Below, piece after piece: positions 1 through 64,000 of a stretch of DNA of 64,000 nt. The position numbers and the translations under genes were made by a program. Position 1 is the stretch's first letter. The number at the start of each line of letters is the position of its first letter. The notes beneath the pieces are model-generated. The model was not told the DNA's origin. It was given only the letters and a program-made list of their open reading frames with translations, and did no database searches. Origin of the DNA: Pigmentiphaga litoralis (GTDB taxonomy: Bacteria; Pseudomonadota; Gammaproteobacteria; Burkholderiales; Burkholderiaceae_B); contig NZ_JACCBP010000001.1 in the NCBI RefSeq assembly GCF_013408655.1, forward strand, positions 4,154,001-4,218,000, in the 5' to 3' direction.

Positions 1-1
1 G

Positions 2-370
2 GTGCTGCCTGCCGAGATGCGGCGGGAGCTGGATGCCAACACCTTGCTGGTCGGACCCCGCGCCGATCCGCCCGGGTTGACCGAGCATCTGCCGCAATTG
101 CGGGATGCCATCCGGCGCGAACGCAAGCTGGATATCGATTACACGGACGCCAATGGCGCGTCCAGTTCGCGCACCATCTGGCCGTTTGCGCTGGGCTTTT
201 TCGAGCGCCAACGGGTGGTGGTTGCGTGGTGCGAAACGCGAGAGGGCTTCCGCCATTTTAGAGCGGATCGCCTGGCTAACGTGACCACGCAGAACGTGCG
301 GTATCCGCAGCGCCGGCTGGGCTTGCTCAAGCGGTGGCGCGCCGAAATGGGCATCACGGGCGAGCAGTAA
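2..370 (+). CDS. WYL-domain transcriptional regulator, C-terminal part (cut by window start)
   Basis: The reading frame is open to the window edge, so only the last ~122 residues are seen; the GTG at base 2 is unlikely to be the real start. The stretch RKLDIDYTDANG followed by IWPFALGFFERQRVVVAWC and FRHFRADRLANV is the typical WYL effector-sensing domain of YafY/DeoR-like regulators, whose missing N-terminus would be a winged helix-turn-helix. A VOC-family gene follows 132 bp downstream, and a perfect palindrome lies in the gap between them. Together these suggest that the regulator controls the small downstream gene. Family assignment is firm; the ligand is unknown. Confidence 0.8.
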   Translation: MLPAEMRRELDANTLLVGPRADPPGLTEHLPQLRDAIRRERKLDIDYTDANGASSSRTIWPFALGFFERQRVVVAWCETREGFRHFRADRLANVTTQNVRYPQRRLGLLKRWRAEMGITGEQ

Positions 371-402
371 ATGGCATGGGGCGCTCACGCGCCATCTTCA
401 CT

Positions 403-421
403 ACTGACAGAATCTGTCAGT
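403..421. promoter_or_regulatory. Perfect 9-bp inverted repeat, candidate operator
   Basis: ACTGACAGA, one base (A), then TCTGTCAGT: two perfectly complementary 9-bp arms. It sits between the WYL regulator and the VOC gene, about 80 bp before the VOC start. No T-tract follows, so it is not a terminator. WYL regulators often bind near their own gene and its partner, so operator is the most likely role (inference). Confidence 0.5.
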
Positions 422-502
422 GGCCTGGAAGAAGATACCCCCCTGCGCTGAGACGAAATCCCTTCGATCAGCACGGTCCTTATCTCACTTCCGGAGCCTT
501 CC

Positions 503-874
503 ATGTCTGTCCCTTCGATGACCATTCTGTATGTCGACAACGCCGAACAAAGCGGGGCGTTCTACGCGCGTCTGCTCGATCAGCAACCGGTCGAAGCGTC
601 GCCGACCTTCCTGCTTTTTGTCCTGGCCAACGGCCTGAAGCTGGGGCTGTGGTCGAAGCACACCTGCAAGCCTGCGCCCGCCACGACCGGCGGCGGATCG
701 GAACTGGCGATTGCCGTGGACGACGAGGCGGCAGTGGACGCGCTGTTTGAAAGCTGGTCCGCGACGGGCGTCACGGTGTTGCAATCGCCGGTGCTGCTCG
801 ACTTTGGCTACACGTTCGTGATCGCTGATCCCGATGGTCATCGCGTGCGTGTGTACACCATGATCGAAGGCTGA
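503..874 (+). CDS. VOC family protein (glyoxalase/bleomycin-resistance fold)
   Basis: This 123-residue protein has the VOC layout: an opening beta strand (MTILYVDNAEQSGAFYARLL) followed by a second half that ends in the characteristic FVIADPDGHRVRVY strand. The family binds a metal in a paired beta-alpha-beta-beta-beta module and includes glyoxalases, dioxygenases and resistance proteins; this small member cannot be placed in one of them. GGAG lies a few bases before the ATG. It probably belongs with the upstream WYL regulator, since it is the first gene after the palindrome at 403-421. The stop faces the convergent gene that ends at 907. Confidence 0.8.
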   Translation: MSVPSMTILYVDNAEQSGAFYARLLDQQPVEASPTFLLFVLANGLKLGLWSKHTCKPAPATTGGGSELAIAVDDEAAVDALFESWSATGVTVLQSPVLLDFGYTFVIADPDGHRVRVYTMIEG

Positions 875-906
875 CAAGCGGAAGGATGACCGCGCGTGTT
901 GTCCCG

Positions 907-1431
907 CTACTGCTTGGAGAAGGTCACCTTCACATCTCGCGGGCCAAGGACTTGTTCCAGGTCTTCTGGCCCGTCCAGCTTCCCGATGCGGGTGTACGAG
1001 TAGATCGAATCGAAGGTGCGGTAGAAGACCACCAGCGTGCTGTCGCCGTACAGCATGATGTCGCCGTTGCGGATCGTGCCCGGCCGGCTGGCCGCAGCGG
1101 GCAGGGCGGGCGACAGCGTGACCTTCTTTTCGTTGTCGTTCAGGTCGCTCATGTCCAGCGTCAGCGGCAGCCGCGCCGCAAAGGCCCGCGCAGCGTCGGT
1201 GTTGGCCAGTGTCAGGGCGTAGCGGCGGTCGCCGACGGTCATCCACATGCGCAAGTCCTTGGTGGGGGTGACGATGGGTGCGGATCCTGTTGCCTGGGCA
1301 ACGGGGCGCGCCGTAGCTTGCGCATGGGCAGTCACGGCAACAGCGGCCAGGGCGATGGCGGCCAGGGCGGCAGCGGCGGACATATAGGCGAACACATAGG
1401 CGGGCGTGCGGCGGCGGTGTGTAGCGGTCAT
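907..1431 (-). CDS. Exported cyclophilin-like fold protein
   Basis: This 174-residue protein starts with a positively charged stretch and a long Ala-rich hydrophobic segment ending in AHAQA, a clear Sec signal peptide cleaved near residue 38. The mature part (MWMTVGDRRYALTLANTDAARAFAARLPLTLDMSDL, then NGDIMLYGDSTLVVFYRTF and YSYTRIGKLD) matches the bacterial cyclophilin-like family of small proteins with a peptidyl-prolyl-isomerase fold but no proven isomerase activity. Its function is unknown and it is probably periplasmic. It is transcribed towards the VOC gene with only 32 bp between the two stops. Confidence 0.7.
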   Translation of the reverse strand: MTATHRRRTPAYVFAYMSAAAALAAIALAAVAVTAHAQATARPVAQATGSAPIVTPTKDLRMWMTVGDRRYALTLANTDAARAFAARLPLTLDMSDLNDNEKKVTLSPALPAAASRPGTIRNGDIMLYGDSTLVVFYRTFDSIYSYTRIGKLDGPEDLEQVLGPRDVKVTFSKQ

Positions 1432-1613
1432 GCAAAGCGTCCTGGTCGGAAGGGCAAGGTCAGGCAGTCCAGCGAATGCCAGTCAATGCCGGTGGATGAC
1501 AGCAAAGGCACGGACGTGCCGCGCATCAAGCGACATGGTCATGCAGATCGCCGTGCGCGACTAGCGCCCTGGCGCTTGCAAGGCTTATGAATCGCGTTCA
1601 CGAATGGGACCAC

Positions 1614-1664
1614 CACCGGACCCGCCGCAGCACCGGACCTGCCGCAGCACCGACCCCACCGCAG
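1614..1664. repeat. 17-bp tandem repeat, three copies
   Basis: Consecutive units CACCGGACCCGCCGCAG, CACCGGACCTGCCGCAG and CACCGACCCCACCGCAG, differing at one to three positions. It lies in the gap upstream of the GntR regulator and is non-coding. The 17-bp period recurs at 36,041 and 41,764, although the unit sequences differ. Confidence 0.75.
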
Positions 1665-1753
1665 TCCTGAACCTACTCAAAGCCGAAACCGATCAATCCC
1701 GACGCCACTCAAATCCGAGCATGCTCGATAACGAGCAGCAGTCACATTCGCGC

Positions 1754-1789
1754 TTGACTATGCAAGTCTAGCCAACATAAAGTCTGGAC
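1754..1789 (+). promoter_or_regulatory. Candidate promoter/operator of the GntR regulator
   Basis: TTGACT (1754-1759) and CATAAA (1776-1781) are separated by 16 bp and form a plausible sigma-70 promoter 25-50 bp before the regulator start. Two copies of AAGTCTRG (1764-1771 and 1781-1788), 17 bp apart, overlap the spacer and the -10 element. They could be half-sites for autorepression by the GntR protein, which is inference. Confidence 0.35.
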
Positions 1790-1807
1790 ATGCCTTAGCG
1801 AGATGCC

Positions 1808-2572
1808 ATGTCCCCGACACACTCTGCCGCGCTGCAAGCCCCGTACGCCCGCATCAAGATGCATGTCCTGAGCAAGATCGATTCGGGCGAGTGGCAGGTG
1901 GGCGCGCGAGTGCCGTCGGAACATCAGCTGGCTGCGGAATTTGGCGTGTCGCGCATGACCGCGCGGCGCGCCATTCTTGAGCTGACGCAGGACGGCGTAT
2001 TGATGCGCAGCCAGGGTATCGGCACCTTCGTGGCGGACCGCAAGCCCATGCTGTCGGTACTGGAAGTGCGCAATATTGCCGACGAGATTGCCGAGCGTGG
2101 CCATCGCTACAGCAACCAGGTGATCCTGCTCAATACTGAGCAGGCGTCAGAAGTCATGGCCCTGTACCTGGGCGTGGCGACCGGCTCGCCCGTCCATCAT
2201 TCCATCATCGTGCACCTGGACAATCAGGTGCCGGTGCAGCTGGAAGACCGCTACACCAATCCCGCGGTCGCCCCCGACTACCTGTCGCAGGACTTCACGC
2301 AGCAGACCCCCAACGCCTACCTGTCACGCGTCGCCCCCTTGGGCGCGGCGGAGCACACGGTAGAAGCCATCACACCGTCGCCCGAGATGGCGCAGTGGCT
2401 GGCGCTGGCCCCTGGTGAAGCGTGCCTGCAGGTCAATCGCCGCACGTGGTCGCAGGGCGAGGTCGCCACCTTTGCGCGGCTGATTCATCCAGGCTCGCGA
2501 TACCGGCTGGGCGGCGGTATGGTGGTGCTGCACCCGCCGGCAGGCAAGGCTGCCTTCAAGCGCGTGCGCTGA
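1808..2572 (+). CDS. GntR family regulator, HutC/UTRA subfamily
   Basis: This 254-residue protein has an N-terminal winged helix (residues ~10-77) with the family signature RVPSEHQLAAEFGVSRMTARRA and the wing GTFVAD. The rest is a UTRA ligand-binding domain ending in TWSQGEVATFARLIHPGSRYRLGG. It resembles HutC, the histidine-utilisation repressor. However, the next genes encode a Bug receptor, an ornithine-cyclodeaminase-family protein and a UbiD decarboxylase rather than hut genes, so it more likely controls that set. Start ATG 1808 fits the promoter at 1754-1781. Confidence 0.85.
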   Translation: MSPTHSAALQAPYARIKMHVLSKIDSGEWQVGARVPSEHQLAAEFGVSRMTARRAILELTQDGVLMRSQGIGTFVADRKPMLSVLEVRNIADEIAERGHRYSNQVILLNTEQASEVMALYLGVATGSPVHHSIIVHLDNQVPVQLEDRYTNPAVAPDYLSQDFTQQTPNAYLSRVAPLGAAEHTVEAITPSPEMAQWLALAPGEACLQVNRRTWSQGEVATFARLIHPGSRYRLGGGMVVLHPPAGKAAFKRVR

Positions 2573-2791
2573 CGTCGCAGACCGCGTCATCAACCCGGCA
2601 CGACCGCCCCCGCACGATCCCGCCAGCACCACGGCATTCCGCAACATCCACTTCCGCAGCATCCGCAATCCGCTCCACCCGATCAGAGAAACCGGCACGA
2701 CCGGCAGACGGGAGACACCGTGTTTACGCATCACCACCCGGCATGACCCAAGGGTCGTGCCGGCAAGCATCTTGTCAATCTGGAGAGTCAC

Positions 2792-3790
2792 ATGAAAGCA
2801 GGCATCAAGATCGTCGCCAGCGTCGTTGCGCTGGTGTCCGGGATCGCAGCCACCGCGGGCGTCGTCGCCAGCGCATCGGCCGCCGAGCCCTTTCCGAACA
2901 AGCCCGTCCGCATCATCGTGCCGTTCGGCCCGGCGGGTATCGCCGACAATCTGCCGCGCATCGTGGGCCAGCGATTGTCCGAACAATGGGGCGTTCCCGT
3001 CATCGTGGAAAACCGTGCGGGCGCGGCGGGCAACATCGGCATGGAAGCGGGCGCGCGTGCGGCGCCGGACGGCTACACCCTGACACTGGCGCCGTCGGGC
3101 AACCTGACGGTGAACCCGCTGCTGTTCCCGAAGCTGACCTTCAACACCGCCAAAGACCTGTCGCCGGTGACCGTGCTGGCCACGTCGCCCAACGTGCTGG
3201 TCGTCAATGCGTCATTGCCGGTCAAGACGATGCCGGAGCTGATCTCGTATGCCAAGGCCAACCCCGGCAAGCTCAACTATTCGTCGCCGGGCACCGGCAC
3301 GGGCGCGCATCTGGCCGGTGAACTGCTGAACATCAGCGCTGGCATCGATGCCGTGCACGTGCCCTACAACGCGATGGCGTCGGCCGTGAACGACGTGCTG
3401 AGCGGCCAGGTGCAGATGATGTTCGCGGGCGTGTCCACGATCGTGCAGCACGTCCAGTCGGGCCGCCTGCGTGCCCTGGCCGTGGCGGGTCCCAAGCGCC
3501 TGGCGGTGCTGCCGGATGTGCCTACCGTGATCGAAAGCGGCTATCCCGGTTTTGACGTGACCTCGTGGTACGGATTGGTGATTCCATCGGCCACGCCACC
3601 GGCCATCGTGCAGAAGCTGCAGCAGGACATTGCGGGCGTGTTGAAGCAGGACGACATCAAGGCCAAGTTCGCGGCCATGGGTGTTGATCCGCTGGGCAAT
3701 ACGCCTGCCGAGTTCGGCCGCATGATCCAGGTCGAAACCAAGAAGTGGACGGACATCGTCCGCCAAGCCAACATCCAACCGCTGGAGTAA
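2792..3790 (+). CDS. Bug/TctC family tripartite tricarboxylate transporter receptor
   Basis: This 332-residue protein begins with a Sec signal peptide (charged start, hydrophobic core, cleavage near ASAAEP at residue ~31). The hallmark strand PNKPVRIIVPFGPAG follows, then VIVENRAGAAGNIGMEAGARAAPDGYT, both diagnostic of Bug periplasmic receptors. Bug proteins bind carboxylates or small aromatic or amide-like ligands. No TctA/TctB membrane genes are nearby, as is common for orphan Bugs in this group. The stop lies 7 bp before the next start, so it is co-transcribed with the OCD and UbiD genes. Ligand unknown. Confidence 0.92.
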   Translation: MKAGIKIVASVVALVSGIAATAGVVASASAAEPFPNKPVRIIVPFGPAGIADNLPRIVGQRLSEQWGVPVIVENRAGAAGNIGMEAGARAAPDGYTLTLAPSGNLTVNPLLFPKLTFNTAKDLSPVTVLATSPNVLVVNASLPVKTMPELISYAKANPGKLNYSSPGTGTGAHLAGELLNISAGIDAVHVPYNAMASAVNDVLSGQVQMMFAGVSTIVQHVQSGRLRALAVAGPKRLAVLPDVPTVIESGYPGFDVTSWYGLVIPSATPPAIVQKLQQDIAGVLKQDDIKAKFAAMGVDPLGNTPAEFGRMIQVETKKWTDIVRQANIQPLE

Positions 3791-3797
3791 GCGCGCC

Positions 3798-4802
3798 ATG
3801 CAATCCATAGACATCACTTACCTGAACGGCCCCGACGTCAAGGCGCTTGCGCTGACCGATGCCGAAATCCTGGCCGCCGTGGAGTCGGCGCTCGATGCCC
3901 AAGGCCGCGGCGAAACGGTCATTGAACCGCGCATGCACCTGGTGCCGGAATCGTCCGACAAGGGTCACTTCAATGTGCTGCGCGGCTACATCAAGCCGCT
4001 GCACGTGGCCGGCGTGAAGGTGGTGAGCGACTTCGTCGACAACTACAAGGTGGGCCTGCCATCGGAAATGGCGCTGCTGAACCTCTTCGATCCGGACACC
4101 GGCAAGCCGCTGGCCGTGGTGGACGCCACCGCCATCACCGACATGCGCACGGGCGCCATGACCGCACTCGGCGCCAAGCACCTGGCGCGCAAGAACAGCA
4201 AGATCCTCGGGCACATTGGTGCGCGTGGCACGTCGTACTGGAACGTGCGGCTGCTCGATAGCCTGTACGACTTCGACGAGATCCGCGTGCATTCGCGCCG
4301 TCCAGAAAGCCGGGAAGCGTTTGCGGCGCGGCTCGAACAGGACCTGGGCAAGCCCATCATTGTGACCACGGACTGGGAGTCGTGCGTGCGCGGCGCCGAC
4401 ATCGTGGTCGAAGCCTCGCGCCTGCCCGAGCCCACGCCCATGCTCAAGACTGAATGGATCAAGCCGGGCGCTTTCGTCGTGCCTTACGGCACCATGAGCG
4501 CGGTCGAATTGTCATTGACCGACATCATGAGCAAGATGGTGGTGGATGACTGGGGCCAGTGCCGCAAGGGCCTGCCGTTTGGCGCGCTGCGGCCGCATGT
4601 CGAAAGCGATCGCCTGAGTGAACAGAACCTGCATGCCGAACTCGGCCAGATCGTGGCGGGCAAGAAATCGGGCCGCGAGAATGACGACGAGACCATCCTG
4701 TTCTGGCACCGCGGCCTGTCGACCACCGACATTGCGCTCGGCCACGCCATGCTCATGAAGGCCCGCGCCATGGGCCTGGGCCAGACCCTCAAGTTCGCCT
4801 GA
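3798..4802 (+). CDS. Ornithine cyclodeaminase/mu-crystallin family protein
   Basis: This 334-residue protein is similar throughout to the OCD/mu-crystallin family. It has the motif DATAITDMRTGAMTALGAKHLA (residues ~109-130, key residues R117, T118), a Rossmann segment around 136-165 and a conserved PYGTMSAVELS stretch. Members convert ornithine to proline or act as imine or amino-acid dehydrogenases. The usual nucleotide loop (GxGxQA) appears here as GHIGARGTS (138-146), so the exact activity is open. It lies between a Bug gene (7-bp gap) and a UbiD decarboxylase (28-bp gap), so it probably acts on the same imported compound rather than in arginine catabolism. Confidence 0.85.
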   Translation: MQSIDITYLNGPDVKALALTDAEILAAVESALDAQGRGETVIEPRMHLVPESSDKGHFNVLRGYIKPLHVAGVKVVSDFVDNYKVGLPSEMALLNLFDPDTGKPLAVVDATAITDMRTGAMTALGAKHLARKNSKILGHIGARGTSYWNVRLLDSLYDFDEIRVHSRRPESREAFAARLEQDLGKPIIVTTDWESCVRGADIVVEASRLPEPTPMLKTEWIKPGAFVVPYGTMSAVELSLTDIMSKMVVDDWGQCRKGLPFGALRPHVESDRLSEQNLHAELGQIVAGKKSGRENDDETILFWHRGLSTTDIALGHAMLMKARAMGLGQTLKFA

Positions 4803-4830
4803 TCAAGCTTTCTTAGCCGAGACCGCACCC

Positions 4831-6225
4831 ATGGACACGCCCGCGCCACAGTACGACAAGCAGGACCTTCGCAGCTTCCTGACGGAGTACGAAGCAAGCC
4901 ACCCGGACCAGGTGATGCGGGTCTCGCAAGAGGTCGCTCTGGACTACGACACGGTGGCGCTGGCGTTCGAACTCGAGGCGCGCAAGCAAAGTCCGGTGTT
5001 GATCTTCGACAAGGTGGCGGGCTCGCGTTTTCCGGTGCTGATGAATCTGTTCGGCGCGCGCGACCGCTATGCGGCGGCACTGGGCGTGACGGTGCAACAG
5101 CTGCCGCAGGCCTGGGCGTCGACCGACACCCGGCCGCTTCCTCCGGATGTCCTGACAACCGGACCGGTCAAGGAAGTGGTGCTGACGGGCGACGATGTCG
5201 ACCTGGGCTATTTGCCCATCATGCGCAACTTTGTCGAAGACGGCGGCCCGTATGTGACCAATGCCATGTTCATCGCCAAAGACCCGGAAACGGGCGTGCG
5301 CAACGCATCCTTCCACCGGCTGCATGTGAAGGGCAAGACGCGCTTCGGCACCAGCCTGCACAGCCGCCGTCACTTGTGGAATTACGCCCGCAAGGCGAAG
5401 GCGATGGGGCTGACCGAATTGCCGGTGGTGGTCGTGATCGGCTGCCATCCGCTGATCACGATCGGGTCCGGCTTGTGGAAGGGCCCCATCGATGCCGACG
5501 AATACGAGGCAGCCGGTGGCTTTCTGGGCGAGCCGCTCAAGGTGGTGGAAGGCGTGACCGGCCCGGTCGAGATTCCCGCGTTCGCGGAGATCGCGATAGA
5601 AGGCCGGCTGCTGCTGGACGCCGATGAAGACGAAGGCCCCTTCGGGGAATTTACCGGCTACGCGTCCGAACGGTCGACGCGCCATGCGCTGGAAGTGACC
5701 GCCATCCTGCACCGCAAGGACGCGTTCTATCACACGATGGTGGGCGGGATATCGGACGAGCACACGATGCTGTTGGGCATCTCGCAGGAAGCGCGGCAGC
5801 TCAAGACGCTGCGGGTGCAGTACCCGAACGTGACGGCCGTGCACTATCCCAAGTCAGGCACCTGCCTGCTGCACCTGTATGTGTCAGTCAAGGATCCTGC
5901 GCCCGGCGAAGCGCGCAATATCGCCCTGGCCGCCCTGGGCGACAACCTGAGCCTGAAGCTGGTGGTGGTCGTTGACGATGACATCGATGTGTTCAACGAG
6001 CAGCAAGTGATCTGGGCGATGGCCACGCGATTCCAGGCGGATACCGACACCGAAACGATCAAGGTCGGCATGGGTGCCATCCTGGATCCGTCCAATCACG
6101 CGGGGCAGACGGCCAAGCTGATCATCGACGCCACCATCAAGAAAAAGCCGTTCCCGCGCAGGCACTCCTTGCCCCGGGAGGCGACCGAAGGAGCCCGCCG
6201 TTTGGCGGATGCCTTGCTGAGATAG
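4831..6225 (+). CDS. UbiD family (prenylated-FMN-dependent) decarboxylase
   Basis: This 464-residue protein has the family length. It has the cofactor-binding stretch around NASFHRLHVKGKTRFGTSLHSRRHLW, the segment VVVVIGCHPLITIGSGLWKGP and the catalytic signature EDEGPFGEFTGYASER near residues 264-280, which carries the Glu residues of the active site. UbiD enzymes reversibly (de)carboxylate aromatic or alpha,beta-unsaturated acids and need prenylated FMN made by UbiX, which is not in this window. As the last gene after Bug and OCD, it probably removes CO2 from the imported acid. ATG 4831 sits in a short gap without a strong ribosome site. Confidence 0.9.
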   Translation: MDTPAPQYDKQDLRSFLTEYEASHPDQVMRVSQEVALDYDTVALAFELEARKQSPVLIFDKVAGSRFPVLMNLFGARDRYAAALGVTVQQLPQAWASTDTRPLPPDVLTTGPVKEVVLTGDDVDLGYLPIMRNFVEDGGPYVTNAMFIAKDPETGVRNASFHRLHVKGKTRFGTSLHSRRHLWNYARKAKAMGLTELPVVVVIGCHPLITIGSGLWKGPIDADEYEAAGGFLGEPLKVVEGVTGPVEIPAFAEIAIEGRLLLDADEDEGPFGEFTGYASERSTRHALEVTAILHRKDAFYHTMVGGISDEHTMLLGISQEARQLKTLRVQYPNVTAVHYPKSGTCLLHLYVSVKDPAPGEARNIALAALGDNLSLKLVVVVDDDIDVFNEQQVIWAMATRFQADTDTETIKVGMGAILDPSNHAGQTAKLIIDATIKKKPFPRRHSLPREATEGARRLADALLR

Positions 6226-6286
6226 TTGAGGACTGCAAGGGTTTGTCCCGTGCCCTGACGACAGGCAAGGCTCCCTATACTGCCGC

Positions 6287-7213
6287 GTGGACCTCAAACA
6301 ACTCGAATACTTCATCCGCGTCGCAGAGCTGGGCGGTTTCACGCGAGCTTCCATCGCGCTCGACATCGCGCAGCCTGCGCTCAGCCGGCAGGTGCGTCAG
6401 CTCGAAGTCGAGCTGGGCCATACGCTGCTCATCCGCAACGGGCGGGGCGTGACCCTGACCGAGTCCGGCAAGCAATTGCTGGAGCATGCACGCGGCATCC
6501 TGTATCAGGTCTCGCGCACGCGCGAAGAATTGGGCCGCGTCAGCGGCGCGCTGGCGGGACGCGTGGCCGTGGGGCTGCCGCCTTGCTTTGCCAAGATCCT
6601 GACGGTGCCCCTGACCCGCGCGGTGCGCGAGCGCATGCCCAACGCCACGCTGTCGATTACCGAGAACCTGTCGACGTCCTTGCATGAGTCGCTGGTGAGC
6701 GGCCGGCTCGACATCGCCTTGCTGTACAACCCGCCCGCATCGGCCGACATTGAAAGCACGGTACTGCTGGAAGAGAACTTCTACTTCGTGACCCGCGCGC
6801 AGGACAGCGACGGCGCGGACAGCATTCCGCTGCGCGACGTGGCCAATCATGCGCTGGTGATCCCGACGCGGCCCAACACGATCCGCATGCTGGTCGAGAC
6901 CGAGCTTGCGCGGCTGAGCAAACGTCCCCGCATCGCGCTTGAGATCGATGGCATTGCCGCCATCCTGGATCTGGTGGCCGATGGTGCGGGGGCCGCGGTG
7001 TTGTCCAGGAACGCGGTGGACACGGCCGAACGGCGGCACCTGTTCCATGCCGTGCCCATCGTCGATCCCCACCTGCGCGCCCGCCTTGCGGTCGGCGTCA
7101 GCGCACGGCGGCCCGCCACGCTGACGCAGCAGGCCATGCAGTCGGTGGTGCGCGAACTCGTCAGTACGCTGCTGGAGAACCCGGTGACGGTGTCGGAACC
7201 GGCGCCGGCGTAA
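6287..7213 (+). CDS. LysR family transcriptional regulator
   Basis: This 308-residue protein starts with GTG. The N-terminal helix-turn-helix is typical: [20 protein letters not shown], then [32 protein letters not shown] periplasmic-binding-like effector domain follows (residues ~90-295). It starts 61 bp after the UbiD gene and may be read from its transcript. Its 3' end overlaps, tail to tail, the last 53 bp of the isomerase gene on the other strand. It could control either flanking cluster; the sequence does not decide which. Confidence 0.9.
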
Positions 7214-8069
7214 GTGACGACGCGGGCGACGACGCAAGCGACGACGCAAGTGACGACACAAGCGACGCCGCACGGCGTGCATGCGCGGCCAGCATCCAGT
7301 CGAGCCCGGCCGACGTGCCACCGCGCGCCGATGACCGCGGGTGGTATTCGCACCCGGTCCACCCCGTGTAGCCGGACTCGTCGATCAGATCGAACAGATA
7401 CCCATACGACAGTTCGCCCGTATCGGGCTCGTGCCGATCCGGCACACCGGCGATCTGCAGATGTCCGATGCGGCCGGTCGGCAGATAGGTGCGCAGCTTC
7501 TGCGCAACGTCGCCCTCGACGATCTGGCAGTGATACAGATCCATCTGCACTTTCAGGTTGGCCGCACCCACCGCTTTGAGGATGTCGTGCGCATCGTCCT
7601 GCCGGCTCAACATAAAGCCCGGCATGTCCCGCGGGTTGATCGGTTCGATCAGGATGTCGCGGCCTGCCGCACGGGCCTGGGCACAGCACCAGATCAGGTT
7701 GTCGATGAAGGTGGCGCGCAGGCGCTGCAGATCGGCGCCGGGCGGCACGATGCCCGCCATGACATGCAGCCGGCGACAGGACAGCACATGGGCGTATTCC
7801 AGCGCGCGCAGAAAGCCGTCGCGGAACTCGGCTTTCCGATCGGGCAGACAGGCAATGCCCCGTTCATCGGGATGCGCGCGCGGCGTGGCATTGAAGAACA
7901 CCAGTTCCAGGCCATGGTCCCGCAGGCGCGTGCTGAGTTGCGTCGCACGGTAGGCGTAGGGAAAGAAGAACTCCACGCCCTCGAACCCGTCATTCGCCGC
8001 CGCTTCGAAACGGTCCAGGAAGTCGAGTTCCGGATACAGCATCGTCAGGTTGGCAGCGAATCTGGGCAT
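7161..8069 (-). CDS. Hydroxypyruvate isomerase family protein (Hyi/OtnI-like TIM barrel)
   Basis: The protein has 302 residues. [21 protein letters not shown], the segment [14 protein letters not shown] (E142), [13 protein letters not shown] and GCEYHPRS (E241) are the hallmarks of the hydroxypyruvate/2-oxo-tetronate isomerase family, with E142 and E241 in the positions of the catalytic acids. Start ATG 8069 is chosen because family members begin at exactly this residue; the frame stays open further upstream without meaning. Family members end near residue 262. Here a Ser/Ala/Leu/Pro tail of ~38 residues follows, encoded by a 12-bp tandem repeat and running over the end of the LysR gene. Confidence 0.85.
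7216..7263. repeat. 12-bp tandem repeat, four copies, in the isomerase 3' end
   Basis: Units GACGACGCGGGC, GACGACGCAAGC, GACGACGCAAGT and GACGACACAAGC directly follow the LysR stop codon. Read on the minus strand they encode SSLA/SSPA-type tetrapeptides that form the C-terminal tail of the isomerase. The unit is a multiple of three, so the frame is kept whatever the copy number. Confidence 0.75.
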
Positions 8070-8085
8070 GGGAGAAGGACCTGGG

Positions 8086-8949
8086 CTAGCGCTCGATTGG
8101 GGTTGTGCTGATGGTTGACGATTGCAACTGATCAAGGACGGTGTCGATATCGGGCGCCGACGGGGCATCCTTGAATTGGTCGAGCCGGCGATAGATCTCG
8201 GCCGCGCCTTCATGAAAGCCCGGTGGCAGTCCGGCGGCGGCAAAGCTGGCGGCGATCTCTTCCATTTCCGCCACCCAGCGCCAGGCCTTGTCCGCCTTGG
8301 CAGCGACCTCGGCAGACCGTTTGACGGTGGGCGTGCTCGATAGCTGCCATTCGACCAGCAGCGCCTGTTCCACGCCTTCATGGCGGGCCAGCGCGCGGAT
8401 GTTGGCGAGCAGGGCGGTCGCACCCTTGGACCACGCGGCATAGCAGACCTTCAGGGCCGACGCGCTGCCCGGCGGGCCGTCGATCGCGATGGCCTGCAAG
8501 GGACTCCCTTCGAACAGGGCGGCGACCGATGCGGCATCGTTTCCGCACAGGTACAGGCGGGTCGATCCGGCGGTCCTGGGCGGCTGCCCCACGATGCCGC
8601 CATCGACAAAGCCCGCCGCGCTGGCAACGGCCTGCGCCACTTCGCGCGCGGTATCGGGCGAGATCGCATTGGCGTCGACATAGATGCCCTTGAAGCCCAG
8701 CGCCGCGACTTCCTGTGCAAGTTCCAGTGCGCCATGCGGCGGGCAGATCGACAGGATGATGTCGGCGCTGTCGACCAGCGTTTGCAGGCTGCCGCAGTCT
8801 TCCAGACCGGCTGCATCGGCCCGCCGGCGCGTGGCATCGCTGCGTCCTTCAGATGTCCACAGAACACGATGCCCGAGTCCGCGCAGGCAGGCGCCAACGG
8901 CGGCGCCCATCGCACCGGGATGAAGGATGGCCAGGGTGGAAGAGGACAT
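8086..8949 (-). CDS. NAD(P)-dependent dehydrogenase with DUF1932 domain (6PGDH-like)
   Basis: From ATG 8949 the protein has 287 residues. The Rossmann motif [25 protein letters not shown] comes first. A beta-hydroxyacid-dehydrogenase-like core follows, with [11 protein letters not shown]. The C-terminal DUF1932 domain carries [22 protein letters not shown]. The start is set by AGGAG six bases upstream; an in-frame ATG at 8982 lacks such a site. The family is related to 6-phosphogluconate and L-threonate dehydrogenases. It sits 16 bp before the isomerase gene and 43 bp after the 2-hydroxyacid dehydrogenase in one minus-strand operon, which suggests oxidation of a small hydroxyacid. Confidence 0.85.
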
Positions 8950-8992
8950 GGTGGCTCCTGCTGCGGGAAAAGGGACTGTCACTATAGCTGCG

Positions 8993-9928
8993 TCACACCG
9001 GCGTCAGTACCTTGCCGGTATCGAAGTACGCCGCCAGGTTGTCCCCCACCAGCCGTTCCATGTCGGCGCGCGATTCCCGCGTAAAGCCCGCAATGTGCGA
9101 CATCAGCACGACCTGGTCCAGGGTCAGCAACGGCTCCGGCACATTCGGTTCGTTCTCGTAGACGTCCAGGCCGGCACCGCCCAGCCGGCCTTCCTGCAGG
9201 GCCGAGACCAGCGCGGCTTCGTCCACCACGCTGCCGCGCGCGATGTTGACCACGATGCCTTGCGGGCCAAGTGCATCCAGAATCTCGGCCGACACCAGGT
9301 GCTTCGTTGCAGCGCCACCGACACAAGCCACCACCAGAAAGTCAGCCCATTCGGCAAGTTCGCGCAATGAGGCCACGTGCTCGTGCGGCGTGTCGGCCAC
9401 CGGCCGCCGCGTGTGATACCGCACCGTCATGCCGAAGCCCACGCCACGCCGCGCGACTTCCTGGCCGATGCCGCCAAAGCCGAGCAGACCCAATCGTTTG
9501 CCATGCACGCGCGTCATCAACGGCCGTTGTCCGGTCTTCCAGCCGCCCGCGCGCACGAAGCGGTCGGTGGTGCTGAGGCCGCGCGCCACATCGATCAACA
9601 ATCCCATGGCCAGATCGGCCACGCAGCCATTGAGCACGTCGGGCGTGTTGCTGACCTGCACGCCGTGGCGATGCGCGGCGTCGATGTCGATCTTGTCGTA
9701 GCCCGCGCCGAAGTTGGCCAGCGCCTTCAGATTGGGCATCGCGGCGAACATCGATGCGTCGCACGCAAAGCGCAGGTGGGTCGCGGCCGCCTCGAATTCA
9801 GCGCCGTGTTGCGCCAGGAAAGCGGCGGGATCGGACTCTTTCCAGAGCGGATGCACGGCGTATTCAGAGGCCAGCCGGGCATCGACCGCGGGTGTGATGG
9901 GACCGATCTGGAGCAGGCGGTGGTTCAT
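8993..9928 (-). CDS. D-isomer-specific 2-hydroxyacid dehydrogenase
   Basis: This 311-residue protein has the full active site of the D-2-hydroxyacid dehydrogenase family: NAD loop LLGFGGIGQEVARR, catalytic Arg in VNIARGSVVDEAAL, Glu in YENEPNVPEPLL and His in MSHIAGFT. It probably reduces hydroxypyruvate or glyoxylate, or a related 2-keto acid, to the D-hydroxyacid. This fits the neighbouring isomerase of hydroxypyruvate type. It lies between the class II aldolase (38-bp gap) and the DUF1932 dehydrogenase. Family certain, substrate inferred from context. Confidence 0.9.
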   Translation of the reverse strand: MNHRLLQIGPITPAVDARLASEYAVHPLWKESDPAAFLAQHGAEFEAAATHLRFACDASMFAAMPNLKALANFGAGYDKIDIDAAHRHGVQVSNTPDVLNGCVADLAMGLLIDVARGLSTTDRFVRAGGWKTGQRPLMTRVHGKRLGLLGFGGIGQEVARRGVGFGMTVRYHTRRPVADTPHEHVASLRELAEWADFLVVACVGGAATKHLVSAEILDALGPQGIVVNIARGSVVDEAALVSALQEGRLGGAGLDVYENEPNVPEPLLTLDQVVLMSHIAGFTRESRADMERLVGDNLAAYFDTGKVLTPV

Positions 9929-9966
9929 GGGTTAAAGGACTCGCTTGAAGAAGTCAGGGGTAGGCG

Positions 9967-10761
9967 TCAATCGCGATAGCTGGCGTCGCGCCGGTCCAGC
10001 ATGCGCAGAAGCGCCGGCCATTCGCGGCGTCCGTGCGGCGGGAAGTTGCCGTGGATGTCGGGGGTCGGTGCGCGCCGCAACTGGTTGTAGGCCTTGTCGA
10101 CGGCAGCTTGCGGCGGCATGTGGATGGGGCTGTTGGCGGACATCGTCAGCAGTTGCGTCTGGCACGCGCGTTCCAGCCGCTGCATGTTGACGAAGGCTTC
10201 CGCCACGTCCTGCCCCACGGTCAGGAGCCCGTGATTGCGCAGGATCAGGGCGTCCTTGTCGCCCAGGCTGCTGACCAGGCGGCGCCGCTCGTCGGTGTCG
10301 ACAGCGACCCCTTCGAACTCGTGATATCCCACGCCGCCCGCGAACCGCATGGCCGTCTGGTTCAGCGGCAGCAGCCCGCATTCCAGTGCCGATACGGCCA
10401 TGCCCGCGGGCGTATGCGTGTGCAGCACGCAGCCCACATCGTGCCGCGCGCCGTGGATGGCGCTGTGGATGACGTAGCCCGCCAGGTTGATCGTGTAGTC
10501 GGTGTTGGGGTTGTGGATGATGTTGCCGTCCAGGTCGATCTTGATCAGACTGGACGCGGTGATTTCCTCGTACATCATGCCGAAGGGATTGATCAGGAAA
10601 TGCACGTCGTCGCCGGGCACCCGGGCCGAAATGTGGTTCAGGATCATGTCGCTCATGCCGAACAGATCAACCAGCCGGTAACAGGCGGCCAGGTCGATCC
10701 GCAGTTGGCGTTCAGCGTCGCTGATCACCGGGGCAGAGCGGGAAGAAAACAGAGCTTGCAT
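9967..10761 (-). CDS. Class II aldolase/adducin family protein
   Basis: This ~264-residue protein has the zinc-binding HTHTPAGMAVS motif and a later metal ligand in LILRNHGLLTVGQDVAEAF, both diagnostic of the class II aldolase/adducin fold. Family members cleave sugar phosphates or decarboxylate branched acids. ATG 10761 is preferred over ATG 10770, because AAGG lies nine bases before 10761 but touches 10770. It follows a Bug receptor gene (23-bp gap) and precedes the 2-hydroxyacid dehydrogenase. With the OtnI-like isomerase it recalls four-carbon acid-sugar pathways, but no OtnK kinase is present. Confidence 0.88.
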   Translation of the reverse strand: MQALFSSRSAPVISDAERQLRIDLAACYRLVDLFGMSDMILNHISARVPGDDVHFLINPFGMMYEEITASSLIKIDLDGNIIHNPNTDYTINLAGYVIHSAIHGARHDVGCVLHTHTPAGMAVSALECGLLPLNQTAMRFAGGVGYHEFEGVAVDTDERRRLVSSLGDKDALILRNHGLLTVGQDVAEAFVNMQRLERACQTQLLTMSANSPIHMPPQAAVDKAYNQLRRAPTPDIHGNFPPHGRREWPALLRMLDRRDASYRD

Positions 10762-10784
10762 GGTGCGCATCCTTACGAGTCCAC

Positions 10785-11804
10785 TTACTGTTTCTCGATT
10801 TGAGCTTGCTCAATAACAGTACGCCATTTCCGCGCGTCCTTTTCAAATACGGCTTTCAGCGCCTCGGGCGTACTGCTGCCAGGTTCGATACCCAGGTCGA
10901 TAAAGCGCTGCCGCAAGTCCGGCGATTGCAAGGCCTTGGCGATCTCCTGGTTGAGACGTGCAACGATCTCGGGCGGCGTGTTGGCCGGGGCCACGATGCC
11001 GTTCCACGAATCCGATTCATACGATGCCAGCCCTGGCACGCCGCTTTCGGCAATGGTCGGCACGTCGGGCAGGAAGGACAGGCGCTGGGTCGACGACGTG
11101 GCGATGGCGCGCAGGGCGCCGCCCTTGACCTGCCCCAACACGCCCGTCACCGTTTCCATCGCGACCTGCACGTTGCGGCCGCGCAAGGCGCCTACGACTT
11201 CGCCGGTGGACTTGAACGGAACGATAGGCACGGGAATGCGGGTCATGGTGCTGAACAGACTGGCGGACAGATGCTGCGCGCTGCCCACGCTGATGGTGCC
11301 GATGTTCACGTGCGCCGGATCGTTGCGGGCCGCAACGACCAGGTCATTGACGGTCTTGAGCGGGCTGTCTTTATCGACCACCAGCAGGAAGTGGAAGGTG
11401 CCGATGGTCGAGATCATCGAAAAGCTTTGCACCGGGTCGTAGGGCAGGGACTTGAACAGGTAGGGGCTGAATGCGTTCTGCCCGCTGACCAGCAGCAGGG
11501 TGTAGCCATCGGGCGCGGCGCGCGCCACGGTGGATGCGGCCGTGATGCCGCCTGCACCCGGCGCGTTTTCGACAATGACGCTTTGCCCGGTGGATTCCGA
11601 CATCTTCTGCGCCAGCGCACGCGTGACGGTGTCGCCCAGCCCACCGGGACCAAAGCCGACAACGATCCGTATCGGCTTGACGGGAAATGCGGGGGCGGGA
11701 GCCGATACGGACGCCGCCTGCACCCCGTTGAGCATGCTCAATCCCAGCAGCGCGGCAGCCAGGCGTGCGCCGCGCCGCCACCAGGGCGTCGTCGAAAGGG
11801 TCAT
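10785..11804 (-). CDS. Bug/TctC family tripartite tricarboxylate transporter receptor
   Basis: From ATG 11804 the protein has 339 residues. Start chosen from AGGAG five bases upstream; earlier in-frame ATGs lack one and would precede the signal peptide. The signal sequence (WWRRGARLAAALLGLSMLNGVQA) is followed by the Bug hallmark FPVKPIRIVVGFGPGG and VIVENAPGAGGITAASTVARAAPDGYTL. It leads the aldolase/dehydrogenase/isomerase operon, so it probably captures the operon's substrate in the periplasm. No TctA/TctB genes are seen nearby. Confidence 0.92.
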   Translation of the reverse strand: MTLSTTPWWRRGARLAAALLGLSMLNGVQAASVSAPAPAFPVKPIRIVVGFGPGGLGDTVTRALAQKMSESTGQSVIVENAPGAGGITAASTVARAAPDGYTLLLVSGQNAFSPYLFKSLPYDPVQSFSMISTIGTFHFLLVVDKDSPLKTVNDLVVAARNDPAHVNIGTISVGSAQHLSASLFSTMTRIPVPIVPFKSTGEVVGALRGRNVQVAMETVTGVLGQVKGGALRAIATSSTQRLSFLPDVPTIAESGVPGLASYESDSWNGIVAPANTPPEIVARLNQEIAKALQSPDLRQRFIDLGIEPGSSTPEALKAVFEKDARKWRTVIEQAQIEKQ

Positions 11805-11990
11805 CGTGTCTCCTGCCGGGGGGCGGTGGGGTGGCGCCATGATGGCGCTACGGTGGCGGTTGTCCGCGCATGACGGCATTGTGGAATGCCAGTTCCGTCT
11901 CGTCTCCCCCCGCAGGCGTCCAGCTGTTATGCCGCTGCGGCATTGCTCGATGTCAGCGGCACCCCCGCAGCCTGCCCGGGTGCTGGACGA

Positions 11991-12788
11991 TTACCTACCC
12001 TTGAAGTCTGCCTTCCGCTTTTCGTTGAAGGCCAGCACGCCCTCAATGCGGTCTTCGGTCGTGACCAGCCGGTTGTAGGCTTCGATCTCGAAGCGATAGC
12101 CGGTCAGCAGATCGCCCTGCAGGCCATGATGGATGGACTTCTTGGCCTGCCGGATCGACAGCGGTGCGTTGGCGGCGATCGCATCGGCAGTCGCAAAAGC
12201 CTCGTCCAGCAGCGCGGCCGGCTCGCACACCCGATTCACCATGCCCCACTCGTACGCCTCGTCTGCCGAAAAGGGACGTGCACTGAAGATCAGTTCCTTG
12301 GCGCGCCGCTCGCCCACTGCACGGGCCAGCGTCTGCGTGCCCCCCGTGCCGGGCATGATGCCCAACTTGGTCTCCGATAACGCAAAGCGCGCCGTGCGGG
12401 CCGCATAGACGAAGTCACACCCCAGCACCATTTCGCACCCACCGCCAAAGGCATGGCCGTTCACGGCCGCGATCACCGGGATGGGGCAGTCAAGCAGGGT
12501 CACGAACATGCGTTCAAAGATTTCGTGCTGCGCCCGCCACGCCTCGTTGGTCATGCCGTCCCGCTCCTTCAGGTCGCCGCCGGCGCAAAACGCACGGTCA
12601 CCCGAACCCGTCAGCACCACACACCGCAGCGCGCCGGGCCGGGCTGTCAGGCGCGTCCACAGGTCCAGCGTGTCTTCGCCCATCTGGGTGTTGATCGCAT
12701 TGAGCACTTCTGGCCGGTTCAGCGTGACGTGCAGGACGTGATCGTTGCGATGTTCAACGAGCAGGGTGGCGTACTGGGGAAAGGACAT
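11991..12788 (-). CDS. Enoyl-CoA hydratase/isomerase family protein
   Basis: From ATG 12788 (GAGG seven bases upstream) the protein has 265 residues. It shows the crotonase fold: the oxyanion-hole stretch AVNGHAFGGGCEMVLGCD and FALSETKLGIMPGTGGTQTLAR. Both Glu positions used by hydratases are kept (in GGCEM and LSETK), so true hydratase activity is likely. The C-terminal FNEKRKADFKGR is typical of enoyl-CoA hydratases. It is transcribed away from the DUF2256/photolyase pair. Its link with the preceding Bug operon (186-bp gap) is uncertain. Confidence 0.9.
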   Translation of the reverse strand: MSFPQYATLLVEHRNDHVLHVTLNRPEVLNAINTQMGEDTLDLWTRLTARPGALRCVVLTGSGDRAFCAGGDLKERDGMTNEAWRAQHEIFERMFVTLLDCPIPVIAAVNGHAFGGGCEMVLGCDFVYAARTARFALSETKLGIMPGTGGTQTLARAVGERRAKELIFSARPFSADEAYEWGMVNRVCEPAALLDEAFATADAIAANAPLSIRQAKKSIHHGLQGDLLTGYRFEIEAYNRLVTTEDRIEGVLAFNEKRKADFKGR

Positions 12789-12955
12789 GACGGAACCTCG
12801 TGGATGGGGCGCCAGGCGCCCCGTGAGCGAACGGATGCGCCAGTGTGCCAAAGGTTGGACAAAAGCGGCGTAACGGGCCGTTGCTTGAGCTGACGGTTCC
12901 ACGCCGTTTTCCATGGCATGCTTGCCAGGTTCATCTTCCACCCGGCAGCCTGTTC

Positions 12956-13144
12956 ATGCCTCGCGGCGACACCCGACTCAAAAGCAGCCACCCCGGCAAC
13001 AAGGCCGACCTTCCAAGCAAGCCGTGCCAGGCCTGCGGGCGCCCCATGACCTGGCGCAAGGCCTGGGCAAAGAATTGGGAATCGGTGCGCTATTGCTCGG
13101 ATCGCTGCCGTGCCGCCGGCCGCGCCGGACCCGCCCGTGACTGA
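12956..13144 (+). CDS. DUF2256 domain-containing small zinc-finger-like protein
   Basis: This ~62-residue protein has the DUF2256 core: NKADLPSKPCQACGRPMTWR, then KAWAKNWESVRYCSDRCR. Two CxxC/CxxxC pairs probably bind one zinc. ATG 12956 gives the usual family length; the frame is open further upstream without similarity. The gene overlaps the start of the photolyase-like gene. DUF2256 is typically found next to, or fused to, cryptochrome/photolyase-related genes, which is the arrangement here. Function unknown. Confidence 0.8.
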   Translation: MPRGDTRLKSSHPGNKADLPSKPCQACGRPMTWRKAWAKNWESVRYCSDRCRAAGRAGPARD

Positions 13145-14702
13145 GACCCCCTTGCGCAGGCTGGTGATCGTGCTGGGCGACCAGCTTGATGAACAGGCAT
13201 CGGCCTTCGATGACTTCGACCCTGCGCAGGACGCGGTGTGGATGGCCGAGGTCACGGAAGAATCCACCCACGTCTGGAGCACCAAGCCCCGCATCGCCGT
13301 CTTTCTGGGCGCCATGCGCCACTTTCGACAAACGCTGGTGGCGCGCGGGATCACCGTGCACTACCTGGCGCTGTCCGACGCCGGCAACCCGGGCACCCTG
13401 CAGACTGCCCTGACCGACGCCATCCTGGCCCTGCAACCCCGGGCGCTGGGCATGACCGCGCCGGGCGACTGGCGCGTGCTGCATGCCCTGCGCGAGGTGG
13501 CCCGCCACCATCAGCTGCCTTTGCACCTGTCCGACGACCGGCACTTTTTCAGCACCGTCAGGGAATTTGCCGACCATGCACGCACGCACCGGCCCTTGCG
13601 CATGGAGTATTGGTATCGCGAAATGCGCCAGCGTTTCGGCATCCTGATGGAGCGGGGCAAGCCCGCGGGCGGACGGTGGAACTTCGATACCGAGAACCGC
13701 AAGTCCTTCGGCAAGGCGGGTCCACAAGATGTGCCACCCCCCACCCGGTTCGCGCCCGACGCCATCACCGCAGGCGTCATCGACGAGGTCAACACGCGCT
13801 TTGCGGACCACCCCGGTTCGCTTGCGTCATTCGCCTGGCCGATGACGCGCCCCCAGGCGCTGCAGGCCTTGCAGGACTTCGTGTCGCAACGCCTGCCCGA
13901 CTTCGGCACGCACCAGGACGCCATGTGGACGCATGAGCCCTGGCTGTATCACTCGCATCTGTCGTCATCCCTCAACCTGAAGCTGCTGACGGCGCGGGAA
14001 GTGGTCCAGGCGGCGGTTGACGCATGGCAGGCGGGACAGGCCCCGCTGGCATCGGTGGAAGGCTTCGTGCGGCAGATCCTGGGCTGGCGCGAATACGTGC
14101 GCGGGGTGTACTGGACGCAGATGCCCGGCTATGTGGACCGGAATGAACTGCAGGCCACGCGCGATCTGCCTGCCTTCTATTGGACCGGTGATACCGACAT
14201 GGCGTGCCTGCGTGCCGCGATCGGCCAGACGCTGGAACACGGCTACGCGCATCATATCCAGCGGCTGATGGTGACCGGCCTGTACGCGATGATGTTGGGC
14301 GTGCGGCCGCGCGAGGTGCACTACTGGTATCTGGCGGTGTATGTCGATGCCGTGGAATGGGTCGAGATGCCCAACACGCTAGGCATGAGCCAGTACGCCG
14401 ATGGCGGGTTGATGGGCAGCAAGCCCTATGTGGCCAGCGGCCGCTACATCGACCGCATGAGCAACTACTGCAAGGGCTGCCGCTTCGACCCGACCGTGTC
14501 GACCGGCGCCAGGGCCTGCCCGTTCACAACGCTGTACTGGGACTTCCTGTTGCGGCACGAAGCCAGATTGCAGACCAACGAGCGCATGATCATGCCGCTG
14601 AAGCATCTGGAACGCCTGGATGCGGAACAACGCGAAGCGGTCCGCATGCAGGCCGACCTGCACCGCGCGTCGGTCGGCGCGATTGAGCGCGATCAGGATT
14701 GA
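13137..14702 (+). CDS. Cryptochrome/photolyase-related protein, iron-sulfur bacterial type (FeS-BCP, PhrB-like)
   Basis: This ~521-residue protein opens with RRLVIVLGDQLDEQ and continues with VHYLAL and LPLHLSDDRHFF. The C-terminal half (GFVRQILGWREYVRGVYW, HIQRLMVTGLYAMMLGVRP, PNTLGMSQYADGG) is the FAD-binding region of prokaryotic (6-4) photolyases. SNYCKGCRFDPTVSTGARAC gives Cys residues in the CxxC...C spacing expected for the 4Fe-4S cluster. GTG 13137 overlaps the DUF2256 stop; GTG 13110 in the same frame is the alternative. The protein probably repairs (6-4) photoproducts or acts as a light sensor. Confidence 0.88.
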   Translation: MTETPLRRLVIVLGDQLDEQASAFDDFDPAQDAVWMAEVTEESTHVWSTKPRIAVFLGAMRHFRQTLVARGITVHYLALSDAGNPGTLQTALTDAILALQPRALGMTAPGDWRVLHALREVARHHQLPLHLSDDRHFFSTVREFADHARTHRPLRMEYWYREMRQRFGILMERGKPAGGRWNFDTENRKSFGKAGPQDVPPPTRFAPDAITAGVIDEVNTRFADHPGSLASFAWPMTRPQALQALQDFVSQRLPDFGTHQDAMWTHEPWLYHSHLSSSLNLKLLTAREVVQAAVDAWQAGQAPLASVEGFVRQILGWREYVRGVYWTQMPGYVDRNELQATRDLPAFYWTGDTDMACLRAAIGQTLEHGYAHHIQRLMVTGLYAMMLGVRPREVHYWYLAVYVDAVEWVEMPNTLGMSQYADGGLMGSKPYVASGRYIDRMSNYCKGCRFDPTVSTGARACPFTTLYWDFLLRHEARLQTNERMIMPLKHLERLDAEQREAVRMQADLHRASVGAIERDQD

Positions 14703-14710
14703 CGGCGGTC

Positions 14711-14743
14711 AATGACTGCGTTCAATCATGGATCGCAGTCATT
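14711..14743. terminator. Perfect 10-bp inverted repeat between convergent genes
   Basis: AATGACTGCG (14711-14720) and CGCAGTCATT (14734-14743) are perfectly complementary around a 13-base loop. The hairpin lies just after the photolyase stop and just before the stop of the convergent DsbA-like gene. It lacks a clear T-tract on either strand, so termination would be weak or serve both directions. The hairpin itself is certain; its role is inferred. Confidence 0.5.
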
Positions 14744-14751
14744 CCCTGCAC

Positions 14752-15393
14752 CTATCGCCCGGCCATCAACAACTGCGCCAGCACCGCCGGCGGCTGCGCG
14801 CCACTGACGTCATTCCAGCCGACACGAAAGTGCGGCACGGCATCGATGCCGTCCTGGTGCGCCTGGGTTTCCTCGGCCACCACCTCGGCTTCCCCTTCAT
14901 TTCCCGCCAGAAAAGCCCGCACCGCCACCACGTCATAGCCCTGCTTTTCTGCGATGTCTGCAAGCACGTCGGGGCTGCCGATGTTGCGGCCTTCCTGGAA
15001 GTACGCCGAGTAGATCGCATCATGCAGCTGCACCCGCTGCGCTGCATTCCCTTGCGATTCGGCAAAGCGGATCAAGCGGTGCGCCAGCCTTGAGTTGGGC
15101 GTGACCTCCATCTTGTCGAACGCAAACACGGCGCCTGCTTTTTCACCCGCGCGTGCAACCTGCGCGTCCAGCGCCTGCGACCGTTCCCAGCTGCCGAACT
15201 TGCGCGTGCGGTAGTCACGCCGGGCAATGCCTTCAGGGGGAAGGCCGGGGTTCAACTCGAAAGGATGGAAGTGCAGGGCGACCCGATCGGCCATGCCGGT
15301 CTGCGCCAACGCCGAACGCAGGTGGTGATGGCCAATCCAGCACCAGGGGCAGACAAAGTCGTAGGTGATATGGACATCGAGCAGATCGGACAT
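14752..15393 (-). CDS. DsbA family oxidoreductase (FrnE-like)
   Basis: From ATG 15393 the protein has 213 residues; GGAG six bases upstream supports this start over ATGs at 15405 and 15423. The thioredoxin-fold strand DVHITYDFVCPWCWIGHHHL holds the CPWC active site, and the cis-proline segment GIDAVPHFRVG lies near the C-terminus. There is no signal peptide, so it is cytoplasmic, as is usual for FrnE/2-hydroxychromene-carboxylate-isomerase-like proteins implicated in thiol redox balance. It is 62 bp downstream of the flavin reductase gene on the same strand. Confidence 0.87.
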   Translation of the reverse strand: MSDLLDVHITYDFVCPWCWIGHHHLRSALAQTGMADRVALHFHPFELNPGLPPEGIARRDYRTRKFGSWERSQALDAQVARAGEKAGAVFAFDKMEVTPNSRLAHRLIRFAESQGNAAQRVQLHDAIYSAYFQEGRNIGSPDVLADIAEKQGYDVVAVRAFLAGNEGEAEVVAEETQAHQDGIDAVPHFRVGWNDVSGAQPPAVLAQLLMAGR

Positions 15394-15468
15394 GGCGTTC
15401 TCCATTACTTCACGTTCGTTCATGACATCGCGTGCGTCGTCAGCGCGCGGCTCGTACCGCATTGCGAT

Positions 15469-16089
15469 TCACTTGGGCCGGCGCAGCTTGAACAGACCTT
15501 CGGGCAGGACTTCAAAATAGTCCGCCGGACCGCCCGCACGGAGCACGTGGCCGGCATGGGCCGTGTCGTAGATGCCTTCCCGCAGGCTGGACGGCGCGAT
15601 GTGGATACCGACCACTTCACCCAGCACCAGCCAGGTCTCGACCTTCTCGCCTGCCGCACTCTGCAACTGGATCAGTTGTGACAGCCGGCATTCGAAGGAC
15701 ACCGGACTTTCGGCGACTCGGGGTACGCCCACGACTTGCGACGCAGCCGGGGTCAGGCCCGCCAACGCAAACTCGTCGACGTCGGGCGCGACCATCGCCG
15801 ACGTCGCATTCATGCGCTCGACCAACGGACGGGTCACCAGATTCCAGCAGAACTCGCCGGTGGCTTCGATGTTATGCAGGCTGTCTTTGGACCCGATGCT
15901 GGCAAAGCCCACGATCGGCGGCGTGTAGTTGAACGCGTTGAAGAAACTGTAGGGCGCCAGGTTCAGTACGCCTTGCGTCGATCGCGACGAGACCCAGCCG
16001 ATGGGACGGGGGCCGACGATGGCGTTGAACGGATCATGCGGCAGCCGGTGGCCCTGCGCGGGTTCATAGAAGTGCATGTCTTCTGACAC
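15469..16089 (-). CDS. Flavin reductase family (FMN-binding split-barrel) protein
   Basis: From GTG 16089 the protein has ~206 residues; AGAGGA lies about six bases upstream, whereas ATG 16077 has poor spacing. HDPFNAIVGPRPIGWVSSRS, LAPYSFFNAFNYTPPIVGFAS and WNLVTRPLVERMNATS are the conserved FMN-contact segments of the flavin reductase-like family. Such proteins supply reduced flavin to oxygenases or act alone. No two-component monooxygenase partner is adjacent. The gene borders the gene-free DnaA-box region. Confidence 0.87.
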   Translation of the reverse strand: MSEDMHFYEPAQGHRLPHDPFNAIVGPRPIGWVSSRSTQGVLNLAPYSFFNAFNYTPPIVGFASIGSKDSLHNIEATGEFCWNLVTRPLVERMNATSAMVAPDVDEFALAGLTPAASQVVGVPRVAESPVSFECRLSQLIQLQSAAGEKVETWLVLGEVVGIHIAPSSLREGIYDTAHAGHVLRAGGPADYFEVLPEGLFKLRRPK

Positions 16090-16456
16090 AGAAGTCCTCT
16101 TGCTAGTCAGGTGACGCATGCGGGTGATGCCGATGCGCGCGGAGATAGGGAGTGTGGCAATGAGCTTAGCACCGGCCCATTCGAAGGCGCTGGATGGGAG
16201 CGCAGGAATGACTTTACGAAATGCGAAGCGGTGGCTGTGCGCGAACGCCGTGAATTTCAGGCGACGTCTGGTCGATATTCCGGCGCGGAATACCCGCTCG
16301 CCTGTTAGTCCGTCGCTGCTACGACCTGGCTGGACCTTTCATGCGCTGGCACGGTGGCGTGTTCTGGTCGTGTTTCAGTACCGATCCGCTCCGTCTTCAA
16401 GCTTTCCCGGACACGAAGCCACGCGGCATTCAGCTGGAACCCGTCAAAACCTGGCC

Positions 16457-16680
16457 TGTGGATAAGCTCTAGCAAGGGCGTCTGTGCACAAGGTGTTGAG
16501 CCTTTCTGAACAAGCCGCTTTCCAAAGCCTTCGCAAAAAGTTGTCCAAGATTGTGTGCAGCAGATGACCGGGGTTGTGCGCCGTCGCGATCCGGTCCAAG
16601 ACCTTGATTGCAAAGCGGAATTCCGGGTTGTTCAAGTTATCCACAGCCTCCTATTAGCTGCCACTATGTAAATACATAGT
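16457..16680. other. DnaA-box module A
   Basis: TGTGGATAA (16457-16465) and the oppositely oriented TTATCCACA (16637-16645) start exactly 180 bp apart. Inside are GCGTCTGTGCACAAG (16478-16492) and CCTTCGCAAAAAGTTGT (16528-16544). A palindrome ACTATGTA-AA-TACATAGT (16663-16680) follows the second box. Each block has an equivalent in module B. Possible roles are DnaA binding, titration or reactivation, or an accessory origin element. Confidence 0.6.
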
Positions 16681-17099
16681 TATTCATGGAACACCGCTAG
16701 CTTTCCAGAACGAGAAGGATGGGTGCGTTCACAGAAGCAGATGCCAGGAAAAAGTCGGAGCAGAAGCCATGCAGAACGACACGTTCTGTATGCGCTTGGA
16801 TCGCTGGTTCGGTTCAACCAGCGTCAGGAAGAGCAGACAAATTGCTCAAAGTTTGTGCATATCGCCATGAATTAAGTGAATGATGCTTAAAAAGTGGGCA
16901 TTCGCGGGTTGATCGCCGACTTATGAACAACAAGATCCGGCGTCTGGCAGCGGAAATGGCGTCGCTGACTCACCGTTTTCTCGGAATTCGGGTGGCTTCA
17001 GAAAGGTCGCCGCCCGATTTCGTTGCTGTCTGACTGGCAAAAACAACGCCTCATTTCGAGTCAGAAAATTTTTTTTGCTGGGAAGCAATAATTTTCGCC

Positions 17100-17323
17100 T
17101 GTGGATAACGCCTAGGGAGAGCGTCTGTGCACAAGCTGTTGATGCGTTCTGCACAAACCGGTTTTGGCGTCCTTCGCAAAAAGTTGTTCATGTTCACGCC
17201 GCAGTAAACAGTCGACTTTCAAGGGTAAAAACAAGCTTGCAAGTCATTGATTTTGCTAAGCATTTGATGGTTGTTCCACTTATCCACAGACACTTACTAT
17301 CTGTGTGCTATCTGTACAGATAG
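17100..17323. other. DnaA-box module B
   Basis: Second copy: TGTGGATAA (17100-17108), GCGTCTGTGCACAAG (17121-17135), CCTTCGCAAAAAGTTGT (17171-17187), TTATCCACA (17280-17288) and the palindrome CTATCTG-TA-CAGATAG (17308-17323). The offsets +21, +71 and +180 from the first box are identical to module A, although the sequence between the last two blocks has diverged. Confidence 0.6.
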
Positions 17324-17648
17324 CTTTGAGTAATTCAACACATGCCTTCGCTCCACAGGGCTGTCCGGAACACCGGCGTGGCCGATGGACAAGGCCGAAT
17401 CGTTCCGGCATCCTTCAGGCTTCGCATCTCGGAAAGGATGCGTTGTCGAGGGAACTGGACTTCCTTCGCCAAGTTGCAAGCACGTGGAATGCACGGTCAA
17501 GGTCACCCGTTGGCGATGCCTGGCGATGGTCGGAATGCAGGCGGCCTTGCCTGGATACGAAGCCTGAACTCGGCCAGTTGTGCGCAGTGGCCAGACTGCG
17601 TAAAAAGCAGGCAGCGCGCCTTGTGAAGGGGCAGGTTGTTCACAGGCG

Positions 17649-17673
17649 AAAAAAAACCCGGCGTCGTGCCGGG
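17649..17673 (-). terminator. Rho-independent terminator of the aminotransferase gene
   Basis: Stem CCCGGC (17657-17662), loop GTCGT, stem GCCGGG (17668-17673). Eight A residues at 17649-17656 become the U-tract when read on the minus strand. It lies 31 bp past the aminotransferase stop. Confidence 0.8.
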
Positions 17674-17703
17674 CAGTGTGTGCAGTGCAGTGTCGCAGTG
17701 CAG

Positions 17704-18870
17704 TCAGACTCTCCGTAGCCGTTCGATGGCCAGATCGAGCGTCTCGGCGCGTTTGGCAAAACAGAATCGAACCAGCTGGCGGTTGGACGTGGCGGCATGC
17801 GGGTCGCCATAGAAGGCCGCGATCGGGATGACCGCCACGCCATGGTTCAAAGTCAGCCACCGCGCGAATTCCGCTTCCGGCAGGTCCGACACGGCGCTGT
17901 AGTCGGCCATCAGGAAGAAGGTGCCCGGGGAAGGCAGCACCTTGAAGCGCGTCGTGGCCAGGCCAGCAGCCAGCTGATCGCGTTTGGTCTGATAGAAGGC
18001 GGGCAGGTCCAGGTAGTGCCGGGGTTCCGCCATGAACACGGCCAGGCCGACCTGCAGCGGCGTTGCGACCGAGAACACCATGAACTGGTGCACCTTGCGG
18101 AATTCTTCGGTCATGTTTGCCGGGGCGCAGCAGTAGCCGATCTTCCACCCCGTGGTGTGGAAGGTCTTGCCGAATGACGAGATGACGAAGCTGCGGGCTG
18201 CCAGCGCCGGGCGACGCGCGACCGACGCATGGGGCACGCCGTCGAACACGATGTGTTCATACACCTCGTCCGAAATCAGGTAGATGCCCGTTTCGGCCAC
18301 GATGCGTTCAAGGGCATCCAGATCGGCGTCGTTCAACACGGCGCCGGTCGGGTTGTGCGGGAAGTTGATCATCAACAGGCGCGTACGCGGCGTGATCGCG
18401 GCGCGCACCCTGTCCCAATCCGGCCGAAACGTGGGGTGGGAAGGGGTGGGCGGGGTCAGCGCCACCGGCACGGGAATGCCGCCCGCCAGACGAATCGCCG
18501 GCACGTACGAGTCGTAATTCGGCTCAAGCACGATGACTTCGTCGCCCGGATGGACGCACGCCAGGATCGCGGTCATCAGCGCCTGGGTCGCGCCGCTGGT
18601 GACGGTGATATCGCTGTCGGCATGGTAGTTGGCGCCGTACAGCTGCGTCGTCTTCAGGGCGATGGCCTCGCGCAGGGCGGCGATGCCGGGCATGAAGGCA
18701 TATTGGTTGTGACCGTCCAGCATGGCCCGGTTCACGAGCGACAGCAGCTCGGGGTCCGGGTCAAAGTCCGGATAGCCCTGGCCAAGGTTGACGGCCTGGT
18801 GTTCAGCCGCGAGCCGGCTCATCACGGTAAAGATGGTGACGCCAACGTCGGGAAGTTTCGAGTTCAACAT
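17704..18870 (-). CDS. Class I/II aminotransferase, methionine aminotransferase (YbdL)-like
   Basis: From ATG 18870 the protein has 388 residues, usual for aminotransferase fold type I. SKLPDVGVTIFTVMSRLAAE and AVNLGQGYPDFDPDPELL open the protein. ITVTSGATQALMTAIL, NFPHNPTGAVL and ISDEVYEHIVFDG are cofactor-pocket motifs. SSFGKTFHTTGWKIGY carries the PLP-binding lysine. The pattern matches YbdL and kynurenine/methionine aminotransferases of the methionine salvage type. No strong ribosome site precedes the start, but upstream codons show no similarity. It ends at the terminator at 17649-17673. Confidence 0.9.
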   Translation of the reverse strand: MLNSKLPDVGVTIFTVMSRLAAEHQAVNLGQGYPDFDPDPELLSLVNRAMLDGHNQYAFMPGIAALREAIALKTTQLYGANYHADSDITVTSGATQALMTAILACVHPGDEVIVLEPNYDSYVPAIRLAGGIPVPVALTPPTPSHPTFRPDWDRVRAAITPRTRLLMINFPHNPTGAVLNDADLDALERIVAETGIYLISDEVYEHIVFDGVPHASVARRPALAARSFVISSFGKTFHTTGWKIGYCCAPANMTEEFRKVHQFMVFSVATPLQVGLAVFMAEPRHYLDLPAFYQTKRDQLAAGLATTRFKVLPSPGTFFLMADYSAVSDLPEAEFARWLTLNHGVAVIPIAAFYGDPHAATSNRQLVRFCFAKRAETLDLAIERLRRV

Positions 18871-19405
18871 AAGGAATGGGTCCCGGAGGGATAAGGGCAG
18901 CCGCGCCAGTCTACTCGTACCGCCGGGTTCCGCAGCCTGCAGGGGTCCGCGGCCGGCCGCCGCGTTACTGATTTTGCCTACTGTCGAGTATGTATTTATT
19001 ATCTCGGCGGCGCATCGAGGGCTGCCCGCGCACAACAAATCGAACCCGGATCCGTTGCACGGTTATTAATGCCGCCCTTAATGACGATGGCGCAAGAACG
19101 CAGAATGCGGCATACCAAATGGCATTCCGGCAGTAACTCGCACAGCGCTGGTGCACGCACGAAATCCGGTCCCAGAAAGGTGCGTATGCCCCGTTGTAGC
19201 GCCCCCTTGCGGCATTTCGCATACTTCACAAAAAGGGGTATTGATTCGCCCAATCCACGCAGGTATGCTGCATTTCGCAGTGGATTCAAGTATCACGCAA
19301 GTCCCGTCTGCCATCTGCGCGTGTGCGAATACCGCAGTCAGTTCGTGTCGGCGTTCTTGTTTTGCATTGTCTGATCTATTGGCACATATTTAGAGGACGC
19401 CGATC
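18871..19405. promoter_or_regulatory. Intergenic region with candidate cold-shock gene promoter and leader
   Basis: This 535-bp gap lies between the divergent aminotransferase and cold-shock genes. TTGATT (19241-19246) and TATGCT (19264-19269), 17 bp apart, are a plausible sigma-70 promoter. Transcription from it would give a leader of about 130 nt before the cold-shock start, in line with the long, structured leaders known for cspA-type mRNAs. No gene was recognised in the rest. Confidence 0.4.
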
Positions 19406-19612
19406 ATGGCACAAAAGGGCAAGGTTAAATGGTTCAACGCGGACAAGGGCTTCGGTTTCATTACCCCCGACGCGGGTGGTCCTGACGTATTCGCACACTT
19501 CTCCGCCATCACGGGCCGCGGGTACCGCAGCCTGACCGAAGGCCAGGACGTGGAATATGAAGTGAAGGACGGCCCGAAAGGCCCGCAAGCAGCGGATATC
19601 AAGCCGCTGTAA
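19406..19612 (+). CDS. Cold-shock protein (CspA family)
   Basis: This 68-residue single cold-shock domain has both RNA-binding motifs, KGFGFI (RNP1) and VFAHF (RNP2), and the opening [15 protein letters not shown]. It binds single-stranded nucleic acid and acts as an RNA chaperone in the cytoplasm. GAGGA lies eight bases before the ATG. Its own promoter is suggested at 19241-19269, and a strong hairpin terminator follows at 19654-19690. It is therefore probably monocistronic. Whether it responds to cold cannot be read from sequence. Confidence 0.95.
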
Positions 19613-19653
19613 GCGAACCGGCGGGCGCAAGCCCTGCCCGGGTGGTACGGCGT

Positions 19654-19690
19654 TAAAAAAAGCCCTCCTGGTTCGCCAGGAGGGCTTTTT
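19654..19690. terminator. Bidirectional Rho-independent terminator
   Basis: Stem AGCCCTCCTGG (19661-19671), loop TTCG, stem CCAGGAGGGCT (19676-19686), with an A-tract before and a T-tract after. It serves both the cold-shock gene (+) and the convergent dehydrogenase gene (-). Confidence 0.92.
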
Positions 19691-19718
19691 CATTCCACGT
19701 GCAGGGCAGCTGTCGTGG

Positions 19719-20723
19719 CTACCGGGTACTGAGCACTTCCGGATTCACGATGTTCTTGGGCTGGCCTTCGACCCAGGCCACGATATTTTCGAACGCCACT
19801 CGAAAGTACAGTTCATAGCTGTCCGCCTCGACAAAGCCGATGTGCGGCGTGCAGATCACGTTTTCCATCCGCAGCAGGGGGTGGCCCTGCAGGATGGGCT
19901 CCGACTCGAATACGTCGATGGCGGCCAGGCCAGGGCGCCCACGGTTGAGCGCCAGTACCAGCGCATCGGACTCGATCAATTCCGCCCGCGACGTATTCAC
20001 GATCAGCGCGGTCGGTTTCATCATGTTCAGATCCGCCTTGCTGACGATCCCGCGCGTGTCTTCGGTCAGCTTCAGCAGCAGGCTGACGACGTCGCACGTC
20101 TGGAAGAAGGTGGCCTTGTCGGGCGCCACGTCCCACCCGTCCGCCTTGGCGCGCTCCAGGGTGGACTCGCGTCCCCAGATCACCACGTTCATGCCGAAAG
20201 CCTTGCCGTAGCCCGCCACCAGCTTGCCGATCCGTCCATAGCCGTAGATGCCAAGCGTCTTGCCATGCAATACACTCCCCAGCCCGAAGTTCGGCGGCAT
20301 CGACGAGGCTTTCATGCCGGATTGCTGCCAGGCGCCGTGCTTAAGGTTTGCGACGTATTGCGGAATACGTCGCATCGCTGTCATTATCAGGGCCCAGGTC
20401 AATTCGGCCGGCGCGACAGGCGAACCCACCCCTTGGGCGACCGCAATGCCGCGCGCCGTGCAGGCTTCCACGTCAACGTGCGATCCGGCCCGGCCGGTTT
20501 GCGCAATCAGCTTCAATTGAGGCAGTTTTTCGATCAATGCGCGGCTGATCGACGTGCGCTCGCGGATGAGCACCAGGGCTTCGGTATCGCGAAGCCGGAC
20601 CGCCAATTGGCCAAGTCCCTTGACGGTGTTGTTGTAGACCTTGACCTCGTGCCCATCGAGCAAAGAAATGCAATGGAGCTTACGGGCGGCATCTTGGTAG
20701 TCATCCAGAATAGTGATGCGCAT
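19719..20723 (-). CDS. D-2-hydroxyacid dehydrogenase family protein
   Basis: This 334-residue protein has a catalytic domain starting MRITILDDYQDAARKL and the NAD loop GIYGYGRIGKLVAGYGKAF. The catalytic Arg is in VNTSRAELIESDAL, Glu in FESEPILQGHPLL and His in CTPHIGFVEAD. The order and spacing are those of the phosphoglycerate-dehydrogenase-like family. The substrate is unknown, and it is only distantly similar to the 2-hydroxyacid dehydrogenase at 8993-9928. It stands alone, ends at a shared terminator and is divergent from pckG. Confidence 0.9.
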   Translation of the reverse strand: MRITILDDYQDAARKLHCISLLDGHEVKVYNNTVKGLGQLAVRLRDTEALVLIRERTSISRALIEKLPQLKLIAQTGRAGSHVDVEACTARGIAVAQGVGSPVAPAELTWALIMTAMRRIPQYVANLKHGAWQQSGMKASSMPPNFGLGSVLHGKTLGIYGYGRIGKLVAGYGKAFGMNVVIWGRESTLERAKADGWDVAPDKATFFQTCDVVSLLLKLTEDTRGIVSKADLNMMKPTALIVNTSRAELIESDALVLALNRGRPGLAAIDVFESEPILQGHPLLRMENVICTPHIGFVEADSYELYFRVAFENIVAWVEGQPKNIVNPEVLSTR

Positions 20724-20913
20724 TCTTGGGTTCCTGATATGTTTTGCGGTGGTGAGTAACGAGTCGGTCAGGCAGCGCCACCAGCGGTAACCAACCCTTT
20801 CCAGGCCACGTCATGCGGTGGGATCGGGTGCAGTATATTAAGTCTGCCGGACCCATCGTTGTTCGGGCTATTCATAAATTCGGTGCAATCGCACCCCAGG
20901 AGAGACGTACGTC

Positions 20914-22779
20914 ATGAACGCAATTCCCAAGACAGCGGAAGGCAGCATGCTTCCCGCAATCAACGCCCCCGAGTGGGTTCAACACGAAGCCCTCAAGGCG
21001 TGGGTGGCAGATGTCGCGGCTTTGACGCAACCTGACCGTATCGAATGGTGCGACGGTTCCCAAGAAGAATATGACCGCCTCTGCGCGCAGATGGTCGAGT
21101 CCGGCATGCTGCGCCGCCTCAGCGCCGACAAGCGCCCCAATTCCTATCTGGCCTGGTCCGATCCCGATGACGTCGCACGTGTCGAAGACCGCACGTTCAT
21201 CTGTTCCGAACGCCAGGAAGACGCAGGTCCGACCAATAACTGGACCGACCCGACCGAGATGCGTGCCACCATGCACGGTCTGTTCGAAGGCGCCATGCGT
21301 GGCCGCACGCTGTATGTGATCCCGTTTTCGATGGGCCCGCTGGGTTCGCCGATCGCGCACATTGGCGTCGAACTGAGCGACTCGCCCTACGTGGTCGTCA
21401 ACATGAAGCTGATGACGCGCATGGGCAAGCAGGTCTATGACGTGCTGGGCACCGACGGCGAATTCGTGCCGTGCGTCCATACCGTTGGCGCACCGCTGCA
21501 GGCCGGTCAGGCCGACGTGCGCTGGCCTTGCAACAACACCAAGTACATCGTCCATTACCCCGAAACGCGCGAGATCTGGTCCTTTGGTTCGGGCTACGGC
21601 GGCAACGCTCTGCTTGGCAAGAAGTGCCTGGCGCTGCGTATCGCTTCCAAGATGGGTCAGGACGAAGGCTGGCTGGCCGAACACATGCTGATCCTGGGCG
21701 TGACCGCACCGGACGGCGCCAAGATGCACGTGGCCGCGGCATTCCCGTCGGCTTGCGGCAAGACCAACTTCGCCATGATGATCCCGCCGGCAGCGCTGCC
21801 AGGCTGGAAGGTCACGACGATCGGCGACGACATTGCGTGGATCAAGCCAGGCAAGGACGGCCGTCTGTACGCCATTAACCCGGAAAACGGCTACTTCGGC
21901 GTGGCCCCGGGCACGAACGAAAAGTCCAACTACAACTGCATGGCCTCGCTGCGCGAAAACGTGATCTTCACGAACGTTGCGCTGACTGACGACGGCGACG
22001 TCTGGTGGGAAGGCATGGGCGAGCCGCCCGCGCACTGCACCGACTGGCAAGGCAAGGACTGGACGCCGGAAATCGGCAAGTCCACCGGCCGCAAGGCTGC
22101 CCACCCGAACGCCCGCTTCACGGTTGCTGCCGTGCAGAACCCGGTGATCGATCCCGAGTACGACAACCCCGCCGGTGTCGCGATCGACGCGTTCATCTTC
22201 GGTGGCCGTCGTTCGACGACTGTGCCTCTGGTCACGCAAGCGCGCAACTGGAAGGAAGGCGTCTACATGGCCGCCACGATGGGGTCGGAAACGACTGCCG
22301 CCGCTGCGGGTAAACAAGGCGTGGTCCGCCGCGACCCGTTCGCCATGCTGCCGTTCTGCGGCTATAACATGAGCGACTACTTCCAGCACTGGCTGGCGCT
22401 GGGCGAAAAGCTCGAAGCGTCGGGCGCCAAGCTGCCTGGCATCTTCTGCGTCAACTGGTTCCGCACCGACGAGAATGGCAAGTTCGTGTGGCCAGGCTTC
22501 GGCGAGAACATGCGTGTTCTGAAGTGGATGCTGGAACGTATCGAAGGCTCGGGCACGGGCACGGAACACGTGTTTGGCGTGTCGCCGAACTACGACGACA
22601 TGACCTGGGAAGGTGTGGACTTCACGCGTGAACAGTTCGACCAGATCACCGCGATCGACACCGCTGCATGGCGCGAAGAACTGAAGCTGCACGACGAGTT
22701 GTTCGCGTTGCTGGAACAGCGTCTGCCGGCAGAATTGCTGGCGGTGCGCAAGCAGCTGGACCAGCGTCTGGGTGCGTGA
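20914..22779 (+). CDS. pckG: Phosphoenolpyruvate carboxykinase (GTP)
   Basis: This 621-residue protein has the full length of the GTP-dependent enzyme, which converts oxaloacetate and GTP to phosphoenolpyruvate, GDP and CO2 in gluconeogenesis. The P-loop [15 protein letters not shown] lies near residues 275-290, including the reactive-cysteine segment PSACGKTN typical of the GTP class. [29 protein letters not shown] and [21 protein letters not shown] are further conserved blocks. GGAG lies upstream of the ATG. A hairpin terminator follows, so it is probably transcribed alone. Confidence 0.97.
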
Positions 22780-22877
22780 TTTGGCGGTCGTTTGACTGCG
22801 GATTGACCGTGGATTGATCTTGAATTTGCGGTCCTGGATGGCGCTTTGCTGGAAAGCAGAGGGTCGTACCGGGGAAG

Positions 22878-22907
22878 AAAAAAAGGGCGCTTCGGCGCCC
22901 TTTTTTT
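22878..22907. terminator. Rho-independent terminator of pckG
   Basis: Stem GGGCGC (22885-22890), loop TTCG, stem GCGCCC (22895-22900), T-tract 22901-22907. An A-tract upstream makes it potentially bidirectional. It is about 100 bp after the pckG stop. Confidence 0.9.
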
Positions 22908-24143
22908 GTTTGTTGATCATTGTTGAACGTGCTCATTGGTGAATGCGGTCGTTTTTGAGCAGGTGTTGTAATTAGCCATCTAAGTAAAAAGATGGAGTCG
23001 GTTTTTTGTTTGAGGTCGGGTTTTTGGTTGTGGGTAGGTGCGGGGATGGGCGGGGGGCTGGGGCAGGGCGGGGCGGAAACCGGAAAAGGGTCTCGGTTGG
23101 AGGGAACGGTCGGTTGGGAGGCGACTTGGTGGCTGCTGGTTCCTGCTGGTCGCTGCGGATCGCGGACTGCGGCTGTGGATTGCGGCTGTGAACCGCGGCT
23201 GCGGAGGCGGGCTGTGGAGTTGTCAGGGTGACCTATGGCGACCCTTCAGGCGGCTTGCTTTCGCTGTTCCGCTGACTGGCGTCGCGATTTGGCAACTGAG
23301 ACCGCTTTCCCCATTTGAGCAAGCGAGCCACCATCAGTTTTCCTGTTTTTGACCGCTAACTCTAGAACTGGCTATGTCCTGGTTTCAGGGACGACAATTA
23401 CTGTCTGGCATTCAAATCGAGCTTTTAAGACGGCATGGAATGCTTTTGTGTTCCGCAGACATGGAAATGGCTGTTGGGCTCATTAGGCTCCCTTGGGCTT
23501 CGGACGACGGCCTTCTGCCTTGTTTCACGCGCGAAGGCTTTCGGCCCAAATGACCCGGTCGACGCACCATGTGCAAGCTCTCCAGTGGCTGATCGCTTTC
23601 AGTGATCGGTCCCATGCAGTGGACTCGATTGATTCGTACCAAACTTTGGCATTCGGTGGCCTTTTAGCAGGCCGCTCTCGTTTGTACGTGTTCCGACGTT
23701 ATCTTCCAAGCCGTGATAGTCGTCGGCGCGAGGCAGCCATATATCCCTGGGTCTTACTTTGAGTAAACGCTCCCTTGCGTACGGACCCGTTGGACCGGGG
23801 TGCGCGACCTGGACTTGTGGAGCACGGGTGGTCAGCGCGCCGCAGCGACGCAGCACAATGGCGGATGGCGACATCAACGTTCCCATGGAACACAGTGGAG
23901 ATGGGGGGGCCGCACGCTATGGAAAAACTGCCTTTCAGCGATCCGCGGGGGTTGGGAGTTTGCATGTTCGTGCGTACACAGCATTCCCTTTGAACGGGCC
24001 CCGCGCGTTTCTGACGCTTCTACTGCCTTTTTTCCCGGTAGCTCGGCTTGACCAGCGGCAGCCCGGAGGTTTTCAAGCTTGCGGCCAGCTGCTGCGGTGT
24101 TATCTGCGTGCCGTGCCGGGCCGACTACCCCAAAGCACAAAGC

Positions 24144-24187
24144 TGTGGATAACTGCTCTCAGGGTGATGTCGGCATATTGTGGATAA
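24144..24187 (+). other. Pair of perfect DnaA boxes, candidate oriC core
   Basis: TGTGGATAA occurs at 24144-24152 and again at 24179-24187, in the same orientation, 35 bp apart. Weaker boxes follow in the same orientation: TGTGGGCAA (24508-24516), TGTGGACAA (24631-24639) and TGTGGACAA (24665-24673). The 24.2-24.7 kb interval contains AT-rich tracts suitable for unwinding, and a parS site lies at 24325. Confidence 0.5.
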
Positions 24188-24324
24188 GTGTCAAACTTGT
24201 ACCTGCAATGTGGGCCTTTTAGGTGATTAGCCCTTCGCCACAAGGCAAATTGAAGGCGAGGCGGCTTCGCAAAGCGTTGTCATTGAGTGATCGTTGGTCG
24301 CCATTCATGTTTCAAGCTCGGGTT

Positions 24325-24340
24325 GGTTTCACGTGGAACA
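24325..24340. other. parS site 1 (ParB-binding)
   Basis: GGTTTCACGTGGAACA differs from the palindromic consensus TGTTNCACGTGRAACA only at the first base. ParB encoded at 33,527 would nucleate here for chromosome segregation. Confidence 0.8.
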
Positions 24341-24506
24341 CTCACAGATATACCAACTGAACCCTTACACTGCGCCACTTTCAAGCTTAATTCTCCATCC
24401 GTACACCCCGACCAGCCGAAATATCACCTAGAAAGCTTAGCGCACGCGTATCTGGAACCCTCAACCAGAAAGAGAAGATGGACTCATCGTCGGCTTCTTG
24501 TCGGCC

Positions 24507-24533
24507 CTGTGGGCAACTTTGGGGAAAAGAAGC
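24507..24533 (+). repeat. 27-bp direct repeat, copy 1
   Basis: This 27-bp stretch (key parts CTGTGGGCAAC and TTTGGGGAAAAGAAGC) is repeated without mismatch at 24973-24999, 466 bp downstream. It starts with a DnaA-box-like TGTGGGCAA. Confidence 0.85.
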
Positions 24534-24972
24534 GCCTCCAGTCGTTTTATAGACCAGAAAACAAATGCCTAATGGCGATGCAGCATTGTTTTCGACTACC
24601 CACCATTTTTCGGTATTCGGTGCATAACCATGTGGACAACTGCACGCCGGCAGATCCCTAAATTTGTGGACAACTAAGGCGACATACCCGATCGAGAAGG
24701 TCCAAAGATCGTCACAGCAGTCGTTTCACCCGCTTTGGTGCGAAGGATCCGATCTACGACGCGCGAAGCAACCTGGCGGATCCTCAGCACTCCTGCTGTG
24801 GCGATCACGACGCCGAGTTTCCAGCACCTTGCTCAAGTTCGCACTGGTTCTCAGCATTCCGACCGGACACAACCGTAATGCCGCTGAATGCCCGTGTCAG
24901 TCACACACTTGCGGCAGGTTCCACGTTCAACGTCACGGAAAGGATGGAGCGGGGGGCTCGCGACCAAGCGCG

Positions 24973-24999
24973 CTGTGGGCAACTTTGGGGAAAAGAAGC
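24973..24999 (+). repeat. 27-bp direct repeat, copy 2
   Basis: Identical to 24507-24533 and in the same orientation. The flanking bases differ, so the repeat ends sharply on both sides. Confidence 0.85.
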
Positions 25000-26196
25000 A
25001 GTGTGAGCCTCCGTGTGACGGTGGGTGGGCGTGCCCAATTCATGGACAACGCAGATTCGGTGGTCTGTGGCCTATCAGCTGAACCTTTGCCTCCTCCTTA
25101 CGCGATTCGTCGGTCAAAAGGCAGAGCGGCCCTGCCAGCCATCCCCATCTGTGCCATGTCCAAAGGCACGCCTGCAAGAGCAGCGCAGGTGATGGTCGAC
25201 GGCCAGATGGCGTCAATGAGGAGGCCGAGCACTGTGCGCCTTGGCGTGCCCCTAGCCATGGCGTCTTCGCCCGCCCATCCCAAAGACGTTGAAGCCCAGT
25301 AGATACAGAGTGCGATGGCCTACTCGGTTAGACCGCGACCAGCGCGGAGGCCGCGCACTGTTATCCGCGCCGGACCCGCGTTCATGGCGCGCGTGAGTAG
25401 CAGATAAGCGCAGAAGGTGCCTTGCGATAACAGACGCACGTAGCTAACCACACGGCACCCCGCACGTTGCTGGGCGCCGCCGCCAAGACATGGCGTGCGT
25501 AGTGGCAGCGGATCAGTTGCGGTCAGCTTGGTCACTACATGAAGTCCCAAGCGAGTGAACCGCGGATGGCTGGGGACCGGAAGATGATTCTTCGGACCCG
25601 CCATCGCATGGTCGGGCAGACATGACGGGCTTGGTACGGCGGACACGGCACGGCAGACAAGGCGAGGCGTGACCACGCAGGTGCGTTGCTAGAGGAATGC
25701 GCCTCGGCAAGATGCCCAGACTTCATTCGTAATTGCCAGGGCGCAGCGTGGCAGGGCCGGCAGCCACGACGACTGAGAGCTACCGAACGATCAGGGGATC
25801 CCGCTTATCGGACCGACATATTGGACCTCCTATCGACAGGCGGGAACGGGGCCAGGCGGGCAGACTACAGCGCGTGCGCCGTGGGGCAACGGCAGCTTAA
25901 GTTCCATATGCCTCACCAAGGGTCGCGGGCCGACATAAGCAACATTGGGACGCTTGGACGCTGAGACGCTGGATGGCGGGGCAGGCAAGCCGGGCAGATT
26001 AGCCGCTACCGGTGATGGCTTGCTGGCTGACACAGAGCCCCCGCGGACGCTGGAACGCGCGCGAAGCGGAGGGCAGGTCATGTGTGTCGGTGTGCAATCC
26101 GCTCGGCAGGGCGAGGGGGTGGCTGAGGTGAACACATCGCACAACCTGGTAGAACCCGAAAGGGTAGCTGTCAGGCCACTGGTGGTGTGGCGTGAG

Positions 26197-27010
26197 CAGT
26201 AGGAGGCGGACAGTAGGAGGCGGTCAGTAGGATGCGGGCGGTACTAGGCTCACAGTTCTAGGGCGGGTGGCGGGAGGCTGGCAGTCCGAGGGTGGTAATG
26301 CGAGCCCAATGCGGGGCTGGCAGTGGAAGGCGGGTGTAGGAGGCGGCCAGCGGGAAGCTGGCCGTGAGAAGCGGGTTATTGCGAGACGGGCGGTTGCGAG
26401 GCGGGTAATGCGGGGCGGGTACTACGACGCGGGCTGTGCAAGCCGGCAGTGCGATGTAGGCAATGCAAGGCTGACAGTGGGAGGGGGCATTGGGAAGCCG
26501 GCAGTGAGAGGCGGGCTATTGCGAGGCGGGTAATGCGTGGCGGGTTAATACGACGCGGGCAGTGCACAGCCGGCAGTGCAAAGCCGGCAGTGCGAGGTGG
26601 GCAATGCAAGGCTGATTGTGGAAGGCCGCAGTGGAAGGTCAGCAGTGGAAAGCTGGCAGTGCGAGGCTAGTAATGCGAGCCTTGCGGTTGCGACGCTTGC
26701 AGTGGGAGTCTGGTGGTAAGGCGGGTAGTACGAGGATGACAGTGCCATGAGGGCAGTGGGACGCTGGTAATGGAAGGCTTGCAGTGTGAGCCTGCATTCT
26801 AGCTAGCAGTGCGAGGTTGGCAGTAGAAGGCGAGGCGGGCAGCGCAGGCCGCCAGTGCGACGTGGGCAATGGGAATCTGGCATTGGAATGCCGATAGTGG
26901 AGCTGGCAGTGGAAAGCCGGCGTTGGCCGGCAGTGATTGGGCGGCTGGCACGGTGAGCCTGTCGTAAGAAGCCGACGGTGGAAGGCTGGCAATGGGAGCT
27001 AGTACTGAAG
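26197..27010. repeat. Degenerate tandem array, ~14-bp unit, roughly 58 copies
   Basis: Unit close to CYGGCARTGCRAGG. A clear run of consecutive 14-mers near 26,570 reads CCGGCAGTGCAAAG, CCGGCAGTGCGAGG, TGGGCAATGCAAGG. Units vary at many positions and occasionally lose or gain a base. All open frames across it are repeat-derived. It shows no spacer structure and is not a CRISPR array. Confidence 0.75.
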
Positions 27011-27324
27011 CCTGATTCGCACTGGCCCAACGGCGAACATCGGGCAAGTCGATCGTCCTGTTCGACCACATTTAAGCGCGAGTGGTCTCCTCGTCTAGCC
27101 GCCGCGCTACGCAGAGGGTGTCTGTCACACCGGTGTTGCATGGCGGAAATGGCGCCTTAGCAGAGGCCGGCGATGAGAGCGTCCAGGGCATCAAGCAGGC
27201 CGAACCCGGTTGCCGGAGACTGGAACCACGTGAAACAAACGAACATCCTCAGATGCGCCGTGGCGGCGAAAAAGAGCGGTCAAGCAAGTTGCAGGCGGGC
27301 GTCGGTCGGTTGCCTGTTCCACGG

Positions 27325-28055
27325 GTACATCTGCCAGTGGCTGTTTCTCCCGGCGGCTGGAACTGCCGGCGGCTGATCTGCCAATGGCCGCATGTGCCAG
27401 TCGTTGCATAGCATCTCTCGGTGACTGCATCTCCTTGTGCCTGCACCTCCCAGTGGCGCGTTTGCCGATGGCTGCATTGACCGGCGGTTGCATCGCCCGG
27501 TGGTTCCATAGCGCGGTTCTTACATCTCCCGGTTCATGCACCTCCCGGTTCCTGCACCTTCTGGTGGTTGCACCTTCCGGGATCTGCATCTGCCGGTGAC
27601 TGCATCTCTCGGTCGCCACATCTTTAAGCGGCCACATATCCGGGTGGTTGCACCTTTCAGTGGCGCGTTTGCCGGTGGCTGGATCTCCCGGCGGTTGTAG
27701 GCATCGGCAGCTGCACCCGCCGCAGATCCGACCACCGGAGGTTGCAGCCGCTGGGAGATGCAGGCACGGGCAAATGCAGCCATCGGCAGAAGCACCCACC
27801 GTCAGATTCGATCGTCGGAAGTTGAAGCCACCGTGAGATGCAGCCACTGCGAAGGCATCCATCGGCAGATGTACTCATCGGCAGTTCCAATCGGCGACAG
27901 GTCCAATCACTGGCGGAGGCAACCACTGGCAGAGGCAACGGCTGACGGAGGCAACCACTGGCGGAGGCAACCACTGACAGAGGCAACGGCTTGCAGAGGC
28001 AACGGCTGGCAGAGGCAACCGCTGTCACCGTCAATCGCCGGCAGGGGCAACAGCC
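27325..28055. repeat. Degenerate tandem array, 16-bp unit, roughly 45 copies, strand switch near 27,700
   Basis: The left half repeats CTCCCGGTTCCTGCAC-like 16-mers, and the right half repeats ACTGGCGGAGGCAACC-like 16-mers. The right-half unit is approximately the reverse complement of the left-half unit, so the array is a large, imperfect inverted repeat centred near 27,700. Examples in the left half are TGCACCTTCTGGTGGT and TGCACCTTCCGGGATC; in the right half, ACTGGCAGAGGCAACG and GCTGACGGAGGCAACC. Open frames across it are repeat-derived. Confidence 0.75.
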
Positions 28056-28887
28056 TCAGCCACTCCAGCTCCGACAACCGAGACACCCGACTACTCGTCG
28101 GATCGAATAACGGGTAGGTTTGAATCACCGGTATGTACAGACAGGGAGATGCACCACTACGGCCGATTCCAACCGCCGATGGAGTCATCTACGGAAAGAT
28201 TCAGTCGCCGCCGCAAGCAGCTTGTCATAAGTCGGATGAAGCCGCCGAGTTGGGTGCCCGAGTTGGTGATTTTTGTAGCTACGCTGGCAGGTCTGGCGCG
28301 TGGGTGTGGTCCGCCCTCCTGACGTGGACCGACATATGCAACTGCAGATCTGTAGCTGATCGCTATTTGCGATAGGCTGAGAAGTGCAAGTCCGCCTTGC
28401 TGAACCACGCTTTGTCCCCGCTCTTGGTCGCTCCTCGCATCGTTCTATGTCGGCCCGCCGCTCAAAGCTCTCCCACTCGATCCTCGCCAAGTGGTCCCGA
28501 TTCGCCGTTGTTCGGACCTCGGCAACGCTTGCTTTCCCGGATCGCAAGCTAAGACGTTCTCGGCCACACTTGGCCTACTACGTTGTGGAACAGTTCCGTA
28601 CTCGCATCAGTGCGTGGGTTAGTGACCGAATGCGATGGGGTGCGTCATCGCGTCCGCATAGAGCTTCCTGACCGCCTTGCACTTGCCCACTCACTCCCCC
28701 GGGCGTCTGCCTGCGTCCTGCCCACTGGCCCAGTCCTACATGGGCGGGGAGGGCGCCGACCATGCACGTCCTGCCTCGCAAGGAACAATCAGGGACGTTT
28801 AAAGTCAGATATCTCCTGACGCTGCGGCGCAGTTTGCGGCTACCGAACGCTGGCGAGCAAACACCCAAGTGCGGTCGTCGCGGCGGA

Positions 28888-28903
28888 TGTTTCACGTGGA
28901 ACA
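28888..28903. other. parS site 2
   Basis: TGTTTCACGTGGAACA is a perfect match to the ParB-binding consensus. Confidence 0.92.
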
Positions 28904-29023
28904 TCACTGAGGATAAGGTTTCGGTTTCACGTTTTGCGACTCCAAGACGTGAACCGATGCCCAACTAGGCAAGCCGACCCAAATCGAACCTCTCTTAGCC
29001 ACAATCGGAAGGCACCGCGTCTT

Positions 29024-29066
29024 GTGGAAAAGGTTGGGGATAAGGCTGGGATAAGTTTGGATACCT
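29024..29066 (+). other. Cluster of weak DnaA-box-like 9-mers
   Basis: In the 43 bp after the cluster start, GTGGAAAAG, TGGGGATAA (29035-29043), CTGGGATAA (29046-29054) and TTGGATACC follow one another in one orientation, each one to three mismatches from TGTGGATAA. It lies between parS sites 2 and 3 and may be a low-affinity DnaA platform. Confidence 0.35.
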
Positions 29067-29202
29067 AGTTAGGAGCAATTAGCGCCATCATGATCCCCTG
29101 ACAGATGCGGCGAAACTGCACCCGTCGCAGCCCAAACGGCTGCATCGCAGACACGCAATCCCTGCCCACTGCTTAGCCCTCGCTCGCCCGCACCCGTGCC
29201 AA

Positions 29203-29218
29203 TGTTTCACGTGAAACA
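29203..29218. other. parS site 3
   Basis: TGTTTCACGTGAAACA is a perfect palindromic parS, 30 bp from parS site 4. Confidence 0.95.
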
Positions 29219-29232
29219 TCACAACTTTGCTG

Positions 29233-29248
29233 TGTTCCACGTGAAACA
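29233..29248. other. parS site 4
   Basis: TGTTCCACGTGAAACA is a consensus parS. Sites 3 and 4 start exactly 30 bp apart, about three helical turns, on the same face of the DNA, 60-80 bp before the mnmG -10 element. Confidence 0.95.
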
Positions 29249-29308
29249 TTGAACCCTGGCTTGTCGCCCGGATGTCCTAAACATTCGCCCACGGCAGCCC
29301 GACACACC

Positions 29309-29314
29309 TATAAT
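29309..29314 (+). promoter_or_regulatory. -10 element of the mnmG-rsmG-parAB promoter
   Basis: A consensus TATAAT stands 78 bp before the mnmG start. The -35 region is weak (TTCGCC at 29284-29289). No other promoter is evident before parB, so one transcript may cover mnmG to parB. Confidence 0.5.
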
Positions 29315-29391
29315 CATGAGTCTTGCCTAAACTCTGTGCAGTTTTGGCGAGGCGACGGGACCGAGCCTGGATCCCTTACTGGATGCTCATT

Positions 29392-31329
29392 ATGTTGTAC
29401 CCCACCGAATTCGACGTCATTGTGGTTGGCGGCGGTCATGCCGGAACCGAAGCTGCGTTGGCTGCTGCCCGCTCGGGAAGCAAGACGCTGCTGCTCACGC
29501 ACAACATCGAGACGCTTGGTCAGATGTCCTGCAATCCTTCCATTGGTGGGATCGGCAAGGGGCACTTGGTCAAGGAGGTCGATGCACTTGGCGGCGCCAT
29601 GGCGCTGGCCACGGACGAAGCGGGCATTCAGTTCCGGATTTTGAACGCGTCCAAGGGACCTGCGGTCCGTGCCACGCGCGCGCAGGCTGACCGGGTGTTG
29701 TACCGCAAGGCGATCCGCGAACGTCTCGAAAACCAGCCGAATCTTTGGCTGTTCCAGCAGGCCGTGGATGATCTGATGCTGGAGGGCGACCGTGTCGTTG
29801 GCGCGGTGACGCAGATTGGATTGCGTTTCCGCAGCCGCACGGTGGTTCTGACCGCCGGTACTTTCCTGAACGGCCTGGTCCACGTGGGGCTCCAGAACTA
29901 TCCGGCCGGCCGTGCGGGCGATCCCCCAGCGGTGTCGCTGGGCATGCGCTTGCAGGAATTGAAGCTGGGGCAGGGACGTCTGAAGACGGGTACGCCGCCC
30001 CGCATCGATGGCCGCAGCATCGACTTCAGCAAGACGGAAGAGCAGCCGGGCGACCTGGATCCGGTGCCGGTGTTTTCGTATTTGGGCAACACTGCCATGC
30101 ACCCGCAGCAGGTGCCGTGCTGGATCACGCACACCAATGAGCGGACGCACGACATCATTCGCGCGGGTCTGGATCGGTCGCCGATGTATACCGGTGTGAT
30201 CGAAGGGGTGGGTCCTCGGTATTGCCCGTCGATCGAGGACAAGATTCACCGCTTTGCCGATAAGGCGTCGCATCAGATCTTCCTGGAACCAGAAGGGCTG
30301 ACAACAAACGAGTTTTATCCGAATGGGGTGTCGACCAGCCTGCCGTTCGATGTCCAGCTGGACCTGGTGCGTTCCTTGCCAGGACTGGAGAACGCCCACA
30401 TCCTTCGCCCGGGTTATGCCATCGAGTATGACTATTTTGATCCACGTGGATTGAAGGCGTCGTTCGAAACGCGTGCGATCGGTGGTCTGTTCTTTGCCGG
30501 GCAGATCAATGGGACGACCGGTTACGAAGAGGCTGCCGCGCAAGGGTTGCTGGCAGGTATCAATGCGTCGCTGCAGGCTCAGGGCAAGGAAGCGTGGACG
30601 CCGCGTCGCGACCAGGCTTACCTGGGCGTGCTTGCCGATGACCTGATCACCCGGGGCGTGACGGAACCCTACCGGATGTTCACGTCGCGCGCGGAATACC
30701 GCCTTAGCCTGCGTGAAGACAATGCCGATGCGCGGCTGACGGAAGTGGGCCGGGAACTGGGTCTGGTGGACGACGCGCGCTGGGATGCCTTCAATCGCAA
30801 GCGTGACGCAGTAGCGAGCGAAGTCGAGCGCCTGAAGTCGACGTGGGTGAATCCCCGGTCGTTCCAGGCGGACGCCGCGACCCAGTTGCTGGGCAAGCCG
30901 ATCGAACGCGAGTACAGCTTGTTCGACCTGCTCAAGCGGCCCAATGTGTCGTACGAAGATTTGATGAAAGCAGAGAACGGCGATGCCGGTCTGCTGGCAG
31001 GCCCGGGCGTGAACGATCCGATCGTGGCCGATCAAGTCGAGGTCCAGGTCAAGTATGCCGGCTACATCACGCGTCAGCAGCACGACGTCGAGAAACAGGC
31101 AGGGCACGAGAATCAGCGCATTCCTGCGGATATCGATTACGACAGCGTCACCAGTCTGTCTTTCGAGGTTCGCCAGAAGTTCAAGACGCATCGTCCGGAG
31201 ACCGTGGGCCAAGCCGCCCGCATCTCTGGCGTCACACCGGCGGCGATTTCCCTGCTGCTGATTCACCTGAAACGGCGCCAGCATGCTCGGCGCGCAGCGG
31301 ACGGATCATCCAATCAAGTGGCAGCCTGA
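29392..31329 (+). CDS. mnmG: tRNA uridine-5-carboxymethylaminomethyl modification enzyme MnmG (GidA)
   Basis: From ATG 29392 the protein has 645 residues, the usual length. With MnmE it adds the (carboxymethyl)aminomethyl group to U34 of certain tRNAs, using FAD. The FAD loop [20 protein letters not shown] opens the protein. [32 protein letters not shown] segments ([10 protein letters not shown]) and [20 protein letters not shown] are conserved blocks. The C-terminal helical domain ends with [18 protein letters not shown] 29383 in the same frame is an alternative. rsmG starts 3 bp after the stop. Confidence 0.97.
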
Positions 31330-31332
31330 GCC

Positions 31333-32055
31333 GTGGCAGAATCGACCAAACCCGATCTATCCCTGACCGACGCCCCCTTCAACGGCGGTGTTTTTGCCGA
31401 CAAGCTGGCGGCGGATTGCGCCACGCTGCGCCTTCCGCTCAACAATATCCAGATCGACCGGCTGCTGAATTATCTGGCGCAGATGCTGCGCTGGAATCGC
31501 ACGTATAACCTGACGGCCATTCGTGAGCCGGAGCAGATGCTGTTGCATCACATCGTCGACAGCCTGTCGGTGGTGCCTGAACTGGCGCAGCACCTGCAGG
31601 GCAAGCCGGCTCGCATTCTGGATGTCGGATCGGGCGGCGGGTTGCCGGGGGTGGTCTTGGCCATTGCCAAGCCAGATTGGGAAGTGTGCTGCGTCGACGC
31701 CGTGGAAAAGAAGACCTCGTTCGTGCGCCACATTGCCAGTGTGCAGGCGCTCAAGAACCTGAGCGCCGTGCATTCACGCGTCGAAGATCTGGCACTGACC
31801 CATAGCGATATCGTCATCTCCCGTGCGTTCGCCTCGCTGCAGGATTTCGCTGCGCTGGCGGGCCGGCATGTGCGTCAGGGCGGAAGCCTGGTCGCCATGA
31901 AAGGGCATCCGCCGGAAGAAGAAATCACGACCGTTCGCGATCAGGGCGAATGGCGCGTGACGGGGGTGACGCCCCTGTATGTTCCACGTTTATCAGCACG
32001 CCGCTGCCTGGTCTGGATGGACCGCGGCGACGTGGCTCAGGAAGGAGAAGCATGA
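31333..32055 (+). CDS. rsmG: 16S rRNA (guanine-527-N7)-methyltransferase RsmG (GidB)
   Basis: This 240-residue protein starts with GTG, 3 bp after mnmG. It methylates N7 of G527 in 16S rRNA with S-adenosylmethionine; its loss gives low-level streptomycin resistance in other bacteria. MLRWNRTYNLTAIREPEQMLLHHIVDSL and the SAM loop ARILDVGSGGGLPGVVLAI are the family signatures. VISRAFASLQDF and GGSLVAMKG follow. The stop overlaps the start of the lipocalin gene (ATGA), a sign of translational coupling. Confidence 0.95.
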   Translation: MAESTKPDLSLTDAPFNGGVFADKLAADCATLRLPLNNIQIDRLLNYLAQMLRWNRTYNLTAIREPEQMLLHHIVDSLSVVPELAQHLQGKPARILDVGSGGGLPGVVLAIAKPDWEVCCVDAVEKKTSFVRHIASVQALKNLSAVHSRVEDLALTHSDIVISRAFASLQDFAALAGRHVRQGGSLVAMKGHPPEEEITTVRDQGEWRVTGVTPLYVPRLSARRCLVWMDRGDVAQEGEA

Positions 32056-32618
32056 TGGTTCGTCGGCTCGTTGCCGGGACCTGCGTTGCTCTGGCGGTGG
32101 CTGCTGTGTCGGCTATCGCGTTTGCCGCAGCCCCTCCGGTAACCTCGGTCCCGCAGTTGGATGTCGTCAACTACATGGGCCAGTGGTACGAGATCTCCAA
32201 GTACCCGAACCGATTCCAGAAGGATTGCCGGCGGAACACGACGGCAACGTATCGTGCCTTGCCTGAAGGCGGCATCGAGGTCGTCAATCGATGCGAACAG
32301 GAAAACGGAAAGGTGGAAGAGGCGGTGGGACGTGCGCGTCCAGGCAAGACATCGTCTCAGCTGGAAGTGCGTTTTGCGCCGTCGTGGTTGTCGTTCCTGC
32401 CGTGGGTATGGGCCCCGTATTGGGTGATCCAGCTTGCTCCCGACTATCGGTATGCTGTGGTCAGCGAACCTGACCGTGAATACTTATGGATATTGGCACG
32501 CAGCCCGACGCTGTCGCCCGAGGACCAGCGTGACATCATGTCGAAGCTGGCGGATCAGGGCTACGACACAAGCAAGCTGCAACGCACCGAGCAGACCGGC
32601 AACCCCACCCAAAAATGA
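32052..32618 (+). CDS. Lipocalin family protein (Blc-like)
   Basis: From ATG 32052 the protein has 188 residues, with AGGAG six bases upstream. The signal peptide VRRLVAGTCVALAVAAVSAIAFA is probably cleaved at AFA-AA; no well-placed lipobox cysteine is seen, unlike E. coli Blc. The lipocalin core follows: MGQWYEISKYPNRFQKDC (GxW motif), VVNRCEQENGKVEEAVGRA, YWVIQLAPDYRYAVVSEPDREYLWILAR. It probably binds lipids in the envelope. Its place between rsmG and parA is unusual, since these genes are normally adjacent, and suggests an insertion into the conserved cluster. Confidence 0.9.
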   Translation: MMVRRLVAGTCVALAVAAVSAIAFAAAPPVTSVPQLDVVNYMGQWYEISKYPNRFQKDCRRNTTATYRALPEGGIEVVNRCEQENGKVEEAVGRARPGKTSSQLEVRFAPSWLSFLPWVWAPYWVIQLAPDYRYAVVSEPDREYLWILARSPTLSPEDQRDIMSKLADQGYDTSKLQRTEQTGNPTQK

Positions 32619-32635
32619 AGCGAACCCACGACTAG

Positions 32636-33514
32636 ATGTCTCCAGATTCCAGCATGCCCAGTCCGGTAACGGACGGCGAAAGCCCCGTCAGTCTCGATGC
32701 GATCACCGGGGTCGAGCCGCTCAACGCAAAGAGCGCCCGCGCGACCGCCCGGGTGTTCTGCATTGCCAACCAGAAGGGCGGGGTGGGCAAGACCACCACG
32801 GCCGTCAACCTGGCAGCGGGATTGGCATCGCACGGCCAGCGGGTCCTGCTGATCGATCTTGACCCGCAGGGCAACGCGACCATGGGTAGCGGCATCGACA
32901 AGCGCCAACTGGCCGCGACGCTCTACCAGGTGTTGATTGGCGAGGCGACCATTGCCACCGCCGCGGTGCCGTCCGAGGCGGGCGGCTATGACGTCCTGCC
33001 ATCCAACCGCGAATTGGCGGGCGCAGAGATTGACCTGGTGGATCTGGACGACCGCGAACAGCAACTGAAGCACGCCATCGCGACCGTGGCGGACCGCTAC
33101 GACTTCGTGCTGATCGACTGCCCACCCACGCTGTCCTTGTTGACCCTGAACGGATTGACTGCCGCACACGGCGTGATCATTCCGATGCAATGCGAATACT
33201 TTGCGCTGGAAGGTTTGTCCGATCTGGTCAACACCATCAAGCGAGTGCACGCGAATTTGAATCCCGACCTGCGCGTGATCGGTCTGCTGCGAGTCATGTT
33301 TGACCCGCGCATCACCCTTCAGCAGCAGGTGTCCGCACAACTGGAAAGCCACTTCGGAGACAAGGTGTTCGAAGCGGTCATTCCGCGGAACGTCCGCCTT
33401 GCCGAGGCGCCGAGTTATGGCATGCCCGGCGTGGTGTTCGATCCGAATTCCAAAGGGGCCCAGGCCTACCTTGCGTTCGGCGCCGAAATGATCGAGCGCG
33501 TGAAGACGCTGTAG
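32636..33514 (+). CDS. parA: Chromosome partitioning ATPase ParA (Soj)
   Basis: This 292-residue protein contains the deviant Walker A motif KGGVGKTT (residues 47-54), followed by VLLIDLDPQGNATMGSGI and the Walker B-like FVLIDCPPTLSLLTLN. It uses ATP-dependent DNA binding to move ParB-parS complexes. ARVFCIANQ is the usual beginning of chromosomal ParA, so about 38 residues here precede the conserved core; ATG at residue 7 is an alternative, and neither has a strong ribosome site. parB follows 12 bp downstream. Confidence 0.95.
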   Translation: MSPDSSMPSPVTDGESPVSLDAITGVEPLNAKSARATARVFCIANQKGGVGKTTTAVNLAAGLASHGQRVLLIDLDPQGNATMGSGIDKRQLAATLYQVLIGEATIATAAVPSEAGGYDVLPSNRELAGAEIDLVDLDDREQQLKHAIATVADRYDFVLIDCPPTLSLLTLNGLTAAHGVIIPMQCEYFALEGLSDLVNTIKRVHANLNPDLRVIGLLRVMFDPRITLQQQVSAQLESHFGDKVFEAVIPRNVRLAEAPSYGMPGVVFDPNSKGAQAYLAFGAEMIERVKTL

Positions 33515-33526
33515 TCCGGAGCACCC

Positions 33527-34471
33527 ATGGATACGAAAGCAGGACTCAAGAAAGTGACCATCAAGAAACCCAAAGGCCTCGGCCGTGGACTCGACGCCTT
33601 GCTGGGCGCCGACGCGCCCGCCGTAAGTGGCCTGGGCAAGCGGGGCGGCGAGGCGGAGCCCAGTGGACCGCCGGCGGTGCTGCCCATTGCCCAGATGCAG
33701 GCCGGGCAGTACCAGCCTCGGTCGCGCATGGACGAGGGTGCGCTTGCCGAACTGGCCGAGTCCATCCGTACCCAGGGGATCATGCAGCCTATCCTGGTGC
33801 GCGCCTTGGGCAAGGACAAGTACGAGATCATTGCCGGTGAACGGCGTTTCCGTGCGGCGCAGCTGGCTGGCCTGACCGAGGTGCCGGTGCTGGTCCGCGA
33901 GGTGACGGACGAGAACGCCGCGGTGATGGCGCTGATCGAGAACATCCAGCGTGAAGACCTGAACCCGCTTGAAGAGGCGCAGGGCGTCCACCGCCTGATC
34001 GATGAATTTGGCATGACCCATGAAGTGGCCGCCCAGGCGATCGGCCGTTCACGGTCGGCGACGAGCAATCTGCTGCGCCTGTTGAATCTGGCGGCGCCGG
34101 TGCAGACCATGTTGCTGGCGGGTGACCTGGATATGGGTCACGCACGCGCGCTGTTGTCAGTGGACGCGGCGACCCAGATCCAGTTGGCGACGCAGATCGT
34201 GGCGAAACGCATGTCGGTGCGGGAAGCTGAAAAGCTGGTCGCGCAGACGCAGGAAGAATCGCAGCAGAAGGCGGGCGGGAAGAAGGCGTCTTCCAAGTCA
34301 CGCGATGTGACGCGGCTGGAAGAGGCGCTTTCGGACCGGCTGGGTACCCAGGTTGTCTTCAAGATCGGCGCGAAGGACAAGGGTCAGATCGTGATCGACT
34401 TCCACGGCTGGGAGCACTTGTCGTCCTTGCTGGAAAAGCAGGGATTTGGCGATGTGCTGGAAGGCAGCTGA
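33527..34471 (+). CDS. parB: Chromosome partitioning protein ParB (Spo0J)
   Basis: This 314-residue protein is a CTP-dependent DNA clamp that loads at parS. KKPKGLGRGLDALLG is the ParA-interacting N-terminus. QYQPRSRMDEGALAELAESI leads into the CTP-binding GERRFRA motif (104-110) and ALIENIQREDLNPLEEAQG. The helix-turn-helix lies around THEVAAQAIGRSRSATSNLLRLL, and the C-terminal dimerisation domain ends the protein. GGAG precedes the ATG. Its cognate parS sites are seen at 24325, 28888, 29203 and 29233. Confidence 0.96.
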   Translation: MDTKAGLKKVTIKKPKGLGRGLDALLGADAPAVSGLGKRGGEAEPSGPPAVLPIAQMQAGQYQPRSRMDEGALAELAESIRTQGIMQPILVRALGKDKYEIIAGERRFRAAQLAGLTEVPVLVREVTDENAAVMALIENIQREDLNPLEEAQGVHRLIDEFGMTHEVAAQAIGRSRSATSNLLRLLNLAAPVQTMLLAGDLDMGHARALLSVDAATQIQLATQIVAKRMSVREAEKLVAQTQEESQQKAGGKKASSKSRDVTRLEEALSDRLGTQVVFKIGAKDKGQIVIDFHGWEHLSSLLEKQGFGDVLEGS

Positions 34472-34520
34472 AGCGATGGGCGAAATGTGAATCCGCGCCC
34501 AGCGGGTGGATCTGGGAAAA

Positions 34521-34541
34521 GGCGGCTCTGGCCGCCTTTTT
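34521..34541 (+). terminator. Rho-independent terminator after parB
   Basis: Stem GGCGGC (34521-34526), loop TCTG, stem GCCGCC (34531-34536), T-tract 34537-34541. It is 50 bp past the parB stop and separates parB from the convergent CobW-type gene. Confidence 0.85.
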
Positions 34542-34610
34542 CTATGGGCGCTCGGAATGGCGGGACGGGCGGATCGATTTCACTGGGAACGTTGGCGGCG
34601 AAAAGGCTTT

Positions 34611-35810
34611 TCAGGCTGGCATCGATAGGATAAGGCCCGCGCGGGCAGCTGATCCGCGGCAAATGACCGTCAATCCGTATCGTCGTCCCGAGATCGTGGA
34701 CACAGCCTGTTTTTGCACCTGGACCTCCAGGCCGTCTTTTCCGACCGACAGCTGGACTGACGCGTCGACGCCGTCGTCCAGTTGCACCCACCCTTTGACG
34801 CGGAGCAGGGAATGGCCGAAATCGTCGGCCAGGGCCTGCAGGCGCCCGATCAGATCGTCGTGCGCCAGCGGCTCAGACATCACTACGAAGGTCGTGATGG
34901 CATCGTGGGCGTGGGAATGGGAATGGGCGTGGATCTCGGCGTCGGCGTCGGCGCTATGACCCTGGGCGGATGTGCGCTCGTGCTCGTGAGCGTGGTCCCG
35001 TCCATGCGCATCGCCGTGCCCTGGATCACGGACGCCGGCAACCGCATCGCGCTCAATATTTTCATCTGATCGAAATTGGTCTTGATCAAAATTGGGCGCG
35101 TTTAAATCCTGATCATGATCAATTTTGAACGTACTCAGGCCGTCACGGCTGGAGGTCGTGCCGGAGTCTGACGGGATCGGCCCGTCAGACACACGGGTCA
35201 ATGCGCCTTCCACAGACGTCCATTCCAGATCCCCCGCCGCGGATTGCATCTGCGTTGCCGCAGCGTTAAGGCCCTGCAGCCGTGCACCCAGTGCGTCCGC
35301 ATCTGCCGTCGATGCCAGGTCGGTCTTGGTGATGACCAGCACGTCCGCATGGGCGATCTGTGACCGCGCTTCGGCGTGGCGCGCCAGGACCGTCTCTGCC
35401 GCGGTCACGCTCAGGGTAGTGATGACACCCGCCAGTCGATAGCGCTCGCGTAGCAGGGCTACCTGCTCGAACGCGGCAATCACAGGCCCCGGATCCGCCA
35501 GGCCGGTCGTCTCGATCACCACCGAAGGAAAGGCCGGCATACGCCGTTGCAGGCGTGCCCAGAACAGGGATTCCAACGCTTCTTCCAGCCCCGGCAAGCC
35601 GGTACAGCACACACAGGCATTCGCGATCAGCGACGGGGTGTCGCTGGCGGCCGCGATGATCTGATCGTCGTAGCCGACCTCGCCAATCTCATTGACGATG
35701 ACCGCGGCGTCTTTCAACGCGGCACTGCGCAGCCAGCGGCAGAGGAGGGTGGTCTTGCCGCTGCCAAGAAAGCCGGTGACAAGGTAGACAGGGATGCGAG
35801 CGATGGTCAT
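34611..35810 (-). CDS. CobW/COG0523-type GTPase (metal chaperone family)
   Basis: From ATG 35810 the protein has 399 residues. ARIPVYLVTGFLGSGKTTLL holds the Walker A motif (13-21). VIVNEIGEVGYD, CVCC (66-69, the metal-binding CxCC), VVIETTGLADPGPV and ITKTD (base specificity) are all present. A His/Asp-rich stretch (residues ~272-310, e.g. HAHSHSHAHD) and a C-terminal CobW_C domain follow. Such GTPases deliver zinc or other metals to target proteins. The frame runs on upstream through a non-coding 17-bp repeat array, so automated starts near 36,257 should be distrusted. No metal-enzyme partner gene is adjacent. Confidence 0.9.
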   Translation of the reverse strand: MTIARIPVYLVTGFLGSGKTTLLCRWLRSAALKDAAVIVNEIGEVGYDDQIIAAASDTPSLIANACVCCTGLPGLEEALESLFWARLQRRMPAFPSVVIETTGLADPGPVIAAFEQVALLRERYRLAGVITTLSVTAAETVLARHAEARSQIAHADVLVITKTDLASTADADALGARLQGLNAAATQMQSAAGDLEWTSVEGALTRVSDGPIPSDSGTTSSRDGLSTFKIDHDQDLNAPNFDQDQFRSDENIERDAVAGVRDPGHGDAHGRDHAHEHERTSAQGHSADADAEIHAHSHSHAHDAITTFVVMSEPLAHDDLIGRLQALADDFGHSLLRVKGWVQLDDGVDASVQLSVGKDGLEVQVQKQAVSTISGRRYGLTVICRGSAARAGLILSMPA

Positions 35811-36040
35811 GAGATACGAAGGAGCTACGAAGGCGGAAGGCGGAAGGCGGAAGCAGGTTGGCACGGGTGGACCGGGTGGCACGGGTGGCACGCGGACAGG
35901 AATGCCTCTGCAAAAAACGCGCCGGCTTGCCGTGACTGGCCAACAGTGCGTTTGTGGAACGCGCCGGCGGGCAGGGCAGTTGAAGCAAAAACCACCTGGC
36001 CGCAGCAGCCCGAGCAGCCGCAACCATGCCCAGCAACGCC

Positions 36041-36351
36041 GATGGACCAGCAACGCCGATGGACCAGCAACGCCGATGTACCAGCATCGCCGATATACCA
36101 GCAACGCCGATGAACCAGCAACGCCGATATACCAGCAACGCCGATGAACCAGCAACGCCGATATACCAGCGACGCCGATGGACCAGCAACGCCGATATAC
36201 CAGCGACGCCGATGGACCAGCAACGCCGACACACCAGCAACGCCGATACACCGGCAACGCCGATATACCAGCACGGCCACCAGCACAGCCGCTATATCAA
36301 CACAGCCGCTAAACAAACCCAGCCGCTACCAACCCAGCCGCTACCAACACA
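36041..36351. repeat. Tandem array, 17-bp unit, 14 clear copies plus degenerate tail
   Basis: Unit GATGGACCAGCAACGCC, with variants GATATACCAGCAACGCC, GATGAACCAGCAACGCC and GATATACCAGCGACGCC partly alternating. Fourteen units occupy 36041-36278 without indels. More divergent copies (GCTATATCAACACAGCC, GCTAAACAAACCCAGCC) and 15-bp units GCTACCAACCCAGCC run on to 36351. The 598-bp gap between the CobW gene and the IclR gene is otherwise featureless. On the minus strand the array is open in all frames, giving repeated YRRCW/SIGVAG peptides. Confidence 0.92.
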
Positions 36352-36408
36352 GCCCGCCCCCCTTCTTGCATGCGAGCATCGCCAACTCGCCTGTGCCGTC
36401 CTTTCAGG

Positions 36409-37197
36409 TCACACCGCGTGGTGTCCCAGCCTTGAAGACACGGCTTCCGTCGCTTCCAGCAACGCTGGCACGAAGCTGCGCAGCGTCTTTTTCGACAGGC
36501 GCTGGATCGGGCCAGCAACACCGATGGCGGCGATGACGTTGCCGCCCAGATCGCGGATCGGCGCGGCAATACCGCGCATGCCCAGTTCGCTTTCCTCGTC
36601 ATCGACCGCAAAGCCGTTGCGCCGGACGGCGTCGAGCGTCTTGCGCAGTTCGACCGGGTCCGTCGTGGTGTTCGGGGTGCGCGCGACCATCGGTTCTTTC
36701 AGTATGCGTCCGATCACATCGACCGGTTGGTACGCGAGCAGCGCACGGCCTTCGCTGGTGCAGAACGCGGGCTTGCGCGCACCGATGTAGCTGTTCATGC
36801 GGATCGCCTGCAGGCTTTCCAGGTTGAACAGGTACATGATGCTGCTGTGGTCCAGCGTGGCCAGGTGCACGGTTTCGCCGGTTTTTTCGCGCAGGGTGTG
36901 CAGATGCGGCAGCGCCAGGTTGGGCACGTCCATGCGGCGCCGCACGAGGGCACCCAGCGCGAACAGACCGAGGCCCAGACGGTAGCGGCCGCTGTCGGGA
37001 TTCTGCTCCAGCAGGCCCTCGGCGGTCAGCGTGGAAGCCAGCCGGTGCACGGTGCTTTTTGCCACCCCCAGGCGTTTGGCCAGGGTGCTGATGCCGATCT
37101 CGACCTCGTCTTCCGAAAAGGTCTTGAGCAGGCGGATGGCGGAGGTGACCGATGACAAACGTCCTTCTGGGGTCTCGATCTGTTCAGGTGAAGTCAT
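36409..37197 (-). CDS. IclR family transcriptional regulator
   Basis: This 262-residue protein has a winged helix (residues ~12-75: SVTSAIRLLKTFSE, ISTLAKRLGVAKSTVHRLASTL) and an IclR effector domain with GETVHLATLDHSSIMYLFNLES, GARKPAFCTSEGRALLAY and GMRGIAAPIRDLGGNVIAAIGVAGP. It lies 181 bp downstream of the Bug gene on the same strand. It probably controls the Bug and Rieske/dehydrogenase genes through the two palindromes at 38496-38532, since those have IclR-site character. Effector unknown. Confidence 0.92.
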   Translation of the reverse strand: MTSPEQIETPEGRLSSVTSAIRLLKTFSEDEVEIGISTLAKRLGVAKSTVHRLASTLTAEGLLEQNPDSGRYRLGLGLFALGALVRRRMDVPNLALPHLHTLREKTGETVHLATLDHSSIMYLFNLESLQAIRMNSYIGARKPAFCTSEGRALLAYQPVDVIGRILKEPMVARTPNTTTDPVELRKTLDAVRRNGFAVDDEESELGMRGIAAPIRDLGGNVIAAIGVAGPIQRLSKKTLRSFVPALLEATEAVSSRLGHHAV

Positions 37198-37277
37198 GGA
37201 TGGCGGTTCCGGAGAAGGCCCTCTTTATACCTGCATCACTCTGGTGGCACAAAAATGCCGCAGAAAAGGCCAGAGCA

Positions 37278-37325
37278 AAAGGCCCCCGCAAAGGCCCCCG
37301 CAAAGGCCCCCGCAAAGGCCCCGAC
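37278..37325. repeat. 12-bp tandem repeat, four copies
   Basis: AAAGGCCCCCGC three times, then AAAGGCCCCGAC. It lies between the IclR and Bug genes and is non-coding. Confidence 0.85.
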
Positions 37326-37378
37326 GCCAGCAGGCCGGGCGCCACCCGAATCCCGCTGGCGCATTCCGCCGACGCGGC

Positions 37379-38368
37379 TTACTTCTTCGCCACCGCCGCT
37401 TCCTTCACATATGGCGTCCAGTGATCGATCTCTTTCTTCACATACTGATTGAAGGTCGGCACGTCCCAATCAAAGGTTTCCATGTTCTGCGTCGCCAGTT
37501 CCTGCACGGCGGCGGGCGTCTTGAGTCCGCGCCGGACTTCGGCGTTGAGCTTGTCGACCAGGGCCGGGTTCATGCCTGCGGGGCCGGACAGCGAGAACCA
37601 GGTCGTGCCTACCAGCCGCGGGTAGCCCAGTTCGGCAAAGGTCGGCACGTCGGGAAATTCGGCGATGCGTTTGGACGACGTGACGGCGATCGCGCGCAGG
37701 CGGCCCGAGCGGATGTTGCCGGCGGCGGTGGTCAGGGTCGTGAAGGCGGCGGGCACCTGATTGGCGGCCACGTCGGCCACGGCAGGGTTGGCGCCCTTGT
37801 AGCTGATCTGCACCAGGTTCAGACCTGTTTCGGCACGGAAGGCTTCACCAATCAGCGCGGCGTGCGTGCCCTGGCCGGGCGATCCCCAACTCAGGCCTTC
37901 GGGGCGTGACTTGGCGTAGGCAATGAAGCCGGCCAGGTCCTTGATGGGCAGCGTGGCGTTAACAGCCAGCACGGCCGGTGGGCCGCCGAGGATGGCGATG
38001 TGGGTGAAGTCCTTGATGGGATCGTAGGCGTTCGGATTGTCGACCGGCGCGACCACATGCGAGCCGATGCCTGACACCACCAGCGTGTAGCCGTCGGGTT
38101 CGGCGCGCGCCACCAGTTGCGAGCCGATGATGCCACCGGCGCCGCCGCGGTTTTCCACCACGAAGGTCTGCTTGAAGACGTCGGACAGGTGTTTGGCGAT
38201 GACCCGGCCCAGGGTGTCCGAGCTGCCGCCCGGGGCGTACGGAACGACGACGCGGACGGGTTTGGTGGGCCAGGCGGCGGCGGTCTGCGCACAGGCCATG
38301 CCGGTGGTGGCCGCCAGCGCGGCCGTGGTGAGCAGCAGGCGTGCAAACGCCCGTCGATGTTGGTTCAT
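37379..38368 (-). CDS. Bug/TctC family tripartite tricarboxylate transporter receptor
   Basis: From ATG 38368 the protein has 329 residues; AGGAG six bases upstream supports this start. The signal peptide (ARLLLTTAALAATTGMACAQT) is followed by AWPTKPVRVVVPYAPGGSSDTLGR and FVVENRGGAGGIIGSQLVARAEPDGYTL, both Bug hallmarks. It is divergent from the Rieske oxygenase gene across a 210-bp control region with two palindromic operators. It is probably the periplasmic receptor for the aromatic acid handled by that oxygenase (inference). Confidence 0.93.
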   Translation of the reverse strand: MNQHRRAFARLLLTTAALAATTGMACAQTAAAWPTKPVRVVVPYAPGGSSDTLGRVIAKHLSDVFKQTFVVENRGGAGGIIGSQLVARAEPDGYTLVVSGIGSHVVAPVDNPNAYDPIKDFTHIAILGGPPAVLAVNATLPIKDLAGFIAYAKSRPEGLSWGSPGQGTHAALIGEAFRAETGLNLVQISYKGANPAVADVAANQVPAAFTTLTTAAGNIRSGRLRAIAVTSSKRIAEFPDVPTFAELGYPRLVGTTWFSLSGPAGMNPALVDKLNAEVRRGLKTPAAVQELATQNMETFDWDVPTFNQYVKKEIDHWTPYVKEAAVAKK

Positions 38369-38495
38369 GCATGTCTCCTGATGTTGTCGCGTTGCCAAAT
38401 CTGAGGTCGGCTACCGCGTGATGCGTATTCGTCGTGCGAGCTCCAAATCCCATCCGCGTTGTGTTTGACAGATGTCGAAAGGCAATGATAACGTC

Positions 38496-38532
38496 GTTTC
38501 TTAATAAGGAACAACGTTCTTATATACGGAAC
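38496..38532. promoter_or_regulatory. Two tandem 17-bp palindromic operators, IclR-type
   Basis: GTTTCTTAATAAGGAAC (38496-38512) and GTTCTTATATACGGAAC (38516-38532) are related imperfect palindromes with outer GTTY/GAAC arms, starting exactly 20 bp apart. They lie 47-83 bp before the Rieske start, in the divergent gap with the Bug gene. The form resembles known IclR-family sites, and an IclR gene is in the same cluster. Confidence 0.6.
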
Positions 38533-38578
38533 GGCGGCATTCGAAGCATCGCATTCAGGAAGTCGAGGAGACACCCCC

Positions 38579-39862
38579 ATGTTGAAAAAAGAACAGAACG
38601 ACCTGCTCACGCAAACCGGTCCGGGCACGCCCATGGGCGACCTGTTCCGCCGCTACTGGCTGCCCGTGCTGCTGAAGGAAGAACTGCCCGAACCGGGCTG
38701 TGAGCCGGTGCGGGTGCAGCTGTTGTCGGAGCGCATGATTGCGATCCGCGACACGGAAGGGAACTACGGCCTGATGGACGAGTTCTGTGCGCATCGCGGC
38801 GTGTCGCTGTGGTTCGGCCGCCACGAGCCGGGTGGCATTCGCTGCCCCTATCACGGCTGGAAATACCGCACCGACGGCCAGTGCGTCGAAGTGCCGTCGG
38901 AACCCGAAGGCAGCAAGCTGTGTGATCGCATCAAGCTCAAGGCGTATCCGCTCGTCGAGCGCGGCGACATCTTGTGGACGTACATGGGCCCGCCCGAAAT
39001 GCAGCCGCCGCTGCCCGAATTCGAATTCGCCATGGTGCCAAGTTCGCAGCGCTTCACGTCCAAGCGCATTCAGGAAAGCAACTGGCTGCAGGCGCTGGAA
39101 GGCGGCATCGATTCCAGCCACGTGTCGTGGCTGCATCGCGACAGCCTGAACAGCGACCCCTTGTTCAAGGGCGCGGCCGGCAACCAGTACAACCTGCAGG
39201 ACATGCGCCCGGTGTTCGAAGTGGTGGACAGTGACGATGGCCTGTTCGTGGGCGTGCGCCGCAACGCCGGCCCCGACAAGTACTACTGGCGTGTCACGCC
39301 CTGGATCGTGCCGTATTTCACGATGGTGCCGCCGCGCGGCGACCACCCGATCCATGGCCATTTCTGGGTGCCGATCGACGACGAACATTGCTGGACCTGG
39401 AGCTTCGATTACCACGCGCGCCGCGACCTGACCGAGCACGAAGTGCAGGCCATGCGCGACGGCAAGGGCATCCACGTCAAGTACGTGCCGGGCACCTTCA
39501 TTCCGATGCAGAACAAGGCCAACAATTACCTGATCGACCGCCAGGCCCAGCGCGAAGGCCGCACCTATAGTGGGGTGGATGGCATTGGCATGCAGGACGC
39601 GTCGCTGCAGGAAAGCATGGGCCCGATCCAGGACCGCACGCGTGAATTCCTGACGTCGACCGACAACGGCATTGTGATGATGCGCCGCCGCCTGATGCGC
39701 GTGATCAAGGAAATGCAGGAAGGCGTCGAGCCGCCCGCCCTCCAGCCTGAAGCCCATCACGTCCGATCGGCAGCGGTGGTGATCGGTCGCGACGAAGACT
39801 TCCGCGTCGCCGCCAAGGATGCCTTGCGCGTGCAGCCCGACCGCGGCCACGCGTCGGTCTGA
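38579..39862 (+). CDS. Rieske [2Fe-2S] aromatic ring-hydroxylating oxygenase, phthalate 4,5-dioxygenase-like large subunit
   Basis: This 427-residue protein has the Rieske cluster ligands C70, H72, C89 and H92 (in EFCAHRG and CPYHGWKY). The catalytic domain has QESNWLQALEGGIDSSHVSW with the bridging D178 and iron ligands H181 and H186. The protein resembles phthalate 4,5-dioxygenase oxygenase components, which add oxygen to an aromatic ring with electrons from a reductase. No reductase gene is adjacent. The stop is 2 bp before the dehydrogenase start, so the two are coupled. The substrate is inferred to be an aromatic acid. Confidence 0.9.
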   Translation: MLKKEQNDLLTQTGPGTPMGDLFRRYWLPVLLKEELPEPGCEPVRVQLLSERMIAIRDTEGNYGLMDEFCAHRGVSLWFGRHEPGGIRCPYHGWKYRTDGQCVEVPSEPEGSKLCDRIKLKAYPLVERGDILWTYMGPPEMQPPLPEFEFAMVPSSQRFTSKRIQESNWLQALEGGIDSSHVSWLHRDSLNSDPLFKGAAGNQYNLQDMRPVFEVVDSDDGLFVGVRRNAGPDKYYWRVTPWIVPYFTMVPPRGDHPIHGHFWVPIDDEHCWTWSFDYHARRDLTEHEVQAMRDGKGIHVKYVPGTFIPMQNKANNYLIDRQAQREGRTYSGVDGIGMQDASLQESMGPIQDRTREFLTSTDNGIVMMRRRLMRVIKEMQEGVEPPALQPEAHHVRSAAVVIGRDEDFRVAAKDALRVQPDRGHASV

Positions 39863-39864
39863 CC

Positions 39865-41124
39865 ATGAGCGCATCCTTTCTTGCTGCGGTGGCCGAGCCG
39901 GGGACGCTGCCGTCGGCGGGCGCGGGGGCTTCATCCGCGGCATCCGCTGGTACGTCATCTGCGGCCAACAGAGTGCCCAAGCCAGCGCCCAACAGCGCGG
40001 CCAGCATTGCGCCCGGATCGGCCCCCGGATCGGCGGCCAACGCTTCTTCCGCCAACCGCATCGTGCTGCGCGAGTTCACCGCGCCGCCCGAGACGGAAAC
40101 GAGTGGTCTCCTCAAGATCGCGATCACGGGCGTGTGCGGCAGCGACTGGCCCTACTACCAGCAACTGCCCGCCAGCCGCGGCCCGTTGATCCTGGGCCAC
40201 GAAACCGTCGGCCACATCGACCGGCTGGGCGCGGTGGCGCGCGCCAAATGGGGCGTGAAAGAAGGCGACCTGGTGGCGCTGGAAGAGTACCTTCCTTGCG
40301 GCCATTGCGAGTTCTGCCGCAGTGGTGAATTCCGTTTGTGCGACGCCACGGATTGGCGACTGGGTGGCCTGCGTTACGGCGCCACGGGCCTGAAGACGGC
40401 GCCGGGCCTATGGGGCGGTTTTGCGCAGTACCAGCACTTGCACCTGAACACCGTGTTCCACCGCGTGCCGTCGGGCGTGTCCCCGCGCCACGCGGCGCTG
40501 GCCTTGCCCTTGGCCAATGGGATCGAGTGGACGTATCTGCATGGTGGCGCCGGACCGGGTCAGACCGTGGTGATCCAGGGTCCGGGTCAGCAGGGCTTGT
40601 CGTGCGTGGTGGCCGCGAAAGAAGCGGGCGCACAGATGATCATCGTGACTGGCCTGTCCACCGAGACCGACCGCGCACGCCTGGCCCTCGCGCGCCGGCT
40701 GGGGGCGCATCACACCATCGATATCGGTGAGCAGGATTTGCTCCAGACGGTGGCGGATCTGACGGGCGGAACGATGGCGGACCTGGTGATCGATTGCGCG
40801 GCGGGGGGCACGGAGTCGGTGACGACGGCGATGCAATTGGCGCGCAAGCGGGGAAGGGTGATCCTGGGCGGGCAGAAGCGGCGCAAGCTACCGGAGTTCG
40901 ATAGCGACATCATCATTGCTCGCTTCCTGACGGTGAAGGGGATGCGGGGGCATAGCTATGAGTCGGTGGAACTGGCGTTGCAGTTGATTGCGGGGGATCG
41001 GCATCACGTGACGGAGATGAGTACGCATACGTTCGGGTTGGCGGATACGGATCTGGCGTTGCGAAGTCTGGTGGGGGAGGGGGTGGAAGGACCGGTGCAT
41101 ATGACGATTGATCCTTGGGTCTGA
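39865..41124 (+). CDS. Zinc-dependent alcohol dehydrogenase family protein (MDR) with N-terminal extension
   Basis: This 419-residue protein has the MDR core from about residue 64: GVCGSDWPYY and LGHETVGHIDRLG for the catalytic zinc, four structural-zinc Cys in PCGHCEFCRSGEFRLC, and NAD(P) loop VVIQGPGQQGLSCVV. The first ~63 residues are an Ala/Ser/Pro/Gly-rich low-complexity stretch absent from typical members (SAGAGASSAASAG, PGSAPGSAANA). No later in-frame ATG precedes the core. It is translationally coupled to the Rieske gene (2-bp gap) and may oxidise the cis-dihydrodiol or alcohol product. Confidence 0.87.
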   Translation: MSASFLAAVAEPGTLPSAGAGASSAASAGTSSAANRVPKPAPNSAASIAPGSAPGSAANASSANRIVLREFTAPPETETSGLLKIAITGVCGSDWPYYQQLPASRGPLILGHETVGHIDRLGAVARAKWGVKEGDLVALEEYLPCGHCEFCRSGEFRLCDATDWRLGGLRYGATGLKTAPGLWGGFAQYQHLHLNTVFHRVPSGVSPRHAALALPLANGIEWTYLHGGAGPGQTVVIQGPGQQGLSCVVAAKEAGAQMIIVTGLSTETDRARLALARRLGAHHTIDIGEQDLLQTVADLTGGTMADLVIDCAAGGTESVTTAMQLARKRGRVILGGQKRRKLPEFDSDIIIARFLTVKGMRGHSYESVELALQLIAGDRHHVTEMSTHTFGLADTDLALRSLVGEGVEGPVHMTIDPWV

Positions 41125-41226
41125 CTTCCTTGGTCGTTGCTCAATGTCGCTCAATGTTGAGCAGGTTCATTACGCTTTCTGTTGTTCTTTGCTGTTGCTG
41201 TTGTTCTTTAATTTTGCTGTTGGCGC

Positions 41227-41319
41227 GCGGGGGCAGTCGGGTTGGAAGGCCGAGCTCGCTACCCCGGCCTTCGCCGGGGCTTAACGCTTAGCAAAGCCTT
41301 CCAACCCGACTGCCCCCGC
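41227..41319. repeat. REP-like hairpin element, copy 1
   Basis: Two perfectly complementary 24-bp arms (41227-41250 and 41296-41319) enclose a 45-bp core containing a second hairpin CCCCGGC-CTTC-GCCGGGG (41262-41279). The core is repeated in inverted orientation at 41626-41670 with about one mismatch. Confidence 0.85.
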
Positions 41320-41322
41320 ACG

Positions 41323-41356
41323 CCCCAAGGCCTCGGAAGAGTTCTTGGGGTTTTTT
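41323..41356 (+). terminator. Rho-independent terminator after the dehydrogenase gene
   Basis: Stem CCCCAAG (41323-41329), loop of 14 bases, stem CTTGGGG (41344-41350), six T at 41351-41356. It directly follows hairpin element copy 1. Confidence 0.75.
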
Positions 41357-41599
41357 CTGTGTGGTTCGTATGGGTGTTGGGTGTTTCGTTTGCCGTGCGA
41401 CGTTGCAGCGTTTGGCGGCATCTGGTTTTTGCAACCCGTGTTGCGCCCGCCAGCTTGAGAACGGCTTTAGCTATAACGTACGGTAGCGATCCAACAAAAA
41501 ATTGAGCCAAACAAATTACTCAAGCCGGCGACCCACCAAAGCGCCGCACCCCCGCATGCCACTACCCCAAACGCAAAGAATCTTCCCCCTCGCAAGGGT

Positions 41600-41696
41600 G
41601 GGGGTGGAGAGTTCGGTTGGAAGGCTTTGCTAAGCGTGAAGCCCCGGCGAAGGCCGGGGTAGCGAGCTCGGCCTTTCAACCGAACTCTCCACCCCC
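41600..41696. repeat. REP-like hairpin element, copy 2 (inverted)
   Basis: 26-bp arms (41600-41625 and 41671-41696; one mismatch) enclose the same 45-bp core as copy 1 but reversed. The arms share only the inner GGTTGGAAGGC with copy 1. Their outer parts differ in sequence yet still pair with each other. Confidence 0.85.
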
Positions 41697-41763
41697 GCCC
41701 CGCAAGAACCCCAGCTAGCGGCAAGAAAGAAACCGCCCGCCCCGACCGAGGCAAGAACCCACC

Positions 41764-41814
41764 CGACGCAAAAACCAAACCGACGCAAAAACCAAACCGA
41801 AGCAAGAACCAAAC
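41764..41814. repeat. 17-bp tandem repeat, three copies
   Basis: CGACGCAAAAACCAAAC twice, then CGAAGCAAGAACCAAAC. It ends 1 bp before the stop codon of the decarboxylase-like gene. Confidence 0.85.
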
Positions 41815-41815
41815 C

Positions 41816-42808
41816 TTAAATCTTGAACGCCTCAAACGTCTCAGGCGCAAACAACTCTTCAGGCTTCAGCAACCGCTTCGACAGTCCCTGCTCATGGTGA
41901 TAGCGCAAAAACGTCTGCAACGTCTCCTGATTGCGCTCCAGGCCATAAGGCCAATAATCCTCCCCCATCTCGCGGATCACATTCTCCATATCCGCCAGCA
42001 GCCACGGCATCATCGTCTTCAATGCCGCCGTCTCGCGCAGGTCCTCATACGCAATCTTCTGCGCCTGCTCGAACGCCTTGAACAGCGACTGCGCAATCCA
42101 CCGGTTCTCTTCGTACAGTTTGCGGCGGATCACCAGCGTGTGCATGATCGGGAAAATCTTGGTCTTGCGGTAATAGTCGCGCTCCACCTCCATGAAATTC
42201 GGAAACAGGCGCTGCACCTTGCCCTTGCCATGAAGGAATGACGACGGCATGCGCGCGGTGTGCAGGGCGTCGATCTCGCCATCCAGCAGCATCTGCGACA
42301 GCGTCTTGGTCGGGCCGATCGGTTCGACCTTGATGTTGGCGGGCAGGGACAGCTTCAGCTTCTCGTCGCGGCCCGGGGTTTCTTCGCCGCCCGAGTAATA
42401 GGTCACGCTATCGACCGGCACGTTGTAATGGTCGCTCAGGATGCCGCGAATCCACACCGGGGCGGTCATCTGGTATTCGGGCACGCCAATGCGTTTGCCG
42501 ATCAGGTCCTTCGGTTCCTTGATGCCCGCGTCGGCATTCACGAAGATGCAGGAATGGCGGAAGAAGCGCGACGGGAAGACCGGGATTGCGATGAAGGGCT
42601 GGTCTTCCTTGAACAAGGACACCGAGTAGGACGACAGCGACATTTCCGCCACGTCGAATTCCTGGTTGCGCAGCATGCGGAAGAAGGTCTCTTCCACCGG
42701 CATGTTCAGGTAGTTCAGGTCGATGCCGTCGGGCTGCACCGTGCCGTCCATCAGCGCGCGGGTGCGGTCGTAGTTCCAGCAACCAAAAGACAGTTTGAGC
42801 TTGGCCAT
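41816..42808 (-). CDS. 4,5-dihydroxyphthalate decarboxylase-like (Pht5 family) / ABC-substrate-binding-fold protein
   Basis: This 330-residue protein has no signal peptide. LKLSFGCWNYDRTRALMDGTVQPDGIDLNYL, MPVEETFFRMLRNQEFDVAEMSLSSY and IFVNADAGIKEPKDLIGKRIGVPEYQMTAPVWIRGIL are characteristic of the family annotated as 4,5-dihydroxyphthalate decarboxylase, which has the fold of periplasmic binding proteins. Only a few members are proven decarboxylases. The phthalate-dioxygenase-like oxygenase nearby supports an aromatic-acid role. A Bug gene lies 22 bp upstream in the same operon. Confidence 0.82.
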   Translation of the reverse strand: MAKLKLSFGCWNYDRTRALMDGTVQPDGIDLNYLNMPVEETFFRMLRNQEFDVAEMSLSSYSVSLFKEDQPFIAIPVFPSRFFRHSCIFVNADAGIKEPKDLIGKRIGVPEYQMTAPVWIRGILSDHYNVPVDSVTYYSGGEETPGRDEKLKLSLPANIKVEPIGPTKTLSQMLLDGEIDALHTARMPSSFLHGKGKVQRLFPNFMEVERDYYRKTKIFPIMHTLVIRRKLYEENRWIAQSLFKAFEQAQKIAYEDLRETAALKTMMPWLLADMENVIREMGEDYWPYGLERNQETLQTFLRYHHEQGLSKRLLKPEELFAPETFEAFKI

Positions 42809-42830
42809 GCGGGTTCCTTTGAAAAGTGGA

Positions 42831-43805
42831 TCAGTCGATCTTGATGCCGGCCTTCTTGATGACGGCGCCGTACCGGTCGATGTCGGCCTTGATCAGCGAG
42901 CCGAATTGTTCGGCGGTGCCGCCGGCGGGTTCCAGATAGGCGGTAGCCATCGACGCCTGCACGTCGGGTTTGGCCAGCACCGTGTTCAGCGCTTTGTTGA
43001 GTTTCGCAACGATGTCGGCAGGGGTGCCCGCGGGCGCCAGCATGCCGTACCAGATGTCCACGGCGACACCCGGGTAGCCCAGTTCGGCCGCGGTTGGAAT
43101 GTCGGGCGCAAAACGCGACCGCTTGCTGCTGGCGACGGCGTAGGCCTGCACGCGGCCTTGCGGAATGTAGTTGGCCACGTTCGACAAGGTAATGAAGATC
43201 AGGTCGACCTGTCCGCCCAGCACATTGGGGATCGAGTCGGCGCAGCCCTTGTAGGGCACGTGCGTGATGTCGACGCCGGCCTGCTGCTTGAACATCTCGC
43301 CCGACAGATGCAGGATCGACCCGGTGTCACAGCCGGCAAAGGTAAGGGTGCCCGGACGCGACTTGGCGTAGGCCACCAGTTCCTGCAGCGTCTTGGGCGG
43401 CAGGCCGGCGCGCGACCCGATGATCGAGGTGGACGTGGCGATCTGTCCGATGGGGGCAAAGCTCTTGATCGTGTCGAACGGCAGCTTGGCCATCAACGTG
43501 TGGTTGATGGTCATGGTGTTGGGCACGACCGCCAGGGTGTAGCCGTCGGGCGCGGACTTGGCCAGCAGGTCCAGGCCGATGTTGCCGCCGGCGCCTGGCT
43601 TGTTTTCGACAATGAACGGTTCGCCGCCCAGTTCGGTGCGCAGGTGCTGGGCCATGAGCCGGGCCAGCGTATCGACGCCACCGCCGGCCGTGACCGGCAC
43701 GATCACGCGCACGGGCTTGGACGGGTAGGCATCGGCAGCCCAGGCTGTGGCGGCGCTGCCCGCCAGGGCGGCGGCAACCAATAGGGTGGACATCAGGGTC
43801 TTCAT
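42831..43805 (-). CDS. Bug/TctC family tripartite tricarboxylate transporter receptor
   Basis: From ATG 43805 the protein has 324 residues; GGAG six bases upstream fixes the start. Signal peptide KTLMSTLLVAAALAGSAATAWA, then AYPSKPVRVIVPVTAGGGVDTLARL and FIVENKPGAGGNIGLDLLAKSAPDGYTL, the Bug signatures. It shares an operon with the Pht5-like gene and is the fourth Bug receptor in the window. LysR at 44044-45000 lies 238 bp upstream on the same strand. Confidence 0.93.
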   Translation of the reverse strand: MKTLMSTLLVAAALAGSAATAWAADAYPSKPVRVIVPVTAGGGVDTLARLMAQHLRTELGGEPFIVENKPGAGGNIGLDLLAKSAPDGYTLAVVPNTMTINHTLMAKLPFDTIKSFAPIGQIATSTSIIGSRAGLPPKTLQELVAYAKSRPGTLTFAGCDTGSILHLSGEMFKQQAGVDITHVPYKGCADSIPNVLGGQVDLIFITLSNVANYIPQGRVQAYAVASSKRSRFAPDIPTAAELGYPGVAVDIWYGMLAPAGTPADIVAKLNKALNTVLAKPDVQASMATAYLEPAGGTAEQFGSLIKADIDRYGAVIKKAGIKID

Positions 43806-44043
43806 TGCGGTCTCCATCGCGATTGAAGCGCTGCCCGACGGCGCTGGCCTGGGTCCTGCCCGGCCGCGGAAAGCGGACGGCAGGACGCCTCGGCCAGACG
43901 GCGCCGATAGGGGCAACGGGGTACGGGGGGCCGCGCGAACGCGGCATGCGGCGCGGGGGATGGCGCTATCTATGTAGCGGTCCAGGAAATTCTAAGTCGA
44001 TTCGGCCGCTGCAATGGCTGCGCGGAGCACTATCCGGCCATGA

Positions 44044-45000
44044 TTAATTATGATCGGCGGTATAGCGATCGATGATATCCGGGTCACTACCCATGTCATC
44101 CGGGGGCGATTCACCGGCCAGCGGGCGCGCGTTCATGTGATCGGCCAGCATTTCGATGAACAAGGACGTCGCGGTGTTGATCGGGCGGCGAGGATGGGTG
44201 ACGCAGGCGATTTGCCTGACCGGTGTCGGATCGACAATACGGCGCACATGGACTGCACGATCCGCGAGCCGATTGCTGGCGGCGCTGCGCGGCAGAACCG
44301 CGTACATGCCGGTCGCGGCAATCAGCTTGACGGTCGTGATCATGGAATCGACTTCCACCGCCGGGGTAATCGTCAGCTTGAGCGATTGGGCATAGTCGTC
44401 CAGGATCCGCCGCAATACGTGCTGGCGCGTCGTGGTCACCAGGGGCAGGGCAGCCAGGTCGGCAAATGCAATCGGCGACCACGGCGGAGTGCCATCCGGC
44501 GGACCCAGCAGCACCATCTCTTCATCGCCGATGGCTTCGACATTCAACGTCAGCGGCTGGCGGGGCATATCCACGATCGCCGCATCGATCTGCCCGGTCG
44601 ACACCCACTCCAGCAAACGCCCATTCGAGACGCTGACCCGCACTTTCGGGTAGGTACGGGCGAATTCCGTGAGCGTTTCGGACAATACCCCTTCTGCCAG
44701 CGAGGTAATCATGCCGATGGTGACCTGGCCGGTGATCTCGCCATCGCGGCACAGCATCTGTTCGCGGGCGTGGGCAAAGTCACGCATCAGCGGCAGGTAG
44801 AGCTGGTACATGCGGTGGGCGGCGTCGGTGGGCTCCATCCCGCGCGGACTGCGCGTGAAGAGGGGCTGGCCCAGTTCTTCTTCCAGCTTGGCGATCTGGA
44901 CGCTGAGCGCCGGCTGGACCACGTGGACGCGTCGCGCGGCCCGGGTGACCGATCCTTCTTCGAACAGACAAATGAAGTATTGGATCTGGCGGAACTCCAC
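44044..45000 (-). CDS. LysR family transcriptional regulator
   Basis: From GTG 45000 the protein has 318 residues; GGAG six bases upstream supports it over TTG 45006. The helix-turn-helix region reads EFRQIQYFICLFEEGSVTRA, then VVQPALSVQIAKLEEELGQPLFTRSPRGMEPTD. The effector domain covers residues ~92-290. It is divergent from the ATP synthase operon. It probably controls the downstream Bug/Pht5-like genes. GTTGATTATCAAC at 45119-45131 lies in the divergent gap and could be its site. Confidence 0.9.
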   Translation of the reverse strand: MEFRQIQYFICLFEEGSVTRAARRVHVVQPALSVQIAKLEEELGQPLFTRSPRGMEPTDAAHRMYQLYLPLMRDFAHAREQMLCRDGEITGQVTIGMITSLAEGVLSETLTEFARTYPKVRVSVSNGRLLEWVSTGQIDAAIVDMPRQPLTLNVEAIGDEEMVLLGPPDGTPPWSPIAFADLAALPLVTTTRQHVLRRILDDYAQSLKLTITPAVEVDSMITTVKLIAATGMYAVLPRSAASNRLADRAVHVRRIVDPTPVRQIACVTHPRRPINTATSLFIEMLADHMNARPLAGESPPDDMGSDPDIIDRYTADHN

Positions 45001-45118
45001 AATCAACTCCGATGAACAACTTTAGGGCATCATGTCGGCCACTCAGCGGATTGTCAGGTGGACGCCACACAAGCCGCGTGGTTATTGAGGGGCTTACTCA
45101 ACAAGATCCACGCAGTTG

Positions 45119-45131
45119 GTTGATTATCAAC
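45119..45131. promoter_or_regulatory. Short palindrome between lysR and the atp promoter
   Basis: GTTGAT-T-ATCAAC, perfect 6-bp arms, 19 bp before the atp -35 element. It could be a LysR half-site or an atp operator; there is no direct evidence for either. Confidence 0.3.
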
Positions 45132-45149
45132 GACTTTTAAGAACTTGGT

Positions 45150-45178
45150 TTGATCGCTGAACAAGTTCCCGCTATACT
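45150..45178 (+). promoter_or_regulatory. Promoter of the ATP synthase operon
   Basis: TTGATC (-35, 45150-45155), 17-bp spacer, TATACT (-10, 45173-45178). It predicts a leader of about 230 nt before atpI. No other promoter as good was noticed before atpB. The rest of the 413-bp gap (45001-45413) shows no gene. Confidence 0.65.
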
Positions 45179-45413
45179 CTTTGGGTTTGCCGAAGTAAAT
45201 GTAGTTGGATAGGGGGCACTCACAATGCCCTTGCCTGGTGCCTTGCGGTTACCGATTGAAGTCAACTTTAGCGCCGGTCTGGTGCGGAACTGCAGCTAAC
45301 AGCGTGCTGAAAAGCGCCGGATGGCTGGACAGATCCCCAGGCCCCGAGCAGCAGGGTTGATGGAAAGCGGTCTGCGCAAGGTCGACAACAAGGCAGGGGA
45401 AGTGAGGACGAGG

Positions 45414-46073
45414 ATGGACCAGAGCAAATCAAGCAACGCTGGCCGGATCGGTGATACCCGGGCGCAAGACGCCGAGGTAGAACATACCCGGGCGGAAGAC
45501 GCCCAGGTAGGAAACACCACGGGGAATCCCAGGTATTTCGGTCCGGACGAAGTGGATGCGCGTTGGCCACCATCCTGGAAAGACGAAGAGTCGGCAAACA
45601 GTACGGCGCCGGGCGGCACGGATGCATCACACCGTGCGGCAGACGCCAGTGAACCGGTCCGGTTTACCGAATCGGAGCGCGCAGCGCAGCGAAAGGCGGC
45701 CATCCGGGGGCTGTTCAACGCCGTTGCCGTGCAGATGGCAGTCAGTATCGCCGTGGCGCTGGTCGCCCTGGTGGTCGCAGGCGCCAGCGCGGGGGTTTCG
45801 GCCCTGATCGGCGCGGCGGTCTATGCCATCCCCAACGCCTTGTTCGCATTCAGGCTTATCGTGAGTGTTAACAAGCCGGGTGGGGCCAATCCCGTAACGT
45901 TTTTCCTGGGTGAGTTCTTCAAGATCGCATTCGCGGGGCTGCTGATTGTCGCGGCCGCCAGCGTGGGTCATGAAGTGCTCGTCTGGCCGGCGTTTCTGGC
46001 GGGTCTGATCTTCGCGCTGAAAAGCCAGTGGCTTGCCCTGGCGTTTGGACGCAGAGACCCACAAGGCGCCTGA
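45414..46073 (+). CDS. atpI: ATP synthase subunit I (AtpI), with long hydrophilic N-terminus
   Basis: From ATG 45414 the protein has ~219 residues; GAGG six bases upstream favours it over ATG 45321. The C-terminal ~130 residues carry four hydrophobic segments (FNAVAVQMAVSIAVALVALV, GVSALIGAAVYAIPNALFAF, FFLGEFFKIAFAGLLIVAAA, ALKSQWLALAFG) typical of AtpI, an assembly factor for the c-ring. The first ~90 residues are a charged, probably unstructured extension that includes a 30-bp tandem duplication (45454-45483, 45484-45513) encoding DTRAQDAEVE/HTRAEDAQVG. atpB follows 121 bp downstream. Confidence 0.82.
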   Translation: MDQSKSSNAGRIGDTRAQDAEVEHTRAEDAQVGNTTGNPRYFGPDEVDARWPPSWKDEESANSTAPGGTDASHRAADASEPVRFTESERAAQRKAAIRGLFNAVAVQMAVSIAVALVALVVAGASAGVSALIGAAVYAIPNALFAFRLIVSVNKPGGANPVTFFLGEFFKIAFAGLLIVAAASVGHEVLVWPAFLAGLIFALKSQWLALAFGRRDPQGA

Positions 46074-46194
46074 ACGTCAGGGTTGAACCACCCCATTCAG
46101 CACCACCCTATGCAGTACTGACCTGGCATTTGCCGCCAGGTTCAAGACAAGCACCGTATTTTCGTAAATCTGGTCGTAGGATCGAAACCCCATC

Positions 46195-47061
46195 ATGGCT
46201 TCCACCGCAGCGCCGACCGCATCCGAGTACATCGTCCATCACCTTGGACACTTGAACAGCACCGGTCATAAACAAAGCGTCATTGCCGACTTTTCCATCG
46301 TCAATTACGACACCTTGTTCTGGTCCATCTCGATGGGCGTGCTTGCCTGCTTCGTGATGTGGCTGGGTGCGCGCCGCGCCGCGTCGGGCGTGCCCGGCAA
46401 GATGCAGGCCGCCATCGAAATGCTGGTCGAGATGGTCGACGAGCAGGCCAAGAACATCGTGCACAACGAAGTGTCGCGCCGTTTCGTCGCGCCGCTGGCC
46501 CTGACCGTGTTCCTCTGGATCATCCTGATGAACACGCTGGACTTGCTGCCGGTCGACCTGCCGCACTACATCATCAACGCGCTGGGCTGGGGTGAAGCCA
46601 TTCACTACCACCGCATCGTCCCGACCGCCGACCTGAACGCAACCATCGGCATGTCGTTCGGCGTGCTGCTGCTGATGCTGTATTACGGCCTGAAGATCAA
46701 GACCCCGGGCGGGTTCGTGAAAGAGCTGTTCACCGCGCCGTTCCACGCGCACGGTATCGGCGCCGTCATCCTGGCCCCGGCGAACTTCCTGCTGAACATC
46801 ATCGAATACGCAGCAAAGACCGTGTCCCTGGGCATGCGGTTGTTCGGCAACATGTTTGCCGGCGAATTGATTTTCATGCTGATCGCACTCCTGGGCGGTG
46901 CCTGGGCCGGATGGAACGCTCAAAGCGTCGTCCTGGGCGTCGGCCATCTGTTGGCAGGTTCGGTCTGGGCGATCTTCCACATCCTGATCGTGCTGTTGCA
47001 AGCCTTTATCTTCATGATGCTGACGCTGGTGTATGTCGGCCAGGCTCACGAAGGGCACTAA
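46195..47061 (+). CDS. atpB: F0F1 ATP synthase subunit a
   Basis: This 288-residue integral membrane protein forms the proton half-channels beside the c-ring. [13 protein letters not shown] opens the protein. [16 protein letters not shown] and the final helices follow. [20 protein letters not shown] carries the essential arginine at R215. The chain ends with [17 protein letters not shown]. It is the first structural gene after atpI. Confidence 0.97.
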
Positions 47062-47099
47062 AGGAATCGTCGGCGGGGTGCGTGTTCCGGCCTCGCTGA

Positions 47100-47417
<318 letters not shown>

Positions 47418-47503
47418 GCCTCAACTTCGACATGACCGCTCCGTGGTGCCAGGCCTAGTTGCCTGCACCAGGGATGATGTTCTTTTCCGAAGAGGGAAAT
47501 ACC

Positions 47504-47974
47504 GTGAATCTGAACGCGACACTGATCTTCCAGACGCTGGTGTTTTTCGTCCTGGCCCTCTTTACGATGAAATTCGTATGGCCGCCGTTGATGAAAGCCA
47601 TCGAAGAGCGTCAGTTGAAGATTGCGGAAGGCCTCGCCGCCGCTGAGAAAGGCAAGGCTGATCTCGCGCAGGCCCAGGCCCGCGTAGGTCAGGTGGAAGC
47701 GTCTGCCAAGGCTGACAACCAGACTCGTCTGGCTCAAGCTGAAAAGCAGGCTGCTGCACTGATCGAACAAGCCAGGAAGGACGCTGAACTCGAACGCGCC
47801 CGGATCCTGGAGCAAGCGAAGCAGGATGCGCAGCAAGAAGCGCAACGTGCCCGCGACAGCCTCCGCGATGCGGTGGCCGCACTGGCAATCAAAGGCGCCG
47901 AGGAAATCCTCAAGCGCGAAGTGAACGCCCAGACGCATGCCGAGATGCTCGGCCGGCTCAAGGCGCAGCTTTAA
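47504..47974 (+). CDS. atpF: F0F1 ATP synthase subunit b
   Basis: This 156-residue protein starts with GTG 47504 (AGAGG upstream); the residues [28 protein letters not shown] match the family start, whereas the longer open frame does not. One N-terminal membrane helix is followed by a long Ala/Lys/Gln/Glu-rich coiled coil that forms the peripheral stalk and ends in [21 protein letters not shown]. Confidence 0.96.
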
Positions 47975-48060
47975 AAAAGAACCCGCGCGGACGCACGCCA
48001 TGGCGTGCGCCTCGCGTTTGCGAATCACCTCGCTAACCGTATCAGGCATCGAGAGCCAAC

Positions 48061-48600
48061 ATGGCTGAACTGTCCACCATCGCCCGGCCCTACGCTGAAG
48101 CGCTGTTCGGCGTCGCCCGTGCAGATAGCGCAGGCTTGACCGCTTGGGCCGAACTGGTCGCCGAGATGGCGCAGGCCGCGTCGCACCCCGACGTGCGCAG
48201 CGCCGTCGCCGATCCTCAATTCGACAGCGCGCAACGCGTCGAATTGTTTGCGTCGACCTTGAAGACGCCCCTGTCGATCGATGCGCGCAATTTCCTTGCG
48301 TTGCTGGTCGAGAACGGTCGTCTGCTGTTGTTGCCGGAAATCGCATCCGAGTTCCTGTGGCTCAAGAACCGCCACCAGGGCGAAGCCGATGCTGAAATCG
48401 TCAGCGCGTTTCCGCTGGCCGACGCTCAGGTGGCCGAATTGGTCGCCGGGCTGGAAAAGAAATTCGGCGTGAAAATCAAACCCGTGGTTAGCGTCGATGC
48501 ATCGTTGATTGGCGGTGTGCGCGTGGCAGTGGGTGATCAGGTGCTCGATACGTCCGTGCGTGCGCAGCTTGATCGTATGCGCGACGCTCTAGTCGCATAG
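48061..48600 (+). CDS. atpH: F0F1 ATP synthase subunit delta
   Basis: This 179-residue protein contains [22 protein letters not shown] at the N-terminus and [34 protein letters not shown] at the C-terminus, the two conserved ends of the delta (OSCP) subunit that joins stalk b to the alpha3-beta3 head. It is between atpF and atpA in the canonical order. Confidence 0.96.
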
Positions 48601-48654
48601 TCGGTCGCTGCGTTCAACTGAACCGCACCGAGAGAAAGGATTCCAGGAGTCAAT

Positions 48655-50196
<1,542 letters not shown>

Positions 50197-50252
50197 AGCG
50201 GGATTCTTGGGGCGCATAGCTTGCGTCCCTAATCACTGACAGGGGAAGACAC

Positions 50253-51131
50253 ATGCCCGGAATCAAGGAAATCCGTACCAAGATCAAGAGCGTGCAAAAC
50301 ACGCGCAAGATCACGAAGGCGATGGAAATGGTCGCCGCGTCCAAAATGCGCAAGGCGCAGGAACGGATGCGTGCGGCTCGCCCATACGCCGACAAGGTGC
50401 GCAACATTGCTGCGCACATGGCTCAGGCCAACCCCGATTACGAGCACCCGTTTCTTGCCCGTCGCGATGACATCAAGGCCGCTGGCCTGATCGTCGTCAC
50501 GACCGACAAGGGACTGTGCGGCGCGTTGAACACCAACGTGCTGCGCGCGGTGCTTGCACGCTTGAAAGAGTTCCAGGCCAAGGGCATCAAGCCGCAAACC
50601 ACTGCCATCGGCAACAAGGGTGCGAACCTGCTGTCCCGTGTGAATGCCAATGTCGTGTCGCAAGTGGTCCAGCTGGGCGATGCGCCCAACCTGGAACGCC
50701 TGATCGGCGCGATCAAGGTGCAGCTCGACGCGTATGCCGAGGGCAAGGTGGATGTGGTGTACATCGCGTACAACCGCTTCATCAACACCATGCGGCAGGA
50801 ACCGGTGGTCGAGCAGTTGCTGCCTTTGTCGGCGGACCGCTTCGAACAGAGCGAGGCCGAAAAGCGGGCCTACTCGTGGGACTACATCTATGAACCCGAC
50901 GCACAGTCGGTCATCGATGAACTCCTGCTGCGCTACGTCGAAGCCCTGGTGTTCCAGGCCGTTGCCGAAAACATGGCGTCCGAGCAGTCGGCGCGGATGG
51001 TGGCAATGAAGGCTGCATCGGACAACGCCAAGAAGGTGATCGGCGATCTGCAACTGGTCTACAACAAGACCCGTCAGGCAGCCATCACCAAAGAAATTTC
51101 GGAAATCGTGGGTGGCGCGGCGGCCGTTTAA
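50253..51131 (+). CDS. atpG: F0F1 ATP synthase subunit gamma
   Basis: This 292-residue protein is the central rotor shaft. The N-terminal helix [35 protein letters not shown] and the C-terminal helix [45 protein letters not shown] form its coiled coil, with the Rossmann-like domain between. The sequence [11 protein letters not shown] is a further family mark. Confidence 0.97.
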
Positions 51132-52595
<1,464 letters not shown>

Positions 52596-52627
52596 GGATT
52601 TTTTCGGCACCTCTCTGAAGGGATCTT

Positions 52628-53047
52628 ATGGCAACTTTACATGTTGACGTGGTCAGTGCGGAAGCCTCGATCTTCTCGGGCGAGGCGAAGTTTGTCTCGC
52701 TGCCCGGTGAAGCAGGCGAGCTCGGGATTCTGCCCGGCCACACGCCGCTGATCTCGCGCATCCGTCCGGGTACCGTGCGGATCTCGCGCACCGATGGCAC
52801 CGAAGAAGACATCTTCGTGGCTGGCGGCCTGCTCGAGATTCAGCCGGGTGTCGTGACGGTGCTTGCCGACACGGCGATCCGCAGCGGCGAGCTGGACGAA
52901 GCGAAAGCGACCAAGGCGCGTGCCCAGGCGGAAGAAGCCCTGCGCAACGCCAAGGACAAGGCCGAGATTGCTGTGGTCGAAGCCGAGCTGGCCATGCTGG
53001 CAGCTCAGCTGGCGGCGATCCGCAAGCTGCGTGGCAATCGCAACTGA
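52628..53047 (+). CDS. atpC: F0F1 ATP synthase subunit epsilon
   Basis: This 139-residue protein has the N-terminal beta sandwich ([39 protein letters not shown]) followed by the C-terminal two-helix hairpin that can inhibit ATP hydrolysis ([20 protein letters not shown]). It is the last gene of the atp operon, ahead of a hairpin terminator. Confidence 0.96.
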
Positions 53048-53127
53048 TCTGCGTGGTGCATCCCCGTCGTAGGTGACGGGTCCGCGTCGTGCGGCTGGTG
53101 GTCCACAGTCGGCGGCGCGGAAGAAAG

Positions 53128-53173
53128 AACGGTCGTACCGGGGTGGAGACACTTTGGGACGGCCGTTTTTTTT
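53128..53173 (+). terminator. Rho-independent terminator of the atp operon
   Basis: AACGGTCGT (53128-53136) pairs with ACGGCCGTT (53159-53167), with one G-U pair, and eight T follow (53166-53173). The loop is long, 22 bases. It sits 80 bp past atpC, next to the convergent MBL gene. Confidence 0.65.
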
Positions 53174-53186
53174 CGCCTGGAAGGCG

Positions 53187-54209
53187 CTACCAGCGCAGGC
53201 TGAATCTTCCGCCGTGTTCACCAATCTTGCAGCAGTGCGGTTCCGGAAAATGCGCCGGGAACAACCACGCGTCGCGTGCCGCGCAGTCTTGCAGGACGGC
53301 CAGCCGGACCTGCAGCGCCAGCGCCGGGTCTTCATCGAATACCGAACATAAGGTCGGATGGGGCACCTGGATCGGGTGATGGATCACGTCGCCCGAGAAG
53401 ACGCCTTCCTCCGCACCCGACTTCAGCCGAATGGTGACGTGGCCCGGCGTGTGGCCATACGCGGCCTCGACGCGCATCAGGTTGTCGAGATCGAATCCAT
53501 CGTCCACTTCCTGCACCAGGCCGGCTTCGAGCACCGGCAGGATGCTGTCGTCGAACACGTTGTCGTTGATCGGCCGCGGGACATGACCGTGGATGCGGGG
53601 GTCCCACCGGGCCAGTTCCTTCCGCGAAAACAGGTAGCGCGCATTCGGAAAGGTCGGCACCCAGCGGCCGCTGGCGTCGAGCCGCGTGTTCCAGCCGACG
53701 TGGTCTGCGTGCAGGTGCGTGCACATGACGAAGTCGATGTCTTCGGGCGCGGCGCCCGCGGCGTTCAGGCGGTCCAGCCAGGGTTCGTTGCGCTGGTGGA
53801 AGCGGTCGATGCTGGGCCGGGTCTTGTGGTTGCCGATGCAGCTGTCCACCAGGATGGTGTGGCGGTCGGTGCGGACCAGCCAGCTATGGATGCTGGTGCG
53901 CAGCTGATTCGCCACCGGGTCGTAGTAGCCGGGGGCGAGCCAGGCCATCTCGGCGGACAGATGCTCGGGCGTAATGGCAGGGAACATGGCGGCGGGCGGA
54001 AAGCCCAGGCCAAGGAAGTCCTCGACCCGGGTGATGCGCGCGGCGCCCAGCTGGATGACCCGTGGGCGGGAGGGGGGCTCGCCGGGCACCCCGTGGCCAC
54101 CATGGCCCCCATGCCCACCATGCCCACCATGCCCACCATGCACCCCATTCACCCGATGCACCCCCTGCACCCCACGCTCCCCATGGCGGAGGTCCGGACG
54201 GGACGTCAT
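53187..54209 (-). CDS. MBL-fold metallo-hydrolase with Gly-His repeat N-terminus
   Basis: From ATG 54209 the protein has 340 residues, starting 13 bp after the stop of the dioxygenase-like gene. The metallo-beta-lactamase motif CTHLHADHVGWNT, the later GHTPGHVTIRL and FSGDVIHHP supply the dinuclear zinc ligands. Lactonases and other hydrolases share this fold. Residues ~22-38 are a Gly-His tract made by a 9-bp tandem repeat (GVHGGHGGHGGHGGHGGHG). The conserved part begins only at VIQLGAARITRVEDFLGLG. The cluster context suggests hydrolysis of a ring-cleavage product or an amide, which is inference. Confidence 0.87.
   Translation of the reverse strand: MTSRPDLRHGERGVQGVHRVNGVHGGHGGHGGHGGHGGHGVPGEPPSRPRVIQLGAARITRVEDFLGLGFPPAAMFPAITPEHLSAEMAWLAPGYYDPVANQLRTSIHSWLVRTDRHTILVDSCIGNHKTRPSIDRFHQRNEPWLDRLNAAGAAPEDIDFVMCTHLHADHVGWNTRLDASGRWVPTFPNARYLFSRKELARWDPRIHGHVPRPINDNVFDDSILPVLEAGLVQEVDDGFDLDNLMRVEAAYGHTPGHVTIRLKSGAEEGVFSGDVIHHPIQVPHPTLCSVFDEDPALALQVRLAVLQDCAARDAWLFPAHFPEPHCCKIGEHGGRFSLRW
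54091..54162. repeat. 9-bp tandem repeat in the MBL gene 5' end
   Basis: Unit CCATGCCCA, about eight copies with variants (CCATGGCCC, CCATGCACC, CCATTCACC). Read on the minus strand it encodes the Gly-His-Gly tract; the period of nine keeps the frame. Confidence 0.75.
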
Positions 54210-54222
54210 GCCGCCCCCCGCG

Positions 54223-54741
54223 TCAGGTCGATTCAGGCGCGGGCATGACGGTGCCGCAGGCCTTGCAGGTGCGGAATTCTTCGCTCTCGAAGAAATTGCG
54301 GTAGGCCTTGGATACCGGATCGGCGTTGTAGTCGGCGACCGTAAAGCTTTCTTCGTGCAGCGGGTGATCGCACTTCTGGCAGAACCACTGGAAGCGATCG
54401 ATCTCGCCCTTCTGCCGCGCGCGTTCCTGCACCAGCAGGTAGGCATCGGGCGGGAAGCGGGGCGAGTGCGGGATGCCGGCGGGGGTGTAGATCACGGCGC
54501 CTTCTTTCAGCACGGCAATCTCTTCCTTGCCGTCGGCGGTGCGGTAGTGCAGGTTCATCTCTCCCTTGATCATGTACATCATTTCGTCGCTGGGATTAAT
54601 GTGAAATTCGCTGCGGTACTCGCGGCCACGGGCGACGAACACGAGCGATTCGGGGGCCTGCCACAGCACGCTGACGCGTTTGCCGGTGGCACTGAGTTTT
54701 TCGCCTTCCTTCAGAAGGTCGACGATGGGCATCTGGAACAT
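54223..54741 (-). CDS. 3-hydroxyanthranilate 3,4-dioxygenase-like cupin
   Basis: This 172-residue protein keeps all key residues of bacterial 3-hydroxyanthranilate dioxygenase: iron ligands H47, E53 and H92 (FHINPSDEMMYMIKGEM, GIPHSPRFP); substrate-contacting R43, R95 and E106; and the C-terminal rubredoxin-like iron site C121, C124, C159, C162 (WFCQKCDHP, TCKACGTVMP). It opens the ring of 3-hydroxyanthranilate or a close 2-aminophenol analogue. AGGAG lies six bases before ATG 54741. It sits between the RidA-like and MBL genes. The narrow substrate is not proven. Confidence 0.85.
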   Translation of the reverse strand: MFQMPIVDLLKEGEKLSATGKRVSVLWQAPESLVFVARGREYRSEFHINPSDEMMYMIKGEMNLHYRTADGKEEIAVLKEGAVIYTPAGIPHSPRFPPDAYLLVQERARQKGEIDRFQWFCQKCDHPLHEESFTVADYNADPVSKAYRNFFESEEFRTCKACGTVMPAPEST

Positions 54742-54861
54742 GGTGGTCTCCTAGGTGGGGAGCGGATGGCATCGAAGGATGCCGACGTGGGTCGTCATCG
54801 GGCGATGTCATGACAGGACATGACGACAGCGTGCGGCGTCGGCGTCGCGTTGAAGCGGGAG

Positions 54862-55266
54862 TCAGCCAAGATAGGCCACGCAGTCGATCTCGACCTTGAC
54901 CCCCTTGCGATGCGGCGTGCCGCCGATGCAGGTGCGGGTCACTTTTTCGCCATTCATGAAGTCGCGGAAGGCTTCGTTGAAGGCGGGGAAGTCGGTGGTG
55001 TCGCGCAGGCAGACCCGCATGTTGACGACCTGCGCCAGCGTGGCGCCGCCAGCATCGAGCACCGCCACCAGATTCGTCAGCGTACGTCGGGTCTGCTCAA
55101 CAATGTCGTCGGACACGACTTCACGCGTGGCCGGATCGAGCGGGCCCTGGCCCGACACGTACAGGAAGTCGCCCGCGCGAATGGCCTGGGCGAGCGGCGA
55201 AGGTTTGCTGGCATCGGTGAACCCGGTGACCGGGGCCTGCGCGGACTGGACAAGAATCTTGGGCAT
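54862..55266 (-). CDS. RidA/YjgF family protein
   Basis: From ATG 55266 (AGGAG seven bases upstream) the protein has 134 residues. FLYVSGQGPLDPATREVV, NLVAVLDAGGATLAQVVNMRVCLRD and the C-terminal VKVEIDCVAYLG with its conserved Glu are typical. RidA proteins hydrolyse enamines or imines. Members next to 3-hydroxyanthranilate or 2-aminophenol dioxygenases act as 2-aminomuconate deaminases, which is a reasonable guess here. It is 10 bp downstream of the amidase gene. Confidence 0.88.
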   Translation of the reverse strand: MPKILVQSAQAPVTGFTDASKPSPLAQAIRAGDFLYVSGQGPLDPATREVVSDDIVEQTRRTLTNLVAVLDAGGATLAQVVNMRVCLRDTTDFPAFNEAFRDFMNGEKVTRTCIGGTPHRKGVKVEIDCVAYLG

Positions 55267-55276
55267 GCGGCGTCTC

Positions 55277-56776
55277 CTAGGAAGCGTGTGACGACTCGAG
55301 CTGCGCCCCGAAGGCGAGCACCTGGTCGTCATGGAATTTGCGGCCCACGATCTGCAGGCCGAAGGGCAGGCCGTGGGCCGTGCTGCCCAGTGGCAGGGCC
55401 AGCGCGGGCTGCTGGGTCAGGTTGAAGGGGAAGGCGTACGGGCTGCCCAGCAGCCAGTTGTGGGTGCGCGCGATATCAGCCGCCTTGGGATGACTGTCGG
55501 CGCACAGCTTGCCGATATCGAATGCGCCGCTGGATGCCGCCGGGGTCAGCAGCAGGTCGATGCGCGAGAACACGCGGGCCAGTTCGGCGGACGCTTCCCG
55601 CAGGCGGACGCGGCTGCGCACCAAGGTATCGGCGGATAGCGAGGCCCCGGCATCGAAGCAGGCTTGCAGGCGCGGATCGAATTGCGCGCGGGTGTGCACC
55701 GCCAGGGTCACGAAGGATTCGTGGATGCGGCTGAGCCACACGTTCCAGAAGTCGATGGCCAGCGCGGCCCAGTCGAAGCGGAAGGCATCGACGCGATAGC
55801 CTTGGGCGCGCAGCGATTCCACCTGCGCTTCGACAGCAGCGGCGATGGCGGGGTCCAGGCCCGCGTCGGGGCCGATGTCGATGCAATAGCCGAGGGCGGC
55901 GGCAGAAGCTGAGACGGCCGCAGTGCCGCCCGACGGTGCCGACGATCCCGCAGGCATTCCGTTTGATAGGGCGGCAGCGGCAGATCGCATCGGGCCGGTG
56001 CTGCCTGCAGCCGACGATCCTCTGCCTTCCTGGCCTGTCCTTGCCCGGGGATACATCGAATGCGGGTCCAGCGGATCCGCAACGCTCAGCACTTCCATGG
56101 CGATGCGGCAGTCTTCGACGGATCGCGTCAACGGCGTCAGGTGCGCGAATTCGGCAAACGCACTTTGCGGGCCGAGCGGGATCGCGCCAAAAGTGGGCTT
56201 GAATCCGACCAGGCCGCAGAACGACGCCGGGATGCGGATCGATCCGCCCGCGTCGCTGCCCAGCGCCAGCGGGCCCCATTGGCGGCCGATCTGCGCGGCC
56301 GCGCCGCAGCTGGATCCGCCGGGCGATTTGCCGAGCAGCGTCGGGTGCATCGTGACGCCGGTGGCCGTGGACTCCGAATTGGCGGCCCAGCCGAATTCCG
56401 ACGTGGTGGTCTTGCCGAAGAGCAGCGCGCCGCCTTCGCGCAGGCGCCGCACCGAGGGCGCATCGGCCGCCGCGGGGGCATCCGACGTGGCCGTCGATCC
56501 GCGCCGCGTGGGGTAGCCCGCCACGTCGATCAGGTCCTTGATCGACACGGGGATGCCATCGAGCGGACTCAAGGAAGCGCCCTGCCGGAAGCGTTCCGCC
56601 GATGCCTCGGCCATGGCGCGAGCGGCGGGCTTGTCGAGCACGCAAAAGGCATTGACCGGGTCGGAACCAATGGCATCGAACAGCGACTCGACCACGTCGA
56701 CCGGCGTCGTCGTCCCGGCGGCATAGGCCTCGCGCAACTGCGCGATGCTCAAGCGGTGCAGTCCGTTGGAAGGCAT
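55277..56776 (-). CDS. Amidase (amidase-signature family)
   Basis: This 499-residue protein has the Ser-cisSer-Lys triad: K80 in GIPVSIKDLIDVAGY, S155 in KSPGGSSCGAAAQ and S179 in LGSDAGGSIRIPASF. It hydrolyses a carboxylic amide. Residues ~250-295 are an unusual Ser/Ala/Gly-rich insertion (SSAAGSTGPMRSAAAALSNG). It begins 12 bp after the stop of the ABC receptor gene, so it belongs to the importer operon and could release an acid or amine from the imported substrate. Confidence 0.92.
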   Translation of the reverse strand: MPSNGLHRLSIAQLREAYAAGTTTPVDVVESLFDAIGSDPVNAFCVLDKPAARAMAEASAERFRQGASLSPLDGIPVSIKDLIDVAGYPTRRGSTATSDAPAAADAPSVRRLREGGALLFGKTTTSEFGWAANSESTATGVTMHPTLLGKSPGGSSCGAAAQIGRQWGPLALGSDAGGSIRIPASFCGLVGFKPTFGAIPLGPQSAFAEFAHLTPLTRSVEDCRIAMEVLSVADPLDPHSMYPRARTGQEGRGSSAAGSTGPMRSAAAALSNGMPAGSSAPSGGTAAVSASAAALGYCIDIGPDAGLDPAIAAAVEAQVESLRAQGYRVDAFRFDWAALAIDFWNVWLSRIHESFVTLAVHTRAQFDPRLQACFDAGASLSADTLVRSRVRLREASAELARVFSRIDLLLTPAASSGAFDIGKLCADSHPKAADIARTHNWLLGSPYAFPFNLTQQPALALPLGSTAHGLPFGLQIVGRKFHDDQVLAFGAQLESSHAS

Positions 56777-56788
56777 CGTGCGACCTCC

Positions 56789-57967
56789 TTACTTCGTATC
56801 GGCCTTGGGTTCGATGGTGGCGAATTCCACGTTGGCGAGGCGGCCGTCGACCTTCTGGACCTTGCGCATGTACACGCGTTGAACGACGTCGCGGTTGCCG
56901 GCATCGATCTGGATCGGGCCACGCGGGCTGGTCAGTTTCAGGCCCTTGAGCGCCGCCAGCATCGCATCGCCGTCGCCCTTGCCGCCGGTCTTGCGCAGCG
57001 CTTCATAGATGGCGGCCATGCCGTCATAGGCGGACACCGACATGATGGTGGGCCGCGCCGCGGCGCCGCGCAAGGCCTTGAAGTCCTGCACGTACTTTTT
57101 GTTTTCGGGCGAGTCGTGGTCCATCGAATACGGATAGCCGGTGACCACGCCGAGCGCATCGTCGCCCATCGAATCGATCGCGGCTTCGTCGGTAATGTCG
57201 CCGGTGCCGATGAGCACCGAGCCCACGTCAGACAGCTTGCGGTTGCGGAATTCGCGCATGAAGGCGGGCGCCACGTCACCGGCGTTGACGTAGGTAAAGA
57301 CGGCGGCTGGCTTCACGTCCTTGATCTTCTGCATGTAGGGCGAGAAGTCCAGCGTGGTGATCGGCGTGCGCACCGAGCCGACCAGTTCGCCGCCCGCTGC
57401 CTTGTAGGCGGCCGCAAAGGATTTTTCGACATCATGGCCGGGCGAATAGTCGGCCACGACGGTGTAGGCCGTCTTGTAGCCCTGGTCCACGGCCCAGCGC
57501 GCGATCGGCGGAACGATGTTCGGGAACGAGAACGACACCCGCACCATGTAGGGCGAGCGTGCCGTCAGTTCGGCCGCCGCCGCGTTCATGACGATCATGG
57601 GCGTCTTGGCTTCGGTGGCCACGGGCGCGACGGCCAGGGCGTTCGGGCTGAAGCCGAAGCCCGCCAGGAACTGCACCTTCTCGCGCAGCACCAGTTCCTG
57701 CGCATGGCGTTTGGCGACTTCAGGATTGGGGCCGCCCACATCCTTGATGACGACCACCACTTTCTTGCCTGCCACCGTGTCCCCGTACTGCTTCTGGTAG
57801 ACCTTGATGCCGGCTTCCATCTGCTTGCCGAACTCGGCAAACGGGCCCGACATTTCGGCGATCAGGCCGACCTTGACCACGTCCTGTGCGTGGGCGGCCG
57901 GCAGGCCCGCGATCGCGGCGGCGACCATGATGCCACTGCCCAGACCCGTCTTGATGATGATGCCCAT
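56789..57967 (-). CDS. Branched-chain amino acid-type ABC transporter substrate-binding protein
   Basis: From ATG 57967 (GGAG seven bases upstream) the protein has 392 residues. A signal peptide ends at AAHAQ. VVKVGLIAEMSGPFAEFGKQMEAGIKVYQKQYG, VQFLAGFGFSPNALAVAPVATEAKTPMIVMNAAA and VVADYSPGHDVEKSFAAAYKAAGG are the Peripla_BP_6 (LivK-like) fold. Such receptors often bind aromatic acids or amides rather than leucine. It lies downstream of the four transporter genes and before the amidase. Confidence 0.93.
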   Translation of the reverse strand: MGIIIKTGLGSGIMVAAAIAGLPAAHAQDVVKVGLIAEMSGPFAEFGKQMEAGIKVYQKQYGDTVAGKKVVVVIKDVGGPNPEVAKRHAQELVLREKVQFLAGFGFSPNALAVAPVATEAKTPMIVMNAAAAELTARSPYMVRVSFSFPNIVPPIARWAVDQGYKTAYTVVADYSPGHDVEKSFAAAYKAAGGELVGSVRTPITTLDFSPYMQKIKDVKPAAVFTYVNAGDVAPAFMREFRNRKLSDVGSVLIGTGDITDEAAIDSMGDDALGVVTGYPYSMDHDSPENKKYVQDFKALRGAAARPTIMSVSAYDGMAAIYEALRKTGGKGDGDAMLAALKGLKLTSPRGPIQIDAGNRDVVQRVYMRKVQKVDGRLANVEFATIEPKADTK

Positions 57968-57987
57968 GATGTCGCTCCGCATGATTG

Positions 57988-58728
57988 TCAGTGTGCTGCA
58001 GGTGGTTGAGGGGAGGTAGTGCGATGGGACGCCACGCCCAGCAGTTCGCCCAGCAATGCCGGGTTGGCCGACAGGTCGCCGCTGCTGCCGCGATACCGGA
58101 TGCTGCCGCGTTCCAGGACGATGGCCTGATGCGACATCGACAGGGCCAGCACCGGATGCTGTTCGACCACGATGGCGGTCAGGCCCTCGCGCTGGCACAT
58201 GGCGCGTATGGCGCCAGCCAGCTCTTCGACAATGATGGGCGCCAGGCCTTCCATCGGTTCGTCCAGCAACAGCAATTGCGGATTGGTCATGAGCGCGCGG
58301 CCGATCGCCAGCATCTGCTGTTCACCGCCCGACAGCTGCCCGCCGTAATTGCCGCGGCGTTCAAGCAGGCGCGGAAACAGCTCGAACACCCGCGGCACAT
58401 TCCATGCGCCGGGCAGGGCCACGACCTGCAGGTTTTCCTGCACGGTCAGCGACGGGAACACTTCACGTTCCTGCGGGACCCAGCCGATGCCGCGGCGTGC
58501 GCGATCGGCGGGATTGCAGCGGGTGATGTCCTGGCCAAGCCAGCGGATGGCGCCGCGTTTGACGGCGGTGTTGCCCATCAGCGTTTCAAGCAGGGTGGTC
58601 TTGCCCACGCCGTTGCGGCCCAGAATCGCGAGCGTTTCGCCCCGGTTGACCGACAGCGTCAGGTCGTTGAGCACCACCGCCTGGCCATAGCCGGCGGTCA
58701 GGCCGTCGACGTGCAGGAAGTCAGACAT
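57988..58728 (-). CDS. ABC transporter ATP-binding protein, LivF type
   Basis: This 246-residue protein has Walker A GRNGVGKTT, signature LSGGEQQMLAIGRAL, Walker B LLLLDEPMEGLAP and the H-loop EQHPVLAL. GLTAGYGQAVVLNDLTL at the N-terminus marks the LivF subgroup. It overlaps the end of the LivG-type gene by 8 bp and precedes the receptor gene. Confidence 0.95.
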   Translation of the reverse strand: MSDFLHVDGLTAGYGQAVVLNDLTLSVNRGETLAILGRNGVGKTTLLETLMGNTAVKRGAIRWLGQDITRCNPADRARRGIGWVPQEREVFPSLTVQENLQVVALPGAWNVPRVFELFPRLLERRGNYGGQLSGGEQQMLAIGRALMTNPQLLLLDEPMEGLAPIIVEELAGAIRAMCQREGLTAIVVEQHPVLALSMSHQAIVLERGSIRYRGSSGDLSANPALLGELLGVASHRTTSPQPPAAH

Positions 58729-59533
58729 GGGCGGCTCCGGTGGCCGTGCTGCCTACTGCCGGGTTGCCCACGGGCGTACTGCCCACCGCCGTACTGCCCA
58801 GGTAAGCGCGCCGCACGTCCGCATTGCTCGCGATCTCGTCAGGCGTGCCATCGGCGATCACGGCGCCCGCGACCAGCACCGAGATCCGCCTCGCAAAGCG
58901 GAACACCAGGTCCATGTCGTGTTCGATGAACAGCACCGTCATGGATGCCGGCAAGGCGGCGATGGCCTCGAACACCTCACCGCTTTCATCTTCGGGAATG
59001 CCTGCGGCCGGCTCGTCCAGCAACAGGATGCTGGGCCTGGCCGCCAGGGCCAGCACGATCTCCAGCAGCCGTTGCCGTCCGTAGGCCAGTTGCGACGTGA
59101 CGGTGCGGGCATGCGCGCCCAGCCCGAACTGCGTCAGCAAGGCATCGGCTTCGTCATGGATCGCGGTGCTGCCGGCAAAGCTGCGCCAGAACACCCGGCC
59201 CACGCCTTCACGCTCGGCAATGGCCAGTGCCGTGGCGTCATGGGGCGTCAGTCTCGGAAACAGGGTGTTGATCTGGAAGGTGCGGACCACGCCCCGGTGC
59301 ACGCGGCGGTCGGCCGGCATGCGGGTGATGTCGTCGTCATTCAGATGAATGCTGCCGCTGGTCGATGCGATCACCCCGGTCAACAGGTTGATCAGCGTGG
59401 TCTTGCCCGCCCCGTTGGGGCCGATCAGGGCATGGCGGCTGCCGGGGGGCACGGTCAGCGTCACGCCGTTGACGGCGGTAAAGGCGCCGAACTTCTTGGT
59501 GAGACGATCGGTGCGCAGCGTGGGGGTGCTCAT
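58721..59533 (-). CDS. ABC transporter ATP-binding protein, LivG type
   Basis: From ATG 59533 (AAGGA six bases upstream) the protein has 270 residues; the longer frame adds an unrelated stretch. Walker A GPNGAGKTT and Walker B ILLLDEPAAGIPEDE are clear, with FIEHDMDLVFRFARRISVL as H-loop. The signature region reads LAYGRQRLLEIVLALA, where the usual LSGGQ appears as LAYGR, as in many LivG proteins. The C-terminus has a VGSTPVGNPAVGSTATG repeat tail. Confidence 0.94.
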   Translation of the reverse strand: MSTPTLRTDRLTKKFGAFTAVNGVTLTVPPGSRHALIGPNGAGKTTLINLLTGVIASTSGSIHLNDDDITRMPADRRVHRGVVRTFQINTLFPRLTPHDATALAIAEREGVGRVFWRSFAGSTAIHDEADALLTQFGLGAHARTVTSQLAYGRQRLLEIVLALAARPSILLLDEPAAGIPEDESGEVFEAIAALPASMTVLFIEHDMDLVFRFARRISVLVAGAVIADGTPDEIASNADVRRAYLGSTAVGSTPVGNPAVGSTATGAAHV

Positions 59534-59543
59534 CGGCTGTCCT

Positions 59544-60500
59544 TCATCGTTCATCCTTGATGGCGACCACGCGCGACAGCCCGCCGAGCACGCCGCCGCG
59601 GCCCAGCATGACCACGGCAATCAGGAAGATACCCAGCCAGAACATCCAGAACTTGGGATCGAAGTCCGAAAACAGATCGTGCACGGTCATGTAGAGCAAG
59701 GCGCCGATCAGCCCGCCATACAGGCGGCCGGTGCCGCCCAGCACGAGGATGATCAGGACTTCGGCCGACCGGTTGAAGCTCAGCATTTCCAGGCCGACGA
59801 ACTGAGTGGTTTGCGCAAGCAGGGCGCCGGCAATGCCTGCGATGGCAGCCGAAAACGCATAGGCCAGGCGCAGCCGGGCATCGACCGGTGAACCGATGGC
59901 GAGCATGCGGCGGCGGTTGTCGTGGATGCCTCGAAGCACCATGCCGAACGGCGACCGCAGCATCAGGCGCACGCCCAGGAAGACCAGCAGCACGATGCAG
60001 AAGGCATAGACAAAGCCGGTCTTGCCAGCCATGTCGAAGCGGAACTGGCCGAACACGGGCCACATCTCGATGCCTTGTAGGCCATCCGCGCCGCCTGTGA
60101 TGTCGCTGAGCCGATTGGCCAGTTCACCGAACAGCACGCACACGCCAATGGTGATCATGAGCCGGGTCAGGTCGGCGCCGCGCACGATCAGGTAGCTGAG
60201 CAGATAGCCGATGGCCAGGCAGACGACGGCGGCCAGCAGCAGACCCGAGAACGGTTCGCCCCAGCCATGTCTGGCGAGCAGGCCGGCGCCATAGGCCCCG
60301 ATGCCGAAGAAAGCTGCGTGTCCGACGGTCAGGATGCCGGCATACCCGAGTGCGATGTCCAGCCCGACCGCGAACAGGCCGGCGATCAGGATCTGTGTAA
60401 TCAGGACGAGCTTGCCGGGAAACAGGACATAACTGGCGGCCAGGGCAAGCCAGAAGACGATTTCCAGGCCGGTGACGGTGCGGCGGGTAAGGGCGATCAT
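59544..60500 (-). CDS. Branched-chain amino acid-type ABC transporter permease, LivM type
   Basis: This 318-residue protein has eight or more hydrophobic segments. GLDIALGYAGILTVGHAAFFGIGAYGAGLLA is the family hallmark, and VGLEMLSFNRSAEVLIILVLGGTGRLYGGLIGA is the cytoplasmic coupling region. Its ATG overlaps the LivH-type stop (ATGA). Bounds are chosen from that overlap; the longer open frame upstream is the antisense of nothing recognisable. Confidence 0.93.
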   Translation of the reverse strand: MIALTRRTVTGLEIVFWLALAASYVLFPGKLVLITQILIAGLFAVGLDIALGYAGILTVGHAAFFGIGAYGAGLLARHGWGEPFSGLLLAAVVCLAIGYLLSYLIVRGADLTRLMITIGVCVLFGELANRLSDITGGADGLQGIEMWPVFGQFRFDMAGKTGFVYAFCIVLLVFLGVRLMLRSPFGMVLRGIHDNRRRMLAIGSPVDARLRLAYAFSAAIAGIAGALLAQTTQFVGLEMLSFNRSAEVLIILVLGGTGRLYGGLIGALLYMTVHDLFSDFDPKFWMFWLGIFLIAVVMLGRGGVLGGLSRVVAIKDER

Positions 60501-61357
60501 GCCTGGCCTCGTTTGGGAATCAGGCCGCGCGGGCGGACCAGCAGCACCAGCACCATCACGACATAGATCAGGAAGGCGCCGGCTTCGGGGTAGTAGTACT
60601 TGCCGGCCACATCGACGATGCCCACCAGCACGGCCGCCACAAAGGGGCCCAGCAGGGTGCCCGCCCCGCCGACACAGACCACGATCAGGAAATAGACCAT
60701 GTACTTGAGCGCGAAGGTCGGCTCCAGCCCCAGGATGCCCAGCCCCAGCGCGCCGCCCAGTCCGGCCAGCCCGCAACCGAAGGCAAAGGTCAGGAAGAAC
60801 AGTCGTTCGACCCGCACGCCCAGCGCCTTGGCCACGCGCTGATTGTCGACGGCGGCGCGGACCATGGCGCCGTAGCGGGTCTTTTCCAGCAGCAGCATCA
60901 ACAGCAACAGGATGGCGATGCCGACGCCGATCAAAAACAGGCGATAGGCGCCCACTTCCAGCCCCAGCAGCGTCACTTGGCCCTGCATCCACACCGGCGG
61001 ACGAAAGGGTTGCATGCCCGGGCCGAACAGGTAGGTCGCGCCGGCCACCGCGACAAAGACGATGCCGATGGACAGCAGTACATGATCCAGCGGGTGCGCC
61101 CGGTACAGCCGGCGGAAGAACACCCATTCGAGGATTGCGCCGGCCAGGGCGGCGGCGACAAAGGCGAGGGCTAGGCTGGCCAGGAAGGGGACCTGCCAGT
61201 GCGTCATGGCCAGGCTGGCGGCATAGCCGCCGACCATGGCGAACGCGCCGTGGGCCAGGTTGACGAAATTCATCAGCCCCAGGGTGATCGACAGCCCTAC
61301 GCCGATCAGGAACAGCAGCATGCCGTAGGCAAGCCCATCAAAGATCACGATGCCCAT
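60497..61357 (-). CDS. Branched-chain amino acid-type ABC transporter permease, LivH type
   Basis: From ATG 61357 the protein has 286 residues; GTG 61399 is an alternative. FDGLAYGMLLFLIGVGLSITLGLMNFVNLAHGAFAMVGGY opens a multi-pass membrane protein. TRYGAMVRAAVDNQRVAKALGVRV is the coupling loop. It is the first gene of the nine-gene minus-strand unit that runs down to the MBL gene. Confidence 0.93.
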   Translation of the reverse strand: MGIVIFDGLAYGMLLFLIGVGLSITLGLMNFVNLAHGAFAMVGGYAASLAMTHWQVPFLASLALAFVAAALAGAILEWVFFRRLYRAHPLDHVLLSIGIVFVAVAGATYLFGPGMQPFRPPVWMQGQVTLLGLEVGAYRLFLIGVGIAILLLLMLLLEKTRYGAMVRAAVDNQRVAKALGVRVERLFFLTFAFGCGLAGLGGALGLGILGLEPTFALKYMVYFLIVVCVGGAGTLLGPFVAAVLVGIVDVAGKYYYPEAGAFLIYVVMVLVLLVRPRGLIPKRGQA

Positions 61358-61808
61358 GCAGGACTCGCTGACACCGGCGGTTTCGAGACGACGTGACACA
61401 GCCGGCAGACGCTAGCACTCACCCCCACACCCACTCTCCCAGATGCCCGCCACAGACGGTATTTCGTATACGACCCGCGCCGCAGAGCGTGGGTCGTTTG
61501 GTACGTTGGCGGGACGACAGCAACGACGGCACGCGTCGGAAAATCGACTTTATGCCGAATAATCGATCGTAGTCTGCCGAGAGCCCGGAACCCTGTCAAC
61601 AGTTTTGCGCCGCAGCATGGTGGCTGTCCAGCGGCGTGTGGATGGCAGGACGGGAGATGTCTGGCGGGCAGGGGGCATGGCTGGCGGGCGGGGGACATGG
61701 CTGGTCGACAGGGGGCATGGCTGGCGGGCAGAGGATATGACTGGCCGACAGGGGAGATGACTGGCGTGGTCGAAGACGGCGTTGCGCGCGATGAAGGCGG
61801 CGTGGGCC
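61358..61808. other. Intergenic region with 20-bp tandem repeat
   Basis: 451 bp between the GntR/FCD gene and the permease gene, both on the minus strand. It includes a 20-bp array (61656-61770). GTATTTCGTATACGACCC near 61,455-61,475 may be regulatory. No gene is supported. Confidence 0.5.
61656..61770. repeat. 20-bp tandem repeat, five copies plus a partial
   Basis: Units GATGTCTGGCGGGCAGGGGG, CATGGCTGGCGGGCGGGGGA, CATGGCTGGTCGACAGGGGG, CATGGCTGGCGGGCAGAGGA and TATGACTGGCCGACAGGGGA, then a partial GATGACTGGCG. Non-coding. Confidence 0.85.
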
Positions 61809-62897
61809 TCATTGCTGTCCGACCGCGTCATGTTGGTGCCGGAGGCGGTTCAGCGCCAGGGCCTGTTCGAGATCGTCGTGCGCGGTGCGCAGATGGCGCC
61901 GCAGAAGGGTGACGGCATGCCGGGTCCGGCCGCGGGCAAGGGCGTCGACGATGGCCAGGTGGTCGGCGGCCTGTTCACGGACGCGTGCCGGGTCCTGGAT
62001 GGCGGCGTGGGGCAGGGCGGTGCGCAAACGATGGATGCGGTTCAAGGCATCGATCAGGAAGCGGTTGTGGGACCCGGCGGCAAGGGTCTGATGGAAACGG
62101 ACGCCACGGGCGTGCAGGTCGGCGGCCGACGTCCCCTCGATGCGCCGTTCTGCCTCGCGGCATCGGGCCAGTGCGTCGGGTGCCAGGCCATAGCCGGGTT
62201 CCTTCAACGCCGCGATCTCGAGCACCATCCGGCTGCGGCTGGCCTGCAGCAGCGCGTCTGGCGAGGTCAGCAGCGGTGAAAAGGTCCAGCCTTGCCCGGC
62301 GTGGCGATCGACCCAGCCGTCGTGCGCCAGCTGGCCGAGCAGGATGGCCAGGCCGCCACGGGTCAGCTGATAGCGGGACTGGAGCTGGGCTTCGCTGACG
62401 GTGTCGGGCAACAGGCCGGCCCGCCGGTCGTCGGCGATCGCGTGGCACAGATCGGTCAAGGACGGCGGCGTGCTGGCGCCCGAGGGGTCCAGCCGATCGA
62501 GCAGGGCGCAAAGGTGAGCGTCGGGGGCGGATGCGATGCCGGCAAGTCGTCCGCCGGGACGGTCGTGGTCGGCGGCGTGTCGGCTGGGCCGGTCGGGGGC
62601 AGCGTCATTGTCACCGTTACCGTCCGCGTCACCGTCCCCGTCACAGCCACCCTCGAAGCCGGAACGCCACGCCCGTGCGGCGTCTTGCGAGAACAGCGGT
62701 CCCGCCGTATAGCCCTTGCCGGGCGCGTGCAGGATCAGGCCCCGCGCGTGCAGCACTGCCAGCGCCGCGTTGACGGGCGAACGCGAGACGCCCCATTGGT
62801 CGGCCAGTTGCTGGGCGCGCAAGGGCAGGCCAGGTTCGGCCTGGCGTGCGTGCAGGTCGGTCAGGAGTCGGGCGGCAAGGCGCAGGGCGGCGGTCAT
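61809..62897 (-). CDS. GntR/FCD family regulator with two winged-helix domains
   Basis: From ATG 62897 the protein has 362 residues. Two winged-helix modules are seen: residues 5-66 (LPLRAQQLADQWGVSRSPVNAALAVLHARGLI) and ~146-208 (GLLPDTVSEAQLQSRYQLTR). They are separated by an Asp/Gly-rich linker (CDGDGDADGNGDNDA, 85-99). An all-helical FCD ligand domain (212-355) follows, with FHQTLAAGSHNRFLIDALNRIHRLR. One winged helix is the norm in this family. It probably controls the adjacent importer/amidase operon. No strong ribosome site is seen, so the start is uncertain. Confidence 0.8.
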   Translation of the reverse strand: MTAALRLAARLLTDLHARQAEPGLPLRAQQLADQWGVSRSPVNAALAVLHARGLILHAPGKGYTAGPLFSQDAARAWRSGFEGGCDGDGDADGNGDNDAAPDRPSRHAADHDRPGGRLAGIASAPDAHLCALLDRLDPSGASTPPSLTDLCHAIADDRRAGLLPDTVSEAQLQSRYQLTRGGLAILLGQLAHDGWVDRHAGQGWTFSPLLTSPDALLQASRSRMVLEIAALKEPGYGLAPDALARCREAERRIEGTSAADLHARGVRFHQTLAAGSHNRFLIDALNRIHRLRTALPHAAIQDPARVREQAADHLAIVDALARGRTRHAVTLLRRHLRTAHDDLEQALALNRLRHQHDAVGQQ

Positions 62898-63334
62898 GGG
62901 GGATATTGTGGAGATTCTGCTGGCGGATGGCGGCGTCCAGGGGCTTGCCACCATGGACAAAAACATCCATCCGTAATGAAGAGGAAATCTGCGGGCGCGA
63001 TGCTGGATGACCGCGCTGTTCACCGCGGCAAAGCGGGTGGCCTCGCCGCTGCCCTTTGCACGCTCTGTACGGATCGTGCAGGCCGCCCGCCGGCCGGGCT
63101 TGCCGCGCGAGGGGTGGCGTGCGATGGTCTGCATCGCCATGGCTGGCGTTATGTCCGTTCGGGCCCTACAGTCACGGCAACGCCAGTACAGATCGCGCCG
63201 TTTCGCGCCAGAGGCCGCGTCGGCAAGGGTCCGATCCCAATGCCGCTTACGTGCCGGCCCCTTTGTGCTCATCTCTGATTGAGAGGGGTTTCGTTCGTGC
63301 CTAGTCTGGGGTTTTGGACAGGCAGGAGAACGCG
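62898..63334. other. Intergenic region between divergent regulators
   Basis: 437 bp between the GntR/FCD gene (-) and the Fis-type gene (+). It is open in a long minus-strand frame, but nothing in it resembles a known protein. A ribosome site (AGGAG) for the plus-strand gene lies at its right edge. Confidence 0.45.
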
Positions 63335-64000
63335 ATGAGAGCATCGATCGATTGCGCAGTGCTGATGGTGCCGGCGCACAAACACTGGGTGGACCCGTTG
63401 CTGGCCCCCGACGCCCTGCCCAACGGGCGGCTCAAGCTGCATCCGCTCGGGCTCGATGGCACGGCATGGCCATCGGGTCGCGCCCGGGATGCCGGATGGT
63501 CGGCTGACGTGTTGCGCAAGGCGGCCCTGCAACTCAAACGGTACGACGTGTGCCTGCTGCCGATCGCACTCGACACGCTGGCATGGACCCGGCTGGCGCT
63601 GGCCAATGCGCGCGAAGTGATCGACACGCCTTTGATCGGCATTTCGCGGGACCTGAAAGCCGCTGGCCTGCAGGACCTGCTCGCGCTGGGGATGGTCGAT
63701 TTCCTTCGGCACCCGGTATGCACCGAAGAACTCAAGATCCGCCTGGCGCAGCGCGTGGCACAGGGTCCCTCGGGTCCCTTGGGTGCGTCAGGGGCTTCAG
63801 GTCTCTTGGGCCCGGCCGTGTCGGTGCTGAACGATTCGGCCTATGACCGGGCAAGGTTATCGGCCGACAGGATAGATCAGATGGTCCAGACGCTGCTGTC
63901 CCCCGCGGCTGGCGAACCGTTCCGCGCGGCCAAGGCACGCATCGTCACCGAATTCGAGCGGCAATATATCAACGAGTTGCTGTTGCTGCATCAGGGCAAT
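63335..64000 (+). CDS. Fis-type helix-turn-helix protein with receiver-like N-terminus (cut by window end)
   Basis: The frame is open from ATG 63335 (AGGAG six bases upstream) to the last base, 222 codons. Residues ~1-140 have the pattern of a degenerate receiver domain, e.g. VIDTPLIGISRDLKAAGLQDLLALGMVDFLRHP. A collagen-like Gly-X-Y linker (GPSGPLGASGASGLLGP, 144-160) follows. FRAAKARIVTEFERQYINELLLLHQGN at the end matches the start of a Fis/HTH_8 domain, as in NtrC-type C-termini. No AAA+ domain lies between. The protein continues beyond the window. Confidence 0.75.
   Translation, partial: MRASIDCAVLMVPAHKHWVDPLLAPDALPNGRLKLHPLGLDGTAWPSGRARDAGWSADVLRKAALQLKRYDVCLLPIALDTLAWTRLALANAREVIDTPLIGISRDLKAAGLQDLLALGMVDFLRHPVCTEELKIRLAQRVAQGPSGPLGASGASGLLGPAVSVLNDSAYDRARLSADRIDQMVQTLLSPAAGEPFRAAKARIVTEFERQYINELLLLHQGN

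Follow-up and report, generated by a model that had tools for sequence, protein, structure and literature searches.

By the usual view a bacterial chromosome has a single origin of replication. In the oriC of E. coli weaker DnaA boxes lie between the outer ones, and the unwinding stretch is found beyond the R1-type box. Bipartite origins consist of two box clusters which share a single unwinding element, and the datA and DARS loci combine DnaA boxes with an IHF site and are not known to have an unwinding element. Two autonomously replicating origin elements were described in P. aeruginosa (Yee and Smith 1990 and Jiang 2006, cited after PMC4403523), and further candidates are given in Table 1 of PMC4403523 (Acidaminococcus, Dehalobacter, Ralstonia pickettii and Ochrobactrum); no member of Alcaligenaceae is among them. 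In Cupriavidus metallidurans CH34 the skew transition of chromosome 1 is preceded, according to PMC2864759, by three perfect DnaA boxes in 213 nt. The DnaA-trio and the BUS are described in PMC10225481.

The window analysed in this work (the whole stretch of DNA, 64,000 nucleotides) contains at 16120-17703 an intergenic region, flanked by genes for a flavin reductase (15469-16119, minus strand) and for a methionine-aminotransferase-like protein (17704-19038, minus strand). This locus is very probably oriC, and we hold with good confidence that the chromosomal origin consists here of two complete core units of the E. coli type, arranged in tandem in the same orientation, 643 bp apart. From left to right box, unit A, the mnmG-distal copy, extends over 16457-16645 and unit B, the mnmG-proximal copy, over 17100-17288 (both plus strand). 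Four perfect DnaA boxes, all TTATCCACA, are where an earlier sequence-only reading of this DNA had placed them: each unit has a left, R4-like box on the minus strand (16457-16465 and 17100-17108) and a right, R1-like box on the plus strand (16637-16645 and 17280-17288), forming two inverted pairs with the start-to-start spacing of 180 bp which had also been claimed. The two blocks said to be shared by the copies were likewise found in both, GCGTCTGTGCACAAG at +21 (16478-16492 and 17121-17135, plus strand) and CCTTCGCAAAAAGTTGT at +71 (16528-16544 and 17171-17187, plus strand); in unit A the first of these contains a one-mismatch DnaA box (16483-16491). At the offset of 643 the ungapped repeats comprise a 94-bp block (79% identity) and a 35-bp block (80%). 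The TTATNCACA sequence occurs six times in the window as opposed to 0.42 expected, and none of 100 shuffles contained six or more, thus the box pairs did not arise by chance. The frequency quoted earlier for a perfect 9-mer, once per 130 kb, is valid for uniform base composition only, with the composition of the window it is about one per 437 kb. The entire genome of 6.17 Mb has 14 perfect DnaA boxes, eight of which fall in a single 31-kb stretch, the one described here.

The part of the repeat between +88 and +180, which had been described as diverged, is not wholly so, because both copies contain at the matching place, 40 bp before the right box, a putative IHF site (16597-16609 and 17240-17252, both minus strand) with a perfect match to WATCAANNNNTTR, which we take to be the IHF consensus. 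The right boxes are followed by putative unwinding stretches (16646-16700 in unit A and 17289-17343 in unit B, plus strand), which look like a DnaA-trio joined to an AT-rich unwinding element, the resemblance to the trio having been judged by eye. Each copy had been reported to end in a palindrome. This is true of the second, a perfect 18-bp palindrome at 17307-17324, but the first (16663-16680) is an imperfect inverted repeat with 8-bp arms around a non-pairing AA; both fall inside the unwinding stretches. Set beside the corresponding stretches of 67 units, those of the window match a family motif, which in other genera is typically like CACCCATTAGTATTAGTCTTTATATATA. The mean AT content reaches its peak of 0.77 at 20-40 bases counted from the start of the right box, in the 24 distal and in the 24 proximal copies alike, and is around 0.5 in the surroundings. 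With an AT content of 0.55-0.70 the unwinding stretches of the window are less AT-rich than those of the family. When one mismatch was allowed, the IHF consensus was found in 36 of the 67 units, in 34 of these at exactly -40 from the right box, whereas six of 134 control windows and 108 of 1340 shuffles had such a match at any position. A further 26 of the 67 units match it only with two mismatches, and five do not have it.

The units of the window thus display three features of oriC of the E. coli type: inverted outer boxes about 180 bp apart, an IHF site at -40 and an unwinding/trio stretch, the last with weaker AT content. From the established biology of E. coli we infer how they would work. 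The strong outer boxes of a unit, R4-like on the left and R1-like on the right, would be occupied by DnaA, as would the weaker boxes between them, IHF would bend the DNA between the outer boxes of each unit, and DnaA would then pass from the R1-like box onto the adjoining trio-like/AT-rich stretch and melt it for helicase loading.

Absence of the boxes and of their spacing from close relatives had been named beforehand as a ground for giving up the idea of a selected DnaA-box architecture tied to replication. The comparison with relatives showed that the box pair and the spacing of about 180 bp recur, which supports this idea. A DNA search among 60 relatives gave matches in 11, i.e. in nine of the ten members of the genus of the window's species and in two further members of the family. 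The box-pair pattern was detected in 158 of 268 family genomes belonging to 32 of 43 genera (146 of the 222 genomes of good quality), the reversed-pattern control giving zero; a perfect pair is present once in 135 of these 158 genomes and was not found in the other 110 of the 268. These counts rest on perfect outer boxes, and diverged second copies were recorded separately, at the loci which were scanned with the profile described below. In all 28 relatives examined with both on one contig the unit nearest to mnmG is 1.6-16.6 kb from that gene, and in the window the distance is 12 kb. In one genome, G008, the box pair is present, but not in the 20 kb scanned near mnmG; the unit may sit just beyond this stretch, since a response-regulator gene lies at its edge.

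Closest in detail is the relative G006, the only one among the loci scanned (up to three mismatches allowed) in which the blocks at +21 and +71 are in register. From box to box unit A is identical with its counterpart in G006 at 152 of 188 positions and unit B at 153 of 189 (81%), and the unwinding stretches are identical at 52 of 55 and 53 of 55 positions (95% and 96%, respectively). The flanking genes are 87% and the intergenic flanks 54% and 68% identical, as opposed to 43% for the spacer between the units (16721-17068, no strand; 151 of 348 positions, one gap column). Despite this low identity of the spacer, the distance between the right boxes is 643 bp in the window and 644 bp in G006, and the spacer is possibly under a length constraint. 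Past unit B a block at 17401-17480 is 88-95% identical in G006, its surroundings being less so. An inverted repeat with 24-nt arms (17414-17437 / 17545-17568) has one of its arms in this block.

That the repeats are a mobile element or the promoter region of the neighbouring genes is very improbable. The inverted ends could suggest terminal repeats, but there is no other full copy in the genome, the best other match being a 27-base fragment by dnaA, and a dispersed repeat was discarded as an explanation for the same reason. Moreover, the unit stays in place while its neighbours differ between relatives, with flavin reductase or Sir2 on one side and aminotransferase or a response regulator on the other.

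To score candidate origins we used a profile built from 54 units, and ran it over 2.0 Mb of five chromosomes. Units scored 104-182 bits, anything else at most 47.9 bits. Most of the scored units had been in the training set, including units A and B of the window (163.9 and 152.3 bits), but the two units of G010 had not, and these scored 104 and 106 bits.

It is also necessary to consider that the true origin may be elsewhere, either beside dnaA, which is at 4147003-4148571 of contig C1 of the window's own genome (G000), 22 kb to the left of the units and outside the window, or at the pair of perfect boxes at 24144 and 24179, upstream of mnmG. This second place is the other cluster, 7 kb away, to which the earlier reading had pointed. 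It does contain a perfect pair, in direct orientation and 35 bp apart, and this pair recurs in G006 and has a parS-like site nearby, but it scored only 6.6 bits with the origin profile and was rejected as the origin. For the dnaA region speak a fragment of 23 bits just downstream of the gene, with an IHF-like site and a perfect box, and the position of the skew minimum in G000: at 4143440, near dnaA, it marks the left edge of a flat valley and is 27 kb away from the units. Such a valley, reaching from near dnaA to the units and lowest at its dnaA end, 26-27 kb off, was seen both in G000 and in G006, and the minimum of G010 is also near dnaA (26-33 kb from the units in the three genomes). However, neither the dnaA region nor the 24144/24179 pair has a full unit, and in G007 and G018 the skew minimum tracks the unit rather than dnaA: the distance between the unit and the cumulative GC-skew minimum of the roughly 400 kb examined is 1.0 kb in G007 and 4.5 kb in G018, with dnaA more than 100 kb away in both genomes. 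The turning point of a broken-line fit lies 35 kb off in G007, and in G018 the keto minimum is 30 kb from the unit. Skew therefore supports the units in two genomes, and in three (G000, G006 and G010) it does not separate them from dnaA. Taking these observations together, we regard an origin at either of the other two places as improbable.

What is established for oriC at 16120-17703 is the anatomy of the units, their conservation, the position of the skew minimum in two relatives and the recurrence of two-unit origins. The earlier suggestions about the function of the locus fared less well. An accessory part of the origin does not fit units which match oriC itself in the 180-bp spacing, the unwinding stretch, the IHF site and, in two relatives, the skew minimum, and a DnaA-titration or DnaA-reactivating locus fails to account for the conserved unwinding stretch beside each unit. 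Because of this stretch and of the skew position in G007 and G018, we set aside both as the main reading.

Several other features of this part of the chromosome are worth recording. The fragment downstream of dnaA (G000:C1:4146853-4146911, 7 kb left of the window) also has a trio-like start, and in G007 an oriC-like fragment of 47.9 bits with a degraded box lies just downstream of dnaA (C1, about 1624-1793); such fragments may be relics of an older origin at that place, or regulatory sites. The genes mnmG, gidB, parA and parB are at 29.3-34.5 kb of the window. No gene was recognised in the 6.4 kb between the PEP carboxykinase gene and mnmG (22920-29320), and the one 223-aa frame tested there had no Pfam match; this stretch contains degenerate repeat arrays with 14- and 16-bp periods (about 26180-28060) and parS-like sites at 24325, 28888, 29203 and 29233. 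A gene for a CobW-like GTPase has a 17/34-bp tandem array (36030-36273), with 14.4 copies of the 17-bp period, overlapping its longest reading frame in the 5' part. Searches of the window with ARAGORN (for tRNA and tmRNA) and with Rfam at gathering thresholds (for RNA families) gave no match. A candidate DnaA-regulated promoter or titration site is located at a great distance from the origin region, at G000:C1:813000-813022, where two perfect DnaA boxes in inverted orientation lie 14 bp apart.

The tandem doubling of the unit is real and recurrent in the family. Two perfect units are present in 23 of the 268 genomes, in 11 genera, and the profile, applied to a selection of loci, added diverged second copies in G006, G010, G018, G113 and G114, which represent two further genera, so that doubled units are known in 13 genera altogether. 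A tree was made of 67 units, with seven genera represented by two or more tandem genomes (G212, counted among the two-unit genomes, was left out of it). In all 24 tandem cases on the tree the two units have the same orientation and are 345-4238 bp apart by profile match. In genera g6, g67, g60, g10 and g2 the distal copies form one starred clade and the proximal copies another, and the same was observed for G000 and G006 in g1; the two copies of the third g1 genome, G010, group together (94/80), and g64 is only partly resolved. Because within a genus the two kinds of copy usually fall into clades of their own, they appear to have outlasted speciation in most of these genera, both being maintained. 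The tree, with its open deep forks and with 11 changes required for the distal as well as for the proximal label, does not decide between one family-wide duplication and repeated duplication. Next to the proximal copy, on the side facing mnmG and no more than about 1 kb away, there is an aminotransferase gene; this was observed for 21 of the 24 tandem genomes and for each of the three two-unit genomes of g52 (see below), and suggests that the proximal copy is often at a shared place. The exceptions are G019, and G018 and G244, in which the stretch examined has a response-regulator gene there and showed no aminotransferase gene. In some genomes genes are located between the units (loci L315, L317, L318 and L307): a calcineurin-like phosphoesterase gene in G233 and G235, an asparaginase gene together with an isopropylmalate-dehydrogenase-like gene in G254, and a Fic-domain gene in G012.

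Use of both units is a live possibility. The second unit could be used in the two ways discussed below, neither of which opposes the identification of the locus as oriC. One unit may be the working origin and the other a retained copy which titrates DnaA or tunes initiation, or the two may be halves of one bipartite origin; we regard this as a serious possibility, though short of probable. It is in line with the situation in P. aeruginosa, where one of the two origin-like elements alone is essential under usual laboratory growth (PMC4403523), and with the erosion of second copies in several genomes: the distal copy is degenerate in G010 and mismatched in both boxes in G018, the right box of the proximal copy is eroded in G113 and G114, and the left box of the proximal copy of G006, its unit B, deviates by a single mismatch. 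On the other hand, the window and G006 retain in both copies the unwinding stretch, the IHF site (at most one mismatch) and the boxes, the mean AT content at the unwinding position is equal in the 24 distal and the 24 proximal copies, and a pure titration site would have no need of an unwinding stretch.

Alternatively, both units may fire independently as origins, an idea to which we would subscribe only tentatively. It comes mainly from three of the ten genomes of the Advenella-like genus g52 (G103, G104 and G108), in which the two units have opposite orientations and are separated by 67-88 kb that include dnaA. Over 5000 bp G103 is 100% identical to a locus of Advenella alkanexedens LAM005 (Alcaligenaceae), and G000 is of the same family as G103. 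In all three genomes the raw GC skew, read in sampled segments, changes sign between the segments flanking each unit. To the left of unit a it was negative in 16 of 16 segments (G103 8/8, G108 7/7, G104 1/1), between the units it was positive in seven of nine segments in the half next to unit a and negative in eight of nine next to unit b (Fisher p 0.015), and to the right of unit b it was positive in all 12 sampled segments. Only sampled segments were compared, the dividing line being the midpoint. Such a trace is what two active origins would produce, but old rearrangements could produce it too. The third-codon-position skew, calculated by gene strand in frames guessed by a script, goes up, down and up on both strands in G108 and on the plus-strand genes only in G103; the minus-strand genes of G104 amount to few bases, and in the minus-strand genes of G103 the skew, in these guessed rather than annotated frames, rises steadily without a dip, which speaks against two active origins. 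It must also be noted that the three genomes represent one genus, hence one observation, that the remaining seven g52 genomes do not have two perfect pairs (six have none, one has one), and that for units 643 bp apart no comparable skew trace is visible. The more far-reaching proposal, that Alcaligenaceae have long kept two complete oriC units which both fire, in tandem in the window's species and, in Advenella, at a distance of 67-88 kb with converging forks in between, seems to us rather unlikely. Whichever way the second unit is used, doubling of the origin recurs within one family, the copies outlast speciation within genera and the spacings range from 0.35 to 88 kb, therefore it can be tested in natural isolates how a cell coordinates two oriC units, or why it keeps the second. 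The window's species and the related genera are good places to ask whether two start sites can be in use on one natural bacterial chromosome.

It is instructive to compare the two-unit origin with the described systems. With E. coli oriC it shares the inverted perfect boxes exactly 180 bp apart (R1 and R4, measured on NC_000913) and the vicinity of mnmG. The differences are that here two units lie in tandem, that mnmG is 12 kb away rather than adjacent, and that E. coli oriC scored only 7.1 bits with the family profile, so that the two resemble each other in layout but hardly in overall sequence. Like datA and DARS, the units combine DnaA boxes with an IHF site, but both have a conserved AT-rich/trio-like stretch beside them. 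The closeness of two DnaA-box clusters is reminiscent of the bipartite origins of Bacillus subtilis and Helicobacter pylori. Here, however, each unit appears to have a trio-like/AT-rich stretch of its own instead of a shared element, it is only in the three g52 genomes that dnaA separates the units, and in some genera other genes are found there. In C. metallidurans CH34 a box cluster is also present at the skew transition, about 90 kb from dnaA, but the passages of PMC2864759 on this region describe a single cluster there and no pair of units. The putative double origins of DoriC (Gao 2015, PMC4403523) are, like the units described here, candidates for two origins on one chromosome; in the open-licence PMC literature, judged by titles and abstract openings, we found no description of a double oriC in Alcaligenaceae. 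P. aeruginosa also has two origin-like elements on one chromosome, whereas the units found in this work belong to another family, occur in 13 genera and are mostly in tandem, in the same orientation, 0.35-4.2 kb apart (24 genomes).
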